Source of the DNA: Amycolatopsis deserti | GTDB taxonomy: Bacteria > Actinomycetota > Actinomycetes > Mycobacteriales > Pseudonocardiaceae | Direction: 5' to 3' | DNA: 64,000 nucleotides | Assembly: GCF_014653945.1 (NCBI RefSeq) | Contig: NZ_BNAU01000002.1 | Span: 925,914-989,913 of the forward strand | Shown: positions 1-64,000 of the stretch, one piece after another | How the letters are laid out: every line of letters begins with the position of its first letter | Position numbering within the stretch: the stretch's first letter is position 1 | Position numbers and translations under genes: made by a program | Notes under the pieces: generated by a model | Database searches by the model: none | What the model was told of the DNA's origin: nothing | What the model saw: only the letters and a program-made list of their open reading frames with translations

Positions 1-30
1 CAAACCGGTTGCGGATGCCGAGTCGGTCAT
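1..30 (-). CDS. Possible 5' end of a divergent gene (partial)
   Basis: On the minus strand an ATG at position 30 opens a frame (M-T-D-S-A-S-A-T-G-L) that runs off the left edge of the window without a stop. No clear ribosome binding site precedes it. Its position back to back with the Vgb-like gene, with a palindrome between them, makes a divergently transcribed neighbour plausible. Only ten codons are visible, so no function can be given. Confidence 0.3.
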   Translation of the reverse strand, partial: MTDSASATGL

Positions 31-38
31 GCCAGCAT

Positions 39-64
39 CTTAGCGCGACAACAGTCGCATTAAG
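39..64. promoter_or_regulatory. Inverted repeat between divergent starts
   Basis: A 26-base inverted repeat: outer arms CTTA/TAAG and inner arms GCGAC/GTCGC around AACA, with two mismatched pairs between outer and inner arms. It lies in the 42-base gap between the possible left-edge gene and the Vgb-like gene, and its right end overlaps the AAGGAG ribosome binding site of the latter. It looks like an operator; the regulator is not identified. Confidence 0.4.
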
Positions 65-72
65 GAGCCAAC

Positions 73-924
73 GTGCAGATCGACGAACAGACCGTCCCGG
101 GCGAGGGCCCCTACGGGATCACGGCCGGACCGGACGGCGCACTGTGGGCCACGCTGGTCCACAGTGGTCACATCGCGCGGATCGCCGACGACACCACACT
201 CTTCGAGCTCGACCCCGGCTGCGGGCCGGCCGTCATCACGCCCGGCCCGGACGGCGCACTGTGGTTCAGCCGCATCCGCGACCACCGCATCGGCCGGATC
301 ACCACCGACGGCACGGCGACCTCCTTCGCGCTCCCGCCGGACTGCGGCCCATACGGGATCACCGCCGGCCGGGACGACGCGATGTGGTTCACCGAGATGA
401 ACACCGACCGCGTCGGCCGCCTGCACAACGGCGAACTCACCGAATTCCCCGTGGGCGCCGAGAAGTCCTACCCGTCGGCGATCGTCACCGGCCCGGACGG
501 CGCCCTGTGGGTGACGCTCAACCAGGCGGACGCGATCGCGCGCATCACCACCGACGGCGAGGTCACCCGCTTCGCGCTGCCCACCGAGAAAGCCGCGCCG
601 GTCGGCATCACCGCCGACGATCAGGCGATCTGGTTCGTCGAGATCGGCGCCGGCCAGATCGGCCGCCTCACCCCGGACGGCAGGATCACCGAGTTCCCGC
701 TGCCGGACCGCGAAGCCCGCCCGCACGCGATCCTCCCGGACGGGGAAAGCGGTTGCTGGTTCACCGAGTGGGGCGCGAACCGGATCGGGCACATCACCGC
801 CGACGGCGAGTTCGAGCACCACCCGCTGCCCACCCCGGGCTCGGAACCGCACGGGCTGGCCGTCCTGGACGGGACCGTGCACGTGGCTCTCGAAATCGGC
901 AAGGTCGCCCGCCTGCTGCCCTAG
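73..924 (+). CDS. Vgb-family lyase (streptogramin B lyase-like beta-propeller)
   Basis: 283 residues, starting at a GTG preceded by AAGGAG. The chain consists of about seven repeats of roughly 40 residues with the signature G-I-T-x-G-P-D-G-A-L-W-F/V-T, which is the seven-bladed propeller of virginiamycin B lyases. The C-terminal blade keeps a His in P-H-G (about residue 260) and a Glu in A-L-E-I-G (about 274), at the places where Vgb has catalytic His and Glu. Vgb linearises type B streptogramins by beta-elimination at the depsipeptide ester. Many actinomycete homologues have no proven drug substrate, so resistance is inferred. No signal peptide is seen, so it is probably cytoplasmic. Confidence 0.8.
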   Translation: MQIDEQTVPGEGPYGITAGPDGALWATLVHSGHIARIADDTTLFELDPGCGPAVITPGPDGALWFSRIRDHRIGRITTDGTATSFALPPDCGPYGITAGRDDAMWFTEMNTDRVGRLHNGELTEFPVGAEKSYPSAIVTGPDGALWVTLNQADAIARITTDGEVTRFALPTEKAAPVGITADDQAIWFVEIGAGQIGRLTPDGRITEFPLPDREARPHAILPDGESGCWFTEWGANRIGHITADGEFEHHPLPTPGSEPHGLAVLDGTVHVALEIGKVARLLP

Positions 925-985
925 CACCTCACATTTCCGCCCGCCACGTCGTCGGACTTTCCACAACCCTCGGGAAAGGAAACCG

Positions 986-1471
986 ATGACCACGACCACC
1001 CACCGCTCGCGCCTGCCCGACCCCGCCCGCTTCATCCCGGAGGTGGGCGCGATCGGCGCCGCGACGCAGCAGGCCATCCGCACCGGCGTGCTCCCGGACA
1101 CCACCATCGGCCTGGTGCAGCTGCGCCTCGGGCAGCTCGCCGGCAGCACCTACCACACCCTCCGGCAGACCGGTGAGCTGCGCGAAGCCGGGGAGACCGA
1201 GGAGCGCATCACCGCCGTGGCGTCGTGGCGGGACGCGCCGTGCTTCACCGACGCCGAGCGGGTCGCGCTGGAGCTGGCCGAAGCCGTCTTGAGCCCGAAC
1301 CCCTCCGGCGAGCGCGTCCCCGACGACCTGTTCGCCAGGGTCGCCGCGCACTACGACGAACGCGAGCTCTGGACACTCACCCTGGTGATCGCCCAGCTCT
1401 GCTTCTTCATCCCGGTCGCGCTCATCGCCAAGCCGATCCCCGGTGCGCCGCCGGGGCAGAACTACAGCTGA
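986..1471 (+). CDS. AhpD/carboxymuconolactone-decarboxylase-fold protein lacking the CxxC motif
   Basis: 161 residues with ATG after GGAAAGGA. Residues 43-100 follow the AhpD-like carboxymuconolactone decarboxylase pattern closely (L-V-Q-L-R...A-G-E-T-E-E-R...W-R-D-A-P-C-F-T-D-A-E-R-V-A-L-E-L-A-E). The usual redox motif G-C-x-Y-C is instead G-S-T-Y-H at residues 53-57, so both peroxidase cysteines and the nearby His are gone. It cannot act as a thiol peroxidase by the AhpD mechanism. It may keep a lyase/hydratase-like role or act as a scaffold. It sits 61 bases after the Vgb-like gene on the same strand and could be co-transcribed. Confidence 0.75.
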   Translation: MTTTTHRSRLPDPARFIPEVGAIGAATQQAIRTGVLPDTTIGLVQLRLGQLAGSTYHTLRQTGELREAGETEERITAVASWRDAPCFTDAERVALELAEAVLSPNPSGERVPDDLFARVAAHYDERELWTLTLVIAQLCFFIPVALIAKPIPGAPPGQNYS

Positions 1472-1472
1472 C

Positions 1473-1510
1473 AAAAAGGAGGGCGGCCGCCCCACCGGCG
1501 GCCGCCCTCC
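1473..1510 (-). terminator. Intrinsic terminator of the tctCBA operon
   Basis: A perfect 14-bp stem (1478-1491 with 1497-1510) and a five-base loop. Read on the minus strand, the hairpin is followed directly by TTTTT (complement of 1473-1477), the classic intrinsic terminator. It lies just past the tctA stop and also just past the plus-strand CMD-fold gene stop, so it may block readthrough both ways, but the T-run favours the tct operon. Confidence 0.8.
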
Positions 1511-1515
1511 CCGAC

Positions 1516-3009
1516 TCACACCTCAGCCGGTTCCTTGCGCCGCACCAGTTTGCGCACCAGTGGCCACGCCAGCAGCACCGCCACGAGCACGTACACCGCG
1601 ATCGCGAGCGGCGAGTTCACCAGCCCGGTCAGGTCGCCGTCGCTGATCTGCAGCGCCCGCCGCATCTGCTGCTCCGCCGCCGGGCCGAGGATGACCCCGA
1701 TGATCGCCGGCAGCACCGGCAACCCGAAGCGCCGCATGACGAACCCGATCACGCCGATCACGTACAGCAGGATCAGGTCGATCACCGAACCGCTGACCGC
1801 GTACGCCCCGACGCTGGCGAAGAACAGGATCCCGGCGTACAGGTACGGCCGCGGGATCCGCAGCAGCTTCGCCCACACCGGCGCCATCGGCAGGTTGATC
1901 AGCAGCAACAGCACCAGCCCGATGAACAGGCTCGCGATCAGCGCCCACACCAGCGCGGACTCGCGCTGGAACAGCAGCGGCCCGGGCTGGATGCCGTACT
2001 GCTGGAACGCCGCCAGCATCACCGCGGCCACCGCCGTGGTGGGCAGGCCCAGCGTCAGCATGGACACCAGCGTGCCCGCCGCCGACGCGCTCGCCGTCGA
2101 CTCGGGGCCGGCGACACCTTCGATCGCGCCCTTGCCGAACTCCTCCGGCTTGCGCGACAGGCGCTTCTCGGTCACGTACGACAGGAACGTCGGGATTTCC
2201 GCGCCACCGGCCGGGATCGCGCCGAACGGGAACCCGATCACCGGCCCGCGCAGCCACGGCTTCCACGTCCGCCGCAGGTCCGACCGCGACAGCCAGGGCC
2301 GCCCCACCGGAATCGCCTCGGACTGGTTGTGCCGCAGGTGCGCGGCGACCCACAGCGACTCGCCGACGGCGAACAGGCCGACCGCGACGATCACCACGTC
2401 GATGCCGTCCGACAGGTGCAGCGCGCCGAACGTCAGCCGCGACTGGCCGGTCATCTCGTCGAGCCCGACCAGGCCGATGGTCAGCCCGATCAGCAGCGAC
2501 GCGTACCCGCGGACCCGGGACTTGCCCAGCACCGAGGTGACCGCGACGAACGACAGCACCATGATCGCGAAGTAGTCCGGCGCCCCGATGTCCACGGCGA
2601 GGCCGGCGATCAGCGGCGCGAGCAGCACCAGCGCGATCGTGCCGATGATGCCGCCGGTGAAGTGCCCGATCGCCGCCGCGGCCAGCGCCTGCGGGCCGCG
2701 GCCCTTGCGCGCCATGGGATTGCCCTCGATCGCGGTGACCACCGCCGCGCTCTCGCCGGGCGTGTTCAGCAGGATCGACGTCGTCGAGCCGCCGAACATA
2801 CCGCCGTAGTAGATGCCGGCGAACATGATGAACGCCGCGGTCGGGTCGAGACCGTAGGTCACCGGCAGCAGCAGCGCCACCGCCATCGCCGGGCCGATGC
2901 CCGGCAGCACGCCGATCGCGGTGCCCAGCAGGACACCGATCGCGGCGAACATCAGGTGCGACGGGGTCAGCGCGGTGCCGAAGCCCGCCCACAGGTTGGA
3001 CAGGTCCAT
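1516..3009 (-). CDS. tctA: Tripartite tricarboxylate transporter, large membrane subunit TctA
   Basis: 497 residues, strongly hydrophobic with about a dozen membrane spans. The N-terminal half holds the TctA hallmark [17 protein letters not shown] and the [23 protein letters not shown] stretch; a similar inverted half follows ([12 protein letters not shown] near residue 300). TctA forms the permease of a solute-binding-protein-dependent, ion-driven uptake system for citrate-like di- and tricarboxylates. It is the last gene of tctC-tctB-tctA, three bases after tctB, with a terminator immediately downstream. The substrate cannot be read from sequence. Confidence 0.93.
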
Positions 3010-3012
3010 GAG

Positions 3013-3540
3013 CTACAGCACCCCCATCAGCGGGCCGCCGGGCAGCGGAACACCCAGCAGCACCGTGAAGACGAACCAGGTGACCAGGGAGACCCCGGCC
3101 GCGATGAGCGGATCCCGCACCAGGTGCCTGCTGCCCAGGGCGTAGGCCGCGCCCCAGAACATGATCGCCGACGACAGCGGGAACCCGAGCGTGTCGATCA
3201 GCGCCGCGTTGGCGAGGAACGCGCCCGACAGCAGCAGCACCGTGCGCCAGTCCGCGGGAGCGTCGAGGTCGACGTCCTCCCCCGCCTCGGCCTCGCCGCG
3301 GCCGCCGCGCAGCACGTCCCGCGCCAGCAGCAGCGACACGAGCAGCAGCAGTGAGCCGACCAGGATCGGCACCGCCTTCGGCCCGACCGGACCGCGTTGC
3401 GTGAAGTCGGTCGGGATGCTCAGCGCGTCGACGAGCACGAGCACGCCGACGGCGAACAGGAAGACGCAGACACCCAGCTCGGAATGCGTGCGCCACCACG
3501 ACTTCGGCGCGGACGCCGTCTCCTTCTCGATGACGCTCAT
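3013..3540 (-). CDS. tctB: Tripartite tricarboxylate transporter, small membrane subunit TctB
   Basis: 175 residues with four predicted membrane segments (about 25-42, 58-75, 104-121 and 143-168) and a polar loop near 80-95, as expected for TctB, the poorly conserved small partner of TctA. The start ATG overlaps the tctC stop by four bases (ATGA), so translation is probably coupled. Assignment rests on size, topology and its place between tctC and tctA more than on conserved residues. Confidence 0.88.
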   Translation of the reverse strand: MSVIEKETASAPKSWWRTHSELGVCVFLFAVGVLVLVDALSIPTDFTQRGPVGPKAVPILVGSLLLLVSLLLARDVLRGGRGEAEAGEDVDLDAPADWRTVLLLSGAFLANAALIDTLGFPLSSAIMFWGAAYALGSRHLVRDPLIAAGVSLVTWFVFTVLLGVPLPGGPLMGVL

Positions 3541-4523
3541 GCCAGCCCCAGCTCCTTCAGCACCGCGGCCACCCGGTCGTTCTCCGACTTCAGGAACGCG
3601 GCGAAGTCGTCACCGGGCTGGAACGCGGGCGTCCACCCGTTGCGCTGCAGGGCGTCCCGCCACTGCGGCGTGTCCTGCAGGCGCGTGAACAACCCGATGA
3701 GCCGGTCCCGGTCGCTGTCGGACAGCCCCGGCGGCGCGACGACCCCGCGCCAGTTGGTGAACGAGACGTCCACACCGGACTCCTTCAGCGTGGGCGCGTC
3801 GATGCCGGGCACCCGTTGCGGGCTGGTCACCGCGAGCGCCCGCAGCGCGCCGGAGGCGATCTGGTCGCGGGTCTCGCCGATGCCGGAGACGCCGAACCCG
3901 ACCTTGCCGCCCAGCACGGACGCCATCAGCTCGCCGCCGCCGTCGAACGGGATGTAGTTGACCCGCGACGGCGGGATGCCGGCCGCCTGCGCCATCAGCA
4001 TCGGCGCCAGGTGGTCCGGCCCGCCGGGGGCCGAGCCGCCGCCGACCGGCACGCTGCCCGGATCGGCCTTCCACGCCTCGACCAGCTCCTGGATCGTCTG
4101 GTACGGCGAATCCTTGCTGACCACGACGATGTCGGCCTCTTCGGTCAGCTTCGCGATCGCGGTGGTGTCCTGCAGCGACGACGGGGATTTGTTCGTGTAG
4201 GTCGAACCGACCACGCCGAGTCCCATGGACATGGCGAGCTTGCCGTTGCCGCGCTCGTTCACCAGCCGGCCGAGGCCGACCGTGCCGCCCGCACCGGGCA
4301 GGTTGAACACTTCGATGTTGCCGTTGAGCCCGGCGTCCTCGATCGCCTTCACGGCCGTGCGGGCCGTGATGTCGTAGCCACCGCCGGGTGAGTTGGGGAC
4401 CATCATCCGCAGGCCCCGGATCTGGGGCCCGGTCTCCTCGCCGCCCGCCGACACCAGCGGGGGGACGAGGAGGAGCGCCACGGCCGCGCCGAGAACGGCG
4501 AGCCAGGCCTTGCGATTCTTCAT
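3537..4523 (-). CDS. tctC: Tripartite tricarboxylate transporter substrate-binding protein TctC (Bug family)
   Basis: 328 residues from the ATG at 4523, chosen because GAGGTG stands upstream and the signal peptide begins there (M-K-N-R-K-A-W-L-A-V-L-G); a longer in-frame extension has no support. Bug-family landmarks follow: M-V-P-N-S-P-G-G-G-Y-D-I-T-A-R near residue 43 and A-P-G-G-P-D-H near 165. The mature protein would capture a carboxylate outside the cell and hand it to TctA/TctB. The signal sequence ends in V-S-A-G-G with no lipobox Cys, unusual for a binding protein in a monoderm. First gene of the operon; the control region contains a tandem repeat. Confidence 0.92.
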   Translation of the reverse strand: MKNRKAWLAVLGAAVALLLVPPLVSAGGEETGPQIRGLRMMVPNSPGGGYDITARTAVKAIEDAGLNGNIEVFNLPGAGGTVGLGRLVNERGNGKLAMSMGLGVVGSTYTNKSPSSLQDTTAIAKLTEEADIVVVSKDSPYQTIQELVEAWKADPGSVPVGGGSAPGGPDHLAPMLMAQAAGIPPSRVNYIPFDGGGELMASVLGGKVGFGVSGIGETRDQIASGALRALAVTSPQRVPGIDAPTLKESGVDVSFTNWRGVVAPPGLSDSDRDRLIGLFTRLQDTPQWRDALQRNGWTPAFQPGDDFAAFLKSENDRVAAVLKELGLA

Positions 4524-4607
4524 CAGCGCACCTCGTTGTGGAGCTTCGTTGCCCGGCATCGTGCACCGGGGCCGCGCCGCTGTCACCCGTTAGGCACCTA
4601 TCGATCG

Positions 4608-4625
4608 TTGTGGTCATTGTGGTCA
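4608..4625. promoter_or_regulatory. Tandem 9-base repeat in the tctC / sensor kinase intergenic region
   Basis: Two perfect head-to-tail copies of TTGTGGTCA (4608-4616, 4617-4625) lie in the 140-base gap between divergent tctC and the histidine kinase gene. Direct repeats one turn apart suit binding by a dimeric response regulator, and the adjacent CitB-type regulator is the natural candidate. This is inferred from position. Confidence 0.5.
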
Positions 4626-4663
4626 CGGCACGATCGGGCGGTGCGGATGCGATAGTGAGGGGC

Positions 4664-6223
4664 GTGGGTGCGCAAGGATCGCTGGCCCGCCAGCTGCTGG
4701 GCTGGCAGCTGATCATCGTGTTCGCCCTGCTCGCGTGCGTGTTCGGCTACTCCGCCGTGCAGTCCGACCGCACGTTCACCGACACGCAGGGCCGCAAGCT
4801 GCTCGCGGTCGCCGAACAGGTCGCCGCGACCGCCGGGGTCCGGGCCAGCCTGGCCGACCCGATCCGGCGGGACGCGCTGCCGGCGTTCGCGGAGAGCGCG
4901 CGCACCCTGTCCGGCGCGGATTCGGTGATCATCGCCGCGCCCGACCGGACCGTGCTCACCTCCCCCGACCCGAACCAGCTCCGGACGCAACTGCCGCTGG
5001 GCGCGAGCACCGTGCTGCAGGGCCGCGCCTGGGTCGGCGAGATCTCCGGGCAGCTCGTCGCGCACGTGCCGGTGATCGGCGACGCCGGGCAGATCGTCGG
5101 GATCGTCGCGGCCGGCACCGAGACACCCGGCTTCTTCGAGGGGGTCGCCAACTCGCCCGGTGCCGCGCTGACGATGATGGGCATCGCCACGGTCGTCGGG
5201 GTCGCCGGGTCGCTGCTGCTCACCTGGCGGGTCAAACGGCAGACCCTGGGCTTGGAGCCGCGCGAGATCACCGCGCTGGCCGAGCACCGGGAAGCGCTGC
5301 TGCACGGCATCAAGGAGGGCGTGCTCGGGCTGGACGAGCAGCACCGCGTCACGCTCGTCAACGACCAGGCCCGCGACCTGCTGGCACTGCCCGCGGACTG
5401 CGTCGGACGGCCGGTCGCGGAGCTGGGGCTCAACGAGCGGCTCACCGACGTGCTCACCGGCCGGGCGCACGGCGTCGACCAGATCGGTCTGCGGGCCGGG
5501 CGGGTGCTGGCGCTCAACCGGATGCCGATCGCGCGCGGCGCCGTGGTGACGCTGCGGGACCGCACCGAGCTCGCCGCGCTGCGCGAGGAGCTGGCGGCGA
5601 CCTCGCGGGCCACGGACACGCTGCGCGCGCAGGCCCACGAGTTCAGCAACCGCCTGCACACCATCGCCGGGCTCATCGAGCTGGGCGAGTACGACGAGGT
5701 GCGGCACTACGTGGACCTGGTCAGCGAGGCCCAGACGAAGTGGCACGAGGAGGTCACCGCGCACATCGCCGACTCGGCGGTCGCGGCGCTGCTGATCGCG
5801 AAGGCCAGTCTGGCCGCCGAGCGGGGCGTGGGCCTGCGGCTGGCGCCCGGCACCCGGCTGGGCGATGTGGACGACCAGCTCTCGGCGGACCTGGTGACGG
5901 TGGTCGGCAACCTCGTCGACAACGCCCTGGACGCGCTGGCCGGGCGGGACGGCGACTGGATCGAGGTCGAGATCCGGCAGGACGCCGGGGCGGTGTCGGT
6001 GGTGGTGCGGGATTCCGGGCCCGGGGTGGCGCCGGAGATCGCGACCGAGGTGTTCACGCACGGGTTCACCACCAAGGCCGCCGAGCACGGCGGGCAGCGC
6101 GGGCTCGGGCTGGCGCTGACCCGGCAGACCTGCCTGCGCCGCGGCGGTTCGGTCGCGGTCCACAACGCCGACGGCGCGGTGTTCACCGCCGTGCTGCCGA
6201 CGCGAGCGGAGGTGCCGCGGTGA
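4664..6223 (+). CDS. Sensor histidine kinase, CitA/DcuS family
   Basis: About 519 residues. The start is one of two GTGs (4655 or 4664); I chose 4664, with GAGG just before it. A membrane segment at about residues 10-30, an extracytoplasmic sensor domain to about 165, a second membrane segment at about 167-188 and a PAS-like region follow. The phospho-acceptor is H325 in A-H-E-F-S-N-R-L-H-T-I, the form typical of citrate/C4-dicarboxylate sensors. The ATPase N-box (G-N-L-V-D-N-A-L-D-A-L) and glycine boxes are intact. It should sense a carboxylate and phosphorylate the next gene's product to control the divergent tctCBA operon. Confidence 0.9.
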   Translation: MGAQGSLARQLLGWQLIIVFALLACVFGYSAVQSDRTFTDTQGRKLLAVAEQVAATAGVRASLADPIRRDALPAFAESARTLSGADSVIIAAPDRTVLTSPDPNQLRTQLPLGASTVLQGRAWVGEISGQLVAHVPVIGDAGQIVGIVAAGTETPGFFEGVANSPGAALTMMGIATVVGVAGSLLLTWRVKRQTLGLEPREITALAEHREALLHGIKEGVLGLDEQHRVTLVNDQARDLLALPADCVGRPVAELGLNERLTDVLTGRAHGVDQIGLRAGRVLALNRMPIARGAVVTLRDRTELAALREELAATSRATDTLRAQAHEFSNRLHTIAGLIELGEYDEVRHYVDLVSEAQTKWHEEVTAHIADSAVAALLIAKASLAAERGVGLRLAPGTRLGDVDDQLSADLVTVVGNLVDNALDALAGRDGDWIEVEIRQDAGAVSVVVRDSGPGVAPEIATEVFTHGFTTKAAEHGGQRGLGLALTRQTCLRRGGSVAVHNADGAVFTAVLPTRAEVPR

Positions 6224-6897
6224 TGCGGGTCCTGGTGGTGGACGACGACTTCATGGTCGCGAAGGTCCACAGTGGATATGTCGCGCGCGCGCCCGGGTTC
6301 ACCGTGGCCGGGGTCGCGCACACCGGCGCCGAGGCGCTGCGCGCGGCGCGTGAGCTGCACCCGGACCTGGTGCTGCTGGACATCTACCTGCCCGATGTGG
6401 ACGGACTGTCGGTGCTGCGGCAGCTGCGGGCCGATCCGCGGACGCAGGACATCGACGTCCTGATCATCACGGCCGCGCGGGACGTGGAGACCGTGCGGGG
6501 CGCGCTGCGCGGCGGCGCGCTGCACTACCTGATCAAGCCGTTCTCCTCGTCGGCGTTGCAGGCGCAGCTGGAGGAGTTCGCCACGCTGCGGCGGAAATTG
6601 CACCGGCTGGCGCAGCGCAGCACGGCCGGGCAGGAGGACGTGGACGCCGTCTTCGGCGCCCGCACGCCGAAAGCGCTGCCGAAGGGGCTGACCGAGCAGA
6701 CGGCCGAGCTGGTGCGGCAGGCGCTGCAGGCGCACCCGGACGGGCTGTCGGCCAGTGAGTGCGCGGGCGTGACGGACCTGTCGCGGCCCAGCGCGCGGCG
6801 GTACCTGGAGCACTTCGTGGCCGCCGGACGGGCCGAGGTGCGGCTGCGTTACGGCGGGACGGGCCGTCCGGAGCGGCAGTACCACTGGCGTGGCTGA
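6223..6897 (+). CDS. Response regulator, CitB/DcuR family
   Basis: 224 residues from the ATG overlapping the kinase stop (TGATG); a GTG one codon earlier is possible. Receiver domain with the acidic cluster V-D-D-D near residue 8, phospho-Asp D53 in L-L-D-I-Y-L-P and Lys in L-I-K-P-F near 105. The C-terminal part carries an HTH of the CitB/DcuR kind (G-L-S-A-S-E-C-A-G...S-R-P-S-A-R-R-Y-L-E), not LuxR or OmpR. It is probably the activator of the divergent tct operon, with the tandem TTGTGGTCA repeat as candidate site. Confidence 0.9.
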   Translation: MRVLVVDDDFMVAKVHSGYVARAPGFTVAGVAHTGAEALRAARELHPDLVLLDIYLPDVDGLSVLRQLRADPRTQDIDVLIITAARDVETVRGALRGGALHYLIKPFSSSALQAQLEEFATLRRKLHRLAQRSTAGQEDVDAVFGARTPKALPKGLTEQTAELVRQALQAHPDGLSASECAGVTDLSRPSARRYLEHFVAAGRAEVRLRYGGTGRPERQYHWRG

Positions 6898-6999
6898 GGC
6901 CGGGTGCGCACCCCGCCTGCTCGACCACGCCGCAACCCCGCGACGGGCCGGGGCGGCGATCCCACCGGCGTGGCTCACCGCGCGCTAGGGTGTGGCGCG

Positions 7000-8007
7000 G
7001 TGAGCACTTCCGAGCCGATTCCCGTGGTCCTGGTCGCCGGTTACCTGGGCTCGGGCAAGACGACACTGGTCAACCACCTGCTGACGCACGCGCGCGACCA
7101 CCGCATCGGCGTGATCGTCAACGTCTTCGGACGGATCAACGTCGACGCGCTGGCGGTGGCCGGGCAGGTCGACGCGATGCTGCCGATGGGCAACGGCTGC
7201 CTGTGCTGCGCGGTCGACACGGCGGGCCTGGACCGGATGATGGCGCGGCTGGCCGAGCCGGAACTGGGCATCGACGCGATCGTCATCGAGGCCAGCGGTC
7301 TGGCCGAACCACGCGACCTGGTGCGGATGCTGCTGGCCAGTGAGAACCCGCGGATCGCCTACGGCGGGCTGGTCGAGGTCGTGGACGCGGTCGAGTTCGA
7401 GGCCAACCGGGTGCGCCACCCGGAGCTGGACGAGCACCTGCGGTTCGCCGATCTGGTGGTGCTGAACAAGATCGACCGGTGCGACGATCCCGGCCTGCAC
7501 GAGCTGGTGCGCAAGGTGAGCGACGGGCGGCCGGTGGTGCGGGCGTCGTTCGGTGCGATCGATCCGGGCCTGTTGTTCGACGCGCGGGTGCGGGAGCCGG
7601 TGGCGCGGCAGTTGTCGTTCGACGACCTGCGGCACTCCGAGCGCGAGGACCACGTGCACCTGCACGACGCCTACCGCAGCGTGGAATTTTCGTGCGAGAC
7701 GCCGATCCACCCGCGGCGGCTGCTGGCGTTCCTGACCGAGCGGCCGGCCGGGCTGTACCGGATGAAGGGTCCGGTGCACTTCGGCGTGCCCGGGTACGAG
7801 GGCCGGTTCCTGCTGCAGACCGTCGGCCCGTACCTGCGGTTCCACCGGTCGCCGTGGGGTGCGCAGGCGCCCGGGACGCGGCTGGTGCTGATCGGAACCG
7901 GCCTTGACGAGGACGACCTGCTGGCCCGGCTGGCGGCGTGCGCTGAGCCGGATCCCGCGGCGCTGACCGAGCGAGCGATCCTGCCGCTGCTGAAGTACTG
8001 CGAGTAG
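7000..8007 (+). CDS. CobW/COG0523-family P-loop GTPase (metal chaperone type)
   Basis: 335 residues from a GTG at 7000; an earlier in-frame start would add a 32-residue Arg/Pro-rich leader with no homology. Walker A G-Y-L-G-S-G-K-T-T near residues 14-22, the family metal-binding C-x-C-C motif in N-G-C-L-C-C-A-V near 65-70, I-E-A-S-G-L-A-E-P (switch region) and N-K-I-D near 153. The CobW C-terminal domain (about 225-325) includes R-M-K-G. These proteins insert or allocate Zn or Co to client proteins. The client is not evident from the neighbours. It is not clearly part of the two-component operon (103-base gap). Confidence 0.88.
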   Translation: MSTSEPIPVVLVAGYLGSGKTTLVNHLLTHARDHRIGVIVNVFGRINVDALAVAGQVDAMLPMGNGCLCCAVDTAGLDRMMARLAEPELGIDAIVIEASGLAEPRDLVRMLLASENPRIAYGGLVEVVDAVEFEANRVRHPELDEHLRFADLVVLNKIDRCDDPGLHELVRKVSDGRPVVRASFGAIDPGLLFDARVREPVARQLSFDDLRHSEREDHVHLHDAYRSVEFSCETPIHPRRLLAFLTERPAGLYRMKGPVHFGVPGYEGRFLLQTVGPYLRFHRSPWGAQAPGTRLVLIGTGLDEDDLLARLAACAEPDPAALTERAILPLLKYCE

Positions 8008-8092
8008 GCACGCGGGCGCGTTCGGATCGCCCCTGGTAACCCCGCGCCGCCGGGGCGCGATAGGCGTGGCATCCCGGCAAGGAGTGGTTCCC

Positions 8093-8299
8093 ATGCGCTC
8101 ATCCGCCATCCGGTGGTTCTGGCTGGCCGTCGCTCTCGCGTTCGCGGGCACCGCGGCCGTCGAGGTCTACCTCGCCGTCACCATGGGCGCGGCCTGGGCG
8201 TGGGTGCTCGCCGGGCTGCTGGTTCTCGCCTGCGCCGCCTGCGTCGCCGCCGCCTTCCGGCCGGATCGCGTCGGCCCGCCGCGGGGTCCCGGGACGTGA
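8093..8299 (+). CDS. Small two-span membrane protein, unknown
   Basis: 68 residues from an ATG preceded by AAGGAG at eight bases. Two hydrophobic segments (about 7-26 and 31-52) separated by a short turn, then a basic, Pro/Gly-rich tail R-P-D-R-V-G-P-P. Codon bias agrees with a real gene. No family is recognised; similar hypotheticals are common in actinomycetes. Confidence 0.6.
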   Translation: MRSSAIRWFWLAVALAFAGTAAVEVYLAVTMGAAWAWVLAGLLVLACAACVAAAFRPDRVGPPRGPGT

Positions 8300-8332
8300 A
8301 AGACGGGGCAGCCCCTGTCGCCGCCCGCGCCC

Positions 8333-9064
8333 ATGCATAAGACTGTCCAGGTGACGGATGAACTCATCGGGCCCGCCGACCTCGAGCTCGCGGACGCGCT
8401 CAGCGCGGTCGTGCGCACGCTCGAACCGGAGCCGGACGTCGAGCAGACGGTCGCGAACATCGTCAAGGCGGTGGCGGCGACCGTGCCCGGCACCGAGGAC
8501 GCGGGCATCTCCCTGCTCGAAGCGGGGAGCCTGAAGACCGTCGCCCCGTCGAGTGAACGGGTGGCGCGCCTCGACGAGCTTCAGCACCAGCTCGGCGAGG
8601 GGCCGTGCGTGGACGCGGTGTTCGCCGACGTCATCTACCGCACCGGGGACATCGCGGCGGACCAGCGCTGGCCGAAGTTCGGCGACGCCGCCGCCGAGCT
8701 GGGCATCAACTCGATGCTCGCCATCCGCCTGTACACCGGGAAGACGCTGCTCGGCGCGCTCAACCTGTTCTCCTCGGAGCGGGACGCGTTCGACGAGTCC
8801 GCCGCGCACGTCGGCGGCCTGTTCGCCGCGCACGCGGCCGTCGCCCTGGCCGGCTCGCGCGCCCAGGCGCAGCTGCGTACCGCCCTGGAGTCCCGCGACG
8901 TCATCTCGATGGCCAAGGGCATCCTGATGGAACGCCACCGGGTGACCGACGACCAGGCGTTCGACCTGCTGGTCCGCGCCTCGCAGAACACCAACCGCAA
9001 GCTGCACGAGGTCGCCCGCTGGCTGGTCACCGGCACGAACAACGCGATCAACGACGGCGACTAG
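8333..9064 (+). CDS. GAF-ANTAR domain regulator (RNA-binding antiterminator type)
   Basis: 243 residues (ATG at 8333; a GTG at 8351 is an alternative). A GAF domain spans about residues 30-165, with the actinobacterial L-G-E-G-P-C-V-D-A segment near 85. The C-terminal ANTAR domain (about 178-238) keeps its helical signature: L-R-T-A-L-E-S-R-D-V-I-S-M-A-K-G-I-L-M-E-R and D-Q-A-F-D-L-L-V-R-A-S-Q. ANTAR proteins bind paired RNA hairpins and relieve termination. No stimulus can be deduced. The stop shares a palindromic CTAG with the stop of the convergent hydratase gene. Confidence 0.88.
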   Translation: MHKTVQVTDELIGPADLELADALSAVVRTLEPEPDVEQTVANIVKAVAATVPGTEDAGISLLEAGSLKTVAPSSERVARLDELQHQLGEGPCVDAVFADVIYRTGDIAADQRWPKFGDAAAELGINSMLAIRLYTGKTLLGALNLFSSERDAFDESAAHVGGLFAAHAAVALAGSRAQAQLRTALESRDVISMAKGILMERHRVTDDQAFDLLVRASQNTNRKLHEVARWLVTGTNNAINDGD

Positions 9065-9831
9065 CCGAACGACCCACCGCGGCCCTCGCCCGCCGCGAAG
9101 CGTTGCGCTCCGCTCGCCGCGTCGGCGGCCAGGGAGACCATGCCGTGCCGCCACTCGTTCGCCATCGCGGCCCGCTCGTCCAGACCGTCCTGCTCGAGCA
9201 GCGACAACCGGTCCTCGCGCAGGCACGTCTGCGGGAACTTCGCGATCGCCGCCGCCAGTTCCTCGGCCGCGGCCCGCTCGGTGCCCGCCGGCACGACCCG
9301 GTTCGCCAGACCCATCCGCAGCGCCTCGTCCGCGGGGACCGGGCGGCCGGTCAGCACCAGGTCCATCGCCTGGCTCACCCCGATCAACCGGGGCAGCCGC
9401 ACCGTCCCGCCGTCGATCAGCGGCACGCCCCAGCGGCGGCAGAACACCCCGAACACCGCGTCCTCGGCGGCCACCCGCAGGTCGCACCACAGCGCCAGCT
9501 CCAGCCCGCCCGCCACGGCGTGCCCGGCGACCGCGGCGATCACCGGTTTGCCCAGCCTCAGCCGCGTCGGCCCCATCGGCCCGGGACCGTCCTCGCCCAG
9601 GCGGTTGCCGCGCTCGGTGCCCATCGCCTTGAGGTCCGCGCCCGCGCAGAACGTGCCCCCTTCGCCCCACAGCACGGCGACCGCGGCGGACGGGTCGGCG
9701 TCGAACGCCTCGAAGGCCTCCAGCAGGGCCTGAGCGGGCGGCCCGTCGACGGCGTTGCGCGCGTGCGGACGCGACAGGATCACGGTGTGCACCGGGCCGG
9801 CGCGCTCGACCCGGACGGCAGGTTCGATCAT
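9061..9831 (-). CDS. Enoyl-CoA hydratase/isomerase family (crotonase fold)
   Basis: 256 residues. Crotonase landmarks: N-A-V-D-G near 27, the CoA-binding/oxyanion segment F-C-A-G-A-D-L-K-A-M near residue 61 and H-A-V-A-G-G-L-E-L-A near 104, giving the second oxyanion Gly. The catalytic Glu region reads W-G-V-P-L-I-D-G-G-T-V-R-L-P-R-L-I-G, with no Glu at the E144 position of rat hydratase (V-P-x-x-D-G-G), so it may act on a non-standard substrate. It lies 35 bases after the divergent HTH regulator on the same strand and may be co-transcribed with it. Confidence 0.85.
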   Translation of the reverse strand: MIEPAVRVERAGPVHTVILSRPHARNAVDGPPAQALLEAFEAFDADPSAAVAVLWGEGGTFCAGADLKAMGTERGNRLGEDGPGPMGPTRLRLGKPVIAAVAGHAVAGGLELALWCDLRVAAEDAVFGVFCRRWGVPLIDGGTVRLPRLIGVSQAMDLVLTGRPVPADEALRMGLANRVVPAGTERAAAEELAAAIAKFPQTCLREDRLSLLEQDGLDERAAMANEWRHGMVSLAADAASGAQRFAAGEGRGGSFG

Positions 9832-9866
9832 GCGGTCACGCTGTCACAAGGGCACCGCCTTGTCAC

Positions 9867-10559
9867 TCAGCTCTTGCCGCGCAACTCCACGCAGCACTCC
9901 CCGGCCCGCGGCTCCAGGACCGCCTCCACGCTCGCCGCTTCGAGACCGTCGAGCAGGCCGGTGAGGAAGGAGAGGTTGATGCCGCACACCACCTCCGGCT
10001 CCCGCGCGGCCAGCGGGTGGAACGGGCAGTTGCGCAACCGCACGCACGCCGGGGACTCGCGGCTGGGTTCGAAGCCGTGCCGTCCCGCGACCTCCGCGGC
10101 GACCGTCAGCGCCCGCTCGGCGCCGAGACGGCCGGGGCGCGTCCGCTCGCGTTCGCCGCTTCCGATCGCGCGGCCGCGCTCGCGGGCGACGCGCACCGCG
10201 GCGTCGCGAGCGGTCTCGGTGTCGCCTTCGTCCACCACCGCGTCGAGGAGGATGTCCGCCAGCAGGTCGTGGTGGCGGGGCGGGATGCTGATCCGCACCT
10301 CGGCGCCGGAGGGCTCGTAGACCTTCGGCGTGCGGCCCGCCCCCCGGCGCTCGCCGACGAACTCGTAGCGCGCGCGGAGCAGGCCGGCCGCGACCAGTTT
10401 GTCGAGGTGGAACGCGGCGAGCTTGCGCGAGATGCCGACCGATCCGGCGGCCTCGTCCCGCGTGACGGGGCGGCGGGCCTGGCGGATGAAGGCGTACATC
10501 CGCCGCCGCAGCTCGTCGTCGAGCACGGCCAGCGCCCGGATCGGCCCCTCGCTCATCAC
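9867..10559 (-). CDS. HTH transcriptional regulator with C-terminal cysteine cluster (SufR-like)
   Basis: About 230 residues; GTG at 10559 or ATG at 10556. The N-terminal winged helix (about 5-90) reads R-R-R-M-Y-A-F-I-R...V-T-R-D-E-A-A-G-S-V-G-I-S-R-K-L-A-A-F-H-L-D-K-L, as in SufR/ArsR-like regulators. The C-terminal half has C-V-R-L-R-N-C-P-F-H-P-L-A, then a Cys in E-V-V-C-G-I-N and C-C near the end, like the iron-sulfur ligands of SufR. An Fe-S or metal sensor is therefore plausible. It is divergent from the DUF2231-folE pair, the likely target, and upstream of the hydratase gene. Confidence 0.75.
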   Translation of the reverse strand: MMSEGPIRALAVLDDELRRRMYAFIRQARRPVTRDEAAGSVGISRKLAAFHLDKLVAAGLLRARYEFVGERRGAGRTPKVYEPSGAEVRISIPPRHHDLLADILLDAVVDEGDTETARDAAVRVARERGRAIGSGERERTRPGRLGAERALTVAAEVAGRHGFEPSRESPACVRLRNCPFHPLAAREPEVVCGINLSFLTGLLDGLEAASVEAVLEPRAGECCVELRGKS

Positions 10560-10655
10560 CTCACGGTATCACCCAACATCGTGGGCACAATCCCAGACTC
10601 TTGACGGAAGAGAGCAATAAGACCAAACTTCATTGGCGAAAACAGGGAGGTCGTC

Positions 10656-11180
10656 ATGGCAGACGCGAAACGGCCGGCGAACGCCGTACTGGCCGGCCCC
10701 TACGGTCACCCGTTCCACCCGATCCTGGTCACCGTGCCGATCGGCGCGTGGGTGAGCAGCCTGGTCTTCGACATCGGGTCCCGGATCGTCGCCGGGCCGG
10801 GGTTCCTCGCGCGGGGATCGGTCTGGCTCATCGCCATCGGCGTCGTGGGCGCGGTCCTGGCCGCGGCCACCGGCGCGCTCGACCTGCTGGCGGTGCCGCG
10901 CGGCACCCGGGCCTTCCGGACCGGGCTGACGCACATGACGCTCAACCTCACCGTCACCGGGGCGTTCGTCGCCGGCTTCTTCTGGCGACAGGGCGAGCTC
11001 GACGCCCGGGTCGGGATCGGCCCGCTCGTGCTGTCCGCGGCCGCGCTCGCCACCCTGGGCGTCTCCGGCTACCTGGGCGGCAAGCTCGCCTACCGCTTCG
11101 GCGTCCGGGTCGCCGACGAGGACGTCCAGGCCGAGGGGTACCGGCCCCGGCCCGCCCACCGCACCCGGCCCGCCCACTGA
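10656..11180 (+). CDS. DUF2231-family four-span membrane protein
   Basis: 174 residues; ATG preceded by GGGAGG. The start P-Y-G-H-P-F-H-P-I-L-V-T-V-P-I-G-A-W matches the DUF2231 signature (H-P-x-x-V-x-x-P-I-G). Four membrane helices lie at about 25-45, 58-78, 100-118 and 130-150, with conserved His in T-H-M-T-L-N. The family is thought to bind heme or act in redox processes at the membrane, without a settled function. It is followed after 22 bases by folE, probably in one operon. Confidence 0.75.
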   Translation: MADAKRPANAVLAGPYGHPFHPILVTVPIGAWVSSLVFDIGSRIVAGPGFLARGSVWLIAIGVVGAVLAAATGALDLLAVPRGTRAFRTGLTHMTLNLTVTGAFVAGFFWRQGELDARVGIGPLVLSAAALATLGVSGYLGGKLAYRFGVRVADEDVQAEGYRPRPAHRTRPAH

Positions 11181-11202
11181 TCACCGCACCGAAAGGCACC
11201 CC

Positions 11203-11802
11203 GTGCACTCCGAATCCGCCCTGCGCGTCGTCCACGATCCCGGCGAGGAGGTCGATCTCGCCGCGGCCGAACTCCACGCCGCCCGGTTCCTCGAGGCCCT
11301 CGGTGTCTCACTGGACTCCGAAAGCCTGCGCGGGACACCCGGCCGGATGGCGCGCGCCTACGCCGAGTTGTTCTCGCCGCGGCCGTTCGACCTGACCACG
11401 TTCCCGAACGACGAGGGTTACGACGAACTGGTCCTGGCGCGGGGGATCCCGGTGCGGTCGGTGTGCGAGCACCACCTGCTGCCGTTCGTCGGCGTCGCGC
11501 ACGTCGGCTACCTGCCCGGCGAACGCATCCTCGGACTGTCCAAACTGGCCCGGATCGTCGAGCACTTCGCGCGGCGCCCGCAGGTGCAGGAGCGGCTGAC
11601 CAAGCAGGTGGCGGACTGGCTGGCCGACCGCGTGCACCCGAAGGGCGTCGGGGTGGTGATCGAGGCCGAGCACACCTGCATGACGCTGCGGGGCGTGCAG
11701 GCCGTGGGGTCGAGCACCGTCACCTCGACGCTGCTCGGCACCCTGCGCGAGGACGCCCGGTCCCGCCAGGAGTTCTTCGCCTTGACCGGCGTCAACCCCT
11801 GA
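11203..11802 (+). CDS. folE: GTP cyclohydrolase I
   Basis: 199 residues from a GTG with GAAAGG upstream. Zinc ligands are visible: Cys88 and His in V-C-E-H-H-L-L-P-F and Cys in E-H-T-C-M-T-L-R-G near 160. The G-x-x-x-P-G-E-R-I-L-G-L-S-K-L-A-R-I-V core and Q-E-R-L-T-K-Q-V-A are typical. It makes 7,8-dihydroneopterin triphosphate from GTP, the first step to folate or pterins. No other folate gene (folP, folB, folK) is here, so this is likely an accessory copy supplying a pterin, in keeping with the DUF2231 partner and the facing LitR/CarH-like regulator. Confidence 0.93.
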   Translation: MHSESALRVVHDPGEEVDLAAAELHAARFLEALGVSLDSESLRGTPGRMARAYAELFSPRPFDLTTFPNDEGYDELVLARGIPVRSVCEHHLLPFVGVAHVGYLPGERILGLSKLARIVEHFARRPQVQERLTKQVADWLADRVHPKGVGVVIEAEHTCMTLRGVQAVGSSTVTSTLLGTLREDARSRQEFFALTGVNP

Positions 11803-11805
11803 CGC

Positions 11806-12687
11806 TCAGGCCAGCGCCTCGACCGCTTCGGCCAGCGTGCGCAGCTGCCGCGTCCCGTCCGGCAGCGGCACCGCGTCCCATCCCGGGCCCGCCACGAACA
11901 GGCGCGTGCCGGTCAGCTCCTCCGCGGGCACCTGGCGCGCCAGTTCCGCCGAGTGCGCCCACACCACGGTCGCCGACGGTTTGCGGACGGTGACCGTCGT
12001 CAGGAGGGATCGGGGCGGCACCCGCGCACCCAGTGAGATCGCGCCGCGGCCGCGTTCGGCGAGAGCGTGCCGCAGCACCTCCAGCGGCAGCGAGTGCTGC
12101 TCGTCCGGCGCGCACGCCAGAAGCACCGACGCGGAGCTGGTGTGGCCCGGTGGGATGGCGTGCAGCGCGGCGATGATCCCGTCGGTCGCCAGGTGCTCGA
12201 CCTCGACCGGTCCCCCGGGCTCGGCGCACCGCTCACCCAGCTCCTGCAGGAACGGCACGAGCAGCTTCTGCCACGTGTCCACGGTGCCGTGCCGGTCGAG
12301 GAAACCGACCACGATGCGGCGGAACGCGTCCGGGTCGAGCTTCTCGGCGGCTCCGCGCAGTGACCGCCGACGGCGGCTGGCCACCCGGTCGGGTACTTGG
12401 CCGGGCGAGACGAGCGGCAGGGTGGCGCCCGCGCTCACCGTCGCGGCGGCGCTGGCCACCGGCACGCCCTGACGCACCAGGTGCACCACGCGCTCCAGAC
12501 GGCGCAGGTCGCCGACCGTGTACCGGCGGTGCCGGCCCGGTTCGCGGGAGCTCGGCCCCAGCCCGTGCCGGCGATCCCAGCTCCGCAGGGTCGCCACCGC
12601 GACACCGAGCCGGCTCGCCACCGCGGCGGGGGTCAGCACCGCTTCGGGCGGTACCGCTTCGCGCGCGGCCTGCCCCGTGCGGCTCAT
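11806..12687 (-). CDS. MerR-type regulator with B12-binding-like domain (LitR/CarH-like, altered motif)
   Basis: 293 residues. N-terminal MerR winged helix (about 15-85: L-T-P-A-A-V-A-S-R-L-G-V-A-V-A-T-L-R-S-W-D-R-R-H-G-L). A cap helical bundle (about 120-185) and a cobalamin-type Rossmann domain (about 190-290) follow. In CarH/LitR photoreceptors a W-x9-E-H motif in the cap and E/D-x-H-x-x-G in the B12 domain hold adenosylcobalamin. Here the cap reads G-E-R-C-x9-E-H, so Trp is Cys, and the B12 motif is E-Q-H-S-L-P, with His kept but Gly changed to Pro. It ends three bases from the convergent folE. A light or cobalamin sensor is possible, but ligand binding is uncertain. Confidence 0.82.
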   Translation of the reverse strand: MSRTGQAAREAVPPEAVLTPAAVASRLGVAVATLRSWDRRHGLGPSSREPGRHRRYTVGDLRRLERVVHLVRQGVPVASAAATVSAGATLPLVSPGQVPDRVASRRRRSLRGAAEKLDPDAFRRIVVGFLDRHGTVDTWQKLLVPFLQELGERCAEPGGPVEVEHLATDGIIAALHAIPPGHTSSASVLLACAPDEQHSLPLEVLRHALAERGRGAISLGARVPPRSLLTTVTVRKPSATVVWAHSAELARQVPAEELTGTRLFVAGPGWDAVPLPDGTRQLRTLAEAVEALA

Positions 12688-12823
12688 CAGTTCACGCCTC
12701 CCGACGACTTCCGGTTACCGCCTCACCGGCGGATCCATCATTCGATTGTGCAACATCGCGGGCGCGAGCGGTTGCCGATCAACTCGATCACCGGACAGCG
12801 GACCAGTCTCGAACCAGGGTTAC

Positions 12824-12838
12824 TGGAACGATCGGTTG
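12824..12838. promoter_or_regulatory. Operator of the TetR regulator (tetR copy)
   Basis: TGGAACGATCGGTTG lies 22 bases before the TetR start. A near-identical copy, TGGAACGAACAGTTG, stands before the downstream MFS gene (12 of 15 bases equal; both keep AAC-N5-GTT). Shared sites in both promoters indicate autoregulation plus control of the transporter. Confidence 0.6.
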
Positions 12839-12860
12839 GCAATCAGCTAGGCTGCTCACC

Positions 12861-13439
12861 ATGGCGAGGACCAAGGAGTTCGACCCCGACGCGGCGTTGC
12901 ACGCGGCGCTGGAGCTGTTCTGGCGCCAGGGTTACGAGGCCACCTCGATGCAGGACCTGGTCGACCACCTGGGCGTCAACCGGGCCAGCCTGTACGCCAC
13001 CTACGGCAGCAAGCACGACCTCTACCTGCGCGCCCTGGACCGGTACTGCGAGATGCGCGGCACCCAGACGATGACCGCGCTCAACCGGCCCGGCCCGGCG
13101 GTGGACGCGGTCCGCGACTTCATCCGCGGCTACGCCGCCGAGTGCCACGCGGACACCCACCGCAAGGGCTGCCTGGTCACCAACACCGCGACCGAGCTCC
13201 TCCCCCACGACGCGAAGGCGGCGCGCCGCGTCGAAATCGCCTTCGGGGAACTGGAGGCCGCGCTGGCCGGCACCCTCACCCGCGCCCAGCACGAGGGCGG
13301 CCTCGCCGCGGACAAGGATCCGCGCGCGCTGGCCCGGTTCCTGGTCACCTTCGTGCAGGGCATCCGCGTCGTGGGCAAGACCGACGACGTCCGCCGCCTG
13401 GACGAAGCCGTCGACCAGGCGTTGTCCCTGCTCTCCTGA
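12861..13439 (+). CDS. TetR-family repressor of the adjacent MFS exporter
   Basis: 192 residues, ATG at 12861. N-terminal HTH (about 10-55): D-A-A-L-H-A-A-L-E-L-F-W-R-Q-G-Y-E-A-T-S-M-Q-D-L-V-D-H-L-G-V-N-R-A-S-L-Y-A-T-Y-G-S-K-H-D-L-Y. The C-terminal domain has a R-K-G-C-L-V-T-N-T-A-T-E motif common to AcrR-like members of this type. It ends 58 bases before the MFS gene on the same strand, and near-identical operator sequences precede both genes. Confidence 0.88.
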   Translation: MARTKEFDPDAALHAALELFWRQGYEATSMQDLVDHLGVNRASLYATYGSKHDLYLRALDRYCEMRGTQTMTALNRPGPAVDAVRDFIRGYAAECHADTHRKGCLVTNTATELLPHDAKAARRVEIAFGELEAALAGTLTRAQHEGGLAADKDPRALARFLVTFVQGIRVVGKTDDVRRLDEAVDQALSLLS

Positions 13440-13464
13440 CCGCCCTCGTGGCTTGCCCGTTTTT

Positions 13465-13479
13465 TGGAACGAACAGTTG
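13465..13479. promoter_or_regulatory. Operator of the TetR regulator (MFS copy)
   Basis: TGGAACGAACAGTTG, 18 bases before the MFS start codon and five bases before its GGAAGGAG ribosome binding site. It matches the site before tetR at 12 of 15 positions. Repression here would block the exporter directly, giving it its own promoter besides readthrough from tetR. Confidence 0.6.
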
Positions 13480-13497
13480 TCTATGGAAGGAGTGCGC

Positions 13498-14664
13498 ATG
13501 CCGCGCGCGATCTACGTGCTGAGCCTCGGCGTGTTCGCGATGGTCACCAGCGAATTCGTCGTCGCCGGCCTGATGCCCCAGCTCGCCGACGGGCTGGGCG
13601 TCACGGTTCCGCAGGTCGGCTACCTCATCACCGCCTTCGCGGTGGCGATGGCCGCCGGCGGCCCGGTGCTCACCGTCGCCCTGCTGCGGCTGAACCCGAA
13701 GACCGCGCTGATGCTGCTGTTCGCGATCTTCCTGGCCGGCAACGTCCTGGCCGCCACCGCGAGCGGCTACGGCACGATGCTGGCCGCCCGCATCGTCACC
13801 GGCGTCGCCTCGCAGGCGTTCTTCGGCGTCGCCATCTCGCTGACCGCGCAGGTCACCCGTCCCGAGGTCCGCGGCCGCGCGATCGCCGTGGTGATGAACG
13901 GCCTGATGCTCGGCACCCTGCTCGGCCTGCCGCTGGCGACCGTCGTCGGCGAGCACTTCGGCTGGCGCGCCGCGTTCTGGGCGATCGGCGTGCTGGCCGC
14001 GGTCGCCGCGCTGACCACGCTCGCCGGGGTGCCCGCGGTGGCGCCGCCCGCCGAAGGCGGCACGTTCCGCGAGGAACTGGGCGTGTTCCGCACCCCGCGG
14101 CTGTGGCTGGCGCTGTCGACGAGCACGCTCATCATCGGCGCCACGTTCTCCGCGTTCAGCTACTTCACGCCGATCCTCACCGAGGTCACCGGGTTCGCCG
14201 GGGGCACCGTGCCGCTGCTGCTGGTCGCCTACGGGGCGGCCACCGTGGTGGGCAACCTGGTCGTCGGGCGGCTCGCCGACCGGCACACCGTGCCCGTGCT
14301 GGTGACCGGTCTCGCGCTGAACCTCGTCTTCCTCGTCGCGTTCGCCCTGCTCGCGGACCTGCCCGCGCCGGCGGTGGTGGCGATGCTCGGCATCGGCCTG
14401 GTCGGGGTCACGATGAACCCGGCGATGGTGACCCGCGTGCAGCGCGCCGGCAACGCCCGCCCGCTGGTCAACACGGTGCACTCGTCGTTCATCACGCTCG
14501 GCGTGATCCTCGGGTCCTCGCTCGGCGGGCTGGTGATCGAGACCTCCGGGCTACGGGCGCCGCTGTGGCTCGGCGCCGGCCTGGCGGCACTCGGCCTGCT
14601 GACCGTGCTGCCGGAACTGCTGCGCCGCCCGGCGCCCGCGCCGGTCCTGCAGCCGTGCTCCTGA
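13498..14664 (+). CDS. MFS transporter, DHA1 (AraJ/Bcr-like) family
   Basis: 388 residues from the ATG at 13498 with GGAAGGAG ahead. Twelve membrane spans; the first carries L-G-V-F-A-M-V-T-S-E-F-V-V-A-G-L-M-P, the AraJ/YdhP-like DHA1 signature (F-x-x-x-T-x-E-F). Loop 4-5 has R-G-R-A-I-A-V and helix 5 G-L-P-L-A-T-V-V-G. Such proteins export small drugs or sugars by proton antiport. Regulation by the preceding TetR is supported by the shared operator. The substrate is unknown. Confidence 0.88.
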   Translation: MPRAIYVLSLGVFAMVTSEFVVAGLMPQLADGLGVTVPQVGYLITAFAVAMAAGGPVLTVALLRLNPKTALMLLFAIFLAGNVLAATASGYGTMLAARIVTGVASQAFFGVAISLTAQVTRPEVRGRAIAVVMNGLMLGTLLGLPLATVVGEHFGWRAAFWAIGVLAAVAALTTLAGVPAVAPPAEGGTFREELGVFRTPRLWLALSTSTLIIGATFSAFSYFTPILTEVTGFAGGTVPLLLVAYGAATVVGNLVVGRLADRHTVPVLVTGLALNLVFLVAFALLADLPAPAVVAMLGIGLVGVTMNPAMVTRVQRAGNARPLVNTVHSSFITLGVILGSSLGGLVIETSGLRAPLWLGAGLAALGLLTVLPELLRRPAPAPVLQPCS

Positions 14665-14728
14665 CCTAGCGCGGGAATGCGGCGCTGATCACTGTGCGCC
14701 CGGCCGCCGCCGTCTAGTGTGCGGCCTT

Positions 14729-15499
14729 GTGACTGTGCGCCTGGACCTCGAACCCACCGGACTGGCCGTGCTGACGATCGACGCCGGGCCGCTCAACCTG
14801 TACTCGCTGGAGTTGCACGCGGACTTCGACGCCGCGCTGGACCGCCTTGGCGACGCGCGGGCGCTGCTCATCCGCGCCGAGGGCAAGATCGTCAGCGGCG
14901 GGGTCGACGTGTCGCTGTTCGCCGCGCAGGAGACGCCCGAGCAGGCGAAGGAGCTGTTCGACCGGATGCTGGCGCTGACGGACCGGATCGCGGCGCTGGA
15001 GATCCCGACGGTGTTCGCGGCGCACGGGCTGTGCCTGACCTGGGCGTTCGAGGTCGCCGTGGCGTGCGACCTGATCCTCGCGGCGGAGCGGGCCTCGTTC
15101 GGTCTGGTGGAGAAGGTCGTCGGCCTGACCCCGACGATGGGCGGCACGCAGCGGCTGGCCGCGCGGGCCGGGGTCGGGCGGGCCGCGGAGTTCGTGATGA
15201 CGGGCGACCGGTACCCGGCCGCCGTGCTGGAGCGGTGGGGCGTGGTGAACCGCGTGCTGCCGGACGCCGGTTTCGACGCGGCCGCCCGGTCCTTCGCGGC
15301 TTCGCTGGCGGAGGGCCCGACCCGCGCCCACGCGGCGACGAAGAGGGTGCTGTCGCACTTCGCCAGCGGCGGCGTCGCCGAGGCGAACAAGCACATTACC
15401 TCGATCGCGGCGGACCTCTACCGCACCGAGGACCTGCGCCACGCGGTCCGGTCGTTCCTGGAGGAGGGCCCCGGAAAGGCGACGTTCACCGGCCGCTAG
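14729..15499 (+). CDS. Enoyl-CoA hydratase/isomerase family (crotonase fold)
   Basis: About 256 residues from a GTG at 14729 (V-T-V-R-L-D-L-E); a start four codons upstream is possible. Oxyanion segments are I-V-S-G-G-V-D-V-S-L-F near 55 and H-G-L-C-L-T-W-A-F-E-V-A near 95. At the catalytic position it has a Glu, in G-L-V-E-K-V-V-G-L-T-P. The first oxyanion motif G-G-V-D-V departs from the usual G-A-D-L/I, suggesting a specialised substrate. It stands alone between the MFS gene and decayed genes. No operon partner is seen. Confidence 0.82.
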   Translation: MTVRLDLEPTGLAVLTIDAGPLNLYSLELHADFDAALDRLGDARALLIRAEGKIVSGGVDVSLFAAQETPEQAKELFDRMLALTDRIAALEIPTVFAAHGLCLTWAFEVAVACDLILAAERASFGLVEKVVGLTPTMGGTQRLAARAGVGRAAEFVMTGDRYPAAVLERWGVVNRVLPDAGFDAAARSFAASLAEGPTRAHAATKRVLSHFASGGVAEANKHITSIAADLYRTEDLRHAVRSFLEEGPGKATFTGR

Positions 15500-15500
15500 G

Positions 15501-15710
15501 TCACGGTGCCGGAGACGGCTCGAACTCGCGCTTGAAGTCCGGGCACGCAGCTCGGCGTCTTCCGGCGCGGCCACCGGCCCCGCGCGCAGGCGATGCGCGC
15601 GAGCCGGTCCAGGGCCGCGGGGTGGTAGGTGCCGCGCAACCCGTTGCGGCCCACCGGGGCGAGCAGGCCACGCTTTTCGTACAACCGCAACACCGAGGGC
15701 GCCGACGCAC
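15501..15710 (-). pseudogene. Remnant of a MerR-family regulator
   Basis: One frame reads L-R-L-Y-E-K-R-G-L-L-A-P-V-G-R, then G-T-Y-H-P-A-A-L-D-R-L-A-R-I-A-C-A-R-G, which is MerR helix 2 plus wing. The first HTH helix is missing, the middle is deleted, and the characteristic C-terminal C-P-D-F-K-R-E-F appears only in another frame (15501-15540). It is truncated, internally deleted and frameshifted. It abuts a likewise broken plus-strand hydrolase, suggesting a once intact divergent pair. Confidence 0.72.
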
Positions 15711-16215
15711 GCCGTCAACCACTGCCTGCTGATCGAGACCGACCGCGACGGGCTGGTCCTCGTCGAGCCCGGCCTCGGCCTCGGCAACGTCCGCAACCCC
15801 GGCGAAACCCTCGGCACGACACGGGTCGAGATGGCTCGGCGGCGCTCACCGAGGAGGAGACGGCGGTGCGCCAGGTCTCCCGGCTCGGTTATGACCCCGA
15901 TGATGTGCAGCACATTAGCCTGACCCACCTCGACGTGGACCACTGCGGCGGCCTGCCCGACTTCCCCGGCGCGCAAGTCCACGTCCTGGCCGCCGAGCCC
16001 GATGCTGCGATGGCCGAGGCGCCCAGCTTCCGCTACCGCCCGGCGCATTGGGAGCACCGCCCGAACGGTGGCTCATCGTGCAGACCCGCTCCGAAGTCCA
16101 CCACGACCTGCGCCTCGGCGCCCAGACCCGGCTGCGCGAGCTCGTCCGCGACCACGGTGACGAGGTTTCCGTCTTCAGCGCCCACGATCCGTGGGAGCTC
16201 TACCGTTACCGGTGA
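15708..16215 (+). pseudogene. Remnant of a metallo-beta-lactamase-fold hydrolase
   Basis: Pieces of one protein lie in three frames. V-N-H-C-L-L-I-E-T-D-R-D-G-L-V-L-V-E-P-G-L-G-L starts at 15714. T-E-E-E-T-A-V-R-Q-V-S-R-L-G-Y-D-P-D-D-V and the metal motif T-H-L-D-V-D-H-C-G-G lie near 15850-15960. The C-terminus R-L-R-E-L-V-R-D-H-G-D-E-V ending in S-A-H-D-P-W-E-L is near 16130-16215. The start and roughly 100 residues between P-A-H-W-E-H-R-P and the C-terminal piece are missing. The product cannot be functional. Confidence 0.75.
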
Positions 16216-16246
16216 GGCACCCCAGCGCGGCCGGCGCTGGGGTGCC
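16216..16246. terminator. Strong hairpin between convergent genes
   Basis: A perfect 13-bp stem (16216-16228 with 16234-16246) with loop GGCCG, placed between the broken hydrolase and the 3' end of the fumarylacetoacetase gene. There is no T-run on either side, so it would be a GC-hairpin-type terminator for the homogentisate operon. Confidence 0.6.
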
Positions 16247-16252
16247 CTCGCC

Positions 16253-17434
16253 TCAGCGCTTGGCCTCCGTGGCCGGCAGGATCCTTCCCCGCACCTCGCC
16301 GAAGCCGATGCGGCCTTCCGCGCCCGGGGCGGTCGCCGAGATGACCACCTCGTCGCCGTCCTGGAGGAACGTGCGCTCCTCGCCGTTGACCGTGACCGGC
16401 TCCTTGCCGCCCCAGGTCAGCTCGATGAACGCGCCGCGCTGGTCCTTCTCCGGCCCCGAGATCGTGCCCGACGCGTACAGGTCGCCCGTGCGCGAGGACG
16501 CGCCGTTGACCGTCATGTGCGCCAGCATCTGCGCCGGTGACCAGTACATCTCGCGATAGGGCGGGCGGCTGACCTCCTGCCCGTTCCACTCGACCGACAA
16601 CGCGATGTCCAGGCCCCACGGCTCGGACTCGCGCAGGTACGGCAACGGCGTCGGCGACTGTTCCGGCGTCGGCACGCGCGCGGACTCCAGCGCGAGCAGC
16701 GGGACCACCCACGGCGAGATCGACGTCGCGAAGCTCTTGCCCAGGAACGGGCCCAGCGGGACGTACTCCCACGCCTGGATGTCGCGCGCCGACCAGTCGT
16801 TCACCAGCACCGCGCCGAACACGTGCCGCGAGAAGTCCTCAGTGGACACCGCGGTTCCCAGCTCGGACGGCACGCCGACGATGAACCCCAGCTCGGCCTC
16901 GATGTCCAGGCGGCGGCACTCGCCGTACGTCGGCACTGCCTCGTCCGGCGCCTTGCGCTGCCCGCACGGCCGCACGATGTCCGTTCCGGACACCACGACC
17001 GTCCCGGCCCGCCCGTGGTAGCCCACCGGCAGGTGCTTCCAGTTCGGCATCAGCGGTTCGGCGTCCGGCCGGAACAGCCGGCCCAGGTTGGACGCGTGGT
17101 GCTCGGACGCGTAGAAGTCCACGTAGTCCGCGACATCGACGGGCAGGTGCAGATCCACTTCGGACACTCCGAACACCGCGGCGTCCGGCACGTCTCCCCG
17201 TACCAGCTCGGCAATCCGCGCGCGCACCTCGACCCACCGGTCGTAGCCCTGCGCCATGAAGGCGTTCAGCGACGACCGGGCGAACACGTCGTCGTCCAGG
17301 GCCACCGCCAGGTCGACCACGGAATCGCCGACCCGGACGCCGACCCGCGGTGCACTGCCGCGCGGGGAGAACACGCCGTAGGGCAGGTTGTCCAGCCCGA
17401 ACAGCGACCCCTCGGGGATGTCGATCGTGGTCAC
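16253..17434 (-). CDS. fahA: Fumarylacetoacetase
   Basis: 393 residues from a GTG overlapping the upstream stop (GTGA). N-terminal F-G-L-D-N-L-P-Y-G-V-F-S and a C-terminal FAH domain with D-F-Y-A-S-E-H-H-A (first metal Asp, catalytic His) near 108, D-I-E-A-E-L-G-F-I-V-G near 175 (metal Glu) and N-D-W-S-A-R-D-I-Q-A-W-E-Y near 212. It hydrolyses fumarylacetoacetate to fumarate and acetoacetate, the last step of homogentisate breakdown. Last gene of hmgA-unknown-fahA, coupled by GTGA overlaps and followed by a strong hairpin. Confidence 0.94.
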   Translation of the reverse strand: MTTIDIPEGSLFGLDNLPYGVFSPRGSAPRVGVRVGDSVVDLAVALDDDVFARSSLNAFMAQGYDRWVEVRARIAELVRGDVPDAAVFGVSEVDLHLPVDVADYVDFYASEHHASNLGRLFRPDAEPLMPNWKHLPVGYHGRAGTVVVSGTDIVRPCGQRKAPDEAVPTYGECRRLDIEAELGFIVGVPSELGTAVSTEDFSRHVFGAVLVNDWSARDIQAWEYVPLGPFLGKSFATSISPWVVPLLALESARVPTPEQSPTPLPYLRESEPWGLDIALSVEWNGQEVSRPPYREMYWSPAQMLAHMTVNGASSRTGDLYASGTISGPEKDQRGAFIELTWGGKEPVTVNGEERTFLQDGDEVVISATAPGAEGRIGFGEVRGRILPATEAKR

Positions 17435-18255
17435 GCCGTCACTCCTCCATCCAGTGCCGAGGCCGGGACCAGTCCCAGGTCCACCAGCTCGGCCACCGGT
17501 TCGTCGATGCTGCAGGTCCCGAACGAGCGGAACGACTCCCGCGCGCCCGGGTCCACTTCGGACACCAGTTCCGCCACCCGCGCACCGTCCCGCTCGGCCA
17601 GCAACGCGATCAGCTCGTCCTCGGACGCACCGGACCGCGCCGCCGCGGTCGCCAGCAACAGGTTCAGGAACCCGTGCTGCTCGAACCCGGTCGCCGGGTC
17701 GGTGTTGCGCAGCGCGTGGTGCAACCCGGCCGTGGCCTTGAACGGCACACCCGCGCGGACCACGGCGAGCACCCCCGCGGCCAGCTCCGCCTCGTCCGGG
17801 TACAGCTCGGCCTTCACGCCACCGGTGCGGAACTTCGCCTGGTGTCCGGTCTTCGCGCAGGTCGCGATCACCTCGGCGCGCCGCGCGTCCCGCGGCACCT
17901 CGACGAACACCGGCACGTCACCGGCGACCTCGAGCGCGCGGAAGAACTCCGGCACCGACGACTCGGCGGGCATCGCGACCTCGAACCCGGCCAGCCGCAC
18001 CGGCAGGTCGGCGGCCCGGCCCAGAGCGTCCGGCAGCTGGGCCGGGCCGCCCGGCGCGGTCACCGCCAGGTCCAGCGGTTCGGAGACGACCGCGCCCAGC
18101 TCCGCGAGCGCGGGCGCGGCGAGGACCAGCGGGCCGACCAGCTCGCCGTAGCCGGACGCCAGGTGCACGGCGTGGTCCGGCACCGCCCGCTCCAGGGGTT
18201 TCAACCCGGGCGGGAACACCGCCGCGTCGTCGAGGAATCCGCGGAAGACGTTCAC
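17431..18255 (-). CDS. Uncharacterised protein between hmgA and fahA (candidate maleylacetoacetate-handling enzyme)
   Basis: 274 residues from a GTG at 18255 (V-N-V-F-R-G-F-L-D-D-A-A-V-F-P-P-G), overlapping the hmgA stop and, at its end, the fahA start, both as GTGA. Soluble, Ala/Glu-rich, alternating hydrophobic strands and helices (V-F-V-E-V-P, A-K-F-R-T-G-G, V-P-F-K-A-T-A-G-L-H-H-A-L-R-N), reminiscent of a TIM barrel. A conserved-looking patch is K-T-G-H-Q-A-K-F-R-T-G-G. It is not a glutathione S-transferase, a DinB protein or a known isomerase. Placement between ring cleavage and hydrolase suggests a role at maleylacetoacetate; this is inference only. Confidence 0.8.
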   Translation of the reverse strand: MNVFRGFLDDAAVFPPGLKPLERAVPDHAVHLASGYGELVGPLVLAAPALAELGAVVSEPLDLAVTAPGGPAQLPDALGRAADLPVRLAGFEVAMPAESSVPEFFRALEVAGDVPVFVEVPRDARRAEVIATCAKTGHQAKFRTGGVKAELYPDEAELAAGVLAVVRAGVPFKATAGLHHALRNTDPATGFEQHGFLNLLLATAAARSGASEDELIALLAERDGARVAELVSEVDPGARESFRSFGTCSIDEPVAELVDLGLVPASALDGGVTA

Positions 18256-19442
18256 TTCGGCCCCCGGCCGGCCCAGGTCCACGCGTAGTCCGGGTCTTCG
18301 GCCGCGCGGCCGCCCTCGCCCAGCTCCAGCGGGCGGAACGTGTCGACCATGACGGCCAGCTCGTCGAAGTACTCGACGCCGATGCTGCGCTCGTAGGCGC
18401 CCGGCTGCGGGCCGTGCGAGTGGCCGCCCGGGTGCAGCGAGATCGAGCCCTGCCCGATGCCCGACCCCTTGCGTGCCTCGTAGTCGCCGCCGCAGTAGAA
18501 CATGACCTCGTCGGAGTCCACATTGGAGTGGTAGTACGGCACCGGGATGGACAGCGGGTGGTAGTCCACCTTGCGCGGCACGAAGTTGCAGATGACGAAG
18601 TTGTGGCCCTCGAACACCTGGTGCGCGGGCGGCGGCTGGTGCACGCGGCCGGTGATCGGCTCGAAGTCGCTGACGTTGAACGTGTACGGGTACAGGCAGC
18701 CGTCCCAGCCGACCACGTCGAACGGGTGCTGAGGGTAGACGAACCGCGTGCCGACGATGCCCCGGCTGCCGCGGTGCTTGACCAGCACCTCGACGTCGGT
18801 GCCGTCCACCAGCAGCGGCTCGGCCGGCCCGTGCAGGTCGCGCTCGCAGTACGGCGAGTGCTCCAGCAGCTGGCCGTACTTGGACAGGTACCGCTTCGGC
18901 GGCGTGATGTGCGAGTTCGCCTCGATCGCGTAGGCGCGCACCGGGCCGTCCGGCACCCAGCGGTGCGTGGTGGCGCGCGGCAGGATCACGTAGTCGCCCT
19001 GGCGGAACGGCAGCACGCCGAACACCGTCTCGACCACGCCCTCGCCGGACTCGATGTAGACGCACTCGTCGCCGATCGAGTTGCGGTACAGCGGCGAGGC
19101 CTCACCGGCGGCGACGTAGGAGATGCGCACGTCGCCGTTGCCGAGCACGAGCCGCCGCCCGGTGACGATGTCGTTGGACTTCCACTCCTCGCCCGGGAAC
19201 AGCTCGTGCAGCTTGAGGTGCCGCGGCTTGAGCGGGTGGTTGGCCTCGGTGGTCAGGTCCGGGAGCTCCCAGACCGTCGAGTCGACGATCGCCGACGGGA
19301 TGTTGCGGTGGTAGAGCAGCGAGGAGTCGCTGGAGAAGCCCTCCTCCCCCATCAGCTCCTCGTAGTACAGGCCGCCCTCGGGCGTGCGGTGCTGGGTGTG
19401 CCGCTTGGGGGGAACCGCACCGACCTGCCGGTAGTACGCCAT
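18252..19442 (-). CDS. hmgA: Homogentisate 1,2-dioxygenase
   Basis: 396 residues from the ATG at 19442 with AAGGAGG upstream (M-A-Y-Y-R-Q-V-G-A-V-P-P-K-R-H-T). Cupin-fold ring-cleavage enzyme. Landmarks include D-E-C-V-Y-I-E-S-G-E-G, P-R-A-T-T-H-R-W near residue 157 and, in the C-terminal part, P-Y-Y-H-S-N-V-D-S-D-E-V-M-F-Y (iron ligands His and Glu) and S-L-H-P-G-G-H-S-H-G-P-Q. It opens homogentisate to maleylacetoacetate with O2 and Fe(II). It has its own MarR-type operator, so it can be controlled apart from the upstream transport genes. Confidence 0.95.
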   Translation of the reverse strand: MAYYRQVGAVPPKRHTQHRTPEGGLYYEELMGEEGFSSDSSLLYHRNIPSAIVDSTVWELPDLTTEANHPLKPRHLKLHELFPGEEWKSNDIVTGRRLVLGNGDVRISYVAAGEASPLYRNSIGDECVYIESGEGVVETVFGVLPFRQGDYVILPRATTHRWVPDGPVRAYAIEANSHITPPKRYLSKYGQLLEHSPYCERDLHGPAEPLLVDGTDVEVLVKHRGSRGIVGTRFVYPQHPFDVVGWDGCLYPYTFNVSDFEPITGRVHQPPPAHQVFEGHNFVICNFVPRKVDYHPLSIPVPYYHSNVDSDEVMFYCGGDYEARKGSGIGQGSISLHPGGHSHGPQPGAYERSIGVEYFDELAVMVDTFRPLELGEGGRAAEDPDYAWTWAGRGPK

Positions 19443-19467
19443 GACCTCGCCTCCTTGCCGGTCCGAT

Positions 19468-19487
19468 GTAGTAAATGTATGTACTAC
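19468..19487. promoter_or_regulatory. MarR operator before hmgA
   Basis: A 20-base element with perfect arms GTAGTA and TACTAC around eight bases, located 25 bases before the hmgA start. A second element with arms GTAGTT/AACTAC and the same eight-base spacer precedes the marR gene, which points to the MarR protein as the binder of both. Confidence 0.65.
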
Positions 19488-19505
19488 TTCTCCGGCGCGC
19501 AAGGG

Positions 19506-20030
19506 TCAGTTGCGGCCGCGCACGTCGAACTGGTCGCGGTTGGTGATCAGCTTGTCCAGCAGCATCACCAGGATCCGCTGCTCGGCCTCGGTGAGCACGC
19601 TGGTCCACTCGTGCTCGCGCTCGTTGTGCTCGCGGAACACCTCGACCATCTCGGCCCGGCCGCGCTCGGACAGCGACAGCAGCACCGAGCGGCCGTCGTG
19701 CTCGCCGGGCGTGCGCTCCAGCAGCCCGTCCGCGACCAGCGTCTTCGCCAGGTTGGACACCGCCGCGCGGCTCATGCCGGTCAGCTCGGCGGCCTTCTTG
19801 GCCTCCAGCGGTCCGGCCAGCCAGGTGACGAACAGCAGCCGGAACCCGGACCAGGAGTGGCCGCGCGGCCGGTGGACGCTGGCCTCCAGGTCGTAGGTGA
19901 CGATGTTGGAGGCCCGGTTCAGGGTCAGCAGCACCTCGGTGGCGAGCTGGTGCCGGAAGCCGAACTCCTCGGCGAGCCGGCGGTTGGCGAGCTCGACGAA
20001 GGACCAGAAGTCGAGCTCGCCCTCAGCCAT
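19506..20030 (-). CDS. MarR-family transcriptional regulator of the homogentisate genes
   Basis: 174 residues. Winged helix at about 60-125: S-G-F-R-L-L-F-V-T-W-L-A...A-K-K-A-A-E-L-T-G-M-S-R-A-A-V-S-N-L-A-K-T-L-V-A-D-G-L-L-E-R, and wing D-G-R-S-V-L-L-S-L-S-E-R-G. Flanking helices form the dimer interface. Located between the MFS transporter and hmgA on the same strand. Two similar palindromes, one before marR and one before hmgA, support autoregulation and control of hmgA; the likely effector is homogentisate or a precursor. Confidence 0.88.
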   Translation of the reverse strand: MAEGELDFWSFVELANRRLAEEFGFRHQLATEVLLTLNRASNIVTYDLEASVHRPRGHSWSGFRLLFVTWLAGPLEAKKAAELTGMSRAAVSNLAKTLVADGLLERTPGEHDGRSVLLSLSERGRAEMVEVFREHNEREHEWTSVLTEAEQRILVMLLDKLITNRDQFDVRGRN

Positions 20031-20056
20031 GACCGCAACCCTATCGCCGGGAAGAA

Positions 20057-20076
20057 GTAGTTAATACCTAAACTAC
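20057..20076. promoter_or_regulatory. MarR operator before marR
   Basis: Arms GTAGTT/AACTAC around eight bases, the same architecture as the element before hmgA. It overlaps the MFS stop codon and ends 26 bases before the marR start, so marR can be expressed from its own promoter. Confidence 0.62.
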
Positions 20077-21390
20077 CTCATGAGCGGCCGGCGCGGCACG
20101 CCGTTCCTTGGTCACCTTGAGGAAGGACAGCATCACCGCGCACAGGACCAGGCAGGCGATCGGGAAGTACAGGCCCACCGACACGTCGTCGGCCGTGGCG
20201 TTCTTGCCGATCACGTACGGCCCGAAGAACCCGCCCAGCGCGGCGATCGAGTTGATCGCGGCCAGCCCGACCGCGGTGTGCTCCTTGGACAGCACGCGCG
20301 AGGCCAGCGCCCAGTACGGCGCGAGGTAGCCGAGCACGCCGATCGCGACCAGCGACAGGCAGATCAGCGCCGCGACCGGGGTGTGCCGGAACTGGATCGT
20401 GCCGAACAGGCCGATCGCGGCCAGCAGCATCATCGCCACCACGTGCCCGCGCCGCTCGCCGGTGCGGTCGGAGTTGCGCGCCACCAGCAGCATGCCGATC
20501 GCGCCGACGATCCACGGGATCACACCGAGGAACCCGATGTTGGTCGCCGAGTACGACGGGTCCATCTGCTTGACGATCTGCGGCAGGAAGAAGGTGAACC
20601 CGTACAGGCCGCACGCGGCGAACAGGTTCGCGAAGGCCATGTAGAGCACCTTGCGGTCCTTCATGACCCGCAGCTGGCCGAAGAAGGTCTCCTTCTGCTC
20701 CGGCGCGTAATCCTTGTTGATCTCGGTCTCCAGCCACTCGCTCTCCTCACGGGAGAGGAAGCTCGCTTGAGCGGGCTTGTTCGGCAGGTACGCCAGCACG
20801 ACCAGGCCGACCAGCACCGCGGGCAGGCCCTGCAGGATGAACACCCAGCGCCAGCCGGACATCCCGAACCAGTTGACGTGGTCGAGGATCAGGCCGCCGG
20901 TGAGGCTGCCGAGGATCATCGCGACCGGCTGCGCGATCGCCAGGGTCGCGATCGCGCGCCCGCGTTCCTTGGGCCGGAACCACAGCGTCAGGTACAGCAG
21001 CAGGCCCGGGTACAGTCCGGCCTCGGCGACGCCGAGCACGATCCGCGCGATGTAGAGCTGCGGGATGTTCTGCACGAACCCGGTGACAACGGTGACGATG
21101 CCCCAGCTGATCGCGATGCGGGCGAGCCAGATCCGCGCGCCGATCTTCTTCATGATCATGTTGCTGGGGATCTCGAACACCACGTAGGCGAGGAAGAAGA
21201 TCGCCGACGCGGTGCCGAACACCGCCGTGGTGATCAGCAGCTCGTGCTGCATGCCCAGCTGGGCGTAGCTGATGTTGGACCGGTCCATGTAGTTGAACAC
21301 GTACAGCAGCGCGACCAGCGGCAGGACTCTCTTGCTGACCTTGCGGATCGTTCGGCTGCCGAGGTCCCCGGCAGCGGTGGTTTCGCTCAT
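20068..21390 (-). CDS. MFS transporter, anion:cation symporter (ACS) family
   Basis: 440 residues, 12 membrane spans. The N-terminus has the ACS signature: L-L-Y-V-F-N-Y-M-D-R-S-N-I-S-Y-A, then F-E-I-P-S-N-M-I-M-K-K-I-G-A-R-I-W-L-A-R in loop 2-3. Close families import aromatic or sugar acids such as 4-hydroxyphenylacetate, phthalate, tartrate or hexuronates. It sits 25 bases after the flavoprotein gene and just before marR-hmgA, so it probably imports the substrate of this pathway, likely a carboxylate. Confidence 0.9.
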   Translation of the reverse strand: MSETTAAGDLGSRTIRKVSKRVLPLVALLYVFNYMDRSNISYAQLGMQHELLITTAVFGTASAIFFLAYVVFEIPSNMIMKKIGARIWLARIAISWGIVTVVTGFVQNIPQLYIARIVLGVAEAGLYPGLLLYLTLWFRPKERGRAIATLAIAQPVAMILGSLTGGLILDHVNWFGMSGWRWVFILQGLPAVLVGLVVLAYLPNKPAQASFLSREESEWLETEINKDYAPEQKETFFGQLRVMKDRKVLYMAFANLFAACGLYGFTFFLPQIVKQMDPSYSATNIGFLGVIPWIVGAIGMLLVARNSDRTGERRGHVVAMMLLAAIGLFGTIQFRHTPVAALICLSLVAIGVLGYLAPYWALASRVLSKEHTAVGLAAINSIAALGGFFGPYVIGKNATADDVSVGLYFPIACLVLCAVMLSFLKVTKERRAAPAAHEVV

Positions 21391-21415
21391 GTCTCTCCTC
21401 GTTGAGTTGGCGAAG

Positions 21416-22822
21416 TCAGGCCGCGGCGTGGAGGCCGGCCAGGCGGCCCATGGTCAGGGCGTTGGCGACGGCGTTGCCGCCACCGACGTAGCGCTGCCCG
21501 AGCACACCGGCCCCGGCCTCGCCCGCGGCGAACAGGCCCGCGATGACCTCGCCGCGTTCGTCGCGCACCGCGGCGCGCGCGTCGATCTCCAGTCCGGCGT
21601 GCGTGCACACCAGCTCCGCGGGCAGCAGGCGCGCCGCGTAGAACGGGGGTTCGCCGATCGGGTCCGGGTGGCCCGTCGCGCCCTTGTTGGCGAGCGTGCG
21701 GTGCCGCAGGAACTCCGGGTCGTGGCCGGAGGGCAGCTGCTCGTTCCACCGGCGCACGGTCGCGACCAGCGCGTCGGCGGGGAGCCCGGCCTTGCCGGCC
21801 AGTTCCTCGAGGCTACCCGCGCGCAGTGTGCGCCCAGCTTCGGCCTCGGCCAGCACGTGTTCGGCGTCCCAGTGCGCGTACCCGGGCGGCAGGCTCCGGC
21901 GGGCGCGCTCGTCGAAGATCGCCCAGGCGGTGCCACCCTGTCGCTCGATGATGCCGCTGGACACCGCGTAGGAGGCGTCCTCGTCCATGAACCGGCGGCC
22001 CTGCGCGTTGACGTAGATCCGCGACTTGGGCGGGAACCCGGACTGCCAGTGGTGCAGCCGCTGGAAGTACGCGGTGGGCAGCAGCAGGCCCCAGCCCTGG
22101 CCGGTGACGCCCGCGCCGACCTGCTCGCCGAAGCGCAGGTGGTCACCGCGGCTGCCGTCGGCGGCGACGACGAACAGGTCCTCCCCCGCCCGCAGCGCGG
22201 CCGGGTAGTAGCGGGCCAGCAGGTCCGGGTCCTGGGCGAACCCGCCGCTGGCGACCACCACGGCGTTCGCGCGCACCTCGATGCCGTCCGCGACGACGCC
22301 CGCCACCCGGCCGCCGGTCTCGATCAGCCGCTCGACGCGGGTGTTGAGCACGACCTCGACGCCGCGCGCGCGGGCGGCCTTGGCGAGCACCTGCACCACG
22401 CCGTAGCCCTGGTCCTTGGGCACGTGCCCGCGCCACACGTCCTCGACCCCGGCCTGGCACAGGCCCGGGGTGTGCGCGTTGCCGGACACCTTCGCCGGGA
22501 TCTCCACGCCGAGGCCGATCAGCCACTCCAGCGTCGGGCCCGACTGACGGCAGAACGCCTCGATCAGCCCGGGTTTGAGCTGCCAGGAGTTGAGGTCCAT
22601 GTAGTGCTGGAAGAACCGCTCCGCGGAGTCCTCGATGCCCAGCGCGGCCTGCACGCTGGTGCCGGCGGCGGTGAACATGCCGGCGGACAGCTGGGTCGAG
22701 CCGCCCAGTTCGGTTTCGGACTCGAACAGCAGCACCGAAGCGCCCCGCTCGGCGGCGGAGATGGCGGCGGCGAGCCCGGCACCACCGCCGCCGACGACCA
22801 CGACGTCCCATTCGTCGGTCAT
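21416..22822 (-). CDS. FAD-dependent dehydrogenase, fumarate reductase/3-ketosteroid dehydrogenase family
   Basis: 468 residues from the ATG at 22822, overlapping the preceding SDR stop (ATGA). Dinucleotide fold V-V-V-G-G-G-G-A-G-L-A-A-A-I near 8-21 and E-x-E-T-E-L-G-G-S-T-Q-L-S-A-G-M in the FAD_binding_2 style. The C-terminal FAD segment is A-G-L-F-A-A-G-E-A-G-A-G-V-L-G-Q-R-Y-V-G-G-G-N-A near 430. Members desaturate or reduce ring ketones (Delta1-steroid dehydrogenase, urocanate reductase). With two SDRs and a downstream ring-cleavage operon, ring desaturation/aromatisation is the likeliest role; the substrate is unknown. Confidence 0.85.
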   Translation of the reverse strand: MTDEWDVVVVGGGGAGLAAAISAAERGASVLLFESETELGGSTQLSAGMFTAAGTSVQAALGIEDSAERFFQHYMDLNSWQLKPGLIEAFCRQSGPTLEWLIGLGVEIPAKVSGNAHTPGLCQAGVEDVWRGHVPKDQGYGVVQVLAKAARARGVEVVLNTRVERLIETGGRVAGVVADGIEVRANAVVVASGGFAQDPDLLARYYPAALRAGEDLFVVAADGSRGDHLRFGEQVGAGVTGQGWGLLLPTAYFQRLHHWQSGFPPKSRIYVNAQGRRFMDEDASYAVSSGIIERQGGTAWAIFDERARRSLPPGYAHWDAEHVLAEAEAGRTLRAGSLEELAGKAGLPADALVATVRRWNEQLPSGHDPEFLRHRTLANKGATGHPDPIGEPPFYAARLLPAELVCTHAGLEIDARAAVRDERGEVIAGLFAAGEAGAGVLGQRYVGGGNAVANALTMGRLAGLHAAA

Positions 22823-23595
22823 GCCAGCTCTCCTCCGGTTTCGGCGATGATGCGGTGGTACAGGCCGTTGGACACCAGGCCGCCGTCCACCGTGACCTCG
22901 CTGCCGGTCATGTAGCTGGACCTGCTCGACAACAGGAACAGCACGGCCTCGGTGATCTCCGCGGGCTGCGCCATGCGCCCGGCCGGAATGCTCGCCACCG
23001 CCGAGGTGACGAACGAGTCGGCGCCGGCCAGCAACGCGGTCTCGACGAGTCCGGGGTGGACGGAGTTGACGCGGATCCCCCACTTCGCGAAGTTTCCGGC
23101 GGCCGATTTGGACAGTCCGGTCAGGCCCCACTTGCTGGAGGAGTACGCGGGCGAGAAGTAGCCGATCTGGCCGGAGATCGAGGAGATGTTGACGATCGAC
23201 CCGCCGCCCGAGTCGCGCATCAGCTCCGCGACGGCCTTCATGCCGTAGAACGGGCCGAACAGGTTGATGCGCAGAACCTGGTCCCAGATCTCGTCGGTGG
23301 TGTCGAGGAATTCCCGGCGACGGGAGATGCCCGCGTTGTTGACCAGACCGGTGAGGCGGCCGCGGGTCGCGCGGATCTCCTCGACGACCCGGGCCCACGC
23401 CTGCGGGTCGGTGACGTCCAGTTCGTGCACCGAAGCCGAACCGCCTGCCGCCTCGATCTCCTCGAGCACCGGCGTGGCGTCGGCGATGTCGGCCAGGCAG
23501 ACGTGCGTGCCGTGTGCCGCGAGCGCGCGGGCGTGACCGGCGCCCATGCCGGCGGCGGCGCCGGTGACCAGCACGGTGTCCGGGTACTCAGACAT
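22819..23595 (-). CDS. Short-chain dehydrogenase/reductase (SDR)
   Basis: 258 residues. Classical SDR: T-G-A-A-A-G-M-G-A-G-H near 11-21 for NAD(P), N-N-A-G at about 88, Ser in I-V-N-I-S-S-I-S-G and Y-S-S-S-K (Tyr/Lys catalytic pair) near 154. Asp in L-A-D-I at the end of beta-2 favours NAD over NADP. Second of two adjacent SDRs; it overlaps the first by eight bases and the flavoprotein gene by four. Probably oxidises an alcohol on the ring substrate of this pathway. Confidence 0.88.
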   Translation of the reverse strand: MSEYPDTVLVTGAAAGMGAGHARALAAHGTHVCLADIADATPVLEEIEAAGGSASVHELDVTDPQAWARVVEEIRATRGRLTGLVNNAGISRRREFLDTTDEIWDQVLRINLFGPFYGMKAVAELMRDSGGGSIVNISSISGQIGYFSPAYSSSKWGLTGLSKSAAGNFAKWGIRVNSVHPGLVETALLAGADSFVTSAVASIPAGRMAQPAEITEAVLFLLSSRSSYMTGSEVTVDGGLVSNGLYHRIIAETGGELA

Positions 23596-24394
23596 GCCGC
23601 GACCCGCCGTCGACGGCGATGCTGTGCCCGGTCACGTACCGGGCGCTGTCGGAGAGCAGGAACAGCAGCGGTCCGACGACCTCCTCCGGCGAGCCGAGGC
23701 GGTGCAGCGGCACGACGTCCAGCGCGTGCTGAAGCGCGGCCGGGTCCTCCTTGACCCACCGGGTCATCTCGGTGTCGATGTAGCCGGGGGCGATCGCGTT
23801 GACCCGGATGCCGCGGTCGCCGAACTCGACGGCGAGCGATTCGGTGAGGTGCGCGACGGCGGCCTTCGACGTGCAGTAGGCGGCCCGGCCACGGCGGACG
23901 CGCACGGCCGACACCGACGACATGTTCACGATCGCGCTGCCCGGTTCCATGTGCCGCGCGGCGGCCTGCGCGCCGTAGAGGACGCCCTCGACGTTGACCG
24001 ACAGGGTCGCGTTGATCTGCTCCGGCGTGATCTCGTCGGCGAGCGCGAACGGGAAGATGCCGGCGTTGTTGACCCAGAAATCCAGGCGCCCGAACCGCTC
24101 CAGCGCCAGCTGTGCCACGGTTTCGTGGTCCTCGGGCCGGGTGACGTCGATGCGGGCGCCGACGATCTGGCCCGGCTTGTCACTACCGGCGAGGTCCGCG
24201 GTGAGTTCCTTCGCGGTCGCCAGCATCTGCTCTTCGTTGATGTCGGCGGCGACGACGTGGACACCGCGCGCGGCGAGTGCGGCGGTGAAGCGCGCGCCCA
24301 TCCCGCGGGCGGCGCCGGTGACGACCGCGACCTTGCCCGCGAATTCCGGGTAGACGGCCGTCATCGGCTCGTGCTGGGCGCGTGTGTCGCTCAT
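23588..24394 (-). CDS. Short-chain dehydrogenase/reductase (SDR)
   Basis: 268 residues from the ATG at 24394 overlapping the upstream stop (ATGA). T-G-A-A-R-G-M-G-A-R, A-A-D-I (NAD preference), N-N-A-G-I-F, I-V-N-M-S-S-V-S-A and Y-C-T-S-K mark a full catalytic set. The tail V-T-G-H-S-I-A-V-D-G-G-S is typical. It is distinct enough from its neighbour SDR to imply two different oxidation steps rather than a duplicate. Confidence 0.88.
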   Translation of the reverse strand: MSDTRAQHEPMTAVYPEFAGKVAVVTGAARGMGARFTAALAARGVHVVAADINEEQMLATAKELTADLAGSDKPGQIVGARIDVTRPEDHETVAQLALERFGRLDFWVNNAGIFPFALADEITPEQINATLSVNVEGVLYGAQAAARHMEPGSAIVNMSSVSAVRVRRGRAAYCTSKAAVAHLTESLAVEFGDRGIRVNAIAPGYIDTEMTRWVKEDPAALQHALDVVPLHRLGSPEEVVGPLLFLLSDSARYVTGHSIAVDGGSRHV

Positions 24395-24798
24395 CGGTTC
24401 TCCTTCAGGTCGTCGCGGCGCACGGTGCGGCGGCGGATGCGCCAGCCGCCCGCGTGGCGGACGAGGTGGTCGGTGATCGTGGTCTGGCGGAGGAGTTCGG
24501 GCGGGCTGTCCGGCATCGTGCGCACGATCTGCAGGTAGGCCCGCACCGTGAGGCCGTCGTCCGCGGGGGTGACGTGCAGGTTGGTGAGGACGTGGCGCGT
24601 GATGCCTGGTTGAGCGGCGAAATCCTCGGCGAACCTCGTGAGCGCCGCCGTGCCGGTGACGGGCGCCGGGTAGCTGGGCGAGCAGAACTCCCCGTCCGGG
24701 GTGAACGTGTCCGCCCACTCGCGGGCCCGGCCCTCGTCGATGTGGTGGCTCTGCCCGCCGTACAGCTGGTGCACGAGCACGAGCGTCTCCACGTCCAC
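24391..24798 (-). CDS. SnoaL/NTF2-like protein (putative dehydratase, isomerase or partner subunit)
   Basis: 135 residues from a GTG with GGAGG upstream. Pattern of the SnoaL_4/NTF2-like cone: L-V-L-V-H-Q-L-Y-G-G-Q-S-H-H-I-D-E-G-R-A-R-E-W-A-D-T-F-T-P-D-G-E-F at the start and I-T-R-H-V-L-T-N-L-H-V near 65 (conserved His). Such folds serve as ketosteroid isomerases, cyclases, dehydratases or small subunits of ring oxygenases. First gene of the SnoaL-SDR-SDR-FAD-MFS operon, divergent from iclR. An actual activity is not inferable. Confidence 0.8.
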   Translation of the reverse strand: MDVETLVLVHQLYGGQSHHIDEGRAREWADTFTPDGEFCSPSYPAPVTGTAALTRFAEDFAAQPGITRHVLTNLHVTPADDGLTVRAYLQIVRTMPDSPPELLRQTTITDHLVRHAGGWRIRRRTVRRDDLKENR

Positions 24799-24816
24799 GA
24801 TGACCTCCTCCAGGGC

Positions 24817-24861
24817 TTGCGCGCTGCGGTGAGTGTGCTATTATCGCACGCAGCGTGCGAA
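24817..24861. promoter_or_regulatory. IclR operator and promoter region
   Basis: Within the gap between divergent snoaL-like and iclR genes lies a perfect palindrome, TCGCACGC-A-GCGTGCGA (24844-24860), and a partial matching half upstream (TTGCGCGCTGCG at 24817). A plus-strand promoter TTGCGC-N16-TATTAT (24817-24844) runs into the palindrome, so binding would affect iclR and probably the divergent catabolic operon. Confidence 0.6.
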
Positions 24862-24911
24862 CTACGGAAACAGTAGGTCGCGGTCCGGTTCGTCGTCAAG
24901 GGGGTGCCCGC

Positions 24912-25583
24912 GTGTCCGAAGTCGACTCGGGGATGTCGAAAACGCTGCACAACGGGTTGCAGATCCTGGAGCTGCTCGTCGCGCACCCGCAGGGGATGAC
25001 GCTGACGGAGATCGCCGAGGGGGTCGGGGTGCACCGGACGGTGGCGCACCGGCTGGTGCGGACGCTGGAGGCGCACCGGTTGTGCCGGCGGGACCGGTTC
25101 AAGCGGATTTCGCTCGGCACGGGCCTGGTGCGGCTGGCCGAGCCGGTGGAGCAAGACTTGCGGACGCTCGCGCGGCCCGTGCTGGAGGAGCTGACCGACC
25201 TCACGCAGGCCACGGCGCACCTGGTGGTGCGCGAAAACGCCGACGAGGTGCGGATGCTGATGATCGTGGAGCCGCGGCAGGCGCGGATGCACGTGAGCTT
25301 CCAGCCCGGGCAGGTGGACCCGATCGACCGCGGCTCGGCGGGGCTGGCGCTGCTGGCCGCCGCGCCGCCGGCGCCGGGCGAGCGAGAGGAGGTGTCGCTG
25401 GCCCGCAAGCGCGGATTCGCGGTCTCCTACGGGGAAATCGCGCCGTCGGTGATCGGGATTTCGGCGGTGGTGCCCGGGCGGGAGGTCAGCATCGGCCTGT
25501 CGCTCTTTTCGGCGCCGGACGAGGAATCGCTGGGCCGCACGGTGGTGGACGCGGCCCAGCGACTGGGTTCGTTGCTGCGGTGA
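24912..25583 (+). CDS. IclR-family transcriptional regulator
   Basis: 223 residues from a GTG (AAGGGGG upstream). HTH at about 10-70: L-H-N-G-L-Q-I-L-E-L-L-V...M-T-L-T-E-I-A-E-G-V-G-V-H-R-T-V-A-H-R-L-V-R-T-L. The effector domain (about 85-220) has a D-P-I-D-R-G-S-A-G-L-A-L-L segment but is shorter than usual, lacking the Cys-rich ligand stretch. Divergent from the SnoaL-SDR-flavoprotein operon, which it likely controls through the palindrome at 24844-24860. Confidence 0.88.
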   Translation: MSEVDSGMSKTLHNGLQILELLVAHPQGMTLTEIAEGVGVHRTVAHRLVRTLEAHRLCRRDRFKRISLGTGLVRLAEPVEQDLRTLARPVLEELTDLTQATAHLVVRENADEVRMLMIVEPRQARMHVSFQPGQVDPIDRGSAGLALLAAAPPAPGEREEVSLARKRGFAVSYGEIAPSVIGISAVVPGREVSIGLSLFSAPDEESLGRTVVDAAQRLGSLLR

Positions 25584-25631
25584 CTACGTCACTGGGTTGT
25601 GGCGCGGAGGCACCCCGACCCGTCCGTGGGG

Positions 25632-26879
25632 TCAGATGGCCGGGGTGGACGCCGAGGTCGACCCGTGCTTGGCCAGGCGGTGTCCCAGCTCGGACAGTGC
25701 CAGGGCCAGCACCGCCACCACGGCACCGATCAGGCTGATCCACCGGGCCCCGACGGCACCGATCCCCACCGCCCCGATCACGCCGGAGAAGGCGATCGCG
25801 AGGTACAGGAACGCCGCGTTGAGCGAGATGAGCAGCGGCGCCGACGTGGGATTGAGGGCGATCAGCCGGGACTGCTGGGGTGTGGTGATGCCCCACGCGG
25901 CGATGCCGTAGACCACCGTGATGACGAGGGCGGCCGCGAACGAGCCGGTCGCGAACGGCAGGACGACGAGGCTCGCCGCGAGCAGCGTGACCGCACCGGC
26001 GACCACCAGGCGTGCGCCGAACCGGTCGGCCAGCGTCCCCGCGTAGAAGTTGCCCGCCGTGCCGGTCAGGCCGAACGCGAACATGAGCACGGCCAGCCGC
26101 GTGCCGTCGCCGCCGGTCGCGGGGGCGAAGACCTCGGCCATGTAGGTGTAGACCACGTAGGCCGCCGTGAACGCGACCAGCGTGGTGGCCAGGACGACGA
26201 CGACCCGGCGGTCACCCAGCGGCGCGAGACGCTGGCGCAGCCCGCCCGGGGCCGCCACCGACACCCGCGGGACGAGCGCGAGGACGCCGACCAGGCTCAG
26301 GGCGGTGAGCAGGGTGATGAACCACATCGTCGCGCGCCATCCGAGCGCGCTGCCCACGACCGTGCCGATCGGCGCACCGAGCGCGGTCGCGGCGGTCAGC
26401 CCGGTGGTGACGGCGGCGATGGCCCGGCCGCGGCGCTCGGGACCAACCAGCGCGGATGCGGTGACGCTGGCCGCCGGAATGTACAGTCCGGCGCCGGCCG
26501 CGGCGACGACCTGCGCGATGAGGACCCCGGGAAAGTTCGGGGCGAGACCCGTGCCGACGACGCCCAGCAGGTAGAGCAGGACGGACAGTTTCAGCACCCG
26601 GTGGCGCGGCCAGGCGGCGGTCAGGGTCGCCAGGATCGGCGACATCACCGCGCAGGTCAGCGCGAAGACGGTGACCACCTGCCCCGCGGTGGCGACGGAG
26701 ACGTCGAGCGAGCGGCTGAACTCGGGCAGCACGCCGGCGAGGACGAACTCGTCGGTCCCGATCGCGAACGTGCCGAAGCCGAGCATCAGGACGCTCCGCC
26801 AGTGTGACGTCTTCCCCGATGTGGCGGCGCCACCGCCGGGCGTGCTGGTCGCGTCCATTTCGGTACCGATCGGTTCCAT
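25632..26879 (-). CDS. MFS transporter, DHA1 (AraJ-like) family
   Basis: 415 residues from the ATG at 26879, or 408 from the ATG at 26858; neither has a ribosome binding site. A TACCAT box seven bases before 26879 would suit a leaderless transcript. Twelve spans; F-G-T-F-A-I-G-T-D-E-F-V-L-A-G-V-L-P in the first helix gives the DHA1 signature. Two copies of GGTACYGATCGGTTCC straddle the start. No regulator gene adjoins, so control is from elsewhere or the regulator was lost. Exporter of unknown substrate. Confidence 0.86.
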   Translation of the reverse strand: MEPIGTEMDATSTPGGGAATSGKTSHWRSVLMLGFGTFAIGTDEFVLAGVLPEFSRSLDVSVATAGQVVTVFALTCAVMSPILATLTAAWPRHRVLKLSVLLYLLGVVGTGLAPNFPGVLIAQVVAAAGAGLYIPAASVTASALVGPERRGRAIAAVTTGLTAATALGAPIGTVVGSALGWRATMWFITLLTALSLVGVLALVPRVSVAAPGGLRQRLAPLGDRRVVVVLATTLVAFTAAYVVYTYMAEVFAPATGGDGTRLAVLMFAFGLTGTAGNFYAGTLADRFGARLVVAGAVTLLAASLVVLPFATGSFAAALVITVVYGIAAWGITTPQQSRLIALNPTSAPLLISLNAAFLYLAIAFSGVIGAVGIGAVGARWISLIGAVVAVLALALSELGHRLAKHGSTSASTPAI

Positions 26880-26904
26880 TTGAGGTATGGTACTGATCGG
26901 TTCC
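26862..26904. promoter_or_regulatory. Two direct copies of an operator over the MFS start
   Basis: GGTACCGATCGGTTCC (26862-26877) and GGTACTGATCGGTTCC (26889-26904) are 15 of 16 identical, 27 bases apart, and each is itself nearly palindromic (GGAACCGATCGGTACC on the other strand). They flank the first ATG of the minus-strand MFS gene. The pattern is like a TetR-family operator, but no TetR gene is next to it. Confidence 0.55.
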
Positions 26905-26942
26905 GTTCTTGACCAGGGGGTGGGTTCAGGGTGGGCGGCGGG

Positions 26943-27563
26943 TCACCTCTCCGCGAGCAACGCGCGCAGTGCCTTGTTCTGCTCCTCCAGTTCGGCGATG
27001 CGGGCCCGGACGGGCGCGAGTGCCTCGGCGAGCTCGGCCTCGGAGTAGCGCGGGGTGATGTGCTGGTGGCAGTTCCAGTTGACGCCCTCGACGCGGATGA
27101 GCATCAGCCGTTCCACCCGCCCGTCCGTGCGAGTCTCGGTCAGCTTCCGCGTCAGTCCGGGGTCCTCGTCGAGGGGAACAACGCGGGCATGGCCGAAGAG
27201 CTTCAGGCGCGCCTGGCGCGGGTAGTCCATGAAGAACAGGGCCACCCGGCCGCCGGCGCGGACGTTGCCGGTGGTGATGTACTGCCGGTTGCCCCGGACT
27301 TCGGCAAAGCCGAGGGTGTACTCGTCCAGCACGTGCACGAAGCCCGCCGGGCCGCCGCGGTACTGCACGTACGGCCACCCGGTCTCGCTGACGCTCGCGA
27401 GGTAGAACCCGTCCCGGGCCGCGATGAACGCCGCCTCGCCGGGGCCCAGCGGATCCGGCGCCTCGCTCCCGTCGAGCGCGCGGCCGGCCGCCGAGGCGCT
27501 GCCGTTCTGCTCCTGTTCCCGGCGCACGCTCTCGGTGTAGGCCAGGTGTGCGTAGCGGCTCAT
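26943..27563 (-). CDS. Pyridoxamine 5'-phosphate oxidase-fold FMN-binding protein
   Basis: 206 residues. Split-barrel core about 40-165: F-Y-L-A-S-V-S-E-T-G-W-P-Y-V-Q-Y-R-G-G-P-x-G-F, then G-N-R-Q-Y-I-T-T-G-N and V-A-L-F-F-M-D-Y, as in general-stress FMN proteins and flavin reductases. The last ~45 residues (Y-S-E-A-E-L-A-E-A-L-A-P-V-R-A-R-I-A-E-L-E-E-Q-N) predict a coiled coil, unusual for the family. Co-transcribed with the preceding ArsR gene (ATGA overlap). Substrate unknown. Confidence 0.82.
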   Translation of the reverse strand: MSRYAHLAYTESVRREQEQNGSASAAGRALDGSEAPDPLGPGEAAFIAARDGFYLASVSETGWPYVQYRGGPAGFVHVLDEYTLGFAEVRGNRQYITTGNVRAGGRVALFFMDYPRQARLKLFGHARVVPLDEDPGLTRKLTETRTDGRVERLMLIRVEGVNWNCHQHITPRYSEAELAEALAPVRARIAELEEQNKALRALLAER

Positions 27564-27922
27564 CTACCGTCCCGTCCCTCGGTGCCCGCCGTTTCGTCCG
27601 TGACCGCGGGCGGCGCGCCGAGGATGGCGGCGAGCAGCCCCGGGAAGCGCTGGTCGAGCTCCTCCCGGCGCACCTTGCTGACCCGGGAATTGCCGCGCAG
27701 CTCCATCTCGACCAGGCCGCTTTCCCGCAGTGTGCGCATGTGGTGCGTGACCGTGGACGGCTTGACCGGAAGGTCGAGCGCGCCGCAGGCGGCTTCGCCG
27801 GCCTCGGTCAGCATCCGCACGATCCGCAGGCGCACCGGGTCGGCCAGAGCGTGCAGCACGGTCCCGATGTCGATGCGGGCCAGATCCGGTTGTGGCAGCC
27901 GGACGTGTTCCGACACTTGCAT
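27560..27922 (-). CDS. ArsR-family winged-helix regulator
   Basis: 120 residues. HTH core about 20-85: L-H-A-L-A-D-P-V-R-L-R-I-V-R-M-L-T-E...L-P-V-K-P-S-T-V-T-H-H-M-R-T-L-R-E-S-G-L-V. It lacks the C-V-C-D metal motif of ArsR/SmtB, having A-C-G-A-L instead, so it is more likely a redox or non-metal regulator. Translationally coupled to the FMN-binding protein that follows; a palindrome 27 bases upstream suggests autoregulation. Confidence 0.85.
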   Translation of the reverse strand: MQVSEHVRLPQPDLARIDIGTVLHALADPVRLRIVRMLTEAGEAACGALDLPVKPSTVTHHMRTLRESGLVEMELRGNSRVSKVRREELDQRFPGLLAAILGAPPAVTDETAGTEGRDGR

Positions 27923-27949
27923 CCGCGACCCCCAAGTTCAATGTCTGTC

Positions 27950-27963
27950 GTATCTTACGATAC
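27950..27963. promoter_or_regulatory. Palindrome before arsR
   Basis: GTATC-TTAC-GATAC, 27 bases upstream of the ArsR start; outer TGT/ACA bases add partial symmetry. It overlaps a possible minus-strand -10 box (TAAGAT). Likely ArsR autoregulatory site. Confidence 0.5.
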
Positions 27964-28038
27964 ACATCGAAATACGTGGGTGACGTGCGGATGAAGAGTT
28001 CACACGTCAGCGGCCCGGCATCGCTGACACCGAGTGAC

Positions 28039-28740
28039 CTAGGCCGCCGGGCGGACGATGATCTCGTTCACGTCGACCTCCGCCGGTTGCTCGATCGCGT
28101 AGGCGATGGCGCGGGCGATCGCCGTGGCCGGGATCGTCGTCGCGCGGTAGGTTCGCATTCCCGCCGCGGCGTCGGCGTCGGTGATGGTGTCCGCCAGCTC
28201 CGACTCCGTCACGCCCGGCGAGATCGTCGTGACGCGGATGTCCGGGCCGGTCTCCTGGCGCAATCCCTCGGACAGCGCCCACACCGCGTACTTCGTCGCG
28301 CAGTAGACCGCCGCCGTCGGCACCACCTCGTGCGCCCCGATCGAGGCCACGTTCACGAAATGCCCGCCACCCTGACGCCGCATCACCGGCAGGCCGGCCG
28401 CGATCCCGTGCAGCACGCCGCGGATGTTCACGTCGATCATCCGGTTCCACTCGTCGAGCTTCAGCCGCTCCAGCGCGGACAACGGCATCACCCCGGCGTT
28501 GTTCACGATCACGTCGACCCGGCCGTGCTCGGCCACCGCCCAGTCCACGAAGGACTGGACGTCCGCGGAATCCGTGACGTCCAGCCGTCGGTACGACGCA
28601 CCACCGATCTTCTCCGACAACTCCGCCAGCCGCTCGACCCGGCGCGCCCCCAGCACGACCCGGTGCCCGGCGTCGGCGAGCACTTCCGCGGTCGCCCAGC
28701 CGATCCCGCTGCTGGCCCCGGTGATGACCACAACCGACAT
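28039..28740 (-). CDS. Short-chain dehydrogenase/reductase (SDR)
   Basis: 233 residues from the ATG at 28740 with GGAAGGGAG upstream. T-G-A-S-S-G-I-G near 7-14, G-A-R-R (Arg after beta-2, favouring NADPH), N-N-A-G-V-M-P, N-V-A-S-I-G-A and Y-C-A-T-K. The C-terminal E-V-D-V-N-E-I-I-V-R-P places it with YdfG-like NADP-dependent oxidoreductases. Isolated; no operon partner. Confidence 0.88.
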   Translation of the reverse strand: MSVVVITGASSGIGWATAEVLADAGHRVVLGARRVERLAELSEKIGGASYRRLDVTDSADVQSFVDWAVAEHGRVDVIVNNAGVMPLSALERLKLDEWNRMIDVNIRGVLHGIAAGLPVMRRQGGGHFVNVASIGAHEVVPTAAVYCATKYAVWALSEGLRQETGPDIRVTTISPGVTESELADTITDADAAAGMRTYRATTIPATAIARAIAYAIEQPAEVDVNEIIVRPAA

Positions 28741-28861
28741 GGTGTTCTCCCTTCCGTCACCCTGAGTTTCAGCGGGTGACCGGCGGGCGACCAGGCCGCG
28801 GCGTTCCGGGGTGCGACGCACCCAGGCGGCCACGGCGGCCGCAAGATCCTAAGCTCTACCC

Positions 28862-29482
28862 ATGGCGAAGTACTTCGACGTGCACCCGGACAACCCCCAG
28901 CGCCGGTCGATCGGTCAGATCGTCGACCTGCTGCGGCGCGACGGCCTCATCGTCTACCCCACCGACTCCGCCTACGCCCTGGGCTGCCAGCTCGGCAACC
29001 GGGACGGCCTGGACCGCATCCGCACGATCCGGCACCTCGACGACCGGCACCACTTCACCCTGGTCTGCCGCGACTTCGCCCAGCTCGGCCAGTTCGTGCA
29101 CGTCGACAACACCATCTTCCGCGCGATCAAGGCCGCCACCCCGGGCAGCTACACGTTCATCCTGCCGGCCACCAAAGAGGTGCCGCGGCGGCTGCTGCAC
29201 CCGAAGAAGAAGACCGTCGGCGTGCGGATCCCGGACCACGTCGTCGCGCAGGCGCTGCTCGACGAGCTGGGCGAGCCGCTGGTGTCGAGCACGCTGCTGC
29301 TGCCCAACCACGAGGAGCCGCTCACCCAGGGCTGGGAGATCAAGGACGAGCTGGACCACGTGGTCGACGCGGTGGTCGACTCCGGTGACTGCGGCACCGA
29401 GCCCACGACGGTGATCGACTTCTCCGGCGGGGAGCCGGAGATCGTCCGAAAGGGTGCCGGGGACACCGCGCGTTTCGAATAG
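28862..29482 (+). CDS. YciO-like protein (Sua5/YrdC fold)
   Basis: 206 residues from an ATG with no ribosome binding site (possibly leaderless). YrdC domain: R-R-D-G-L-I-V-Y-P-T-D-S-A-Y-A-L-G-C near 24-41 and K-A-A-T-P-G-S-Y-T-F-I-L-P-A-T-K-E-V-P-R-R-L near 95, then V-G-V-R-I-P-D-H. This matches YciO, the shorter paralogue of the tRNA threonylcarbamoyl-AMP synthase TsaC/Sua5. YciO is dispensable and its main job is debated. No tsaB/tsaD nearby. Confidence 0.85.
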   Translation: MAKYFDVHPDNPQRRSIGQIVDLLRRDGLIVYPTDSAYALGCQLGNRDGLDRIRTIRHLDDRHHFTLVCRDFAQLGQFVHVDNTIFRAIKAATPGSYTFILPATKEVPRRLLHPKKKTVGVRIPDHVVAQALLDELGEPLVSSTLLLPNHEEPLTQGWEIKDELDHVVDAVVDSGDCGTEPTTVIDFSGGEPEIVRKGAGDTARFE

Positions 29483-29548
29483 CTCTGGACATCGCCGCGC
29501 TCACGGGTCACGCTGGAAAAACGCACCGTGATCCGCGAGGAGGCTGCG

Positions 29549-29686
29549 ATGAGACTGGGCCGGAAACTTGCCGTGGGCGTCGTCGAAGAATCCAAGGCCG
29601 AAGAGGTCACCCCGGTCGAGGAACCCCGCGAGACCGTCGAAACCCCCCAACCGGAGCGTCCCGCCCCCGTCACCGCCGACCGCTGA
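29549..29686 (+). CDS. Small acidic peptide, unknown (45 residues)
   Basis: 45 residues from an ATG with GAGGAGG upstream. A basic hydrophobic start (M-R-L-G-R-K-L-A-V-G-V-V) leads into a Glu/Pro/Thr-rich tail (E-E-P-R-E-T-V-E-T-P-Q-P-E-R-P), likely disordered. It stops three bases before the next gene, with which it is probably translated. The strong ribosome binding site and tight spacing support a real gene. Function unknown. Confidence 0.55.
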   Translation: MRLGRKLAVGVVEESKAEEVTPVEEPRETVETPQPERPAPVTADR

Positions 29687-29689
29687 GCC

Positions 29690-30355
29690 ATGTTGCGCCG
29701 CACCCCGCAGGAACGGCGCGACGTCCCGTTCCGCGGTTACAAGCTGGCGTACCCGATGCTCTCCGCGGACGGCACCGAAGCCGGGTTCACCGGGGTGTCG
29801 CTCGGACGCACGCACGCCTACCGGGTGATCGCCGAGGCGAAGTGCGCGCAGAGCAGCCGCCACCAGAGCCCGTCCCGCCTGTGCGACTGCGGGTTCTACT
29901 GCTTCCACGAACTCGCCGACGCCCGCGCCCTGGCGTGCGATCCGCAGTACCAGCAGAGCGTGCTGCTGGAGGTGGACGCCGCGGGGCGGTACTTCCTGTA
30001 CGAGCGGGGCGTGCGGTACTCGAAGCAGACGGTGACGGCCGTGCACGCCGGGTTGTGCGCGTGCGGGTGGCCGGCGCAGGTGTTCGTGGCGACCGGCACC
30101 GGGGTCGTGGGGTGGCGCAAGCTGCTGCCGGTGTGCTCGACGTGCGCGGGCAACCGGCCGCCGCTGACGCTGGAGCACTTCAGCCGCCTGGCCGGGGTGC
30201 CCGTGCACCGCGACGACCGCGCGGTGGCGTTCACCACCGGCGCGACGGCCGCCGGGCCGGAGCTGGTGCCGCTGCTGTCCGCGGAGGTCGCTCTGCTGCA
30301 CGCCCGGCTGGATGAACTGCAGACGCAGCTGGACAAGCTGACGAAGGGCAGCTGA
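29690..30355 (+). CDS. Cysteine-rich protein of unknown function (putative zinc-binding)
   Basis: 221 residues. Cysteines occur in C-D-C-G-F-Y-C-F-H near 65-73, C-A-C-G near 120 and C-S-T-C near 148, with many nearby His, consistent with one or two zinc sites. A C-terminal helix (L-L-S-A-E-V-A-L-L-H-A-R-L-D-E-L-Q-T-Q) predicts a coiled coil. N-terminal F-R-G-Y-K-L-A-Y-P-M-L looks strand-rich. No named family recognised. Likely forms a two-gene unit with the small acidic peptide. Confidence 0.7.
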   Translation: MLRRTPQERRDVPFRGYKLAYPMLSADGTEAGFTGVSLGRTHAYRVIAEAKCAQSSRHQSPSRLCDCGFYCFHELADARALACDPQYQQSVLLEVDAAGRYFLYERGVRYSKQTVTAVHAGLCACGWPAQVFVATGTGVVGWRKLLPVCSTCAGNRPPLTLEHFSRLAGVPVHRDDRAVAFTTGATAAGPELVPLLSAEVALLHARLDELQTQLDKLTKGS

Positions 30356-30395
30356 GGCCGTCCGCGGGTGGCTCGTCCGGGTGAATTCTTGCCCG

Positions 30396-31331
30396 TCAGC
30401 GGTCCGCCGGAGCCGCGTCCGCGTGGTTCAGTCGCAGCCCCGGTCGCGGCCACTCCGCCGCCCAGAGTTTGCCCACCCCTGACGACGTGATGTACGCCGT
30501 CCGCAGGTCGGGGCCGCCGAAGCAGATGTTCGTCACGAAGCGGTCCGGCGACGGCGGCCGCACGACCTCCAGCAGCTCCCCCGCGGGGCTGAGCACGCTG
30601 ATCCCGCCGGTGATGATCGTCGCCACGCAGATGTTGCCCGCCGAATCCACCGCGAGTGAGTCGAGCAGCTGGTAGCCGCCGAAACCGTGCAGCAGCTTCG
30701 CCCCCGCCGGGCCCACCGCGCCGGCCGGACGCGAAATCCGGCCCGGCCCGTCGACGTTCCAGAACCACACCCGCCCGGTCACCGTCTCCGCCGCGTACAC
30801 CCGCGAACCGTCCGGGGACAGGCCCACCCCGTTCAGCCCGGTGAACCCGTAGGCGATCTCCTCGATCCCCGAACCGTCCGCCCGCGCGTAGTACAAACCG
30901 CCGCGATCGCTGTCCCGCGGCCGGTCCTTGCCCAGGTCCGTGAAGTAGAACCCGCCGTGCGCGTCGAACACCAGGTCGTTCGGCCCGCGCAACGGCCGCC
31001 CGTCCACCGACGTGTACAGCTGCGTCACCACGCCGTCCCACGACACCCGCTGGATGCACCCGCCGCGGTAGTCCGGCGGCTGCTCGCCGGGCATCGTCAC
31101 CCCGCCGCGCCGGTGCCAGGTGAACCCGCCGCTGTTGCACACGTAGATCGCCCCGCCCGGCCCGATCGCCGCGCCGTTCGGCCCGCCGCCGCAGTCCGCG
31201 ACCACCGTGACGGACCCGTCCGGCCACACCCGCGACAACGTGCCGCGCTCGACCTCCACGACCAGCACCGAACCGTCGTCCAGCGCGACCGGCCCCTCCG
31301 GGAACCGCAGCCCGCTCGCGATCTCCCTCAT
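30396..31331 (-). CDS. SMP-30/gluconolactonase-family hydrolase
   Basis: 311 residues from the ATG at 31331, overlapping the kinase stop (ATGA). Propeller lactonase pattern: G-L-R-F-P-E-G-P-V-A (metal Glu) near 7-16, G-P-N-D-L-V-F-D-A-H-G-G-F-Y-F-T-D near 120 (Asn and Asp ligands) and L-N-G-V-G-L-S-P-D-G-S-R-V-Y near 175 with L-D-S-L-A-V-D-S-A-G-N (Asp ligand) near 240. Family members hydrolyse lactones. Coupling to the APH-type kinase and acyl-CoA dehydrogenase suggests opening of a gamma-lactone to a 4-hydroxy acid; this is inference. Confidence 0.85.
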   Translation of the reverse strand: MREIASGLRFPEGPVALDDGSVLVVEVERGTLSRVWPDGSVTVVADCGGGPNGAAIGPGGAIYVCNSGGFTWHRRGGVTMPGEQPPDYRGGCIQRVSWDGVVTQLYTSVDGRPLRGPNDLVFDAHGGFYFTDLGKDRPRDSDRGGLYYARADGSGIEEIAYGFTGLNGVGLSPDGSRVYAAETVTGRVWFWNVDGPGRISRPAGAVGPAGAKLLHGFGGYQLLDSLAVDSAGNICVATIITGGISVLSPAGELLEVVRPPSPDRFVTNICFGGPDLRTAYITSSGVGKLWAAEWPRPGLRLNHADAAPADR

Positions 31332-32623
31332 ACCGACTCCAGGTACTTCGGGTTCGCCACCAGCAACCGGTCGGTCACGTCGGCCCGCACCACCCCGACC
31401 ACGTCCGCCACCACCACGGCCCGGGACCGCACCGCCCGCGCCAGCTCCGCGTGCGACGAGAACCCCAGCGCCGCCAGCCGTTCCCCGTGCCGCGCCTCCT
31501 GGGAGGCACCGTAACGCAACTCCCGCGAGACCATCGCCAGCACGTTCGCCGCCACCCGCGCCTGGAACGACAACCGCCCCTCGGTGCCCGGCACGACCTC
31601 GGCGCGCAGGAACTCCCCCACCGCCTCGACCAGCTCGGCCGCGCTCGGCCGGCCGTGCAGGTCGGGCACCGGATCCGCCGCCGCATCGACCGGGACAGCG
31701 GGCACGCCGAGCGCGGTCAGCAGGTCGTGCTCCTGCTCGCACACCCGCCGCCCGACCGCCGCCAGCTCGACCGACCGGATCCGCCCGCTCAGGTGCCGGT
31801 CCGCCTGCCGCAGGCACAGCACGGCCCACCGGACCGTCCCGAACACCTCCCACCAGTGCACCGCGGCCGGATCGGGCCGGAACCCGGCCACCTCGGCGTA
31901 GCCGTCCAGCAGCTCCTCCCGGCTCCCGAACCCGCCCACCGGCAGCGGCGAGCCGAACCGCCACGCCTTGACGCACAACCAGCCCAGGTCCTCCAGCGGG
32001 TCGCCGCGGTGCGCCAGCTCCCAGTCCAGGACGGCGGCGAGCCCGTCCGGGCCGACGATCAGGTTGCCGTTGCGGAAGTCCCCGTGCACGACCGTGTCAC
32101 CCGCCGGCTCCGGCCGGTGCGCCCGCAGCCACCGCAACCCGATCTCCAGCGACGGCAACGGCTGGCCGAGCGAGTCGTACAGCTCCACCAGCGAATGCAG
32201 CGGATCCACAGAGGACAGTCCAGGCACGGCGGTCATCGCGTGGATGCGCGCCGCCACCCGCCCCAACTCGGCGGCGAGTTTCGGCCGCACGTCCGCGAAC
32301 TCCGGTTCCCGCAGCAAGCGACGGGGAATCGTCTCGCCGTCGACGTGCTCGGTGATCAGGTACGGCGAACCCAGCAGGTCCGCGCCGTGGTCCACCAGCC
32401 GCGGCACGGGCACACCGGCCTCGTGCGCGGCCCGGATCAACGCGGCCTCCCGCGCCATCTCCTCCGGTCGGCACTCCCCCGGCGGATCCCGCCGCAGCAC
32501 CAGCCGCCCGCCCGGCTCGGCGGTGAACGCCCAGGTCTCCCGGCTCGCGCCACCGCTGAGCCGCCGCAGCCCGGTGATCTTCGCGCCCAGCCGCCGCCCC
32601 AGCGCCTCCGCCAGCCCGGTCAT
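31328..32623 (-). CDS. APH-type kinase fused to a small C-terminal domain (ACAD10/LvaA-like plus LvaB-like)
   Basis: 431 residues from the ATG at 32623. Residues 1-310 form an aminoglycoside-phosphotransferase-type kinase: L-S-G-G-A-S-R-E-T-W-A-F near 22 and the catalytic loop V-V-H-G-D-F-R-N-G-N with D-W-E-L-A-H near 200-228, the wording typical of the ACAD10/ACAD11/LvaA group. Residues 321-431 are a separate helical domain (L-V-E-A-V-G-E-F-L-R-A-E-V-V-P...R-V-A-A-N-V-L-A-M-V) resembling the small DUF6285-type protein usually encoded beside such kinases. In that group the kinase phosphorylates a 4-hydroxyacyl-CoA and a partner dehydrogenase removes phosphate. Overlaps both neighbours (ATGA). 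Confidence 0.82.
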   Translation of the reverse strand: MTGLAEALGRRLGAKITGLRRLSGGASRETWAFTAEPGGRLVLRRDPPGECRPEEMAREAALIRAAHEAGVPVPRLVDHGADLLGSPYLITEHVDGETIPRRLLREPEFADVRPKLAAELGRVAARIHAMTAVPGLSSVDPLHSLVELYDSLGQPLPSLEIGLRWLRAHRPEPAGDTVVHGDFRNGNLIVGPDGLAAVLDWELAHRGDPLEDLGWLCVKAWRFGSPLPVGGFGSREELLDGYAEVAGFRPDPAAVHWWEVFGTVRWAVLCLRQADRHLSGRIRSVELAAVGRRVCEQEHDLLTALGVPAVPVDAAADPVPDLHGRPSAAELVEAVGEFLRAEVVPGTEGRLSFQARVAANVLAMVSRELRYGASQEARHGERLAALGFSSHAELARAVRSRAVVVADVVGVVRADVTDRLLVANPKYLESV

Positions 32624-33873
32624 CGCTTGTCCGGCCCCGCGAACCCGAACAGGTACCCGGCGATCTTGCGCATCTGGATCTCCTCGGCGCCCTCGGTGAT
32701 CCGGTAGCGGCGGTGGTGCCGGTAGATGTGCTCGAACGGCGTGTGCCGGGTGTAGCCGAGCCCGCCGTGCACCTGCATCGCGCGGTCGGCGGCGTCGCAC
32801 ACCAGCCGGTTGGCGCGGTAGTTGCACATCGACACCTTGTCGCTGATCAGCATGTGGTCGGTGTGGTCGAGCTCCCACGCCGTCTTGCGCACCAGCGTGC
32901 GCACCAGCTCGGCCTCGGTCTGCAGCTCGACCAGCGGCCACTGGATCGCCTGCCGCTCGGCCAGCGGGCGGCCGAACGTGCGGCGCGCCCGGGCGTAGTC
33001 CACGCTGCGGTCGATGCAGTACTGCGCCGCGCCGACCCCGGAGGCGGCCTGCCGGATGCGGTTCTCGTGCACGAAGTGCTGCGCCAGCGCCAGCCCGCCG
33101 CCGACCTCGCCGAACACCGCCGCCCCGGGCACGCGGACGTCGGTGAGCGTGACCTCGGCGTGGTCGGTGGGCATGTTGAACGTCCACCAGTGGAAGTCGA
33201 CCGAGAACCCGGGCGTGTCAGTGGGCACGATGAACGCGGTGATGCCGCGGGGATCGCCGCCCTCGCCCGAGGTGCGCGCGAAGATGACGTCGTGGGTCGC
33301 CGAGTGCAGGCCGGAGTTGAACCGCTTGGCGCCGTTGAGGATCCAGTCGTCGCCGTCGCGCACCGCGGTGGTCTCCAGCCAGGTCGCGTCGCTGCCGTGG
33401 TCCGGTTCGGTCAGTCCGAACGCGACCCGTTTGCGGCCGGTGATCATGTCCTCGACGAACTCGCTCTGCTGCTCGGGCGTGCCGGCGGCGAGGAACATGT
33501 GCACGAACGGGAAGTTGCCCACCACCGACGACTCGTTCTGGAGGTCGTTGTGCAGGCCCAGGCCCTTCGCGGCGAGGTGCTCGCGGATCACGGCCATGTC
33601 GAGGTTGCTGCCGCCGCCACCGCCGACCGACTTCGGCAGGCCGTAGCGCAGCCAGCCCGCGCGGTCGGCGCGCCGGAACATCTCCTTCAGCAGCTCCTCC
33701 CACTCGCGCCGAGGGGTGCCGCCGGCCTCGAAGTCGGTGCGCGCGTACTCGCGGCGGTGGTCGAAGAAGCGTTCGTTGTCGTCCTGGCGTTGCAGGGGCC
33801 AGATCTCGTCTTCGAGGAACTGGTCGAGGTCGGTGAGCAGCTGCCGCAGCGCCGCGGGCAACTCGAAGTCCAT
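32620..33873 (-). CDS. Acyl-CoA dehydrogenase, ACAD10/11-like
   Basis: 417 residues. N-terminal helical domain; F-G-L-T-E-P-D-H-G-S-D-A-T-W-L-E near 155-170 (FAD/substrate site), G-A-K-R-F-N-S-G; C-terminal R-R-T-F-G-R-P-L-A-E-R-Q-A-I-Q-W near 290 and Q-V-H-G-G-L-G-Y-T-R-H-T-P-F-E-H-I-Y near 375. Members with this spelling (R-T-F-G-R-P...Y-T-R) include ACAD11 and the levulinate-pathway LvaC. Operon with the kinase and the SMP-30-like hydrolase, all coupled by four-base overlaps; it is the first gene of the three. Confidence 0.87.
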   Translation of the reverse strand: MDFELPAALRQLLTDLDQFLEDEIWPLQRQDDNERFFDHRREYARTDFEAGGTPRREWEELLKEMFRRADRAGWLRYGLPKSVGGGGGSNLDMAVIREHLAAKGLGLHNDLQNESSVVGNFPFVHMFLAAGTPEQQSEFVEDMITGRKRVAFGLTEPDHGSDATWLETTAVRDGDDWILNGAKRFNSGLHSATHDVIFARTSGEGGDPRGITAFIVPTDTPGFSVDFHWWTFNMPTDHAEVTLTDVRVPGAAVFGEVGGGLALAQHFVHENRIRQAASGVGAAQYCIDRSVDYARARRTFGRPLAERQAIQWPLVELQTEAELVRTLVRKTAWELDHTDHMLISDKVSMCNYRANRLVCDAADRAMQVHGGLGYTRHTPFEHIYRHHRRYRITEGAEEIQMRKIAGYLFGFAGPDKR

Positions 33874-33920
33874 CAGGCGACTCCTTGCGTGGCGGGAGAA
33901 ACGTGGGGCACTATCCGCGG

Positions 33921-34688
33921 ATGACCAACCCGTTCGACCTCACCGGGCACGCGTCCGTCGTCACCGGCGGCAATTCCGGGATCGGCCTCGCGATGGCCGG
34001 CGCGCTCGCCGCCGCCGGCGCGGACGTCGCCATCTGGGGCACCAACACCGAACGCAACGACGCGGCCGTCGCCGAGCTGTCCCGGCACGGCACCAAGGTC
34101 CTCGCCGTCCGCTGCGATGTGGGCGACGAGGACGAAGTCGAGTCCGCGATGGCCCGCAGCGTGGAAGCGTTGGGGCGCCTGGATTCCTGCTTCGTCAACG
34201 CCGGGGTCGGCGGCGCGGGCAGCCGCTTCACCGAGACGTCGCTGGAGGAGTTCCGCCGCGTCACCCGGGTGGACCTGGACGGCGCGTTCCTGACCCTGCG
34301 CGCGGCGGCGCGGGTGATGCTGGCGCAGGGCACCGGCGGCAGCCTGGTCGGCACGTCGAGCGTGGCGGCCGTGCAGGGTCAGCCGCGCGGGCAGGCGTAC
34401 GCGGCGAGCAAGGCCGGGCTGACCGCGATGATCAAGTCGATCGCGGTCGAGCTGGCCCGGCACGGCATCCGCGCCAACGCGGTCCTGCCCGGCTGGGTGC
34501 ACACGCCGCTGGCGGCCCCGGCGCTGGACTCCGAGGGGTTCCAGCGCCGGGTGCTGCCGCGGATGCCGGTCGGCCGCTGGGGCAGGCCGGACGACTTCGG
34601 CGCGCTCGCCGTGTACCTGGCGAGCCCGGCCAGCGCCTTCCACACCGCCGACACGATCACCGTGGACGGCGGCTACCTCAGCTTCTGA
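33921..34688 (+). CDS. Short-chain dehydrogenase/reductase (SDR)
   Basis: 255 residues from the ATG at 33921; no strong ribosome binding site. T-G-G-N-S-G-I-G near 16, N-A-G-V-G-G-A near 94, G-T-S-S-V-A-A and Y-A-A-S-K near 156, D-T-I-T-V-D-G-G-Y at the end. Divergent from the acyl-CoA dehydrogenase/kinase operon and convergent with the hydratase operon. Possibly a 3-hydroxyacyl-CoA or hydroxy-acid dehydrogenase of the same pathway, since no separate 3-hydroxyacyl-CoA dehydrogenase is present. Confidence 0.88.
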   Translation: MTNPFDLTGHASVVTGGNSGIGLAMAGALAAAGADVAIWGTNTERNDAAVAELSRHGTKVLAVRCDVGDEDEVESAMARSVEALGRLDSCFVNAGVGGAGSRFTETSLEEFRRVTRVDLDGAFLTLRAAARVMLAQGTGGSLVGTSSVAAVQGQPRGQAYAASKAGLTAMIKSIAVELARHGIRANAVLPGWVHTPLAAPALDSEGFQRRVLPRMPVGRWGRPDDFGALAVYLASPASAFHTADTITVDGGYLSF

Positions 34689-34701
34689 CCGGGCCACCGG
34701 T

Positions 34702-35568
34702 TCACGGGGTCCCGGGGAAGGGCGGGACCCCGTCGGGGTAGTCGGCGCTGACCCGGCCCGGGAAGTTCGGTGATCGCTTCTCCAGGAAGGCCATCACGCC
34801 CTCCATCGCGTCCTTGCCCGCACCGAGCTGCAGGAGCGCGCGGGAGTCCGCGCGGTGGGCGTCCCACGGCGTCGGCGAACCCAGCATGCCCCACAGCAGC
34901 TGCCGGGACACCGCGACCGACACCGCCGACGTGTTGTCGGCGACCTCCCGGGCGATCGACAACGCGGTCGGGATCAGCTCGTCCGGCGCGACCACGCGCG
35001 ACACCAGTCCTCCGGCGCGAGCCTCGGCGGCGTCGAACACCCGGCCGGTCGCGACCCACTCCATGGCCTGCGAGATGCCGACGACCCGCGGCAGGAACCA
35101 CGACGACGCGGCCTCCAGCAGGATCCCGCGCCGCGCGAACACGAACCCGAACTTGGCGTTCTCGCTGGCGATCCGGATGTCCATCGGCAGCGACATCGTC
35201 ACGCCGATCCCCACCGCGGGCCCGTTGAACGCGCCGATGACCACCTTCTTGCACGCCGCGATCCGCAGCGCCACCGCGCCACCGGCGTCGCGTGGCACAC
35301 CGTCGATCTCGCCGAACCCCTCGACCTCGCCGATCACGTCCTTGTTGAACGTGCCCGCGCCCCGCTCCAGGTCCGCGCCCGCGCAGAACCCGCGCCCCGC
35401 GCCGGTCACCACCACCACGCGCACCGAGTCGTCCGCGTCGGCCTCGTCGAACGCCGCGACCAGCTCGTGCGCCATCTCCAGCGTGAACGCGTTGAGCCGC
35501 GCCGGCCGGTTCAGCGTGATCGTGGCGATCCCGTCGGAGACCTCGTAGATGATCTCGTCGTAACTCAC
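34702..35568 (-). CDS. Enoyl-CoA hydratase/isomerase family
   Basis: 288 residues from a GTG at 35568 making a GTGA overlap with the preceding gene (a longer ATG start at 35580 is possible). L-N-R-P-A-R-L-N-A-F near 20, F-C-A-G-A-D-L-E-R-G near 66 and the second oxyanion helix N-G-P-A-V-G-I-G-V-T near 110. F-V-F-A-R-R-G-I-L-L-E-A-A-S-S-W keeps a Glu at the second catalytic position. Last gene of a six-gene fatty-acid-type operon, paired with a different hydratase just upstream. Confidence 0.9.
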   Translation of the reverse strand: MSYDEIIYEVSDGIATITLNRPARLNAFTLEMAHELVAAFDEADADDSVRVVVVTGAGRGFCAGADLERGAGTFNKDVIGEVEGFGEIDGVPRDAGGAVALRIAACKKVVIGAFNGPAVGIGVTMSLPMDIRIASENAKFGFVFARRGILLEAASSWFLPRVVGISQAMEWVATGRVFDAAEARAGGLVSRVVAPDELIPTALSIAREVADNTSAVSVAVSRQLLWGMLGSPTPWDAHRADSRALLQLGAGKDAMEGVMAFLEKRSPNFPGRVSADYPDGVPPFPGTP

Positions 35569-36347
35569 CGCACCGCCCATCGTCCCGTGTATTTCGCTTC
35601 GGTCTTGTCGAGGAACGCCTCGAACGCGGCCGGCGCGTCCTCGGTCGCGAAGTTGATCGTCTGTGCCCGCGCCTCGCCCTCCAGGGCTTCGCGCAGCGTC
35701 CGGCTGGCGCCTTCTTCGAGCAGCCTCTTGCTCAGCGCCAGGGCGATCGGCGGCGCCTCGGCCAGTTCCGCGGCCAGCGAGTCCACAAAGGAGTCCAGCT
35801 CGTCCGCCGGTGTGGTCCAGGTGACCAGGCCGAGGTCGTGCGCCTCGGCCGCGCCGATCATTTCGGCCCGCAACGCGAGCCGTTTCGCCTGCTGCAGCCC
35901 GACGAGCCGGGGCAGCAGCCACGAGCCGCCGAAGTCGAGCGACAGCCCGCGGCGGGCGAAGATCTGGCTGAACCGCGCCCGCTCGGTGGCCACCACGAGG
36001 TCGCAGCCGAGCGCGAGGTTCCAGCCCGCCCCGACCGCCACGCCGTCGACCTTCGCGATCGTCGGTTTCGAGATCTCGTTCAGGGCGAGCGCGACGTCGT
36101 TCACCCGGTGCATCCGCGTCAGCGGGTGGTCCTCGACGTCGGTGGAGAGGTCGGCGCCCCCGCAGAAGTCGCCGCCGGCACCGGTGACCACCACGACCCG
36201 CACGTCGTCGTCCCGCTCGGCGTCGTGGAAGGCCTGGTACAGCCCGTCCCACATGGGCAGGTCGATCGCGTTCTTGCGGTGCGGCCGGTTCAGGGTCACG
36301 GTCAGCACCGCGCCCGCCCGGTCGAGCAGCACCGGCTGGTCCGTCAC
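35565..36347 (-). CDS. Enoyl-CoA hydratase/isomerase family
   Basis: 260 residues from a GTG (V-T-D-Q-P-V-L-L-D) overlapping the upstream dehydrogenase stop (GTGA). L-N-R-P-H-R-K-N-A-I, F-C-G-G-A-D-L-S-T-D (first oxyanion site has G-G-A-D) and D-G-V-A-V-G-A-G-W-N-L-A-L. F-A-R-R-G-L-S-L-D-F-G-G-S-W has Asp where hydratases have catalytic Glu, a pattern seen in isomerases and ring-cleaving crotonases. It may therefore do a different step from its neighbour. Confidence 0.9.
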   Translation of the reverse strand: MTDQPVLLDRAGAVLTVTLNRPHRKNAIDLPMWDGLYQAFHDAERDDDVRVVVVTGAGGDFCGGADLSTDVEDHPLTRMHRVNDVALALNEISKPTIAKVDGVAVGAGWNLALGCDLVVATERARFSQIFARRGLSLDFGGSWLLPRLVGLQQAKRLALRAEMIGAAEAHDLGLVTWTTPADELDSFVDSLAAELAEAPPIALALSKRLLEEGASRTLREALEGEARAQTINFATEDAPAAFEAFLDKTEAKYTGRWAVR

Positions 36348-37399
36348 GAAGCACCGTCCAGTCGCCCGGCGAGCCGGGCCAGTTGCTCGTCGTGGCCGCC
36401 GAACAGCAGCTCGCTGCTCTTGGCGCGCTTGTAGTACAGGTGCGCGTCGTGCTCCCACGTGTAGCCGATGCCGCCGTGCAACTGCAGACCGGACGCCGCC
36501 GCCGCGAAGTAGGCGGGCCCGGTGAACACCTGCGTGGTGGCCGCGGCCAGCGGCAGCGCGTCCGGGTCGTGGTCGGCGGCCCACGCGGCGTGCCGCAGCA
36601 GGGATTCCGCGCGCTCGCTGGTGCTGTAGAGGTCCGCGCAGGCGTGTTTGACCGCCTGGTAGGAGCCGATGGCGCGGCCGAACTGCACCCGCACCTTCGC
36701 GTACTCCACGGTGGTCTCCAGCACTTTCGCGATCCCGCCGACCTGCTCCGCGGCCAGCGCCACCGATGCGAGGTCCCGCACCTTCTCCAGCACCGCGGCC
36801 GGATCGGCGGTGTCCAGCCGCCGCGCCGGGGTGCCCGCGAAGTCAAGCCTCGCCTGCCCGCGCGTGGGGTCCAAAGTGGTCAACGCGGTGCGCCGCGCGT
36901 CCTCGGCCACGAACCACCCGGACTCCGTGCACACCACGAAGACGTCGGCGACGTCACCGGAGATCACAAAGGGCACGTGCCCGTCGAGCACCCAGCCGCC
37001 GTCCCGCTCGGTCGCGCTCACCGGCGCCGGGCCCCACTCCGGCGAAACCGCCAGCGCGCCGATCTTCTCCCCCGCCGCCAGCGCGGGCAGCACCTCGGTG
37101 TCCCCCAGCGCCGCCAGCGCGTCGACCGCCAGCACCGCGGAGGCGAAGAACGGCACCGGCGCCAGCGCACGGCCCAGTTCCTCGAGCACGATGCACCGTT
37201 CGACGTGACCCGCGCCCGCGCCGCCCTGCTCCTCGGGCACGACCAGACCGGTCAGGCCGAGTTCGGCCAGGTGCCGCCACAGCGCGGCGTCGTAGGTGTC
37301 GTCACCGTCCACCACGGACCGGACGTTGTTGTGGTCGGCGAGCAGTTTGCGCACCGTCGACCGCAGTTGCTGCTGTTCGGTGTCGAGCACCAGCTGCAC
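36344..37399 (-). CDS. Acyl-CoA dehydrogenase (candidate beta subunit of a heteromeric pair)
   Basis: 351 residues from a GTG with GAGAGGAGAGG upstream. Short at both ends relative to typical dehydrogenases. The FAD loop is degenerate (A-L-A-V-S-P-E-W-G-P-A-P in place of the T-E-P-x-x-G-S-D motif). C-terminal Q-L-H-G-G-I-G-Y-T-W-E-H-D-A-H-L-Y-Y-K-R-A is well kept. In actinobacteria such short, degenerate FadE proteins pair with a full-length neighbour to make alpha2beta2 enzymes in steroid and terpenoid side-chain degradation. The adjacent gene 13 bases upstream is the natural partner. Confidence 0.88.
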   Translation of the reverse strand: MQLVLDTEQQQLRSTVRKLLADHNNVRSVVDGDDTYDAALWRHLAELGLTGLVVPEEQGGAGAGHVERCIVLEELGRALAPVPFFASAVLAVDALAALGDTEVLPALAAGEKIGALAVSPEWGPAPVSATERDGGWVLDGHVPFVISGDVADVFVVCTESGWFVAEDARRTALTTLDPTRGQARLDFAGTPARRLDTADPAAVLEKVRDLASVALAAEQVGGIAKVLETTVEYAKVRVQFGRAIGSYQAVKHACADLYSTSERAESLLRHAAWAADHDPDALPLAAATTQVFTGPAYFAAAASGLQLHGGIGYTWEHDAHLYYKRAKSSELLFGGHDEQLARLAGRLDGAS

Positions 37400-37412
37400 G
37401 ATCCCTCTCCTC

Positions 37413-38585
37413 TCAGGCGGGCCGCTGCGTGCCCACCCGCAGCTCGCGGAAGGGCACGTCGCGGTCGACGACGGGTTCGCGGGGCAGGCCGAGGATCCGG
37501 TCGCCGATGATGGTGCGCTGGATCTGGTCGGTGCCACCGGCGATGCTCGACGACGGCGTCTGGTTGATCGCCAGCGCCAGCTCGTCCCCGGCCGCGTCGC
37601 CCGGTTCCCACGCCGTGGCCCGCGGCCCGGCGATCAGCCCGGCGACCGCGACGGCCTGCTGCTGCAGCTGCGCACCGGCGAGCTTCGCCACCGACCCGCG
37701 CGCGCCCGGCGGCGACCCGGCTTCGGCCTCCTGGCGGAGCCGCGTGTTGAACAGAGCCAGCGCCCGCTCCGCCGCGTACAGCTTCGCCAGCTCGGCACGC
37801 ACGACCGGGTCGGAGTCGCGCCCGTACCGGCGCGCGGTCTCGGCGAGGTTCGCGTGGGCCAGCGGGTCGTGCCGCTTGCGCACGAACCCGCCGATCGACA
37901 CGCGCTCGTGGCCGAGCATGGTGACCGCGGCGAGCCAGCCCTGCCCGACCTGCCCGAGCACGGCGTCCGCGGGCAGGCGCAGGTTCTCGAAGTACACCTC
38001 GTTGAACGGCGCCCGCCCGGTCATGTCCTTCAGCGGCCGCACGGTCACCGCCGGGTCGTGCATGTCGATGAGGAACATCGTCAGGCCCTGGTGCTTGGGC
38101 ACGTCCGGGTCCGTGCGGGCGAGCAGCGCGCCGAAATCGGCCAGGTGCGCGACGGTCGTCCACACCTTCTGCCCGTTGACCACCCATCCGTCGCCGTCCC
38201 GGACGGCGCGCGTCTGCAGGCTCGCCACGTCCGATCCCGCGCCCGGCTCGGAGAACAGCTGGCACCAGATCTCCTCGCCACGCAGCAGCGGCGGGATGTA
38301 GCGGGCCTTCTGCTCCGGTGTGCCCAGGTCGAGGATCGTCGGCCCGCACATGCCCATCCCGATCCGGAACACCGAGTTGGGCAGGTCGTAGTTGGCCGAC
38401 TCCTGGTCGAAGATCTGCTGCTCGGCCGCGGTGAGGCCCTGGCCGCCGAACTCCTTCGGCCAGGTGATGCCGGCCAGCCCGGCGTCGTACAACGCGGCCT
38501 GGAACCGCTTGGCGGTCTCCAGCTCCTCGTCACCCGGGACGTGCTCGGCGAGCCACGCCCGGACCTTCTCGCGGAACTCGCTCAT
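37413..38585 (-). CDS. Acyl-CoA dehydrogenase (candidate alpha subunit)
   Basis: 390 residues from the ATG at 38585, overlapping the thiolase stop (ATGA). Intact F-S-E-P-G-A-G-S-D-V-A-S-L near 108, N-G-Q-K-V-W-T-T near 136, and C-terminal S-S-S-I-A-G-G-T-D-Q-I-Q-R-T-I-I-G-D-R-I-L-G-L-P-R, the wording of FadE-type enzymes for bulky substrates. Insertion near 240-260 (R-K-R-H-D-P-L). Likely works with the following short dehydrogenase. Confidence 0.9.
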   Translation of the reverse strand: MSEFREKVRAWLAEHVPGDEELETAKRFQAALYDAGLAGITWPKEFGGQGLTAAEQQIFDQESANYDLPNSVFRIGMGMCGPTILDLGTPEQKARYIPPLLRGEEIWCQLFSEPGAGSDVASLQTRAVRDGDGWVVNGQKVWTTVAHLADFGALLARTDPDVPKHQGLTMFLIDMHDPAVTVRPLKDMTGRAPFNEVYFENLRLPADAVLGQVGQGWLAAVTMLGHERVSIGGFVRKRHDPLAHANLAETARRYGRDSDPVVRAELAKLYAAERALALFNTRLRQEAEAGSPPGARGSVAKLAGAQLQQQAVAVAGLIAGPRATAWEPGDAAGDELALAINQTPSSSIAGGTDQIQRTIIGDRILGLPREPVVDRDVPFRELRVGTQRPA

Positions 38586-39715
38586 GCGACGAGCTCCAGG
38601 ATGGTCGCGTTGGCCTGGCCGCCGCCCTCGCACATGGTCTGCAGGCCGTAGCGGATCCCGGCGGCGCGCATGTGGTGCACGAGCGTGGTCATGATCCGGG
38701 CGCCGCTCGCGCCGAGCGGGTGGCCGAGCGCGATCGCACCGCCGTGCGGGTTGAGGGACTTGGCGTCGGCGCCGGTCTCGGCCAGCCACGCCATCGGCAC
38801 CGGCGCGAACGCCTCGTTGACCTCGAACACGCCGATGTCGGAAATCGACAGGCCGCTGCGCTGCAACGCTTTCCGCGTGGCCGGGATGGGCGCGGTCAGC
38901 ATGATCACCGGATCGTCGCCCGCGAGCACCGCGGTGTGCACCCGCGCGATCGGCCGCAGGCCCAGCTGGGCGGCCTTCTCGCTGGTCGTCATCAACAGGG
39001 CGGCCGCGCCGTCGCTGATCTGCGAGCTGTTGCCGGCGGTGATGACGCCGTCCTCGCGGAACGCGGGCTTGAGCCCGGCCAGCTTCTCCAGCGACCCGCC
39101 GCGGCGCACGCCCTCGTCGGCGGTAACCCCGGCGATGGGCAGCAGCTGGTCGTCGAACGCGCCCGCGTCCTGTGCGGCGGCCGCCTTCTCGTGCGAGGCC
39201 AGGGAGAACTCGTCGACCTGGGTTCGGCTGAAACCCCACCGGTCGACGATCATCTCCGCGCCGATGCCCTGGTTGGGCCGCACGCCGCCGTAGCGGGCCA
39301 GCACCTGCTCGCCCAGCGGGTTCCTGCCCTGGGCGGGAAAGCCCATCGGCACCCGGCTCATCGACTCGACCCCGCCGGCCACCACCACGTCGTAGTGCCC
39401 GGCGATCAGCCCAGCGGCGGCGAAGTGCACGCTCTGCTGCGACGAGCCGCACTGCCGGTCGACGGTCACGCCGGTCACGCTCTCCGGCCAGCCCGCGGCG
39501 AGCACGGCGTTGCGGCCGATGTCGCCGGTCTGCTCACCGGCCTGGCTCACGCACCCCCACACGACGTCGTCGATCTCGGCCGGGTCGATCCCGGCCCGCT
39601 CGGCCAGGCCGCGCAGCACGTGCGCCGACAGGTCCACCGGGTGCACGCCGGACAGGCCGCCCTCACGCTTGCCCACGGGGGTGCGCACCGCTTCCACGAT
39701 CACCGCGTCTCGCAC
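38582..39715 (-). CDS. Thiolase (acetyl-CoA acetyltransferase family)
   Basis: 377 residues from a GTG at 39715. Nucleophile Cys in V-D-R-Q-C-G-S-S-Q-Q-S near 85-95, N-E-A-F-A-P near 315, G-G-A-I-A-L-G-H-P-L-G-A-S-G near 335-348 (His base) and second Cys in Q-T-M-C-E-G-G-G-Q near 362. All catalytic groups present. It would cleave the 3-ketoacyl-CoA made by the operon, releasing acetyl- or propionyl-CoA. Overlaps the synthetase gene by 16 bases. Confidence 0.94.
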   Translation of the reverse strand: MRDAVIVEAVRTPVGKREGGLSGVHPVDLSAHVLRGLAERAGIDPAEIDDVVWGCVSQAGEQTGDIGRNAVLAAGWPESVTGVTVDRQCGSSQQSVHFAAAGLIAGHYDVVVAGGVESMSRVPMGFPAQGRNPLGEQVLARYGGVRPNQGIGAEMIVDRWGFSRTQVDEFSLASHEKAAAAQDAGAFDDQLLPIAGVTADEGVRRGGSLEKLAGLKPAFREDGVITAGNSSQISDGAAALLMTTSEKAAQLGLRPIARVHTAVLAGDDPVIMLTAPIPATRKALQRSGLSISDIGVFEVNEAFAPVPMAWLAETGADAKSLNPHGGAIALGHPLGASGARIMTTLVHHMRAAGIRYGLQTMCEGGGQANATILELVA

Positions 39716-41274
39716 GGCTCCTCCTTCTGGTTCGCCGTGGCCGCAGCCACGTACTTCTCCTTGAGCCGCCGCTTGACCAGCTTCCCGGTCGGCGTGCGGG
39801 GCAGTTCGTCGACGAAATCCACGCTGCGTGGCGCCTTGTAGTGGGCGATCCGCTCGCGGACGTAGGCCAGCAGCTCGGCCTCCAGCTCCGGGCCGGGCGT
39901 GACACCGGGCGCGGGCTGGACGAACGCCTTGACCGCCTCGCCCATCTCCTCGTCCGGCACGCCGATCACCCCGACGTCGAACACCGCGGGGTGCAGCGCG
40001 AGCGCGTCCTCGACCTCCTGCGGGTAGATGTTCACCCCGCCGGAGATGATCATGAACGCCTTGCGGTCGGTCAGGTAGAGGAATCCGTCCTCGTCGAGGT
40101 AGCCGACGTCGCCGGTGGTCGTCCAGGTCTCGTGCTCGGGGTGCTGCGCCTCGCGGGTCTTGTCCGGATCACCGTGGTAGGTGAACGGGACCTCGTCGCG
40201 TTCGAAGTAGACGGTGCCGATGTCCCCGGCCGGCAGCAGCTTGCCCGCGTCGTCGCAGATGTGCGCGACGCCGACCACCGCGCGGCCCACCGAGCCGGGT
40301 CGCGCGAGCCACTGCTCGCTGTCGATGAACGTCATCCCGGCGCCCTCGGTGGACGCGTAGTACTCGTAGAGGACCGGCCCCCACCAGTCGATCATCGCGC
40401 GCTTGACCTCGACCGGGCACGGCGCCGCGGCGTGCACCGCGACGCGGTGGCTGGACAGGTCGTAGCGGCCGCGCACCGCTGGCGGCAGCTTGAGCATCCG
40501 GACGAACATCGTCGGCACCCACTGGCTGTGCGTGACGCGGTGGGTCTCGATGGCTCGCAGGGCGGCCTCGGCGTCGAAGCGCTCCATCATCACCACCGTG
40601 CCGCCGAGACGCTGCGCGGTCGCGCCGAACCGCAGCGGCGCGGCGTGGTAGACCGGCGCCGGGGACAGGTACACCGTGTCCGGGCCGAAGCCGTACATGT
40701 GCTGCAGCACGGGGGTGAGCACGTCGCCCGGCTCGTCCACCTGGCGGTCGGGCAGGTCGACCTTGATGCCCTTCGGACGGCCGGTCGTCCCGGACGAGTA
40801 GAGCATGTCCGCGCCCGCCGGCTGGTCCGCCGGGCGCTCGGGCGAGCCGGTGGCGAGGAAGGCGTCGAAGTCGGCGTACCCGTCGGCCGCGCCACCGTAG
40901 ACGAGCTTGACCAGCACATCCGGCAGCAGCTCGGCGACCTCGGCGGCCAGCGGGCCCAGCGCGGCGGAGACCACCAGGGCCTTGGCGCCGGAGTCGGTGA
41001 CGATGTAGGCGACCTCGGCCGGGGACAGGTGGCTGTTCACCGCGGCCAGGTAGCGGCCGGAGCGCAGAGCGGCCCAGTAGACCTCGTACGCGCGCACGGA
41101 GTTGTCGCTGAGCAGGGCGACGGTGTCGCCACGGCCGAGGCCGGCGCGGGTCAGGGCGTCGGCGAGGCGGGTGGAGCGCTCGTCGAGCTCGCCGTAGGTC
41201 AGCCGCTCGCCCGACCCCGCCATGATCACGGCGGGCTTCTCGGGATCGGCGTCGGCGTGGGTACCCGGGTACAT
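39700..41274 (-). CDS. Acyl-CoA synthetase (AMP-binding, FadD-like)
   Basis: 524 residues from the ATG at 41274 with GAGGAG upstream. Phosphate loop [12 protein letters not shown] near 160, Y-Y-A-S-T-E-G near 305, T-G-D-V-G-Y-L-D-E-D-G near 405 and the C-terminal Lys in P-R-T-P-T-G-K-L-V-K-R near 500. First gene of the operon, activating a carboxylic acid to its CoA thioester. Divergent from tetR; the intervening palindrome is the likely repressor site. Confidence 0.93.
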   Translation of the reverse strand: MYPGTHADADPEKPAVIMAGSGERLTYGELDERSTRLADALTRAGLGRGDTVALLSDNSVRAYEVYWAALRSGRYLAAVNSHLSPAEVAYIVTDSGAKALVVSAALGPLAAEVAELLPDVLVKLVYGGAADGYADFDAFLATGSPERPADQPAGADMLYSSGTTGRPKGIKVDLPDRQVDEPGDVLTPVLQHMYGFGPDTVYLSPAPVYHAAPLRFGATAQRLGGTVVMMERFDAEAALRAIETHRVTHSQWVPTMFVRMLKLPPAVRGRYDLSSHRVAVHAAAPCPVEVKRAMIDWWGPVLYEYYASTEGAGMTFIDSEQWLARPGSVGRAVVGVAHICDDAGKLLPAGDIGTVYFERDEVPFTYHGDPDKTREAQHPEHETWTTTGDVGYLDEDGFLYLTDRKAFMIISGGVNIYPQEVEDALALHPAVFDVGVIGVPDEEMGEAVKAFVQPAPGVTPGPELEAELLAYVRERIAHYKAPRSVDFVDELPRTPTGKLVKRRLKEKYVAAATANQKEEPCETR

Positions 41275-41326
41275 GTGGCTCCTCTTCGAACCGTGGACTC
41301 CCCTGCGAGAGTGCAAGGATTCGGCG

Positions 41327-41348
41327 TAACAGTCAACACCGACTGTTA
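41327..41348. promoter_or_regulatory. TetR operator, copy 1 (between synthetase operon and tetR)
   Basis: A perfect inverted repeat with eight-base arms TAACAGTC/GACTGTTA around six bases, in the gap between the divergent acyl-CoA synthetase operon and the tetR gene, ending seven bases before the tetR ATG. A second site at 41983-42002 matches its reverse complement at 17 of 20 positions. Confidence 0.75.
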
Positions 41349-41355
41349 TCGGGTT

Positions 41356-41997
41356 ATGGTGATCGGCGTGGTGACCGAAACCCGGAACCGGCAGGACCGC
41401 GCGGCGGGCACGCGCACGTTGATCCTGGACGCCGCCGTGGCGTGCCTGGTCGAGCTGGGCTACGCGGGCGCGTCCACGTTGGCCATCCAGGCCAAGGCCG
41501 GTGTGTCGCGGGGCCGGCTGCTGCACCACTTCCCGTCCCGGGACGAGCTGCTGGTCGCGGCCTCGCAGCACCTGACGGCGACGCGGCTCGCCCAGACCGA
41601 GGTGCGGGTCGCCGAGCAGCTGGCGGACGAGCCGGAGGGCCCGCGGCGGGTCGAGCGGTGCATCGAGCTGCTGTGGACGACCTTCCACGAGCCGCCGTTC
41701 TGGGCCGCGGTCGAGTTGTGGACCGCGGCGCGGACCAACGCGGCGCTCGCGGCAGCGCTGCGGCCGGAGGAGCGGGCGCTGCGGGACGCGATCCGCGAGG
41801 TCGGCGACCGGATCTGGGGACCGGCGGTGTGCGCGCACCCGAACTACCCCGAGCTGCGGGAACTGCTGTTCACGAGCATGCGGGGCGCGGCGCTGCCCTA
41901 CACCTTCGAACGCCGCCGGGACCCGTCGAACGACCCGCACGTCCCGCTGTGGAAGTCGCTGGCGCACCGCCTGCTCTTCGCCGACGGTCAGTGTTGA
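41356..41997 (+). CDS. TetR-family repressor of the acyl-CoA catabolic genes
   Basis: 213 residues from the ATG at 41356; GTGs at 41368 and 41371 are alternatives. HTH about 15-65: T-R-T-L-I-L-D-A-A-V-A-C-L-V-E-L-G-Y-A-G-A-S-T-L-A-I-Q-A-K-A-G-V-S-R-G-R-L-L-H-H-F-P-S-R-D-E-L. The C-terminal domain is of the FadR/PsrA-like acyl-CoA-sensing sort by context only. Matching operators lie directly upstream and across its stop codon, so it should control itself, the divergent operon and the downstream synthetase. Confidence 0.88.
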   Translation: MVIGVVTETRNRQDRAAGTRTLILDAAVACLVELGYAGASTLAIQAKAGVSRGRLLHHFPSRDELLVAASQHLTATRLAQTEVRVAEQLADEPEGPRRVERCIELLWTTFHEPPFWAAVELWTAARTNAALAAALRPEERALRDAIREVGDRIWGPAVCAHPNYPELRELLFTSMRGAALPYTFERRRDPSNDPHVPLWKSLAHRLLFADGQC

Positions 41998-42002
41998 CTG
42001 TT
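41983..42002. promoter_or_regulatory. TetR operator, copy 2 (over the tetR stop codon)
   Basis: GACGGTCAGTGTTGACTGTT agrees at 17 of 20 bases with the reverse complement of operator copy 1. It covers the last four codons and the stop of tetR, 57 bases before the next acyl-CoA synthetase gene. A promoter for that gene under the same repressor is implied. Confidence 0.65.
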
Positions 42003-42059
42003 TCGCTCCGCGCACGGTAGAAACGCGGTACCTGACCCACCGGATCGCCGAGGTTGCCG

Positions 42060-43652
42060 ATGTCCGGAGTTGTCGAAGTACCGCGCCTGCTCGGGCGCGG
42101 GATGACGATGGGCGACCAGCTCGCCCGCCACGCACGCACCCAGGGCGGCCGGCCCGCCTTCTCGTTCGAGGGCGCCACCCTCACCTACAGCCAGTTCGAC
42201 ACGCGCGTGAGCCGGCTGGCGAACGCGTTGCGCGAGCGGGGCGTCGGCTACGGCGACCGCGTCGTCGTGCTCGGCCTGAACACGCTGGAAGTGCTGGAAA
42301 CCTACTTCGCGTCGACGCGCCTTGGCGCGATCTGCGTGCCGGTGAACTTCCGGCTCGTGGCCGACGAGATCGCCTACGTGCTCGCCGACAGCGGGGCCCG
42401 GGCCAGCGTGGTGCACGCGCCGCTCGCCCCGGCGCTGGCCAAGGCACGCGAGCAGGTCGACGACCCGGGCCCGTGCCTGGTGTTCGGCGGCGCGTTCGAG
42501 GGCATGGCGGACTACGAGGAGGCGCTGGCCGCGGCGTCGCCGGAGTTCGACGAGATCACGGTGGACGAGCAGGACCCGGCGTTCATCATGTACACCTCGG
42601 GCACCACCGGGCGGCCGAAGGGCGCCGTGCTCACCCACCACAACCTGCTGATGCACGCGTTCAGCAACATGGCGTCGCTGGGCACCGGGCCGGAGGACAA
42701 GGTGTGGCTGGCCGCCGCGCCGCTGTTCCACATCGCCGGGCTGTCCGGGATGCTGCCGAACCTGCTGCTCGGCGGGCGGACGGTGCTGCTGCCGAGCGGC
42801 CAGTTCGACCCGGTGGCGGTGGTGGATCTGATGGAGCGCGAGCGGGTGTCGTCGGTGTTCCTGGTGCCGGCGCAGTGGCAGGCGATCGTGAACGTGCCGG
42901 GGATCCGCGAGCGGGATCTGTCGGCGCTGTCGAAGATCTCGTGGGGCGCGGCGCCGGCGTCGACGACCCTGCTGCGCACGATGATCGAGGTGTTCCCGCA
43001 GGCGGAGGTGACGACGGCGTTCGGGCAGACCGAGTGCAGCCCGGTGACCACGCTGCTGCGTGGCGAGGACTCGATCCGCAAGATCGGGTCGGTCGGCAAG
43101 CCGATGCTCAACGTCGAGGTGCGCGTGGTCGACGACGACATGAACGACGTGCCGCGGGGCGAGGTGGGCGAGATCGTCTACCGCAGCCCGATGGTGATGA
43201 AGGAGTACTGGAACAAGCCGGCCGAGACGGCGGAGGCGTTCCGCGGCGGCTGGTTCCACTCCGGTGACCTGGTGCGGCAGGACGAGGACGGCTACTACTT
43301 CGTGGTGGACCGCAAGAAGGACATGATCATCTCCGGTGGCGAGAACATCTACTGCGCCGAGGTGGAGAACGTCCTGGCGGCGCACCCGAAGATCGGTGAG
43401 GTCGCGTTGATCGGCATGCCGGACGACAAGTGGGGCGAGACGCCGCTGGCGGTGATCTCACCCCGGACACCCGGCGACGCACCCACGGCGGCCGAGCTGG
43501 AGGAGTGGTGCCTCGACCGGTTGGCCCGGTACAAGCGGCCGCGCCGGATCGCGGTGGTGCCGGCGCTGCCGCGGAACCCGAGCGGGAAGGTGCTGAAGAC
43601 CCAGCTGCGCGCGGACCGGGAGGCGGGCAAGCTGCCGATCGAGTCGGCTTAG
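42060..43652 (+). CDS. Acyl-CoA synthetase (AMP-binding, long/medium chain FadD-like)
   Basis: 530 residues from the ATG at 42060 (GAGG upstream). Phosphate loop [13 protein letters not shown] near 178, F-G-Q-T-E-C-S near 322, [12 protein letters not shown] near 400, and [15 protein letters not shown] linker. C-terminal Lys in [10 protein letters not shown] near 505. A second synthetase under the same TetR as the divergent operon suggests two acid substrates or two stages (intact molecule and a shortened acid). Transcribed alone. Confidence 0.93.
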
Positions 43653-43820
43653 CCGGCGTGCCCCTTCTGCCAGGTGCCATCCGCAGTCCACAACCGTTCA
43701 TGCGCGGTCTTCCAAGGACCGTAACGTTCGGGCAAGCCACGCCATGGCGCCCCGGACCGCGGCCGGCCCACCACAACCCAAGACCAACCCAGCCCTACCA
43801 GCTAGATCAATCACAAGACA

Positions 43821-45041
43821 CTAGTCGGCGACGAGGACGGTCTTGATCGCGTCGTCGTGGCAGTGCTCGCGCAGCGCCGCGGGCGCCGCGCTGAACGGGG
43901 CGGTGTTCGAGGTCACCACTTCGGGCCGGAGCCGGCCGTCGGCCATGAGGGCGAGGACCTCCGGGATCAGGGTGCGCACGTGACTGCGTCCGATGTGGAC
44001 CGTCACGTTCCGGACGTACGCGGCGGCCAGCGGGACGGCGGCCCGCCGGTGCAACGACCACACGCACGTGCACACGCCGTCCGGAGCGGTGTGCCGGAGA
44101 ACCTGGCGCAGCCCGGCCGGCGTGCCGGTGGCGTCGACGGTCAGCGGGGCGGTGGGCCACTCGCGCGGCCGCCGGGCGTCGAGCGCACCGAGCCCGAGCC
44201 CGGCTGCCAGCTCGCGCACGCCGGGCCGGCTGTCGGCGACGCTGACCCGGCGCGCGCCGAGTGCCCGCGCGATGAGTCCGGCGTAGAGCACTGTGCTGGA
44301 GGTCAACGGATCCCGCCGGGTGGTCCGGCCGACGATGAGCACCTCGGCGTCGGGTTCGCGCGCGAGCAGCGCGGGCAGGTGGGGCGCGACCTGCCGGTAC
44401 GCGTCGCTGACGCTGTCGGCCACGCCGGCCGCCGCGGCCGGGTCGATGCCCTCCGGCAGCGGGACGAGCATGGCGTCGGCGAACGGAACCGCGAGCCGGT
44501 CGGCCAGCGCGCCGCCCCACAGCCCGCCGGCGAGCCCGAAGCCGTACATCGACGCCGGCGGTACCGCGGTGCAGCTGCCCGTGAAACCGTGCCGGCACGG
44601 TGGGCACGCCCCGCAGCTGATCTGGAACGGCACCACCACGCGCTGCCCCGGCCGCACCGACCGCACGAAGTCGCCGACTTCGAGCACCTCGGCGACGCAC
44701 TCATGGCCGAGGTGCAATGGCAGCGGGAACGGCGTCCGCCCCAGCATCATCGCCCGGTCCAGGTCGCAGGTGGCGACGGCCAGCGGCCGCACGAGCGCGC
44801 CCGCCGGCCCGGGTAGCGACGGCGCGGGAACCGATCGCCAGCGCGGACCGCCGCCGGGCAAGACCACCAGTCCCCGCATCGAGGCCCGTCGCCGCCCGCG
44901 CACCGCGCCGACGATGCGTGTCCACCGGGCCGGGGCGTCCCGCCACAGCGCGAGTGCGGCCGCGTTCAGCGCGTTCGGGGTGAGCATCGCGGCGTAGTGC
45001 GCGAGCGCGTTCCGCGGCGGGATCGGCCGGTCCGTGGCCAT
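43821..45041 (-). CDS. Zinc-dependent medium-chain alcohol dehydrogenase
   Basis: 406 residues from the ATG at 45041 with GGGGGAG upstream. The MDR core begins near residue 55 (M-R-G-L-V-V-L-P-G-G-G), so 54 residues are an N-terminal extension (N-A-L-A-H-Y-A-A-M-L-T-P-N-A-L-N-A-A-A-L) not usual in the family; the inner Met is an alternative start. Zinc sites: G-H-E-C-V near 113 and the structural quartet S-C-G-A-C-P-P-C-R-H-G-F-T-G-S-C near 142-157. The catalytic first ligand is C-D (A-T-C-D-L). NAD(P)-dependent alcohol oxidation is likely; divergent from a TetR gene. Confidence 0.85.
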   Translation of the reverse strand: MATDRPIPPRNALAHYAAMLTPNALNAAALALWRDAPARWTRIVGAVRGRRRASMRGLVVLPGGGPRWRSVPAPSLPGPAGALVRPLAVATCDLDRAMMLGRTPFPLPLHLGHECVAEVLEVGDFVRSVRPGQRVVVPFQISCGACPPCRHGFTGSCTAVPPASMYGFGLAGGLWGGALADRLAVPFADAMLVPLPEGIDPAAAAGVADSVSDAYRQVAPHLPALLAREPDAEVLIVGRTTRRDPLTSSTVLYAGLIARALGARRVSVADSRPGVRELAAGLGLGALDARRPREWPTAPLTVDATGTPAGLRQVLRHTAPDGVCTCVWSLHRRAAVPLAAAYVRNVTVHIGRSHVRTLIPEVLALMADGRLRPEVVTSNTAPFSAAPAALREHCHDDAIKTVLVAD

Positions 45042-45068
45042 GTCACTCCCCCAGGACAGAAACCATGT

Positions 45069-45092
45069 GGTTCCCAGTCTTGAACGGGAACC
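45069..45092. promoter_or_regulatory. Operator between the dehydrogenase and tetR
   Basis: Perfect arms GGTTCCC (45069-45075) and GGGAACC (45086-45092) with a ten-base spacer, in the 64-base gap between divergent starts. Probably bound by the adjacent TetR. Confidence 0.6.
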
Positions 45093-45105
45093 GGCGGGTG
45101 TCAAG

Positions 45106-45747
45106 ATGGCGGTTGTGCAGCCACCCTCCCGCCCGTACCGGGGCACCCCGGCGCAGGACCGCGTCACCGCGCGGCGCGACCGGCTCATCAAGGCCGGGAT
45201 CGACGTCTTCGGCACCATCGGCTACCGCGCCGCCACCGTGCAGCGTGTGTGCGCCGGGGCGGGGCTGACCAAGCGCTACTTCTACGAGTCCTTCGCCGAC
45301 AGCGAAGCGCTGCTGCTCGCCTGCTACGAGCGGGCGGCCGACCAGATCCACGCCGCGATGGTGGGTGCCGTGACCGGGGCGCCGGCCACGCTCGCGGACC
45401 GGCTGCACGCCGCGCTGGCCGGGTACTACGGCGCGATCGCCGACGACCAGCGCCTCGCCCGCCTCACACTGCTGGAGATCCTGGGCGTGAGCCCGGCCGT
45501 GGACGCGGCGTACCAGGCCCAGACCGAACGCTTCGCCCGTTCGGTCGAACTCCTCGCCGTCGAAGCGTTCCAGGCCAGTGGCTTGACGCCGGTCCGGCGG
45601 CACCTCGTCGCGCAGGGGATCATCGGCGCGATCACCACCACCGCGACGCAGTGGCTGCTCACCGGGCGGCGCACACCCTTGGGTGACGTCGTCGCGGCGT
45701 CCGAGACGCTGGTGCTCGCCGTCCTCGATCACCTCAGGGGCGCTTGA
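45106..45747 (+). CDS. TetR-family regulator
   Basis: 213 residues from the ATG at 45106; the longer frame starting at 45034 would run through the operator. HTH: R-L-I-K-A-G-I-D-V-F-G-T-I-G-Y-R-A-A-T-V-Q-R-V-C-A-G-A-G-L-T-K-R-Y-F-Y-E-S-F-A-D-S-E-A-L near 17-62. Divergent from the zinc alcohol dehydrogenase and likely its repressor. Confidence 0.86.
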   Translation: MAVVQPPSRPYRGTPAQDRVTARRDRLIKAGIDVFGTIGYRAATVQRVCAGAGLTKRYFYESFADSEALLLACYERAADQIHAAMVGAVTGAPATLADRLHAALAGYYGAIADDQRLARLTLLEILGVSPAVDAAYQAQTERFARSVELLAVEAFQASGLTPVRRHLVAQGIIGAITTTATQWLLTGRRTPLGDVVAASETLVLAVLDHLRGA

Positions 45748-45751
45748 CGAC

Positions 45752-45770
45752 CCCGCGCTTGGACCGCGGG
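45752..45770. terminator. Hairpin between convergent tetR and HMG-CoA lyase genes
   Basis: Six-base arms CCCGCG/CGCGGG with a seven-base loop, five bases after the tetR stop and 15 before the lyase 3' end. No T-run. Modest evidence for a shared terminator. Confidence 0.4.
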
Positions 45771-45785
45771 AGGGCGCGCGAAGCC

Positions 45786-46730
45786 CTAGCCGCCGGTGAG
45801 GGCCTTCACGACGCGCGACGGGCTGGGGCGGCCGAGCTGCTGCGCCATCCAGGCGCTGGTGCGCACCAGCGCGTCCAGGTCCACGCCGTGCTCGACGCCC
45901 AGGCCGTCGAGCATCCAGACGAGGTCCTCGGTGGCGAGGTTGCCGGTGGCGGCCTTGGCGTAGGGGCAGCCGCCGAGGCCGCCCGCGGAGGAGTCCACTG
46001 TGGTCACTCCGGCCCGGAGCGCGGCGAGCGTGTTGGACAGCGCCTGGCCGTAGGTGTCGTGGAAGTGCACGGCGAGCTGGGAGACGTCGCCGAAGCCTGC
46101 GAGGACCGCCTCGACGTGCCCCGGGGTGGCGACGCCGATCGTGTCGCCGAGGGAGAGCTGGAAGCAGCCCATGTCGAGGAGCCGTCGCCCGGCGGTCGCG
46201 ACCTGCTCGACGGGCACGGCGCCCTCCCACGGGTCGCCGAAGCACATGGAGAGGTAGGCGCGCACCTCCAGTCCTTCGTGGCGGGCCCGCCGCACGACCG
46301 GCTCGAACATCGCGAACTGCTCGTCGAAGGAGCGGTTGAGGTTCTTGCGCGCGAAGGTCTCGGTGGCGCTGCCGAAGATCGCGATCGATTCCACGCCCAG
46401 CGCCAGGGCCCGGTCCAGGCCGCGCTCGTTGGGGACCAGGACGGGGTAGTTCGTGCCCGGGCGCCGGTCGAGCTTGGCGAGCAGGTCGTCGGCGTCGGCC
46501 AGCTGCGGAACCCACTTGGGGTGGACGAAACTGGTCGCCTCGAGGGTCGTCAGGCCCGCCGCGGCGAGCCGGTCGAGGAACTCGAGCTTGGTGTCCAGGC
46601 TGACCACGGTCTGCTCGTTCTGGAGCCCGTCACGCGCCCCGACCTCCCAGATCGTGATTCGATCGGGCAGCTCGTTCCGGGACGCCTCCCGCTGGGGCAG
46701 CCCCAGCTCACGCACACTAGCCACACCCAC
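45786..46730 (-). CDS. Hydroxymethylglutaryl-CoA lyase
   Basis: 314 residues from a GTG at 46730; another GTG two codons in is possible. TIM-barrel aldolase: W-E-V-G-A-R-D-G-L-Q-N-E near 28-39 (Arg/Asp active site), S-F-V-H-P-K-W-V-P-Q near 67, L-G-D-T-I-G-V-A-T-P near 195, H-F-H-D-T-Y-G-Q-A near 222 (metal His pair) and G-G-L-G-G-C-P-Y-A near 253 (catalytic Cys). It splits HMG-CoA to acetyl-CoA and acetoacetate, or does a related aldol cleavage. No leucine-catabolism genes (liuABCD) are adjacent, so it may serve the nearby acyl-CoA pathway or a branched terpenoid acid. Confidence 0.92.
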   Translation of the reverse strand: MGVASVRELGLPQREASRNELPDRITIWEVGARDGLQNEQTVVSLDTKLEFLDRLAAAGLTTLEATSFVHPKWVPQLADADDLLAKLDRRPGTNYPVLVPNERGLDRALALGVESIAIFGSATETFARKNLNRSFDEQFAMFEPVVRRARHEGLEVRAYLSMCFGDPWEGAVPVEQVATAGRRLLDMGCFQLSLGDTIGVATPGHVEAVLAGFGDVSQLAVHFHDTYGQALSNTLAALRAGVTTVDSSAGGLGGCPYAKAATGNLATEDLVWMLDGLGVEHGVDLDALVRTSAWMAQQLGRPSPSRVVKALTGG

Positions 46731-46870
46731 AGGTTAACGCTGACTAACGCGGACGTCCAGCGGCGCGCACTGAACCCAGCGACCACCTCGCCAAGGTGAC
46801 GGGCGTGCTGTTCCGTCATCCCGGAGCCTGCCCGTCCGGCGAGGACATCTCTTGATCTTTAAACCGGCGC

Positions 46871-46923
46871 CGCCTTCGGCAGGCGAAGAGCCCGCCCTAC
46901 GGGCGGAGGCGCCTTACGGCGCC
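46871..46923. repeat. Cluster of short GC hairpins with TTCG/TACG-type loops
   Basis: Three small hairpins in series: near 46871-46885 (CGCC/GGCG with TTCG in the loop), 46892-46906 (CCGCCC-TAC-GGGCGG) and 46908-46923 (GGCGCC-TTAC-GGCGCC). They lie upstream of the HMG-CoA lyase gene, in a 400-base gene-free stretch (46731-47131). They could be dispersed palindromic repeats or RNA-stabilising structures. No coding signal is seen in this gap. Confidence 0.5.
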
Positions 46924-46938
46924 GAACGGTCACCTTAC

Positions 46939-47066
46939 GACCACCCCCGCCCCCGATTCCTGATTGTGTTTCGGTCGCCGATCAGGCGTGTCAAGGCGGG
47001 AAAGAGTACCTTGACACGCCTGATCGGCGACCAAAAGCAGGCTGTGGATCGGGGGCGGGGGAGGTC
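46939..47066. repeat. 128-bp compound palindrome (MITE-like or large cruciform element)
   Basis: Inner arms of 24 perfect base pairs (46973-46996 with 47009-47032) around a 12-base loop, and outer arms of 19 bases with one mismatch (46939-46957 with 47048-47066). Inner and outer arms are separated on each side by exactly 15 non-matching bases, so both share one centre at 47002.5. No T-run follows on either strand, so it is not a plain intrinsic terminator. The symmetry suggests a transposon-derived miniature element, a binding platform or a DNA cruciform. It sits between the alcohol dehydrogenase 3' end and the HMG-CoA lyase start. Confidence 0.75.
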
Positions 47067-47131
47067 TGGGGCGTAGTCGGTCTCCTTGCGTCGCCGGCTG
47101 CCTGCCCGTTCTCTCTCCCCCGCCACCTGTC

Positions 47132-48247
47132 CTAACCTTGGCCGTGCACCACCACGCCCCGGATGTTCTTGCCCGCCACCAAGTCTTCGTACCCCTGGTT
47201 CACATCCTCCAGGCGGTACCGGTTGGTCACCAGCTCGTCCAGCTTCAGGCTGCCGGCCTGGTACAGGTCCAGCATCTTGAGGATGTCCCGCTGCGGGTTG
47301 CCGCTGCCGAACAGGCTGCCCTTGATCGTCTTCTCCCACAGGGTCAGCACCGCGCCGGAGACGTGGATCGTCGCCTTCGCGGGGTCCGCCAAGCCCGTCA
47401 CCACGACGACCCCGCCCTTGCCGACGACGTCGAACGCGGCCGACATGACCTCCTCGTCCACCACGCCGACCGTGACCAGCGCCTTGTCGGCACCCTGCCC
47501 CCGGGTCAGCTCGGTGACCACCTCGTGCGCCTCGGCCGCGGTGGCGAACGCGTGCGTGGCGCCCAGCTTCAACGCGGTGTCCCGCTTGAACGCCAACGGA
47601 TCGACCACCACGACGTTCTTCGCCCCGGCGTGGGCCGCGCCCTGCACCGAGTTGATGCCGATCCCGCCGATCCCGTAGATCACCACGGTTTCGCCCGGCC
47701 GCACGTCACCCGCGTACACCGCCGTGCCCCACCCGGTCGGCACGCCACAGCCGACGAGCACCGCCGTCTCCAGCGGCACGCTTTCGTCCACTTTGACCAC
47801 CGAGTGCTGCGAAATCGTGGAGTACTCGGCGAACGTGCCGAGCATGCACATCTGACCGTAGTCCACGCCACCGGAGTGGAACCGGAAACTGCCGTCCGGG
47901 AAGCTGCCCTCCAGGATCGTCGCGCCCATGTCGCACAGGCTCTGGTGCCCGGTGGCGCAGTAGCGGCAGGTGCCGCAGTTCGGGATGAACGAGCACACCA
48001 CGTGGTCCCCGGGCTTGACCTTCGTCACCCCCGGCCCGACCTCCTCGATGATCCCAGCGCCCTCGTGCCCGCCGACGATCGGGAACCGCGGTGGCAGGTC
48101 ACCGTCGGACAGGTGCAGGTCCGAGTGGCACAACCCGGCGGCGACGTAGCGGATGAGGACCTCGCCCTCCTTCGGGCCGTCCAGGTCCAGCTCGGTGATC
48201 TCGAACGGGGTCTTGAAATCAGTCAGTACAGCAGCCTTGACCTTCAT
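47132..48247 (-). CDS. NDMA-dependent (mycofactocin-type) zinc alcohol dehydrogenase
   Basis: 371 residues from the ATG at 48247 with GAGGAGAG upstream. G-L-C-H-S-D-L-H near 38 (catalytic Cys), G-G-H-E-G-A-G near 60, structural zinc C-G-T-C-R-Y-C-A-T-G-H-Q-S-L-C near 90-104, and the insert F-R-F-H-S-G-G-V-D-Y-G-Q-M-C-M-L-G-T-F-A-E-Y typical of the Rxyl_3153-like NDMA-dependent group. Members hold NADH tightly and use mycofactocin for reoxidation. No mycofactocin genes (mftA-F) are in the window. Operon with the aldehyde dehydrogenase 11 bases upstream: alcohol to aldehyde to acid. Confidence 0.9.
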   Translation of the reverse strand: MKVKAAVLTDFKTPFEITELDLDGPKEGEVLIRYVAAGLCHSDLHLSDGDLPPRFPIVGGHEGAGIIEEVGPGVTKVKPGDHVVCSFIPNCGTCRYCATGHQSLCDMGATILEGSFPDGSFRFHSGGVDYGQMCMLGTFAEYSTISQHSVVKVDESVPLETAVLVGCGVPTGWGTAVYAGDVRPGETVVIYGIGGIGINSVQGAAHAGAKNVVVVDPLAFKRDTALKLGATHAFATAAEAHEVVTELTRGQGADKALVTVGVVDEEVMSAAFDVVGKGGVVVVTGLADPAKATIHVSGAVLTLWEKTIKGSLFGSGNPQRDILKMLDLYQAGSLKLDELVTNRYRLEDVNQGYEDLVAGKNIRGVVVHGQG

Positions 48248-48258
48248 GGGAACTCTCC

Positions 48259-49758
48259 TCAGAGCGCGACGTTGACGGCTTTGGTCTGGGTGTAGAGATC
48301 GATGGCCTCGGCGCCGAGCTCGCGGCCCCAGCCGGACTGCTTGTACCCGCCGAACGGGATCGCGGTGTCGAAGCCGTTGTAGCAGTTGACCCACACCGAA
48401 CCGGCCTTGATCTGCTTGGCCACCCGGTGCGCCTTGGAGATGTCCCGCGTCCAAATGCCGGCGGCCAGGCCGTACTCGGTGTCGTTCGCCGCCGCGGCGA
48501 GACCGTCCTCGGCCGAGAACGGGATCGCGGCCACCACCGGGCCGAAGATCTCCTCGCGCACCACGCTCATGTCCTCGCGCACGTCCACCAGCACCGTCGG
48601 CTCGACGTAGTAGCCGGAGTCGCCGTGACGGCCGCCGCCGGTCAGGGCACGGGCGCCGTCGGCGAGGCCCTGCCGCAGGTAGCTGGTGACGCGGTCGAGC
48701 TGCTCCTGCGACACGAGCGGGCCGAGCTGCGTCGTCGGGTCCAGGCCCGGGCCGATCTTGACCTGGCTGGCGAACTCGGCGACGCCCTGCGTGAACTCGT
48801 CGAAGATGGACTCCTCGACGAACAACCGCGTGCCGGCCACACAGCACTGGCCGTGGTTGAACAGCCAGGCGTTGGCCGAGCCGGGGATCGCGGCCTCCAG
48901 GTCGGCGTCGGCGAACACGATGTTGGGGCTCTTGCCGCCCAGCTCCAGCGACACCTTCTTCAGGTTGCCCTTGGCCGCGTCCACGATCTTCTTGCCCACC
49001 TCGGTGGAGCCGGTGAACGCGACCTTGTCGACGTCGTCGTGCGCGGCCAGCGCGGCGCCCGCGTCACCGAACCCGGTGAGGATGTTGACCACGCCGTCCG
49101 GGAACCCGGCCTCGCAGAACAGCTCGCCCAGCAGCAGCGCGGTGAGCGGGGTCTGCTCGGCCGGCTTGAGGATGACCGTGTTGCCGGCCGCGAGCGCGGG
49201 CGCGAGCTTGAACGCGGCCATCACCAGCGGGAAGTTCCACGGGATGATCTGCGCGCACACGCCGACCGGTTCCCGCAGCGTGTACGCGTGCCACTGGCTG
49301 CCCGGGATCCACGGCACCGAAGGGGTGATCGTGCGGCCCTCGATCTTGGTGGCCCACCCCGCGTAGTAGTGGAAGATGTCGGCCGACCAGGCGACGTCGA
49401 CCCCCTGCGCGACGGCCACGGACTTGCCGTTGTCGAGCGCCTCCAGCTGCGCGAACTGCTCGGCGCGCTCCAGCAGCAGGTCACCCACGCGCCAGATCAG
49501 GCGCTGCCGCTCCGACGGGGTGGTGCGCGACCACGGCCCGTCCTCGAACGCGCGCCGCGCCGCGGCCACCGCGCGGTCGACGTCCTCGGCGGCGCCGTGC
49601 GCCACCTCGGTGATCTTCTCCCCCGTGGCGGGGTCGAACGTGGGGAACGTCCGGCCCGACGCCGCGTTCACCCACTGCCCGCCGATCAGCAGCCGCTTGG
49701 TCCCGGACACGAACTCCCGCACCGCCGGATGCACGGCCTGCTCCGCTACCGCAGTCAC
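48259..49758 (-). CDS. Aldehyde dehydrogenase (NAD-dependent)
   Basis: 499 residues from a GTG at 49758 with GAGGAGG upstream. I-P-W-N-F-P-L near 165, F-T-G-S-T-E-V-G near 243, E-L-G-G-K-S-P-N near 265 (general base Glu) and G-Q-C-C-V-A-G-T near 297-304 (catalytic Cys). Closest in spelling to the acetaldehyde/betaine-type dehydrogenases found with AcoR-like activators. First gene of the aldehyde/alcohol dehydrogenase operon; a perfect 21-bp palindrome lies 57 bases upstream. Confidence 0.93.
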   Translation of the reverse strand: MTAVAEQAVHPAVREFVSGTKRLLIGGQWVNAASGRTFPTFDPATGEKITEVAHGAAEDVDRAVAAARRAFEDGPWSRTTPSERQRLIWRVGDLLLERAEQFAQLEALDNGKSVAVAQGVDVAWSADIFHYYAGWATKIEGRTITPSVPWIPGSQWHAYTLREPVGVCAQIIPWNFPLVMAAFKLAPALAAGNTVILKPAEQTPLTALLLGELFCEAGFPDGVVNILTGFGDAGAALAAHDDVDKVAFTGSTEVGKKIVDAAKGNLKKVSLELGGKSPNIVFADADLEAAIPGSANAWLFNHGQCCVAGTRLFVEESIFDEFTQGVAEFASQVKIGPGLDPTTQLGPLVSQEQLDRVTSYLRQGLADGARALTGGGRHGDSGYYVEPTVLVDVREDMSVVREEIFGPVVAAIPFSAEDGLAAAANDTEYGLAAGIWTRDISKAHRVAKQIKAGSVWVNCYNGFDTAIPFGGYKQSGWGRELGAEAIDLYTQTKAVNVAL

Positions 49759-49814
49759 ACCAACCTCCTCGTCGTGGACGTGGCGGTAATGGTGACCTGC
49801 GCAACAGCGAGCTA

Positions 49815-49835
49815 ACTGTGTCAAGTTGACACAGT
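49815..49835. promoter_or_regulatory. Perfect 21-bp palindrome controlling the dehydrogenase operon
   Basis: Ten-base arms ACTGTGTCAA and TTGACACAGT around one G, between the divergent aldehyde dehydrogenase and DoxX-like genes. Long TGTGTC/GACACA dyads are the style of sites for AcoR-type Fis-helix activators, and one such gene is encoded 0.4 kb away. The site is 57 bases before the aldehyde dehydrogenase start. Confidence 0.75.
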
Positions 49836-49872
49836 GGCCTCACACCGCGCGGCGCTGCGTCGTCGGAAGGGC

Positions 49873-50217
49873 ATGAACATCACACTGTGGATCATCGCCG
49901 GACTGCTGGCCGCTGTCTTCCTCGCCAGTGGGTCGCAGAAACTCGCCCAGCCCGCGGAGAAGCTGGCCGCCACCGGGCTCACCGTCGGCGCGGGCAAGAC
50001 GGTCGGCGCCCTGGAGGTCCTGGCCGCGGCGGGCCTCATCCTGCCCGCCGCGCTGGACGTCGCGCCGGTGCTGACACCGCTCGCCGCGGCCGGGCTGGTG
50101 CTGCTGATGGCCGCCGCGGCCGTCTTCCACGTGCGCCGCCACGAGTGGAAAACCCTGCCCGTGCCGCTGGTCCTGCTGGCGCTGGCCGTGGTCGTCGCCG
50201 TGGGACGGTTCGCGTGA
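49873..50217 (+). CDS. DoxX-family membrane protein
   Basis: 114 residues from the ATG at 49873 (GGAAGG upstream, short spacing). Four membrane helices; the first ends in F-L-A-S-G-S-Q-K-L, the DoxX signature (A-S-G-x-x-K-L). Small DoxX proteins are linked to membrane redox and thiol stress but lack a clear activity. It may share control by the palindrome at 49815-49835. Its stop is two bases from the end of the convergent AcoR-like gene. Confidence 0.8.
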   Translation: MNITLWIIAGLLAAVFLASGSQKLAQPAEKLAATGLTVGAGKTVGALEVLAAAGLILPAALDVAPVLTPLAAAGLVLLMAAAAVFHVRRHEWKTLPVPLVLLALAVVVAVGRFA

Positions 50218-50219
50218 GC

Positions 50220-51827
50220 TCAGCTCAGCCCGAGGCTGCGCACCCGGCGGTGCAGGGTCGAGCGGCTGATGCCGAGCAGCTTCGCGGCGTGGGCCTTGTT
50301 CCCGCCGCAGTCCCGCAGCGCGGCGGCGATCGCGTCGTGTTCGAGTTGCTCGATCGGCGTCAGGTGACGTGCTTTCGGGCTGCCCTGGTAGGCCTCCGGG
50401 AGGTCACGCGGCAGCACGTCACCACAGGCCCGGCCGGCCGCGATGTGCCGCAGCAGCGCCTTCAGCTCACGCAGGTTGCCCGGCCACGGCTGCGCGGCCA
50501 GCACCTCCAGCGTGCGCGGCACGAACCGGAGCGTGGACCCGATCTCCGCCAGCATCGCCGCGACCAGGGCCGGCAGCTCGTCCCGGCGGGACCGCAGCGG
50601 AGGCAGCTCGCGGCGGGCGATGCAGCGGCTGGCGAGGTCCGCGGCGGGGCCGGTCAGCTCGGGCGGCGACGGGCCGGTGAGCGCGACCCAGCAGTCGCCG
50701 CGGTCCATGATCGCGGCGAGCCGGGCGGCGGCGTCGGGCGGCAGCAGCGCGATGTTCTCGACCACCAGCAGCCCGGTGTGGGAGGCGACGAGCTGGTCGA
50801 GGGTGGGCGCCCAGTGCTGGGCGTCGACGGCGTCGAGCACCGCCAGTGCCGACTCGCCGGCGAGCTCGCGGGCCACGGTCGAGCGGCCGGTGCCGGGTTC
50901 GCCGCTGATCAACACGTGCGTGCGCTGCTCGCGGTAGGTCGCGAAGTCGCGCTGCACCGGGCGCGGGGTGACGCGGCGCGGAATCGCCTGCACCGCGGGC
51001 GGTTCCAGCTCGAACAGCACGCCGGAGGCGCCGGTGATGCGCTCGAACGACACGTCCGCGACCCGGCCGGAGGACAGCCGCACGCTGCGCGCCTGCCGTA
51101 CGCCGAACGGCGCGTCCATCGCGAGCCCGCGCAGCACGGCGTGGTCGGCGGCGTCGAGCAGGTCGGTGGCCGCGGCGTTGGCGAGCACGACGTCGTCGCC
51201 CAGCACGAGGACCGGGCGCAGGCGGTTGAGGGCGGCGGCCTGGTAGGCGGCGAGCATGCGCTGCTCGGCGGCGCGCGAGCCCTCCAGCAGGCGCTGCTCG
51301 ATGTCGGCGACCGCGCGGCGCAGGAACGGGCCCAGCAGCGGGTTCGCGTGATCGGCCAGGCAGGTGATGTCGAGGACGCCTTCGAGCCGGCGGGTCACCG
51401 GGTGGGTGATCGGGTGGCCGTAGCAGGCGAAGGGCTTGAAGCTGTCGATGAAGTGCTCGTGCCCGTGCACGGCCAGGCCCTGGCGCAGCTCGAACACGGT
51501 CGCGATCGAGTTGGTGCCGGTGTTCTCCTCGGTGAAGCGGGTGCCGGGCACCACGCCGATGCGGTCGAAGGTGGCTTCCAGCCGGCGCTCACCGAAGCGG
51601 CGGTCGACGATCCAGGCGTCACGATCGGCCAGGACGAGGCCGAACGCGGTGTCGGCGAGCTCGCGGGTGGCCTGGTCGAGGACGGGTTCGGCGGCGAGGA
51701 CGAGCCTGCTCCGACGGTCGATGTCCTCGACGGTCAGCCGGTCGACGGCGGCGTCCGGCCGCAGCCCGGACAGCTCGGCCCGCCGCCACGACGACGCGAT
51801 CTCGGGCCGCAGCGCTGCGCTCTCCAT
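50220..51827 (-). CDS. AcoR/MimR-like GAF-AAA-Fis activator without GAFTGA loop
   Basis: 535 residues from an ATG with GGGAGG upstream. N-terminal R-P-E-I-A-S-S-W-R-R-A-E-L-S-G-L and GAF region (about 60-200: T-E-E-N-T-G-T-N-S-I-A-T), then an AAA-type core from about 290 with Walker A G-E-P-G-T-G-R-S-T, a weakened Walker B (L-L-V-V-E-N-I), P-W-P-G-N-L-R-E-L-K near 450 and a C-terminal Fis helix-turn-helix (N-K-A-H-A-A-K-L-L-G-I-S-R-S-T-L-H-R-R). No GAFTGA motif for sigma-54 contact is present, in line with actinomycetes lacking sigma-54. Probable activator of the adjacent dehydrogenase operon. Confidence 0.88.
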   Translation of the reverse strand: MESAALRPEIASSWRRAELSGLRPDAAVDRLTVEDIDRRSRLVLAAEPVLDQATRELADTAFGLVLADRDAWIVDRRFGERRLEATFDRIGVVPGTRFTEENTGTNSIATVFELRQGLAVHGHEHFIDSFKPFACYGHPITHPVTRRLEGVLDITCLADHANPLLGPFLRRAVADIEQRLLEGSRAAEQRMLAAYQAAALNRLRPVLVLGDDVVLANAAATDLLDAADHAVLRGLAMDAPFGVRQARSVRLSSGRVADVSFERITGASGVLFELEPPAVQAIPRRVTPRPVQRDFATYREQRTHVLISGEPGTGRSTVARELAGESALAVLDAVDAQHWAPTLDQLVASHTGLLVVENIALLPPDAAARLAAIMDRGDCWVALTGPSPPELTGPAADLASRCIARRELPPLRSRRDELPALVAAMLAEIGSTLRFVPRTLEVLAAQPWPGNLRELKALLRHIAAGRACGDVLPRDLPEAYQGSPKARHLTPIEQLEHDAIAAALRDCGGNKAHAAKLLGISRSTLHRRVRSLGLS

Positions 51828-51870
51828 CCCGCCTCCCTTGGCGCCGATGACCGAGCCACGCTAGCAACGG

Positions 51871-52491
51871 TCAACGAGGTGGGTCGAGAACTTGCCCCCG
51901 TCCGGGGGTGCCCAGCACGCCGTGGGCGATCCGGGTGAGCGCGGCGGTGACCTTCTCCGGGCTCAGGCCGAGCTGGTGCCGCTGGTAGTCGTAGACGTCC
52001 GGGGCGATCGGGGCGAGCAGCAGGTCGGTCAGGGCGTCCGGGTCGTGGCCGGCTTCGGTCACCAGCGCGCGCACGTGCGCCTGCCAGAAGCCGTAGGCGC
52101 CGGTGGTGAAGCGGGCCCGGCCGATCTCCGCGCCGAGTGCGAGGTGGCCGTGCCGCTCCAGCAGGCCGACCATCGCGCCGTAGAAAGCGGCGAGCCGCTC
52201 GTGCGGCGGTGCCCCGGGGCCGAGCGGGGGCTCGCCACGCAGCAACTGCTCCTGCACCCGCCGCTCGTGCTCGTCGAGCAAGGCGAGCGCGATCGAGGGG
52301 ACGTCCGGGTACCGGCGGTACAGGGTGCCCCGGCCCACCCCCGCGGCGCGGGCGATGTCCTCCATCGTGACCGACCGCTGGCGGCTGAACAGCTCCTCCG
52401 CGGCGGCGAGCACGCGGGCCCGGTTGCGCGCCGCGTCGGCCCGTTCCTTCGGCCGGTCCGGGCGCAGCAGGTCCTTCCGTTCCGTCACCAC
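51871..52491 (-). CDS. TetR-family repressor
   Basis: 206 residues from tandem GTG codons (52491 or 52488). HTH: N-R-A-R-V-L-A-A-A-E-E-L-F-S-R-Q-R-S-V-T-M-E-D-I-A-R-A-A-G-V-G-R-G-T-L-Y-R-R-Y-P-D near 23-62. C-terminal helices have no Cys-rich or metal features. Divergent from the azoreductase-SMR operon, with two TGGACA-type dyads between them. Confidence 0.88.
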   Translation of the reverse strand: MVTERKDLLRPDRPKERADAARNRARVLAAAEELFSRQRSVTMEDIARAAGVGRGTLYRRYPDVPSIALALLDEHERRVQEQLLRGEPPLGPGAPPHERLAAFYGAMVGLLERHGHLALGAEIGRARFTTGAYGFWQAHVRALVTEAGHDPDALTDLLLAPIAPDVYDYQRHQLGLSPEKVTAALTRIAHGVLGTPGRGQVLDPPR

Positions 52492-52506
52492 CCCAGCCTA
52501 CCGAAC

Positions 52507-52558
52507 TGGACACGGCGTCCGCTTGTGGTACCGTCGCAATAAGTGGACATGATGTCCA
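52507..52558. promoter_or_regulatory. Two TetR operators in the tetR / azoreductase gap
   Basis: A perfect dyad TGGACA-TGA-TGTCCA (52544-52558) and a degenerate copy TGGACA-CGG-CGTCCG (52507-52521), 37 bases apart. One is near the tetR start, the other 20 bases before the azoreductase ATG, so a single repressor could close both promoters. Confidence 0.7.
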
Positions 52559-52578
52559 GTTCATTCGGGAGGATCGCC

Positions 52579-53232
52579 ATGACCACGTTGCTGCACGTCG
52601 ACTCCAGCGCGCGGCGCGACTCGTTCTCACGCCGGCTGGGCCAGGCCTTCGCCGGTGCCTGGCGCGACGCGGCGCCGGACGGGCGTTACATCCACCGCGA
52701 CCTCGCCGCGGCTCCGGTGCGGCCGATCGGCCAGGCGTGGACGGAAATCTGCGACAACCTGCTGCGCGACGGCATCACCGAGATCGGCCGCTACCCGGAG
52801 GCGGTGCGCACACCGGCGCAGGAGGCGGCGTGGGCGGTCGTGGCGCCCCTGCTGGACGAGGTCGTCACCGCCGACGTCGTGCTGATCGGGGCGCCGATGT
52901 ACAACTTCTCGATCCCGGCGGCGCTGAAGGCGTGGCTCGACCAGATCACCTTTCCGCGGATGTCGTTGCGGGGCAAGCGGTTCGTCGTCGTGGGTGCCCG
53001 CGGCGGCTCGTACGCGCCGGGCACACCCCGCGCGCCATTCGACCACCACGAGCGGTACCTGCGGGACTTCTTCAGCGGCCACTTCGGCGTCGACGACCCG
53101 GTCTTCGTCAACGCTGAGCTGGTCAACTCCACGGTGGATCCGCACCTGCGGCACCTGCGCGACCGGCACGAGGAGTCCGCCGCGAACGCACTCCGGGCGG
53201 CCGCGGACCTCGGCAAGGAGCTGGCGCTGTGA
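52579..53232 (+). CDS. azoR: FMN-dependent NADH:quinone/azo oxidoreductase (AzoR type)
   Basis: 217 residues from the ATG at 52579 with GGGAGG upstream. Flavodoxin-like fold: H-V-D-S-S-A-R-R-D-S-F-S-R at the start (FMN phosphate), G-A-P-M-Y-N-F-S-I-P-A-A-L-K-A-W-L-D near 104-121 and G-A-R-G-G-S-Y near 141. It reduces quinones and azo compounds two electrons at a time, protecting from electrophiles. Translationally coupled to an SMR transporter (GTGA). Confidence 0.9.
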   Translation: MTTLLHVDSSARRDSFSRRLGQAFAGAWRDAAPDGRYIHRDLAAAPVRPIGQAWTEICDNLLRDGITEIGRYPEAVRTPAQEAAWAVVAPLLDEVVTADVVLIGAPMYNFSIPAALKAWLDQITFPRMSLRGKRFVVVGARGGSYAPGTPRAPFDHHERYLRDFFSGHFGVDDPVFVNAELVNSTVDPHLRHLRDRHEESAANALRAAADLGKELAL

Positions 53233-53555
53233 GCTGGGTTCTGCTGGTGCTCGCCGGGCTGGTCGAGGTGGCGTGGTCGCAGAGCATCAAACCGACCGAC
53301 AACTTCACCCGGCCGTGGCCGACCGTGCTGTGCTTCCTGCTCGCGGCGACCGCGGTGTACCTGTTGTCCCGGGCGATGAACACGCTGCCGGTCGGCACCG
53401 CCTACGCGGTGTTCACCGGAATCGGCGCGGTCGGGGCCGTCGTGCTCGGCGTGGTGGTGCACCGCGATCCCGTGACGCTGGGCCGGGGCCTCGCGCTGGC
53501 CCTCATCCTGGGTGGCGTGGTGCTCGCCTACGCCACGGACACGGGCGGGGCGTGA
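53229..53555 (+). CDS. Small multidrug resistance (SMR) transporter, Gdx/SugE-like
   Basis: 108 residues, four membrane helices. Glu14 in the first helix (G-L-V-E-V-A-W-S) is the coupling residue. T-L-P-V-G-T-A-Y-A-V-F-T-G-I-G-A-V-G near 55-72 is the SMR core, with S-R-A-M before it as in guanidinium exporters. A single SMR gene suits Gdx (guanidinium or quaternary amine export) or a homodimeric EmrE. Last 28 bases overlap the convergent DinB gene. Confidence 0.88.
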   Translation: MSWVLLVLAGLVEVAWSQSIKPTDNFTRPWPTVLCFLLAATAVYLLSRAMNTLPVGTAYAVFTGIGAVGAVVLGVVVHRDPVTLGRGLALALILGGVVLAYATDTGGA

Positions 53556-54028
53556 TCGATCTGTTCGCGGAGGATGTCGCCGTGCCCCGCGTGCCGGGCG
53601 AATTCCTCGATCATCGAGAGCAGCGTCCACCGCATGCTGACCGTGCCCTCACGGGGATTGTGCTTGGTGTCGCCCAGGTCGAAGCGGGCGGCGATCTCGC
53701 GGGATCGCCGGCTCGCGCGTTCGAACTCGGCGATCACGTCGGCCACGGACTCCTCGTCCGCGACGGCGAAGGTGCCCTCGTCCCGTTCCGAGTACCCGTC
53801 GCATTCGGACGCGTCGAGCCCCGCCCAGAACCGCTGGAACCAGATCCGCTCGGCGGCCGCGGCGTGTTTGATCAGGGAGAGGGGTGTGGTGAGGGAAGCG
53901 ACCAGCCGGCGCCGGGCGTCGGCTTCGGAAAGGCCGCGCACGGTCACGATCAGGGCCGCCCGGTTGCGGTCGAGCATGTCCTCGATGATCGCCCGTTCGG
54001 CGCCATCGGTGATTCTGTTGTCGGGCAT
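53528..54028 (-). CDS. DinB/DUF664-family protein (putative thiol transferase)
   Basis: 166 residues. Four-helix DinB fold with metal His in L-S-L-I-K-H-A-A-A-A-E near 55, W-F-Q-R-F near 64 and the C-terminal E-E-F-A-R-H-A-G-H-G-D near 140-150 giving further His ligands. In actinobacteria such proteins include mycothiol- and bacillithiol-dependent transferases. The downstream end overlaps the SMR gene by 28 bases. Confidence 0.85.
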   Translation of the reverse strand: MPDNRITDGAERAIIEDMLDRNRAALIVTVRGLSEADARRRLVASLTTPLSLIKHAAAAERIWFQRFWAGLDASECDGYSERDEGTFAVADEESVADVIAEFERASRRSREIAARFDLGDTKHNPREGTVSMRWTLLSMIEEFARHAGHGDILREQIDHAPPVSVA

Positions 54029-54148
54029 GGGTGTTTGATCCGTTCGTGAGGCTGGAGCATCAGAGGGATGTCACACGGTCGAGCGGCCCGGGCTGATCGC
54101 CGAACGGGCGCGACGTGGAGAGGTGAACCCGGCCAGGACGCCGGTGGC

Positions 54149-54201
54149 GGTACTGACCCGGGCCGGCAGTACCACGGACGTACCCAGCGCTTGTCTGACA
54201 A
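54149..54201. promoter_or_regulatory. Two palindromes upstream of DinB gene
   Basis: GGTACTG/CAGTACC arms with an 11-base spacer (54149-54173), and a perfect TTGTCTGACAA (54191-54201) that fits the TNGTNNNACNA pattern of GntR/FCD regulators. They stand in the 523-base gene-poor stretch 54029-54551, which otherwise holds only a transposase scrap. The palindromes are not near a plausible plus-strand gene, so the GntR-like site may be a leftover. Confidence 0.4.
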
Positions 54202-54225
54202 ATCGCCCGCGCATCCGGAAACGGC

Positions 54226-54430
54226 AGGGGGAACCACGGGCTGGACCGCTCACGGGGTGAGCTGTCGGCCAAGACTCATGAGCTCGTCGACGGGCACGGC
54301 CGGCCGCTGGTGGTGCTGCTGACCGCGGGACAGGCCGGGGACTCGCCGATGTTCCTGCCCCTGATGCGCCACCTGTCCGTGCCGTGTCTGGCCGGAGGAC
54401 CGCCGCGGACACGGCCGAACGGGGCCCCGG
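54226..54430 (+). pseudogene. Fragment of an IS5-family transposase
   Basis: In one frame from about 54232 the reading L-D-R-S-R-G-E-L-S-A-K-T-H-E-L-V-D-G, then G-R-P-L-V-V-L-L-T-A-G-Q-A-G-D-S-P-M-F and G-G-P-P-R-T-R-P appears, matching the middle of IS5-type (IS1647-like) transposases. Neither end is present and the catalytic DDE residues are incomplete. It marks an old insertion in this gap. Confidence 0.75.
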
Positions 54431-54551
54431 GCGTGTTTCAAAGCCGGCAGCTCGGACGATGCCCGCAGGCCGGCCGTGGGGGCGCGCCGACCTGACCGCC
54501 GCGATCGGCGAGTGGCTACCCCCGCGTGTGCGGTGGGCAACCCGGTCGGCT

Positions 54552-57377
54552 TTAGGCGTCATCGCCGTCCAGTGCTCGCGCCAGTACCTGCGCCAGGTGC
54601 AGCGCCTGCCGTCCGGTGAGGTCGTCGATCTGGGTGCGGCAGCTGAAGCCGTCCGCGAGGACCATCGTGTCCTCCGGCGCGGCCTCCACCTCCGGCACCA
54701 GCACCCGCCGCGCCGCGGCGACCGACACCTCGTAGTGCCCCTTCTCCACGCCGAAGTTCCCGGCCAGCCCGCAGCACCCGGAGTCCAGCGTCCGGTTGTC
54801 CACCCCCACCCGCCGCAACAACCGCTCGTCCGCCGCATTGCCCATCACCGCGTGTTGATGGCAGTGCTGTTGCGTGATCGCCGACGCCTCGACCGCCGGG
54901 AACTCCACATCCGGCGCGTACTTCTCCAGGAACTCCGCCAGCGTGAACACCTGCGACGGCAGCCCGTGCAGCTCGCCGTCGTCCAGCAGCTCCCGCGAGT
55001 CGTGCCGGAACACCGCCAGGCAGCTCGGCTCCAGGCCCACGATCGGCGTGCCCGCCTCGAGTTCCGGCCGCAGCACCCGCAACGTCCGCCGCAGCACCCG
55101 CCGCGCCACGTCGAGCTGCCCGGTCGAGATCCAGGTCAGCCCGCAGCACACCGACGACGACGGCAGCACGACGTCGAACCCGGCGTGCTCCAGCACCCGC
55201 ACCGCGTCGTGCCCGACCTCGGGCGACAGGAAGTTCGTGAACGTGTCCGGCCACAGCACCACGCGCGGCCGCCCCTGCTCCCGCGCAGAGAATCCGCGCC
55301 GGAACGTCCGCGGCGCGAACCGCGGCAGCGACCGCTCCGGCGTGATCCCGCCCGCCTTCTTCACCAGCCCGGACAACCGCCCGCCCAGCACCCGGTTCGC
55401 CAGCCGCGGCGCCGCCGACGCCAGCCGCGCCAGCACCGGCAGGAAACCGAGCGTGTAGTGGCTCGCCGGGCGCAGCCGTCCCTTGTAGTGCTGGTGCAGG
55501 AACTCCGCCTTGTACGAGGCCATGTCCACATTGACCGGACAGTCGGACAGGCATCCCTTGCACGCCAGGCACAAATCCAGTGCCTCGAGCACCTCGGTCG
55601 ACCGCCACCCGTCGGTGACCGTCTCCCCGCGCATCATCTCGAACAACAGGTGCGACCGCCCGCGCGTGGAGTGCTCCTCGCGCCCGGTGACCATGTAGCT
55701 CGGGCACATCACGCCGGACGATTTGTCGACACAGGCCCCGACGCCGACGCACCGCCGGGTCGCGGTCGCGAGGCTGCCGCCGTCGTGCGGGTACTTCAGC
55801 GTGATCGGCAGCGACCGCACCGGCCCGTCGAACCGCAGGTCCGCGTCGAGTTTCCGGGGCCGCACCAGGTTGCCGGGGTTGAGCAGGTCGCCGGGGTCCC
55901 AGATCGCCTTGAACCGCTCGAACAGCGCCAGGATCTCCGGCGGGTACATCCGGGACAGCAGCTCGGCACGCGCCTGCCCGTCGCCGTGCTCGCCGGACAG
56001 CGAACCGCCGTGCCGCACCACGAGATCCGCCGCGTCCTCCATGAACGCCCGGAACTGCCGCCGGCCGTCCTCGGTGGTCAGGCCGAAGTTGATGCGCACG
56101 TGCACGCAGCCCTCGCCGAAGTGTCCATACGGGACACCCCGCAGCCCGTACTTCCCCAGCAGGGTCCGGAAATCCCGGAGGTACACGCCGAGGTTCGCGG
56201 GCGGCACAGCGGAGTCCTCCCACCCCGGCCACGCCTCGGACCCGTCCGGCATGCGGGTCACGATCCCGGCCGCGGCCTCGCGCACCGACCACAGCACCCG
56301 CTGGTCGGCCGGCCGCGTCTCCACCACGGTCGCCGCGCCGGTGTCCCGCTCCAGGACAGCCGCGACCTCGGCCGCCCGCGCCGCCGCCTCGGCCGGATCC
56401 GCTCCCCCGACCTCGACGAACAACCATCCGCGCCCGGCGGGCAGCAGGTCGACCGCCGGGTGGGACCGCCGCGTCAGCAGCGAGTCGATCAGGTCGCGGC
56501 CCATGCCCTCGACGGTCAGCGGCTTCAACGGCAGCACCGACGGCACCGCGTCGGCGGCCGCGATGTCGTCGGCGTAGCCCGCGACGACCAGCGCACGAGC
56601 CGCGGGAGCGGGCACCAGTCGCACGGTGATCTCGGTCAGCAGCACGCACGTGCCCTCGGTGCCGACCAGCGCGCGCACCAGGTTGGTGCCGTTCTCCGGC
56701 AGCAGCTGGTCCAGCGCGTACCCGGACACCCGCCGCGGGATCGACGGGAACGACGTGCGCAGCAGCGCCAGGTGGTCCAGCGCGAGCTGCTTCGACGCGG
56801 CCACGCGCGGATCGTCCGGCAGCGACTCCCCGATCGTCAGCCGCGTCCCGTCCGCGGTCAGCACGTCCAGCGCGACCACGTTGTCCGCGGTCCGCCCCCA
56901 CGCCACCGAATGCGAGCCGCACGCGTCGTTGCCGACCATGCCGCCGATCGTGCAGCGGCTGTGGGTCGACGGGTCCGGCCCGAACGTCAGACCGTGCGGC
57001 GCGGCCGCCGCACGCAACGCGTCCAGCACCACCCCGGGCTGCACACGCGCGGTGCGCGCCTGCGGATCGATCTCCAGCACCCGGTTCAGGTGCCGGGTGT
57101 AGTCGATCACCACGCCCTCGCCGAGCGCCTGCCCGCCGATGCTGGTGCCCGCGCCGCGCGCGGTGATGGGGATCCGGAACTCCCGGCACAGCCGGACGGT
57201 CGCCTCCAGATCCTCCACAGTAGACGGGAACACGACGGCCAGCGGCACGTGCCGGTAGTTCGACGCGTCCATGCTGTAGGTCGCGCGTGCCGTCGTGCCG
57301 GACTCCACCTCACCGGTGAGCGCGCGGCCCAGCTCCGCCAGGAACCGGGCCACCCGCTCGTCCGCGACCACCGTCAT
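54552..57377 (-). CDS. FAD/Fe-S D-2-hydroxyacid dehydrogenase (YdiJ-like; candidate D-2-hydroxyglutarate dehydrogenase)
   Basis: 941 residues. N-terminal VAO-type FAD domain: P-I-T-A-R-G-A-G-T-S-I-G-G-Q-A-L near 70-85 and I-G-G-M-V-G-N-D-A-C-G-S-H-S near 143-156. Middle FAD-oxidase C domain with E-H-G-D-G near 475. C-terminal Fe-S/CCG part: C-V-G-V-G-A-C near 555, C-L-A-C-K-G-C-L-S-D-C-P near 615-626, two C-C-G motifs (S-V-C-C-G-L near 745, S-G-C-C-G-L-A-G near 880). The YdiJ group oxidises D-2-hydroxyglutarate or D-lactate to the electron-transfer chain. Co-transcribed with FmdB, HOT and lactonase genes, which favours D-2-hydroxyglutarate. Confidence 0.88.
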   Translation of the reverse strand: MTVVADERVARFLAELGRALTGEVESGTTARATYSMDASNYRHVPLAVVFPSTVEDLEATVRLCREFRIPITARGAGTSIGGQALGEGVVIDYTRHLNRVLEIDPQARTARVQPGVVLDALRAAAAPHGLTFGPDPSTHSRCTIGGMVGNDACGSHSVAWGRTADNVVALDVLTADGTRLTIGESLPDDPRVAASKQLALDHLALLRTSFPSIPRRVSGYALDQLLPENGTNLVRALVGTEGTCVLLTEITVRLVPAPAARALVVAGYADDIAAADAVPSVLPLKPLTVEGMGRDLIDSLLTRRSHPAVDLLPAGRGWLFVEVGGADPAEAAARAAEVAAVLERDTGAATVVETRPADQRVLWSVREAAAGIVTRMPDGSEAWPGWEDSAVPPANLGVYLRDFRTLLGKYGLRGVPYGHFGEGCVHVRINFGLTTEDGRRQFRAFMEDAADLVVRHGGSLSGEHGDGQARAELLSRMYPPEILALFERFKAIWDPGDLLNPGNLVRPRKLDADLRFDGPVRSLPITLKYPHDGGSLATATRRCVGVGACVDKSSGVMCPSYMVTGREEHSTRGRSHLLFEMMRGETVTDGWRSTEVLEALDLCLACKGCLSDCPVNVDMASYKAEFLHQHYKGRLRPASHYTLGFLPVLARLASAAPRLANRVLGGRLSGLVKKAGGITPERSLPRFAPRTFRRGFSAREQGRPRVVLWPDTFTNFLSPEVGHDAVRVLEHAGFDVVLPSSSVCCGLTWISTGQLDVARRVLRRTLRVLRPELEAGTPIVGLEPSCLAVFRHDSRELLDDGELHGLPSQVFTLAEFLEKYAPDVEFPAVEASAITQQHCHQHAVMGNAADERLLRRVGVDNRTLDSGCCGLAGNFGVEKGHYEVSVAAARRVLVPEVEAAPEDTMVLADGFSCRTQIDDLTGRQALHLAQVLARALDGDDA

Positions 57378-57742
57378 GAAGCCGAATCCCCCGGTACCGG
57401 GTCACCGGCCCGCAGGGGCGCGGCGGCGAACCGGCCCTCGTGGGCGAGCACCGGGCGGCGGTCGCCGGCCAGCTCCGGGTACTTCTGCTCCAGTTTCTCC
57501 CGCCGGGTCATCTGACGGTGCCAGTGCCGCACCGTCTCCCGGTCGCCGTTGCCGGTGCCGCGCCAGCTCTTCGGCGCGTCGTCCCGGCTGGGACCGGCCG
57601 AGGCGACCCCGCCGAGCCGCACCGCGGGCGGCAGCCGGTGCGGCACCGACCCGCACCCGCAGGCCGGGGCGGGCGAGGAGAACGACGGCACGAGCGCCTC
57701 GAACCGGTTCCCGCACTCACAGGAATAGTCGTAGATCGGCAT
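57374..57742 (-). CDS. FmdB-family zinc-ribbon protein
   Basis: 122 residues, ATGA overlap with the dehydrogenase. N-terminal ribbon M-P-I-Y-D-Y-S-C-E-C-G-N-R-F-E-A, then C-G-C-G-S near 28-32, gives two Cys pairs for one Zn. The remainder is charged and probably disordered with a helix R-R-E-K-L-E-Q-K-Y. FmdB proteins are small regulators or chaperone-like partners first noted beside formamidase. Its place between HOT and the Fe-S dehydrogenase suggests a helper role. Confidence 0.85.
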   Translation of the reverse strand: MPIYDYSCECGNRFEALVPSFSSPAPACGCGSVPHRLPPAVRLGGVASAGPSRDDAPKSWRGTGNGDRETVRHWHRQMTRREKLEQKYPELAGDRRPVLAHEGRFAAAPLRAGDPVPGDSAS

Positions 57743-57746
57743 CGGC

Positions 57747-59024
57747 TCACCAGTTCTCGATCGACTGGGCGAAGATCGCCTCGAGGTCCTCGGCCCGCAC
57801 CGGCCGGGGTGAGATCGTCAGCAGCCGCTCCTGCTTGAGCGTGCCCTCGACCAGATCCCCGATGTCGCTCTCGTCGTAGCCGACGCCGCCGATCCCGTTC
57901 GGCGTGCCGATGTCGCGCATCAGCGACGACAGCACGAACGGCAGCTGGTCCACCGCGTCGTGCTGCTTCGGCGCGTGCGGGTCGAGGATCCGCGCGGCCC
58001 GCAGGTGCTTCTCCGGGTTCGTCGGGAACGTGAACCGGAACGCGGCCGGCGCGGTCAGCGACACCGACTCGCCGTGCGGGACCATGGCCTCGTCCTGCGG
58101 GTAGTTCTTCGGCCGGTACTCCTTGACCCGCCCGGCGATCGGGTAGGCGCAGGCGTGCGGGATGTGCACGCCCGCGTTGCCGAAGCCCATGCCGGCGAAG
58201 GTCGCGGCCAGCATCATGTCCGTGCGCGCCGCGAGGTCGCCGCCGTTGAGCACGGCCTTGCGGAACGACCGGGCCAGCAACGTCAGCGCCTGCTCGGTCC
58301 AGGCGTCGGAGATCGGGTTCGCCCCGCAGTAGGCGACGCGGGTTTCCGCGCGGTGCCGCGGGAAGGAGTCGAACGGCTTGGCCGTGTAGGACTCCAGGGC
58401 GTGGCACAGCACGTCCATGCCGCTGGCCGCGGTGACCTCGGGCGGCATGCTCAGCGTGAGCAGCGGGTCGACGACCGCCATCGTGGGCCGCAGCCGCGGG
58501 TGGCTGATACCGGACTTCACCTTCAGGTCGAGGAAGTCCATGATGCACACCGGCGTCGTCTCCGAGCCGGTGCCCGCGGTGGTCGGCACCGCGACCAGCG
58601 GCTTGAGCGGCCCGGCAGGCGCCTTGCCCTGCCCGATCGGCTTGTTGACGTAGTCGTAGAGGTCGGCCGGGTAGGTGGTCATCAGGTTGATGGCCTTGGC
58701 GGTGTCGATCGACGAGCCGCCGCCGACGGCGATGAACCCGTCCCACTCCGACTGCTTGGCGAAGTCCACCGCGGCCTGGATGCTCACGTCGGTCGGTTCG
58801 ACGTGCACCTGGTCGTAGACCTCGACGGTCAGCCCGCCGGCCTTGGCGGCGTCGGCGACCCGCTGCGGCACGCCGGTCGCGGCGACGCCCGGGTCGGTGA
58901 CGATGAGGACCCGCTCCGCGCCCATCTGCGCCAGGTCCCAGCCGATCTCGTCGACGGCGCCCGCGCCGAACTTCAGCGGCGTGGCGCCCCAGGTGAAGAC
59001 TGTTTCGTTGAGGTATTCGGTCAT
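57747..59024 (-). CDS. Iron-containing alcohol dehydrogenase, hydroxyacid-oxoacid transhydrogenase (ADHFE1-like)
   Basis: 425 residues from the ATG at 59024 (GAAAGG upstream). Group III fold: G-G-G-S-S-I-D-T-A-K near 102-111 and P-T-T-A-G-T-G-S-E-T-T near 149 for NAD; iron ligands in A-S-G-M-D-V-L-C-H-A-L-E near 210 (Asp, His) and V-H-I-P-H-A-C-A-Y near 290 (His). P-x-x-W-x-x-A-L...in N-P-I-S-D-A-W-T-E-Q-A-L and length match the HOT/ADHFE1 branch, which moves hydride from 4-hydroxybutyrate to 2-oxoglutarate, giving succinic semialdehyde and D-2-hydroxyglutarate. Confidence 0.88.
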   Translation of the reverse strand: MTEYLNETVFTWGATPLKFGAGAVDEIGWDLAQMGAERVLIVTDPGVAATGVPQRVADAAKAGGLTVEVYDQVHVEPTDVSIQAAVDFAKQSEWDGFIAVGGGSSIDTAKAINLMTTYPADLYDYVNKPIGQGKAPAGPLKPLVAVPTTAGTGSETTPVCIMDFLDLKVKSGISHPRLRPTMAVVDPLLTLSMPPEVTAASGMDVLCHALESYTAKPFDSFPRHRAETRVAYCGANPISDAWTEQALTLLARSFRKAVLNGGDLAARTDMMLAATFAGMGFGNAGVHIPHACAYPIAGRVKEYRPKNYPQDEAMVPHGESVSLTAPAAFRFTFPTNPEKHLRAARILDPHAPKQHDAVDQLPFVLSSLMRDIGTPNGIGGVGYDESDIGDLVEGTLKQERLLTISPRPVRAEDLEAIFAQSIENW

Positions 59025-59035
59025 GCCCGTGCCTT

Positions 59036-59842
59036 TCAGCCGAAGTGCCCGTCGGGGGCGAACGGGAGTTTGGCGGCCTGGTCCGGGTCGTGCCCGAAGA
59101 TCACCTCGGCGTTGGTTTCCTCGGCGATGCGGCGCAGCTTCTCCACCGACTCCAGCCAGCGCACGCTGTCCCAGACGATCGCGGCGCCGATCGCCGGCGG
59201 GCCCCAGCTCTCGCCGAGGTAGACGGCGTCGGAGGTGAAGATCTTGGTGCCCGCCTCCGGCAGGTCCACCCGCAGGGACATCGTCCCCCAGGTGTGGCCC
59301 GGTGTCTCGATGACGCTGACGCCCGGCGCGATTTCGGCGTCCCCGGAGACCAGTTCGTAGTCGATGCCCTCGTAGTCGACCTTGAGGTGGGCGCCCTTGA
59401 ACGGCCCGTCGATGCCGAGCGCGCCCTCGTGCTCGTCGCGGTTGACGATGATCCGCGTCTTCCCGTTGTCGAACAGCTTCGCGTTCGCGGCGTGGTCGAA
59501 GTGCAGGTGGGACAGCACGAGCACGTCGATGTCGTCCGGCGTCAGCTCCAGCGCGGCCAGCGAGTCCTGCAGGTAGGTGGTGCCCTCCTGGACCGGGAAG
59601 AACTCCTGCAGCCCGGTCGGCGCCCAGCGGGTCTCCCAGTCCTGCGGGACGCCGGTGTCCCACAGGATGCGCCCGTCCGGGTGCTCGATGAGCACCGCGT
59701 GGGTCGGGCAGGTCGTCCACACCGCTTCCTTGCGGGTGTTCGAGCGGTCGGTGATCGTCGCACCCGGCTTGAGAAGCAGCCAGGTCTGGTCGCACTCCAT
59801 GGTTCCGGTCTTGAGCAGGTGGACCTTGCTCGGTGCCGTCAT
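59036..59842 (-). CDS. Metallo-beta-lactamase-fold lactonase (AttM/AiiB-like)
   Basis: 268 residues from the ATG at 59842 with AAGGAGG upstream. Metal motif [11 protein letters not shown] near 113-123, H-T-W-G near 190 and a distal Asp in F-T-S-D-A-V-Y near 214; H in F-G-H-D-P-D near 250. N-terminal [12 protein letters not shown] matches the AttM lactonase group. AttM opens gamma-butyrolactone as well as N-acylhomoserine lactones. First gene of the lactonase-HOT-fmdB-dehydrogenase operon, supporting gamma-butyrolactone to 4-hydroxybutyrate. Confidence 0.88.
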
Positions 59843-59888
59843 CTGCGCCTCCTTGCGCGTCAGGGCAGGGCCGAGCACAGAGTGGCAT

Positions 59889-59900
59889 GTAGCATGCTAC
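59889..59900. promoter_or_regulatory. GntR operator before the lactonase operon
   Basis: GTAGCATGCTAC is a perfect 12-base palindrome 47 bases before the lactonase start and just after the gntR stop codon. FCD-type GntR proteins bind such short dyads, and the gntR gene adjoins. It is the likely control point of the operon. Confidence 0.6.
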
Positions 59901-59903
59901 TCG

Positions 59904-60614
59904 TCAATGGCGGGGGTAGCCGGTCCACTCCAACGAGACCGGCGGCACCGGGTCTCCGCTGGCCGCGGCCTCCTGCCCGATCAGCAGACGGCCGGTGTGC
60001 AGCAGGTGGGCGCGCATGGATTCGGCCGCCTCTTCGGCCTTGCCCGCCTCGATGAGCGTGAAGATCTCCTCGTGCTCGGCGAGGATGTCGTCCAGGCTGC
60101 GCGAGGTGTCGACGGTGGAGGTGCCGCGCAGCAGGACCATGTCCCGCAGCGAGTCGATGTAGCGGGCGAGCCGCAGGTTGCCGGACGCCTCGTTGATGAT
60201 CTCGTGGAAGCGCCGGTCGGCGGCCATGAAGGTGGCCTCGTCGTGCTTCTCCGCGGCGGCGCGCATCGCCTTGAGCTGGGCGCCCAGCTCCTTCACCCAG
60301 GCCGCGGTGCGCTGGGTGACGGCGCGGTAGGTCGCCGGGACCTCGAGCAGCAGCCGGATCGCGAAGACCTCCTCCAGGTCGTGCAGGGACGTCTGGAGGA
60401 TCCGCACGCCCCGGTTGCGTTCGAACCGCACCATGCCGCGTTCGGCCAGCTGGATCAGCGCCTCGCGCACCGGCGTCCGCGACACGCCGAGCCGCTCGGC
60501 GAGGTCGTGCACCGAGTACAGGCTGCCCGCGACGAGCTCGCCGTTGACGATGGCGGTCTTGAGCTCGTCGAGGATCTTCCCGGCGAGGTTGGCGTCGTTC
60601 CCGATCTGCCGCAT
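59904..60614 (-). CDS. GntR-family regulator, FCD/FadR type
   Basis: 236 residues. Winged helix near 8-75: I-L-D-E-L-K-T-A-I-V-N-G-E-L...Y-S-V-H-D-L-A-E-R-L-G-V-S-R-T-P-V-R-E-A-L-I-Q-L. The FCD domain (about 85-215) has the metal-binding Asp/His set: D-R-R-F-H-E-I-I-N near 135, E-H-E-E-I-F near 185 and M-R-A-H-L-L-H-T near 208. Such regulators sense a carboxylate. Transcribed with, or just before, the lactonase-HOT operon, so likely sensing 4-hydroxybutyrate or a related acid. The first Fe-S subunit gene is divergent. Confidence 0.9.
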   Translation of the reverse strand: MRQIGNDANLAGKILDELKTAIVNGELVAGSLYSVHDLAERLGVSRTPVREALIQLAERGMVRFERNRGVRILQTSLHDLEEVFAIRLLLEVPATYRAVTQRTAAWVKELGAQLKAMRAAAEKHDEATFMAADRRFHEIINEASGNLRLARYIDSLRDMVLLRGTSTVDTSRSLDDILAEHEEIFTLIEAGKAEEAAESMRAHLLHTGRLLIGQEAAASGDPVPPVSLEWTGYPRH

Positions 60615-60700
60615 CCGGGCATTTTCCCATGTCCCGGAAAACCCGGCCCCGGCCGACGTGCTCCGGTTTCGGCGCGGCCGCGCCGGGTACGCCCCACGTC

Positions 60701-61204
60701 ATGGACGCGGAGATCACCTTGCGTGTCGACGGCGCCACCCACCGGCTGACGCTCGACAGCCGCACCACCCTCCTGGACGCCCTGCGCGAACGGCTCGGCA
60801 TCACCAGCCCCAAGAAGGGCTGCGACCACGGCCAGTGCGGCGCCTGCACGGTCCTGGTCGGCGGCCGCCGGGTCCTGTCGTGCCTGTCGCTGGCCGTCGC
60901 GCAGAACGGGGCCGAGGTCACCACCGCCGCGGGGCTCGCGCCCGGCGACGAACTGCACCCGGTGCAGCGCGCGTTCCTGCAGCACGACGGGTTCCAGTGC
61001 GGCTACTGCACGCCGGGCCAGATCTGTTCCGCCGTGGGGATGCTGGACGAGGTCAAGCAGGGCTGGCCCAGCCACGCGAGCCCGGACGTGAGCGCCCGCC
61101 CCGCCCTGACGCGCGCGGAGATCGCCGAGCGGATGAGCGGCAACCTGTGCCGGTGCGCCGCCTACGCGGGCATCGTCGGCGCGATCGAGGAGGCGGCCGA
61201 GTGA
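60701..61204 (+). CDS. Molybdenum aldehyde oxidoreductase, [2Fe-2S] subunit (PaoA-like)
   Basis: 167 residues from the ATG at 60701. Plant-type ferredoxin Cys set K-G-C-D-H-G-Q-C-G-A-C near 42-52 with a fourth Cys in V-L-S-C-L near 66. The second all-helical cluster is C-G-Y-C-T-P-G near 105 and C-R-C-A-A-Y near 150. No twin-arginine leader is seen, so this enzyme is cytoplasmic unlike E. coli PaoA. First gene of a coupled three-gene operon, divergent from gntR. Confidence 0.9.
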   Translation: MDAEITLRVDGATHRLTLDSRTTLLDALRERLGITSPKKGCDHGQCGACTVLVGGRRVLSCLSLAVAQNGAEVTTAAGLAPGDELHPVQRAFLQHDGFQCGYCTPGQICSAVGMLDEVKQGWPSHASPDVSARPALTRAEIAERMSGNLCRCAAYAGIVGAIEEAAE

Positions 61205-62172
61205 AGCCGTTCACCTACGACTCCCCCGCCGACGCCGCCACCGCCGTCCGCACCGTCGCCGCCGACCCGTCGGCCGTGTTCCTGGCCGGCGGCACGAACC
61301 TGGTCGACCACCTCAAGCTCGGCATCGCCCGCCCGGGACGGCTCGTCGACGTCACCCACCTGACGTCGAGCGAGATCACCGAGCGCGACGGCGTGCTCTC
61401 GATCGGCGCCGGGGTGCGCAACAGCGACCTGGCCGCCGACCCACGCATCCGGTCGCGCTACCCGGTGCTGGCCGAGTCGCTGCTCGCCGGGGCCTCCGGG
61501 CAGCTGCGCAACATGGCCACCACCGGTGGGAACCCGTTGCAGCGCACGCGGTGCGTGTACTTCCAGGACGTCACGACGCCGTGCAACAAGCGCGAGCCCG
61601 GCTCCGGCTGCTCGGCGATCGGCGGCTACACCCGCTACCACGCCATCCTCGGCGCCTCCGAGCACTGCGTCGCCACGCACCCCTCGGACCTGGCGGTCGC
61701 GCTGGCCGCGCTCGACGCCGAGGTGCGCGTGCTCGGCCCGGACGGCGAACGCACGATCCCGTTCACCGAACTGCACCGCCTGCCCGGCGACTCGCCGGAG
61801 CGGGACACCGTGCTGGAGCACGGCGACCTGATCACCTCGATCGACCTGCCGGCCCCGGGCGCGGCCCGGCAGCGCTACCGCAAGGTCCGCGACCGCGCGT
61901 CCTACGCGTTCGCGCTGGTGTCGGTGGCCGCGCTGCTGCGGGTCGAGGACGGCGTGGTCGCCGACGCGCGGATCGCGTTCGGCGGGGTCGCGCACAAACC
62001 GTGGCGCGCCTGGCAGGCCGAGGACGTGCTGCGCGGCGCGCCCGCCACCGAGGACACGTTCCGCGCGGCCGCCGCCGAAGAGCTGGCGCAGGCCCGGCCG
62101 TTGCCCGGCAACGAGTTCAAGGTCCCGCTGCTGACCCGAACCCTCGTCTCCGTGCTCCGGGAGCTGTCATGA
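61201..62172 (+). CDS. Molybdenum aldehyde oxidoreductase, FAD subunit with extra [4Fe-4S] (PaoB-like)
   Basis: 323 residues from a GTG overlapping the small-subunit stop (GTGA). FAD site F-L-A-G-G-T-N-L-V-D near 25-34 and M-A-T-T-G-G-N-P-L-Q near 103. Uniquely for PaoB/4-hydroxybenzoyl-CoA-reductase-type subunits, a Cys-rich loop follows: R-C-V-Y-F-Q-D...C-N-K-R-E-P-G-S-G-C near 115-138, the extra [4Fe-4S] site. Electrons run from Mo via Fe-S to FAD. Confidence 0.92.
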   Translation: MKPFTYDSPADAATAVRTVAADPSAVFLAGGTNLVDHLKLGIARPGRLVDVTHLTSSEITERDGVLSIGAGVRNSDLAADPRIRSRYPVLAESLLAGASGQLRNMATTGGNPLQRTRCVYFQDVTTPCNKREPGSGCSAIGGYTRYHAILGASEHCVATHPSDLAVALAALDAEVRVLGPDGERTIPFTELHRLPGDSPERDTVLEHGDLITSIDLPAPGAARQRYRKVRDRASYAFALVSVAALLRVEDGVVADARIAFGGVAHKPWRAWQAEDVLRGAPATEDTFRAAAAEELAQARPLPGNEFKVPLLTRTLVSVLRELS

Positions 62173-64000
62173 CCGCGATCGGTGAGCCGCTGGTGCGGCG
62201 GGACGGTGCGCGCAAGGTCACCGGCACCGCCACCTACGCCTACGAGACCCCGGCCGACGCGCCGGTGTTCTGCCACCCCGTCCAGGCCACCGTGGCGCGC
62301 GGCCGGATCGCCGCGATCCACACCGCCGAGGCCGAGATGCTCGACGGCGTGCTGGACGTCATCACCTACCGCTCCGCGGAACGGCTGGCGTCCACACAGG
62401 ACGCCGAGCTGGCCGTGCTGCAGGACCGCGAGGTGGCCTTCCGCGGTCAGGTGATCGGCCTGGTGGTCGCGCGCACCTCGGAGATCGCGCGGCACGGCGC
62501 GGAGCTGGTGTTCGCGACCTACGACCAGCGCGAGCACGACACCGAGCTGGCCGCGGATCGCGACGACCTGTACAAACCGGACAAGGTCAACCCGGCGTTC
62601 CCCACCGACACCGCGACCGGGGACCTCGACGCGGCGATGGCCTCCGCGGACGTGACGGTCGAGCAGACCTACCGGACCGCGATGTACCACAACAACCCGC
62701 TGGAGCCGCACGCGACGACGGCGTTGTGGGAAGACGACGTGCTGACGCTGTGGGACTCGACGCAGGGCGTGCACCCGTCGCGTCAGACGATCGCGAAGGT
62801 GTTCGGCCTGCCCGAGGAGCGGGTGCGGGTGGTGTGCCCGTACGTCGGCGGCGGGTTCGGGTCCAAGGGCCTGCCGCACGCGAACGTGGTACTGGCCGCG
62901 ATGGCCGCGCGGGCGCACCCGGGACGGCCGGTGAAGCTCGCGCTGACGCGGCAGCAGATGTTCTCGCTGGCCGGGTACCGGACGCCGACGATCCAGAGGA
63001 TGCGGCTCGGCGCGACCCGCGACGGCAGGCTGACCGCGATCGGGCTGGACGTGGTCGAGCAGACTTCGCGGATCAAGGAGTTCGCGGAACAGACCGCGTT
63101 GCCGTCGCGCATGATGTACGCCGCCCCCAACCGCCGCACGACGCACCGGCTGGCCGCGCTGGACGTGCCGGTGCCGTCGTGGATGCGGGCGCCCGGCGAG
63201 TGCCCCGGCATGTTCGGGCCCGAGGTGGCGATGGACGAGCTGGCCTACGAGCTGGGCATCGATCCGGTGGAGCTGCGGGTGCGCAACGAGCCCGAAGCCG
63301 ACCCGGAGTCGGGCCGGCCGTTCTCCAGCCGTCACCTGGTGGAGTGCCTGCGCGAGGGCGCCCGGCGGTTCGGCTGGGCCTCGCGGGACCCGCGGCCGGG
63401 CGTGCGTCTGGAGGACGGCTGGCTGGTCGGCACCGGGGTCGCGTCGTCGGTGTACCCGTCGTCGACCCGGCCGGGGTCGACCGCGGTGGTGCGGTTCGAG
63501 AGCGGCCGGTACGCGGTGGAGATCGGCGCCGCGGACCTGGGGACTGGCGCGTGGACGGTGCTGCCGCAGATCGCCGCGGAGGCCCTCGGCGTGCCGGTCG
63601 AGGAGATCGACATGCGCCTGGGCGACACGGCGTACCCGGTCGCGGCGGTGGCCGGCGGGTCGATGGGCACCGCGACCTGGGGTTCGGCGGTGTTCGAGGC
63701 GGCACGCACGTTCCGCGACAAGTTCGGCCGCGACCCCGCCGACGGCGACGAGGCCGACGCGACGACCGGGGACACCCCGGCGCGCAAGGAGTACGCGATG
63801 TACGCGTTCGGCGCGCAGTTCGCCGAGGCGCGGGTGCACGCGGACACCGGCGAGATCCGGGTGCCGCGGCTGCTCGGGGTGTTCGCCGCCGGGCGGATCG
63901 TCAACCCGCGGACCGCGCGGTCGCAGTTCCTCGGCGGCATGACGATGGGGCTGTCCATGGCGCTGCACGAGGAGAGCGTGTGGGACCCGCGGTTCGGGCA
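62169..64000 (+). CDS. Molybdenum aldehyde oxidoreductase, molybdopterin subunit (PaoC-like), partial
   Basis: At least 610 residues, starting at an ATG overlapping the FAD-subunit stop (ATGA) and running past the right end. G-G-G-F-G-S-K near 225 and the Mo-site loop W-M-R-A-P-G-E near 338-344 are present. Later G-T-A-T-W-G-S near 500 is the second Mo segment. The catalytic Glu near the C-terminus is beyond the window. Oxidises aldehydes (broad aromatic range in PaoABC) to acids. An XdhC/PaoD-type cofactor chaperone may follow outside. Confidence 0.92.
   Translation, partial: MTAIGEPLVRRDGARKVTGTATYAYETPADAPVFCHPVQATVARGRIAAIHTAEAEMLDGVLDVITYRSAERLASTQDAELAVLQDREVAFRGQVIGLVVARTSEIARHGAELVFATYDQREHDTELAADRDDLYKPDKVNPAFPTDTATGDLDAAMASADVTVEQTYRTAMYHNNPLEPHATTALWEDDVLTLWDSTQGVHPSRQTIAKVFGLPEERVRVVCPYVGGGFGSKGLPHANVVLAAMAARAHPGRPVKLALTRQQMFSLAGYRTPTIQRMRLGATRDGRLTAIGLDVVEQTSRIKEFAEQTALPSRMMYAAPNRRTTHRLAALDVPVPSWMRAPGECPGMFGPEVAMDELAYELGIDPVELRVRNEPEADPESGRPFSSRHLVECLREGARRFGWASRDPRPGVRLEDGWLVGTGVASSVYPSSTRPGSTAVVRFESGRYAVEIGAADLGTGAWTVLPQIAAEALGVPVEEIDMRLGDTAYPVAAVAGGSMGTATWGSAVFEAARTFRDKFGRDPADGDEADATTGDTPARKEYAMYAFGAQFAEARVHADTGEIRVPRLLGVFAAGRIVNPRTARSQFLGGMTMGLSMALHEESVWDPRFG

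Follow-up and report, generated by a model that had tools for sequence, protein, structure and literature searches.

A GntR-associated gene cluster of Amycolatopsis deserti with a putative role in gamma-butyrolactone and 4-hydroxybutyrate oxidation through a 2-oxoglutarate shuttle

Gene organisation

The window, a 64,000-nucleotide stretch of Amycolatopsis deserti contig NZ_BNAU01000002.1 (positions 925,914 to 989,913), carries on its minus strand, from 59842 down to 54552, a quartet of genes for a lactonase, an Fe-ADH, an FmdB-family protein and a FAD/Fe-S dehydrogenase; a GntR gene lies ahead of the lactonase gene. The features are as follows.

59904..60614, minus strand: GntR/FCD regulator, 236 aa (Pfam and similarity to the R. 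ruber GntR)
59882..59900, minus strand: putative operator GTAGCATGCTACATGCCAC, in the GntR-lactonase gap (pattern search)
59036..59842, minus strand: metallo-beta-lactamase-fold lactonase, AhlS/GcL-like, 268 aa (Pfam Lactamase_B)
57747..59024, minus strand: Fe-ADH of the HOT subfamily, 425 aa (Pfam Fe-ADH and ADH_Fe_C)
57374..57742, minus strand: FmdB-family zinc-ribbon protein, 122 aa (Pfam Zn_ribbon_8)
54552..57377, minus strand: FAD and 4Fe-4S/CCG 2-hydroxyacid dehydrogenase of YdiJ-like architecture, 941 aa (Pfam FAD_binding_4, FAD-oxidase_C, Fer4 and CCG)

Coordinates, strand and Pfam domains all agree with the four coupled genes of the preliminary description, which overlooked the GntR/FCD gene, 61 bases from gene end to lactonase start. 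The lactonase ATG is preceded by AAGGAGG; 11 bases separate the lactonase stop from the Fe-ADH gene, a gap of 4 bases follows the Fe-ADH gene, and the FmdB and FAD/Fe-S dehydrogenase genes share a 4-base ATGA overlap. The genes are presumably co-transcribed. No succinic-semialdehyde dehydrogenase is found among the coupled genes of the operon, and the best match genome-wide scores 586 bits against a cut-off of 646.

The two oxidoreductases

The hydroxyacid-oxoacid transhydrogenase (HOT) subfamily, cd08190, is distinguished by a pair of inserts, 19 and 13 residues long in human numbering, that are missing in other Fe-ADHs (PMC5125639). When aligned to FucO, the window Fe-ADH displays inserts of 17 (residues 219-235) and 13 residues (302-314); these are shared with the HOT proteins of R. 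ruber, M. dioxanotrophicus, R. pseudokoreensis and Deinococcus, and are missing in FucO, YiaY, an Agrobacterium Fe-ADH and, as far as aligned, the other Fe-ADHs of the window genome. By this sequence measure the ADHFE1-type identity first given to the protein is upheld. Residues D204, H208, H290 and H317 and the GGGS at 101-104 are invariant in 30 sequences; the former are presumably the metal-ligand Asp/His residues and the latter the NAD-site motif. It is considered rather unlikely that the protein is an ordinary NAD-linked 4-hydroxybutyrate dehydrogenase, with the FAD/Fe-S enzyme clearing D-2-hydroxyglutarate or another 2-hydroxyacid made elsewhere and no shuttle in operation; the invariant GGGS, as in NAD-linked Fe-ADHs, the common Fe-ADH fold of the protein and the wide occurrence of the FAD/Fe-S enzyme without an adjacent HOT gene would suit such a role, but the two HOT-specific inserts and the repeated adjacency of the HOT and FAD/Fe-S genes (26 of 80 loci) argue against it. 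The score against the NAD-linked 4-hydroxybutyrate dehydrogenase model NF058672 is 204 bits, under its cut-off of 500. For the animal HOT enzyme, hydride shuttling via NAD is proposed (PMC10096224); the "NAD-independent" oxidation of the preliminary description is therefore too strong a term.

The FAD/Fe-S dehydrogenase was initially called YdiJ-like, which holds for its catalytic residues and not for membership of the YdiJ equivalog family NF049975 (461 bits, curated cut-off 1350). The window enzyme, all 27 homologues and E. coli YdiJ, itself a D-2-hydroxyglutarate dehydrogenase, keep equivalents of human R386, H434, H441, E475 and H476, as is characteristic of the FAD 2-hydroxyacid dehydrogenase group (D-2-HGDH, D-LDH, GlcD). 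The human-type C5-carboxyl binders Lys401 and Asn443 are both replaced: the Lys401 position holds Trp in the window enzyme, rather than the Ala of YdiJ, and the Asn443 position holds Arg in the window enzyme, all 27 homologues and YdiJ. None of the D-lactate, glycolate and LctD chains aligned has this Arg. Position 432 is Tyr, as it is in human D-2-HG dehydrogenase. In the comparison with E. coli YdiJ the model covers the flavin portion and the Fe-S region also aligns, although the window Fe-S linker is shorter. The enzyme is a probable D-2-hydroxyglutarate dehydrogenase. A D-lactate or glycolate dehydrogenase is an improbable assignment; among proteins of solved structure, D-lactate dehydrogenase and glycolate oxidase are the closest in sequence, human Lys401 is replaced, and M. 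dioxanotrophicus has glyoxylate genes near its HOT-FAD/Fe-S pair as well, an arrangement that would fit a glycolate role, whereas the Arg shared with YdiJ, the Tyr shared with the human enzyme and the pairing with HOT all point away from it. Of the 150 order genomes, 94 encode the enzyme, mostly away from HOT, and it thus has uses outside the proposed loop.

The lactonase and FmdB

The lactonase keeps the HxHxDH motif and the downstream metal-ligand positions of MBL-fold lactonases, including on alignment to GcL; H112, H114, D116, H117, H183, D205 and H251 are invariant in the 13 sequences aligned. Its earlier description as AttM-like is not borne out: the protein scores closer to AhlS (NF047976, 166 bits, curated cut-off 475) than to AttM/BlcC (NF045700, 102 bits, curated cut-off 390), and falls under the cut-off of every listed family. 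Among plasmids the lactonase has matches in 175 records, every one of them below 60% identity. The nearest named families, AhlS and GcL, are quorum-quenching lactonases, and the operon could accordingly be one of signal degradation, in which acyl-homoserine lactones or Streptomyces-type butyrolactone signals are destroyed; this is considered very improbable, as the company of HOT and FAD/Fe-S genes and the connection with a monooxygenase operon (below) indicate catabolism, and BlcC is a precedent for lactonases of this kind in the breakdown of gamma-butyrolactone.

FmdB exceeds the curated cut-offs of TIGR02605 (32.6 vs 31.3 bits) and PF09723 (36 vs 34.4 bits), in keeping with the zinc ribbon first assigned to it. 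Among 150 genomes of the order the lactonase has a match at E <= 1e-25 in 8, of which 6 are close (at least 52% identity) and the weak matches in G061 and G079 (37-38%) were left out; FmdB matches (E <= 1e-6) occur in 6 of the 150, the same 6 genomes, where the two genes are direct neighbours in 3 and lie on either side of HOT in 3. In the class (296 genomes), the lactonase (E <= 1e-60) and FmdB (E <= 1e-10) are confined to the same 4 genomes, all 4 with the order lactonase-HOT-FmdB. On these sequence matches, which cover a limited number of candidates per genome and carry no correction for kinship, the pairing exceeds chance. The pair occurs without an adjoining HOT gene in 3 of the 6 order genomes (G002, G018 and G027); no HOT match (E <= 1e-20) is found genome-wide in G002 and G018, and in G027 HOT is on a different contig. 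These HOT-less pairs sit among genes of acyl-CoA type, as judged by eye, so the lactone need not be gamma-butyrolactone. FmdB accompanies the lactonase rather than HOT, and its placement among the redox-loop genes is not the first choice. The FmdB of the window does not have a His-rich tail; there is likewise no tail His in G138, G245, G333, G065, G027 and G002, and there are two in G018. The 80-locus set discussed below has 21 FmdB genes, one of them truncated at a contig end; at least 3 His are present in the tails of 19 of the other 20, among which the reading frame of L043 is exceptionally long. AlphaFold models FmdB with low confidence (pLDDT 68, pTM 0.41), and a metallochaperone function is only an idea.

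Distribution of the gene families

A home-made gene caller fused genes, e.g. the window lactonase and HOT, and counts are therefore based on tblastn (bit-score floor 60 for loci; 80 for FmdB in the 80-locus count). At 80 HOT loci the lactonase is found in 21 and FmdB in the same 21; a FAD/Fe-S gene lies just downstream of HOT in 26, of which 8 are whole quartets, and 41 loci have none of the three as neighbours. The co-occurrence that the preliminary description proposed to look for is seen in part of the set. Further whole quartets occur in G138, of the same genus, and in G245 and G333, of another family. The FAD/Fe-S enzyme (E <= 1e-100) is present in 42 of 49 order genomes with HOT (E <= 1e-100) vs 52 of 101 without (Fisher p 3e-5, kinship not corrected, with a limited number of candidates scored per genome); a strong homologue is missing in 7 of the 49 HOT genomes, and no more than 7 of these 49 have the HOT and FAD/Fe-S genes side by side. 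The quartet label requires 5 changes on the HOT tree, and the nearest relatives of the window HOT (Prauserella) have no lactonase or FmdB next to HOT, which indicates that the arrangement is easily gained and lost.

The GntR regulator and the tetrahydrofuran link

The operator-like site, absent from the earlier note, is a 19-bp palindrome located 39 bases upstream of the lactonase ATG. With 2 or fewer mismatches its consensus has a single match in the genome, the GntR-lactonase gap, compared to 1 chance match of the reversed control pattern. The site (0-2 mismatches) is found at exactly the 10 of 80 HOT loci with this GntR; the reversed pattern, with 2 mismatches allowed, has 7 matches in 6 of those 10 genomes or records, so weaker sites alone are little proof. 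The regulator-site pair, as read from the sequences, recurs across loci and is a new observation.

The GntR shares 65% identity over 159 aa with the GntR adjoining the di-iron monooxygenase operon on plasmid pYYL1.1 of Rhodococcus ruber YYL, which also carries HOT and FAD/Fe-S genes; exact consensus sites lie upstream of the monooxygenase operon and in the interval from GntR to HOT. The host degrades tetrahydrofuran, the operon probably acts on tetrahydrofuran, and accepted intermediates of that pathway include gamma-butyrolactone and 4-hydroxybutyrate. An orthologous GntR and site at both the monooxygenase operon and the HOT/FAD/Fe-S genes favours 4-hydroxybutyrate and a 2-oxoglutarate/D-2-hydroxyglutarate shuttle. 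On the HOT tree the R. ruber protein groups with those of Pseudonocardia (clade support 100/97), most of which belong to quartets. In contrast to the window, the lactonase and FmdB are not among the annotations of the 31-kb pYYL1.1 stretch, which has aldehyde dehydrogenases; no second R. ruber-type monooxygenase at 60% identity or above was found among the plasmids. HOT lies near an annotated succinic-semialdehyde dehydrogenase on plasmids of M. dioxanotrophicus and R. pseudokoreensis, and adjoins an annotated AttM on Deinococcus pDrdI.

The same transhydrogenase logic applied to another lactone or hydroxyacid (e.g. a delta-lactone, a substituted gamma-lactone or 3-hydroxypropionate) is a minor yet real possibility: C. 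elegans HPHD-1 uses 3-hydroxypropionate (PMC10096224), the lactonase is under every curated cut-off, and the HOT-less lactonase-FmdB pairs sit among acyl-CoA type genes, while the regulator and site at the monooxygenase operon of a tetrahydrofuran-degrading host speak for the four-carbon substrates.

Proposed pathway and known systems

A GntR-controlled operon oxidising gamma-butyrolactone and 4-hydroxybutyrate via a 2-oxoglutarate shuttle is considered the reasonably likely reading. The lactonase, assisted by FmdB as a dedicated and perhaps metal-handling partner, would open gamma-butyrolactone to 4-hydroxybutyrate; the HOT-type Fe-ADH would move the hydride of 4-hydroxybutyrate, via enzyme-held NAD, to 2-oxoglutarate, yielding succinic semialdehyde and D-2-hydroxyglutarate. 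The FAD/Fe-S dehydrogenase would reoxidise D-2-hydroxyglutarate to 2-oxoglutarate and pass electrons towards the respiratory chain, pulling an otherwise unfavourable alcohol oxidation; an aldehyde dehydrogenase from another locus would convert succinic semialdehyde to succinate. GntR is predicted to bind the 19-bp palindrome and to be released by a pathway metabolite. The loop of the preliminary description is supported by the recurrence of the FAD/Fe-S gene (26 of 80) and the lactonase (21 of 80) beside HOT and by the linkage to a probable tetrahydrofuran pathway; NAD independence is not supported, and FmdB goes with the lactonase rather than with the loop.

The three-gene blcABC (attKLM) operon of Agrobacterium tumefaciens (PMC5924552, PMC3907764 and PMC6402643) converts gamma-butyrolactone to 4-hydroxybutyrate, succinic semialdehyde and succinate, with lactonase BlcC and repressor BlcR, and resembles the route proposed for the window. 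The window dehydrogenase differs in belonging to the HOT subfamily (BlcA and BlcB being compared by description rather than sequence); the window operon adds a FAD/Fe-S 2-hydroxyacid dehydrogenase and FmdB, is without a succinic-semialdehyde dehydrogenase, and has a GntR/FCD regulator. In C. elegans the HOT ortholog HPHD-1 makes D-2-hydroxyglutarate and DHGD-1 recycles it (PMC10096224); the animal ADHFE1/HPHD-1 loop resembles the window in pairing a HOT enzyme with a D-2-hydroxyglutarate dehydrogenase, here a probable one, whereas the window is bacterial, combines these with a lactonase in a single cluster, has a recycler with its own Fe-S/CCG part, and has a predicted substrate. In Achromobacter denitrificans a GntR-family repressor gene, dhdR, lies directly before the D-2-hydroxyglutarate dehydrogenase gene d2hgdh (PMC8651671); a GntR-family gene similarly heads the window operon with its probable D-2-hydroxyglutarate dehydrogenase, but the A. 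denitrificans operon is described as dhdR and d2hgdh only, and its operator is GTTATCAGATAAC vs the putative GTRGCATGNNACATGCCAC of the window. R. ruber pYYL1.1 shares the similar GntR, the operator-like site and the HOT and FAD/Fe-S genes, and differs in its di-iron monooxygenase and aldehyde dehydrogenases. No bacterial HOT operon of the same design was found among the best-ranked matches, by title and start of abstract, in the open-licence PMC literature, a collection mostly outside subscription journals.

Implications

Hydrogen hand-over to 2-oxoglutarate has so far been worked out in animals, and is here proposed as probable for a soil-type bacterium; the operon, regulator-site pair and plasmid cluster provide a concrete, testable substrate and partner for bacterial HOT. 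The pull of the flavin enzyme could account for a poorly favourable alcohol oxidation, a regulator is suggested for tetrahydrofuran catabolism, and the FmdB zinc ribbon gains a specific partner in the lactonase. It is tentatively proposed that bacteria may use 2-oxoglutarate/D-2-hydroxyglutarate as a dedicated catabolic electron shuttle; one GntR regulon would join lactone opening, by the lactonase and a metal-handling FmdB dedicated to it, and cyclic-ether oxidation to a HOT and FAD/Fe-S module, and this regulon would have spread as a cassette among Actinobacteria and reached solvent-degrading plasmids.

Operon organization

The preliminary description of four coupled genes holds at its positions; the genes lie on the minus strand, spaced by 11, 4 and -4 bases, and their Pfam domains are included in the list.

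60614-59904, minus strand, GntR/FCD gene, upstream of the four genes
59842-59036, minus strand, lactonase (MBL fold)
59024-57747, minus strand, Fe-ADH of the hydroxyacid-oxoacid transhydrogenase (HOT) subfamily (Fe-ADH domain)
57742-57374, minus strand, FmdB (zinc ribbon)
57377-54552, minus strand, FAD/Fe-S dehydrogenase (FAD, 4Fe-4S and CCG)

The GntR/FCD gene is probably a member of the same unit. The cluster is real and recurrent; the combination of genes is new within the scope of our literature searches, and its parts are all of known kinds.

Two inserts are the mark of the HOT subfamily (PMC5125639), whose animal member is ADHFE1; both are present in the window Fe-ADH (17 and 13 residues; the human inserts have 19 and 13), which bears out its assignment as ADHFE1-type. 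It reaches the cut-off of none of the 17 NCBIfam models listed for this protein, that of the NAD-linked 4-hydroxybutyrate dehydrogenase included; its metal-ligand and NAD-motif residues are invariant among 30 aligned sequences, and its predicted structure (pLDDT 86) adopts the Fe-ADH fold.

Genomic neighbourhood

The best 80 of at least 587 relatives from a genome-collection scan were taken as the locus set; nine of these loci end early at contig ends. Co-occurrence of the four families, as had been expected, extends to relatives, with the whole quartet in 8/80 HOT loci; 18 loci pair HOT with the FAD/Fe-S gene and lack a lactonase, and 41 have HOT without lactonase, FmdB or FAD/Fe-S gene. Among 150 genomes of the order (E <= 1e-100), HOT is found in 49, the FAD/Fe-S enzyme in 94 and both in 42; by match coordinates, seven of the 49 HOT genomes have the two genes side by side in the same orientation. 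HOT is often solitary, and the FAD/Fe-S enzyme is common with no adjoining HOT. Mapped onto the HOT tree, the quartet requires five changes and the trio six, below nearly all shuffles; quartet and trio are far from a single origin. The nearest relatives of the window HOT are from Prauserella, with the FAD/Fe-S gene present and no lactonase beside them. Two loci from a different family (L140 and L141, genomes G245 and G333) carry whole quartets plus GntR, and each gene shares 69-87% identity with its window counterpart, which hints at horizontal transfer of the cassette. In several Nocardioidaceae-type loci (L070, L086, L091, L094 and L111) HOT-FAD/Fe-S pairs without lactonase lie near ribosomal protein genes (identities assigned by eye), which suggests a housekeeping role there.

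Lactonase and FmdB

The lactonase had been called AttM-like; the MBL fold stands, with GcL as the closest solved structure (E 1.7e-45), and the AttM label is not supported, as the nearest NCBIfam model is AhlS, with every cut-off missed. Lactonase and FmdB occur on the same strand beside HOT in 21/80 loci, eight of them whole quartets, and neither ever appears there without the other; close lactonase and FmdB matches also mark the same genomes, 6/150 in the order once two weak lactonase matches are excluded and 4/296 in the class. Because the pair stands together with no HOT beside it in three genomes (G002, G018 and G027), the lactonase is the likelier partner of FmdB. His-rich tails, often GHGHGH, are found in 19/20 complete FmdB orthologs of lactonase-HOT loci in the 80-locus set; the tail is missing in the window's own clade, including 57374-57742.

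GntR and its putative operator

A putative operator, GTAGCATGCTACATGCCAC, lies in the GntR-lactonase gap of the window. With the consensus GTRGCATGNNACATGCCAC and up to two mismatches allowed, operator-like sites are found at 10/80 loci (five exact, five with two mismatches), exactly those with a homologue of the window GntR at >=60 bits; each is upstream of lactonase or HOT, and L051 has an additional site further upstream. A reversed control pattern has zero matches in the same 1.5 Mb. Locus L060 has no site; the R. ruber GntR finds a weaker match there (58.9 bits). The window genome (7.7 Mb) has an operator-like site at the operon only, two genomes with no lactonase match (G125 and G014) have none, and G138, of the same genus, has one extra two-mismatch site elsewhere. 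As the reversed pattern matches seven times in 6/10 whole genomes or records scanned, two-mismatch sites are near chance at this scale; exact matches are the operator evidence that counts in whole genomes.

Probable link to tetrahydrofuran breakdown

R. ruber YYL is described as a tetrahydrofuran degrader (PMC5702389), and on its plasmid pYYL1.1 GntR, HOT and the FAD/Fe-S gene adjoin a di-iron monooxygenase operon that includes an aldehyde dehydrogenase, with a transposase separating GntR from HOT. One exact site lies 28 bases before the EthD-like gene heading the monooxygenase operon, a second just past GntR on the HOT side, and a weaker site between the two; the chance mean for this stretch is 0.16 sites at <=3 mismatches. 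The plasmid GntR is 65% identical to that of the window across 159 residues, and the plasmid HOT groups with that of Pseudonocardia sp. N23 in one Pseudonocardia clade (support 100/97 for the clade as a whole), of which 5/9 members are from quartets. Since its record annotates a methane monooxygenase, we can only infer that the di-iron operon is YYL's tetrahydrofuran monooxygenase. In the accepted route, tetrahydrofuran is converted via gamma-butyrolactone or 4-hydroxybutyraldehyde to 4-hydroxybutyrate and then succinate (PMC7758286). Two further plasmids have an annotated succinic-semialdehyde dehydrogenase close to HOT but on the opposite strand; HOT adjoins an annotated AttM on a Deinococcus plasmid (one of three Deinococcus matches examined). 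The HOT-FAD/Fe-S pair of M. dioxanotrophicus is near glyoxylate genes, which would fit a role with glycolate.

FAD/Fe-S dehydrogenase

The YdiJ-like dehydrogenase has the expected architecture and misses the YdiJ equivalog cut-off. Substrate and catalytic residues are mapped in human D-2-hydroxyglutarate dehydrogenase (PMC7801405); five catalytic positions so mapped are kept in the window enzyme, 27 homologues and E. coli YdiJ. The human Lys401 position is Trp in the window and Ala in YdiJ; the Asn443 position is Arg in both, and is not Arg in aligned D-lactate dehydrogenase, glycolate oxidase and LctD. Because of this residue pattern, with Arg at 443 as in YdiJ, a dicarboxylate 2-hydroxyacid is a plausible, if unproven, substrate. 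A second FAD/Fe-S dehydrogenase, 51% identical, is encoded elsewhere in the window genome (G000:C1:77305-80202, locus L121).

Proposed mechanism

The C. elegans HOT ortholog is reported to oxidise 3-hydroxypropionate and make D-2-hydroxyglutarate, which a second enzyme recycles, with NAD as the proposed hydride shuttle (PMC10096224). By analogy, the window HOT would use 4-hydroxybutyrate; on textbook redox chemistry the flavin enzyme would pull the otherwise unfavourable alcohol oxidation, and its electrons would reach quinone. The last pathway step, succinic-semialdehyde dehydrogenase, is absent from the operon, and the best candidate in the window genome scores under the curated cut-off. Divergent molybdenum-hydroxylase genes (2Fe-2S and FAD subunits; large subunit assigned by eye) start next to GntR and extend beyond the window edge (60629-64000); a similar 2Fe-2S gene lies beside GntR-HOT-FAD/Fe-S at locus L075, and this hydroxylase might therefore oxidise the aldehyde product. 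A few kb downstream, uncoupled from the operon, are an aldehyde dehydrogenase and a regulator (48259-49824 and 50220-51827); the regulator combines a Fis-type HTH with a weak AAA part, with DhaR, under cut-off, as its best NCBIfam model. Overall, the operon reads as a blcABC-like route whose 4-hydroxybutyrate oxidation is probably taken over by an animal-type transhydrogenase loop.
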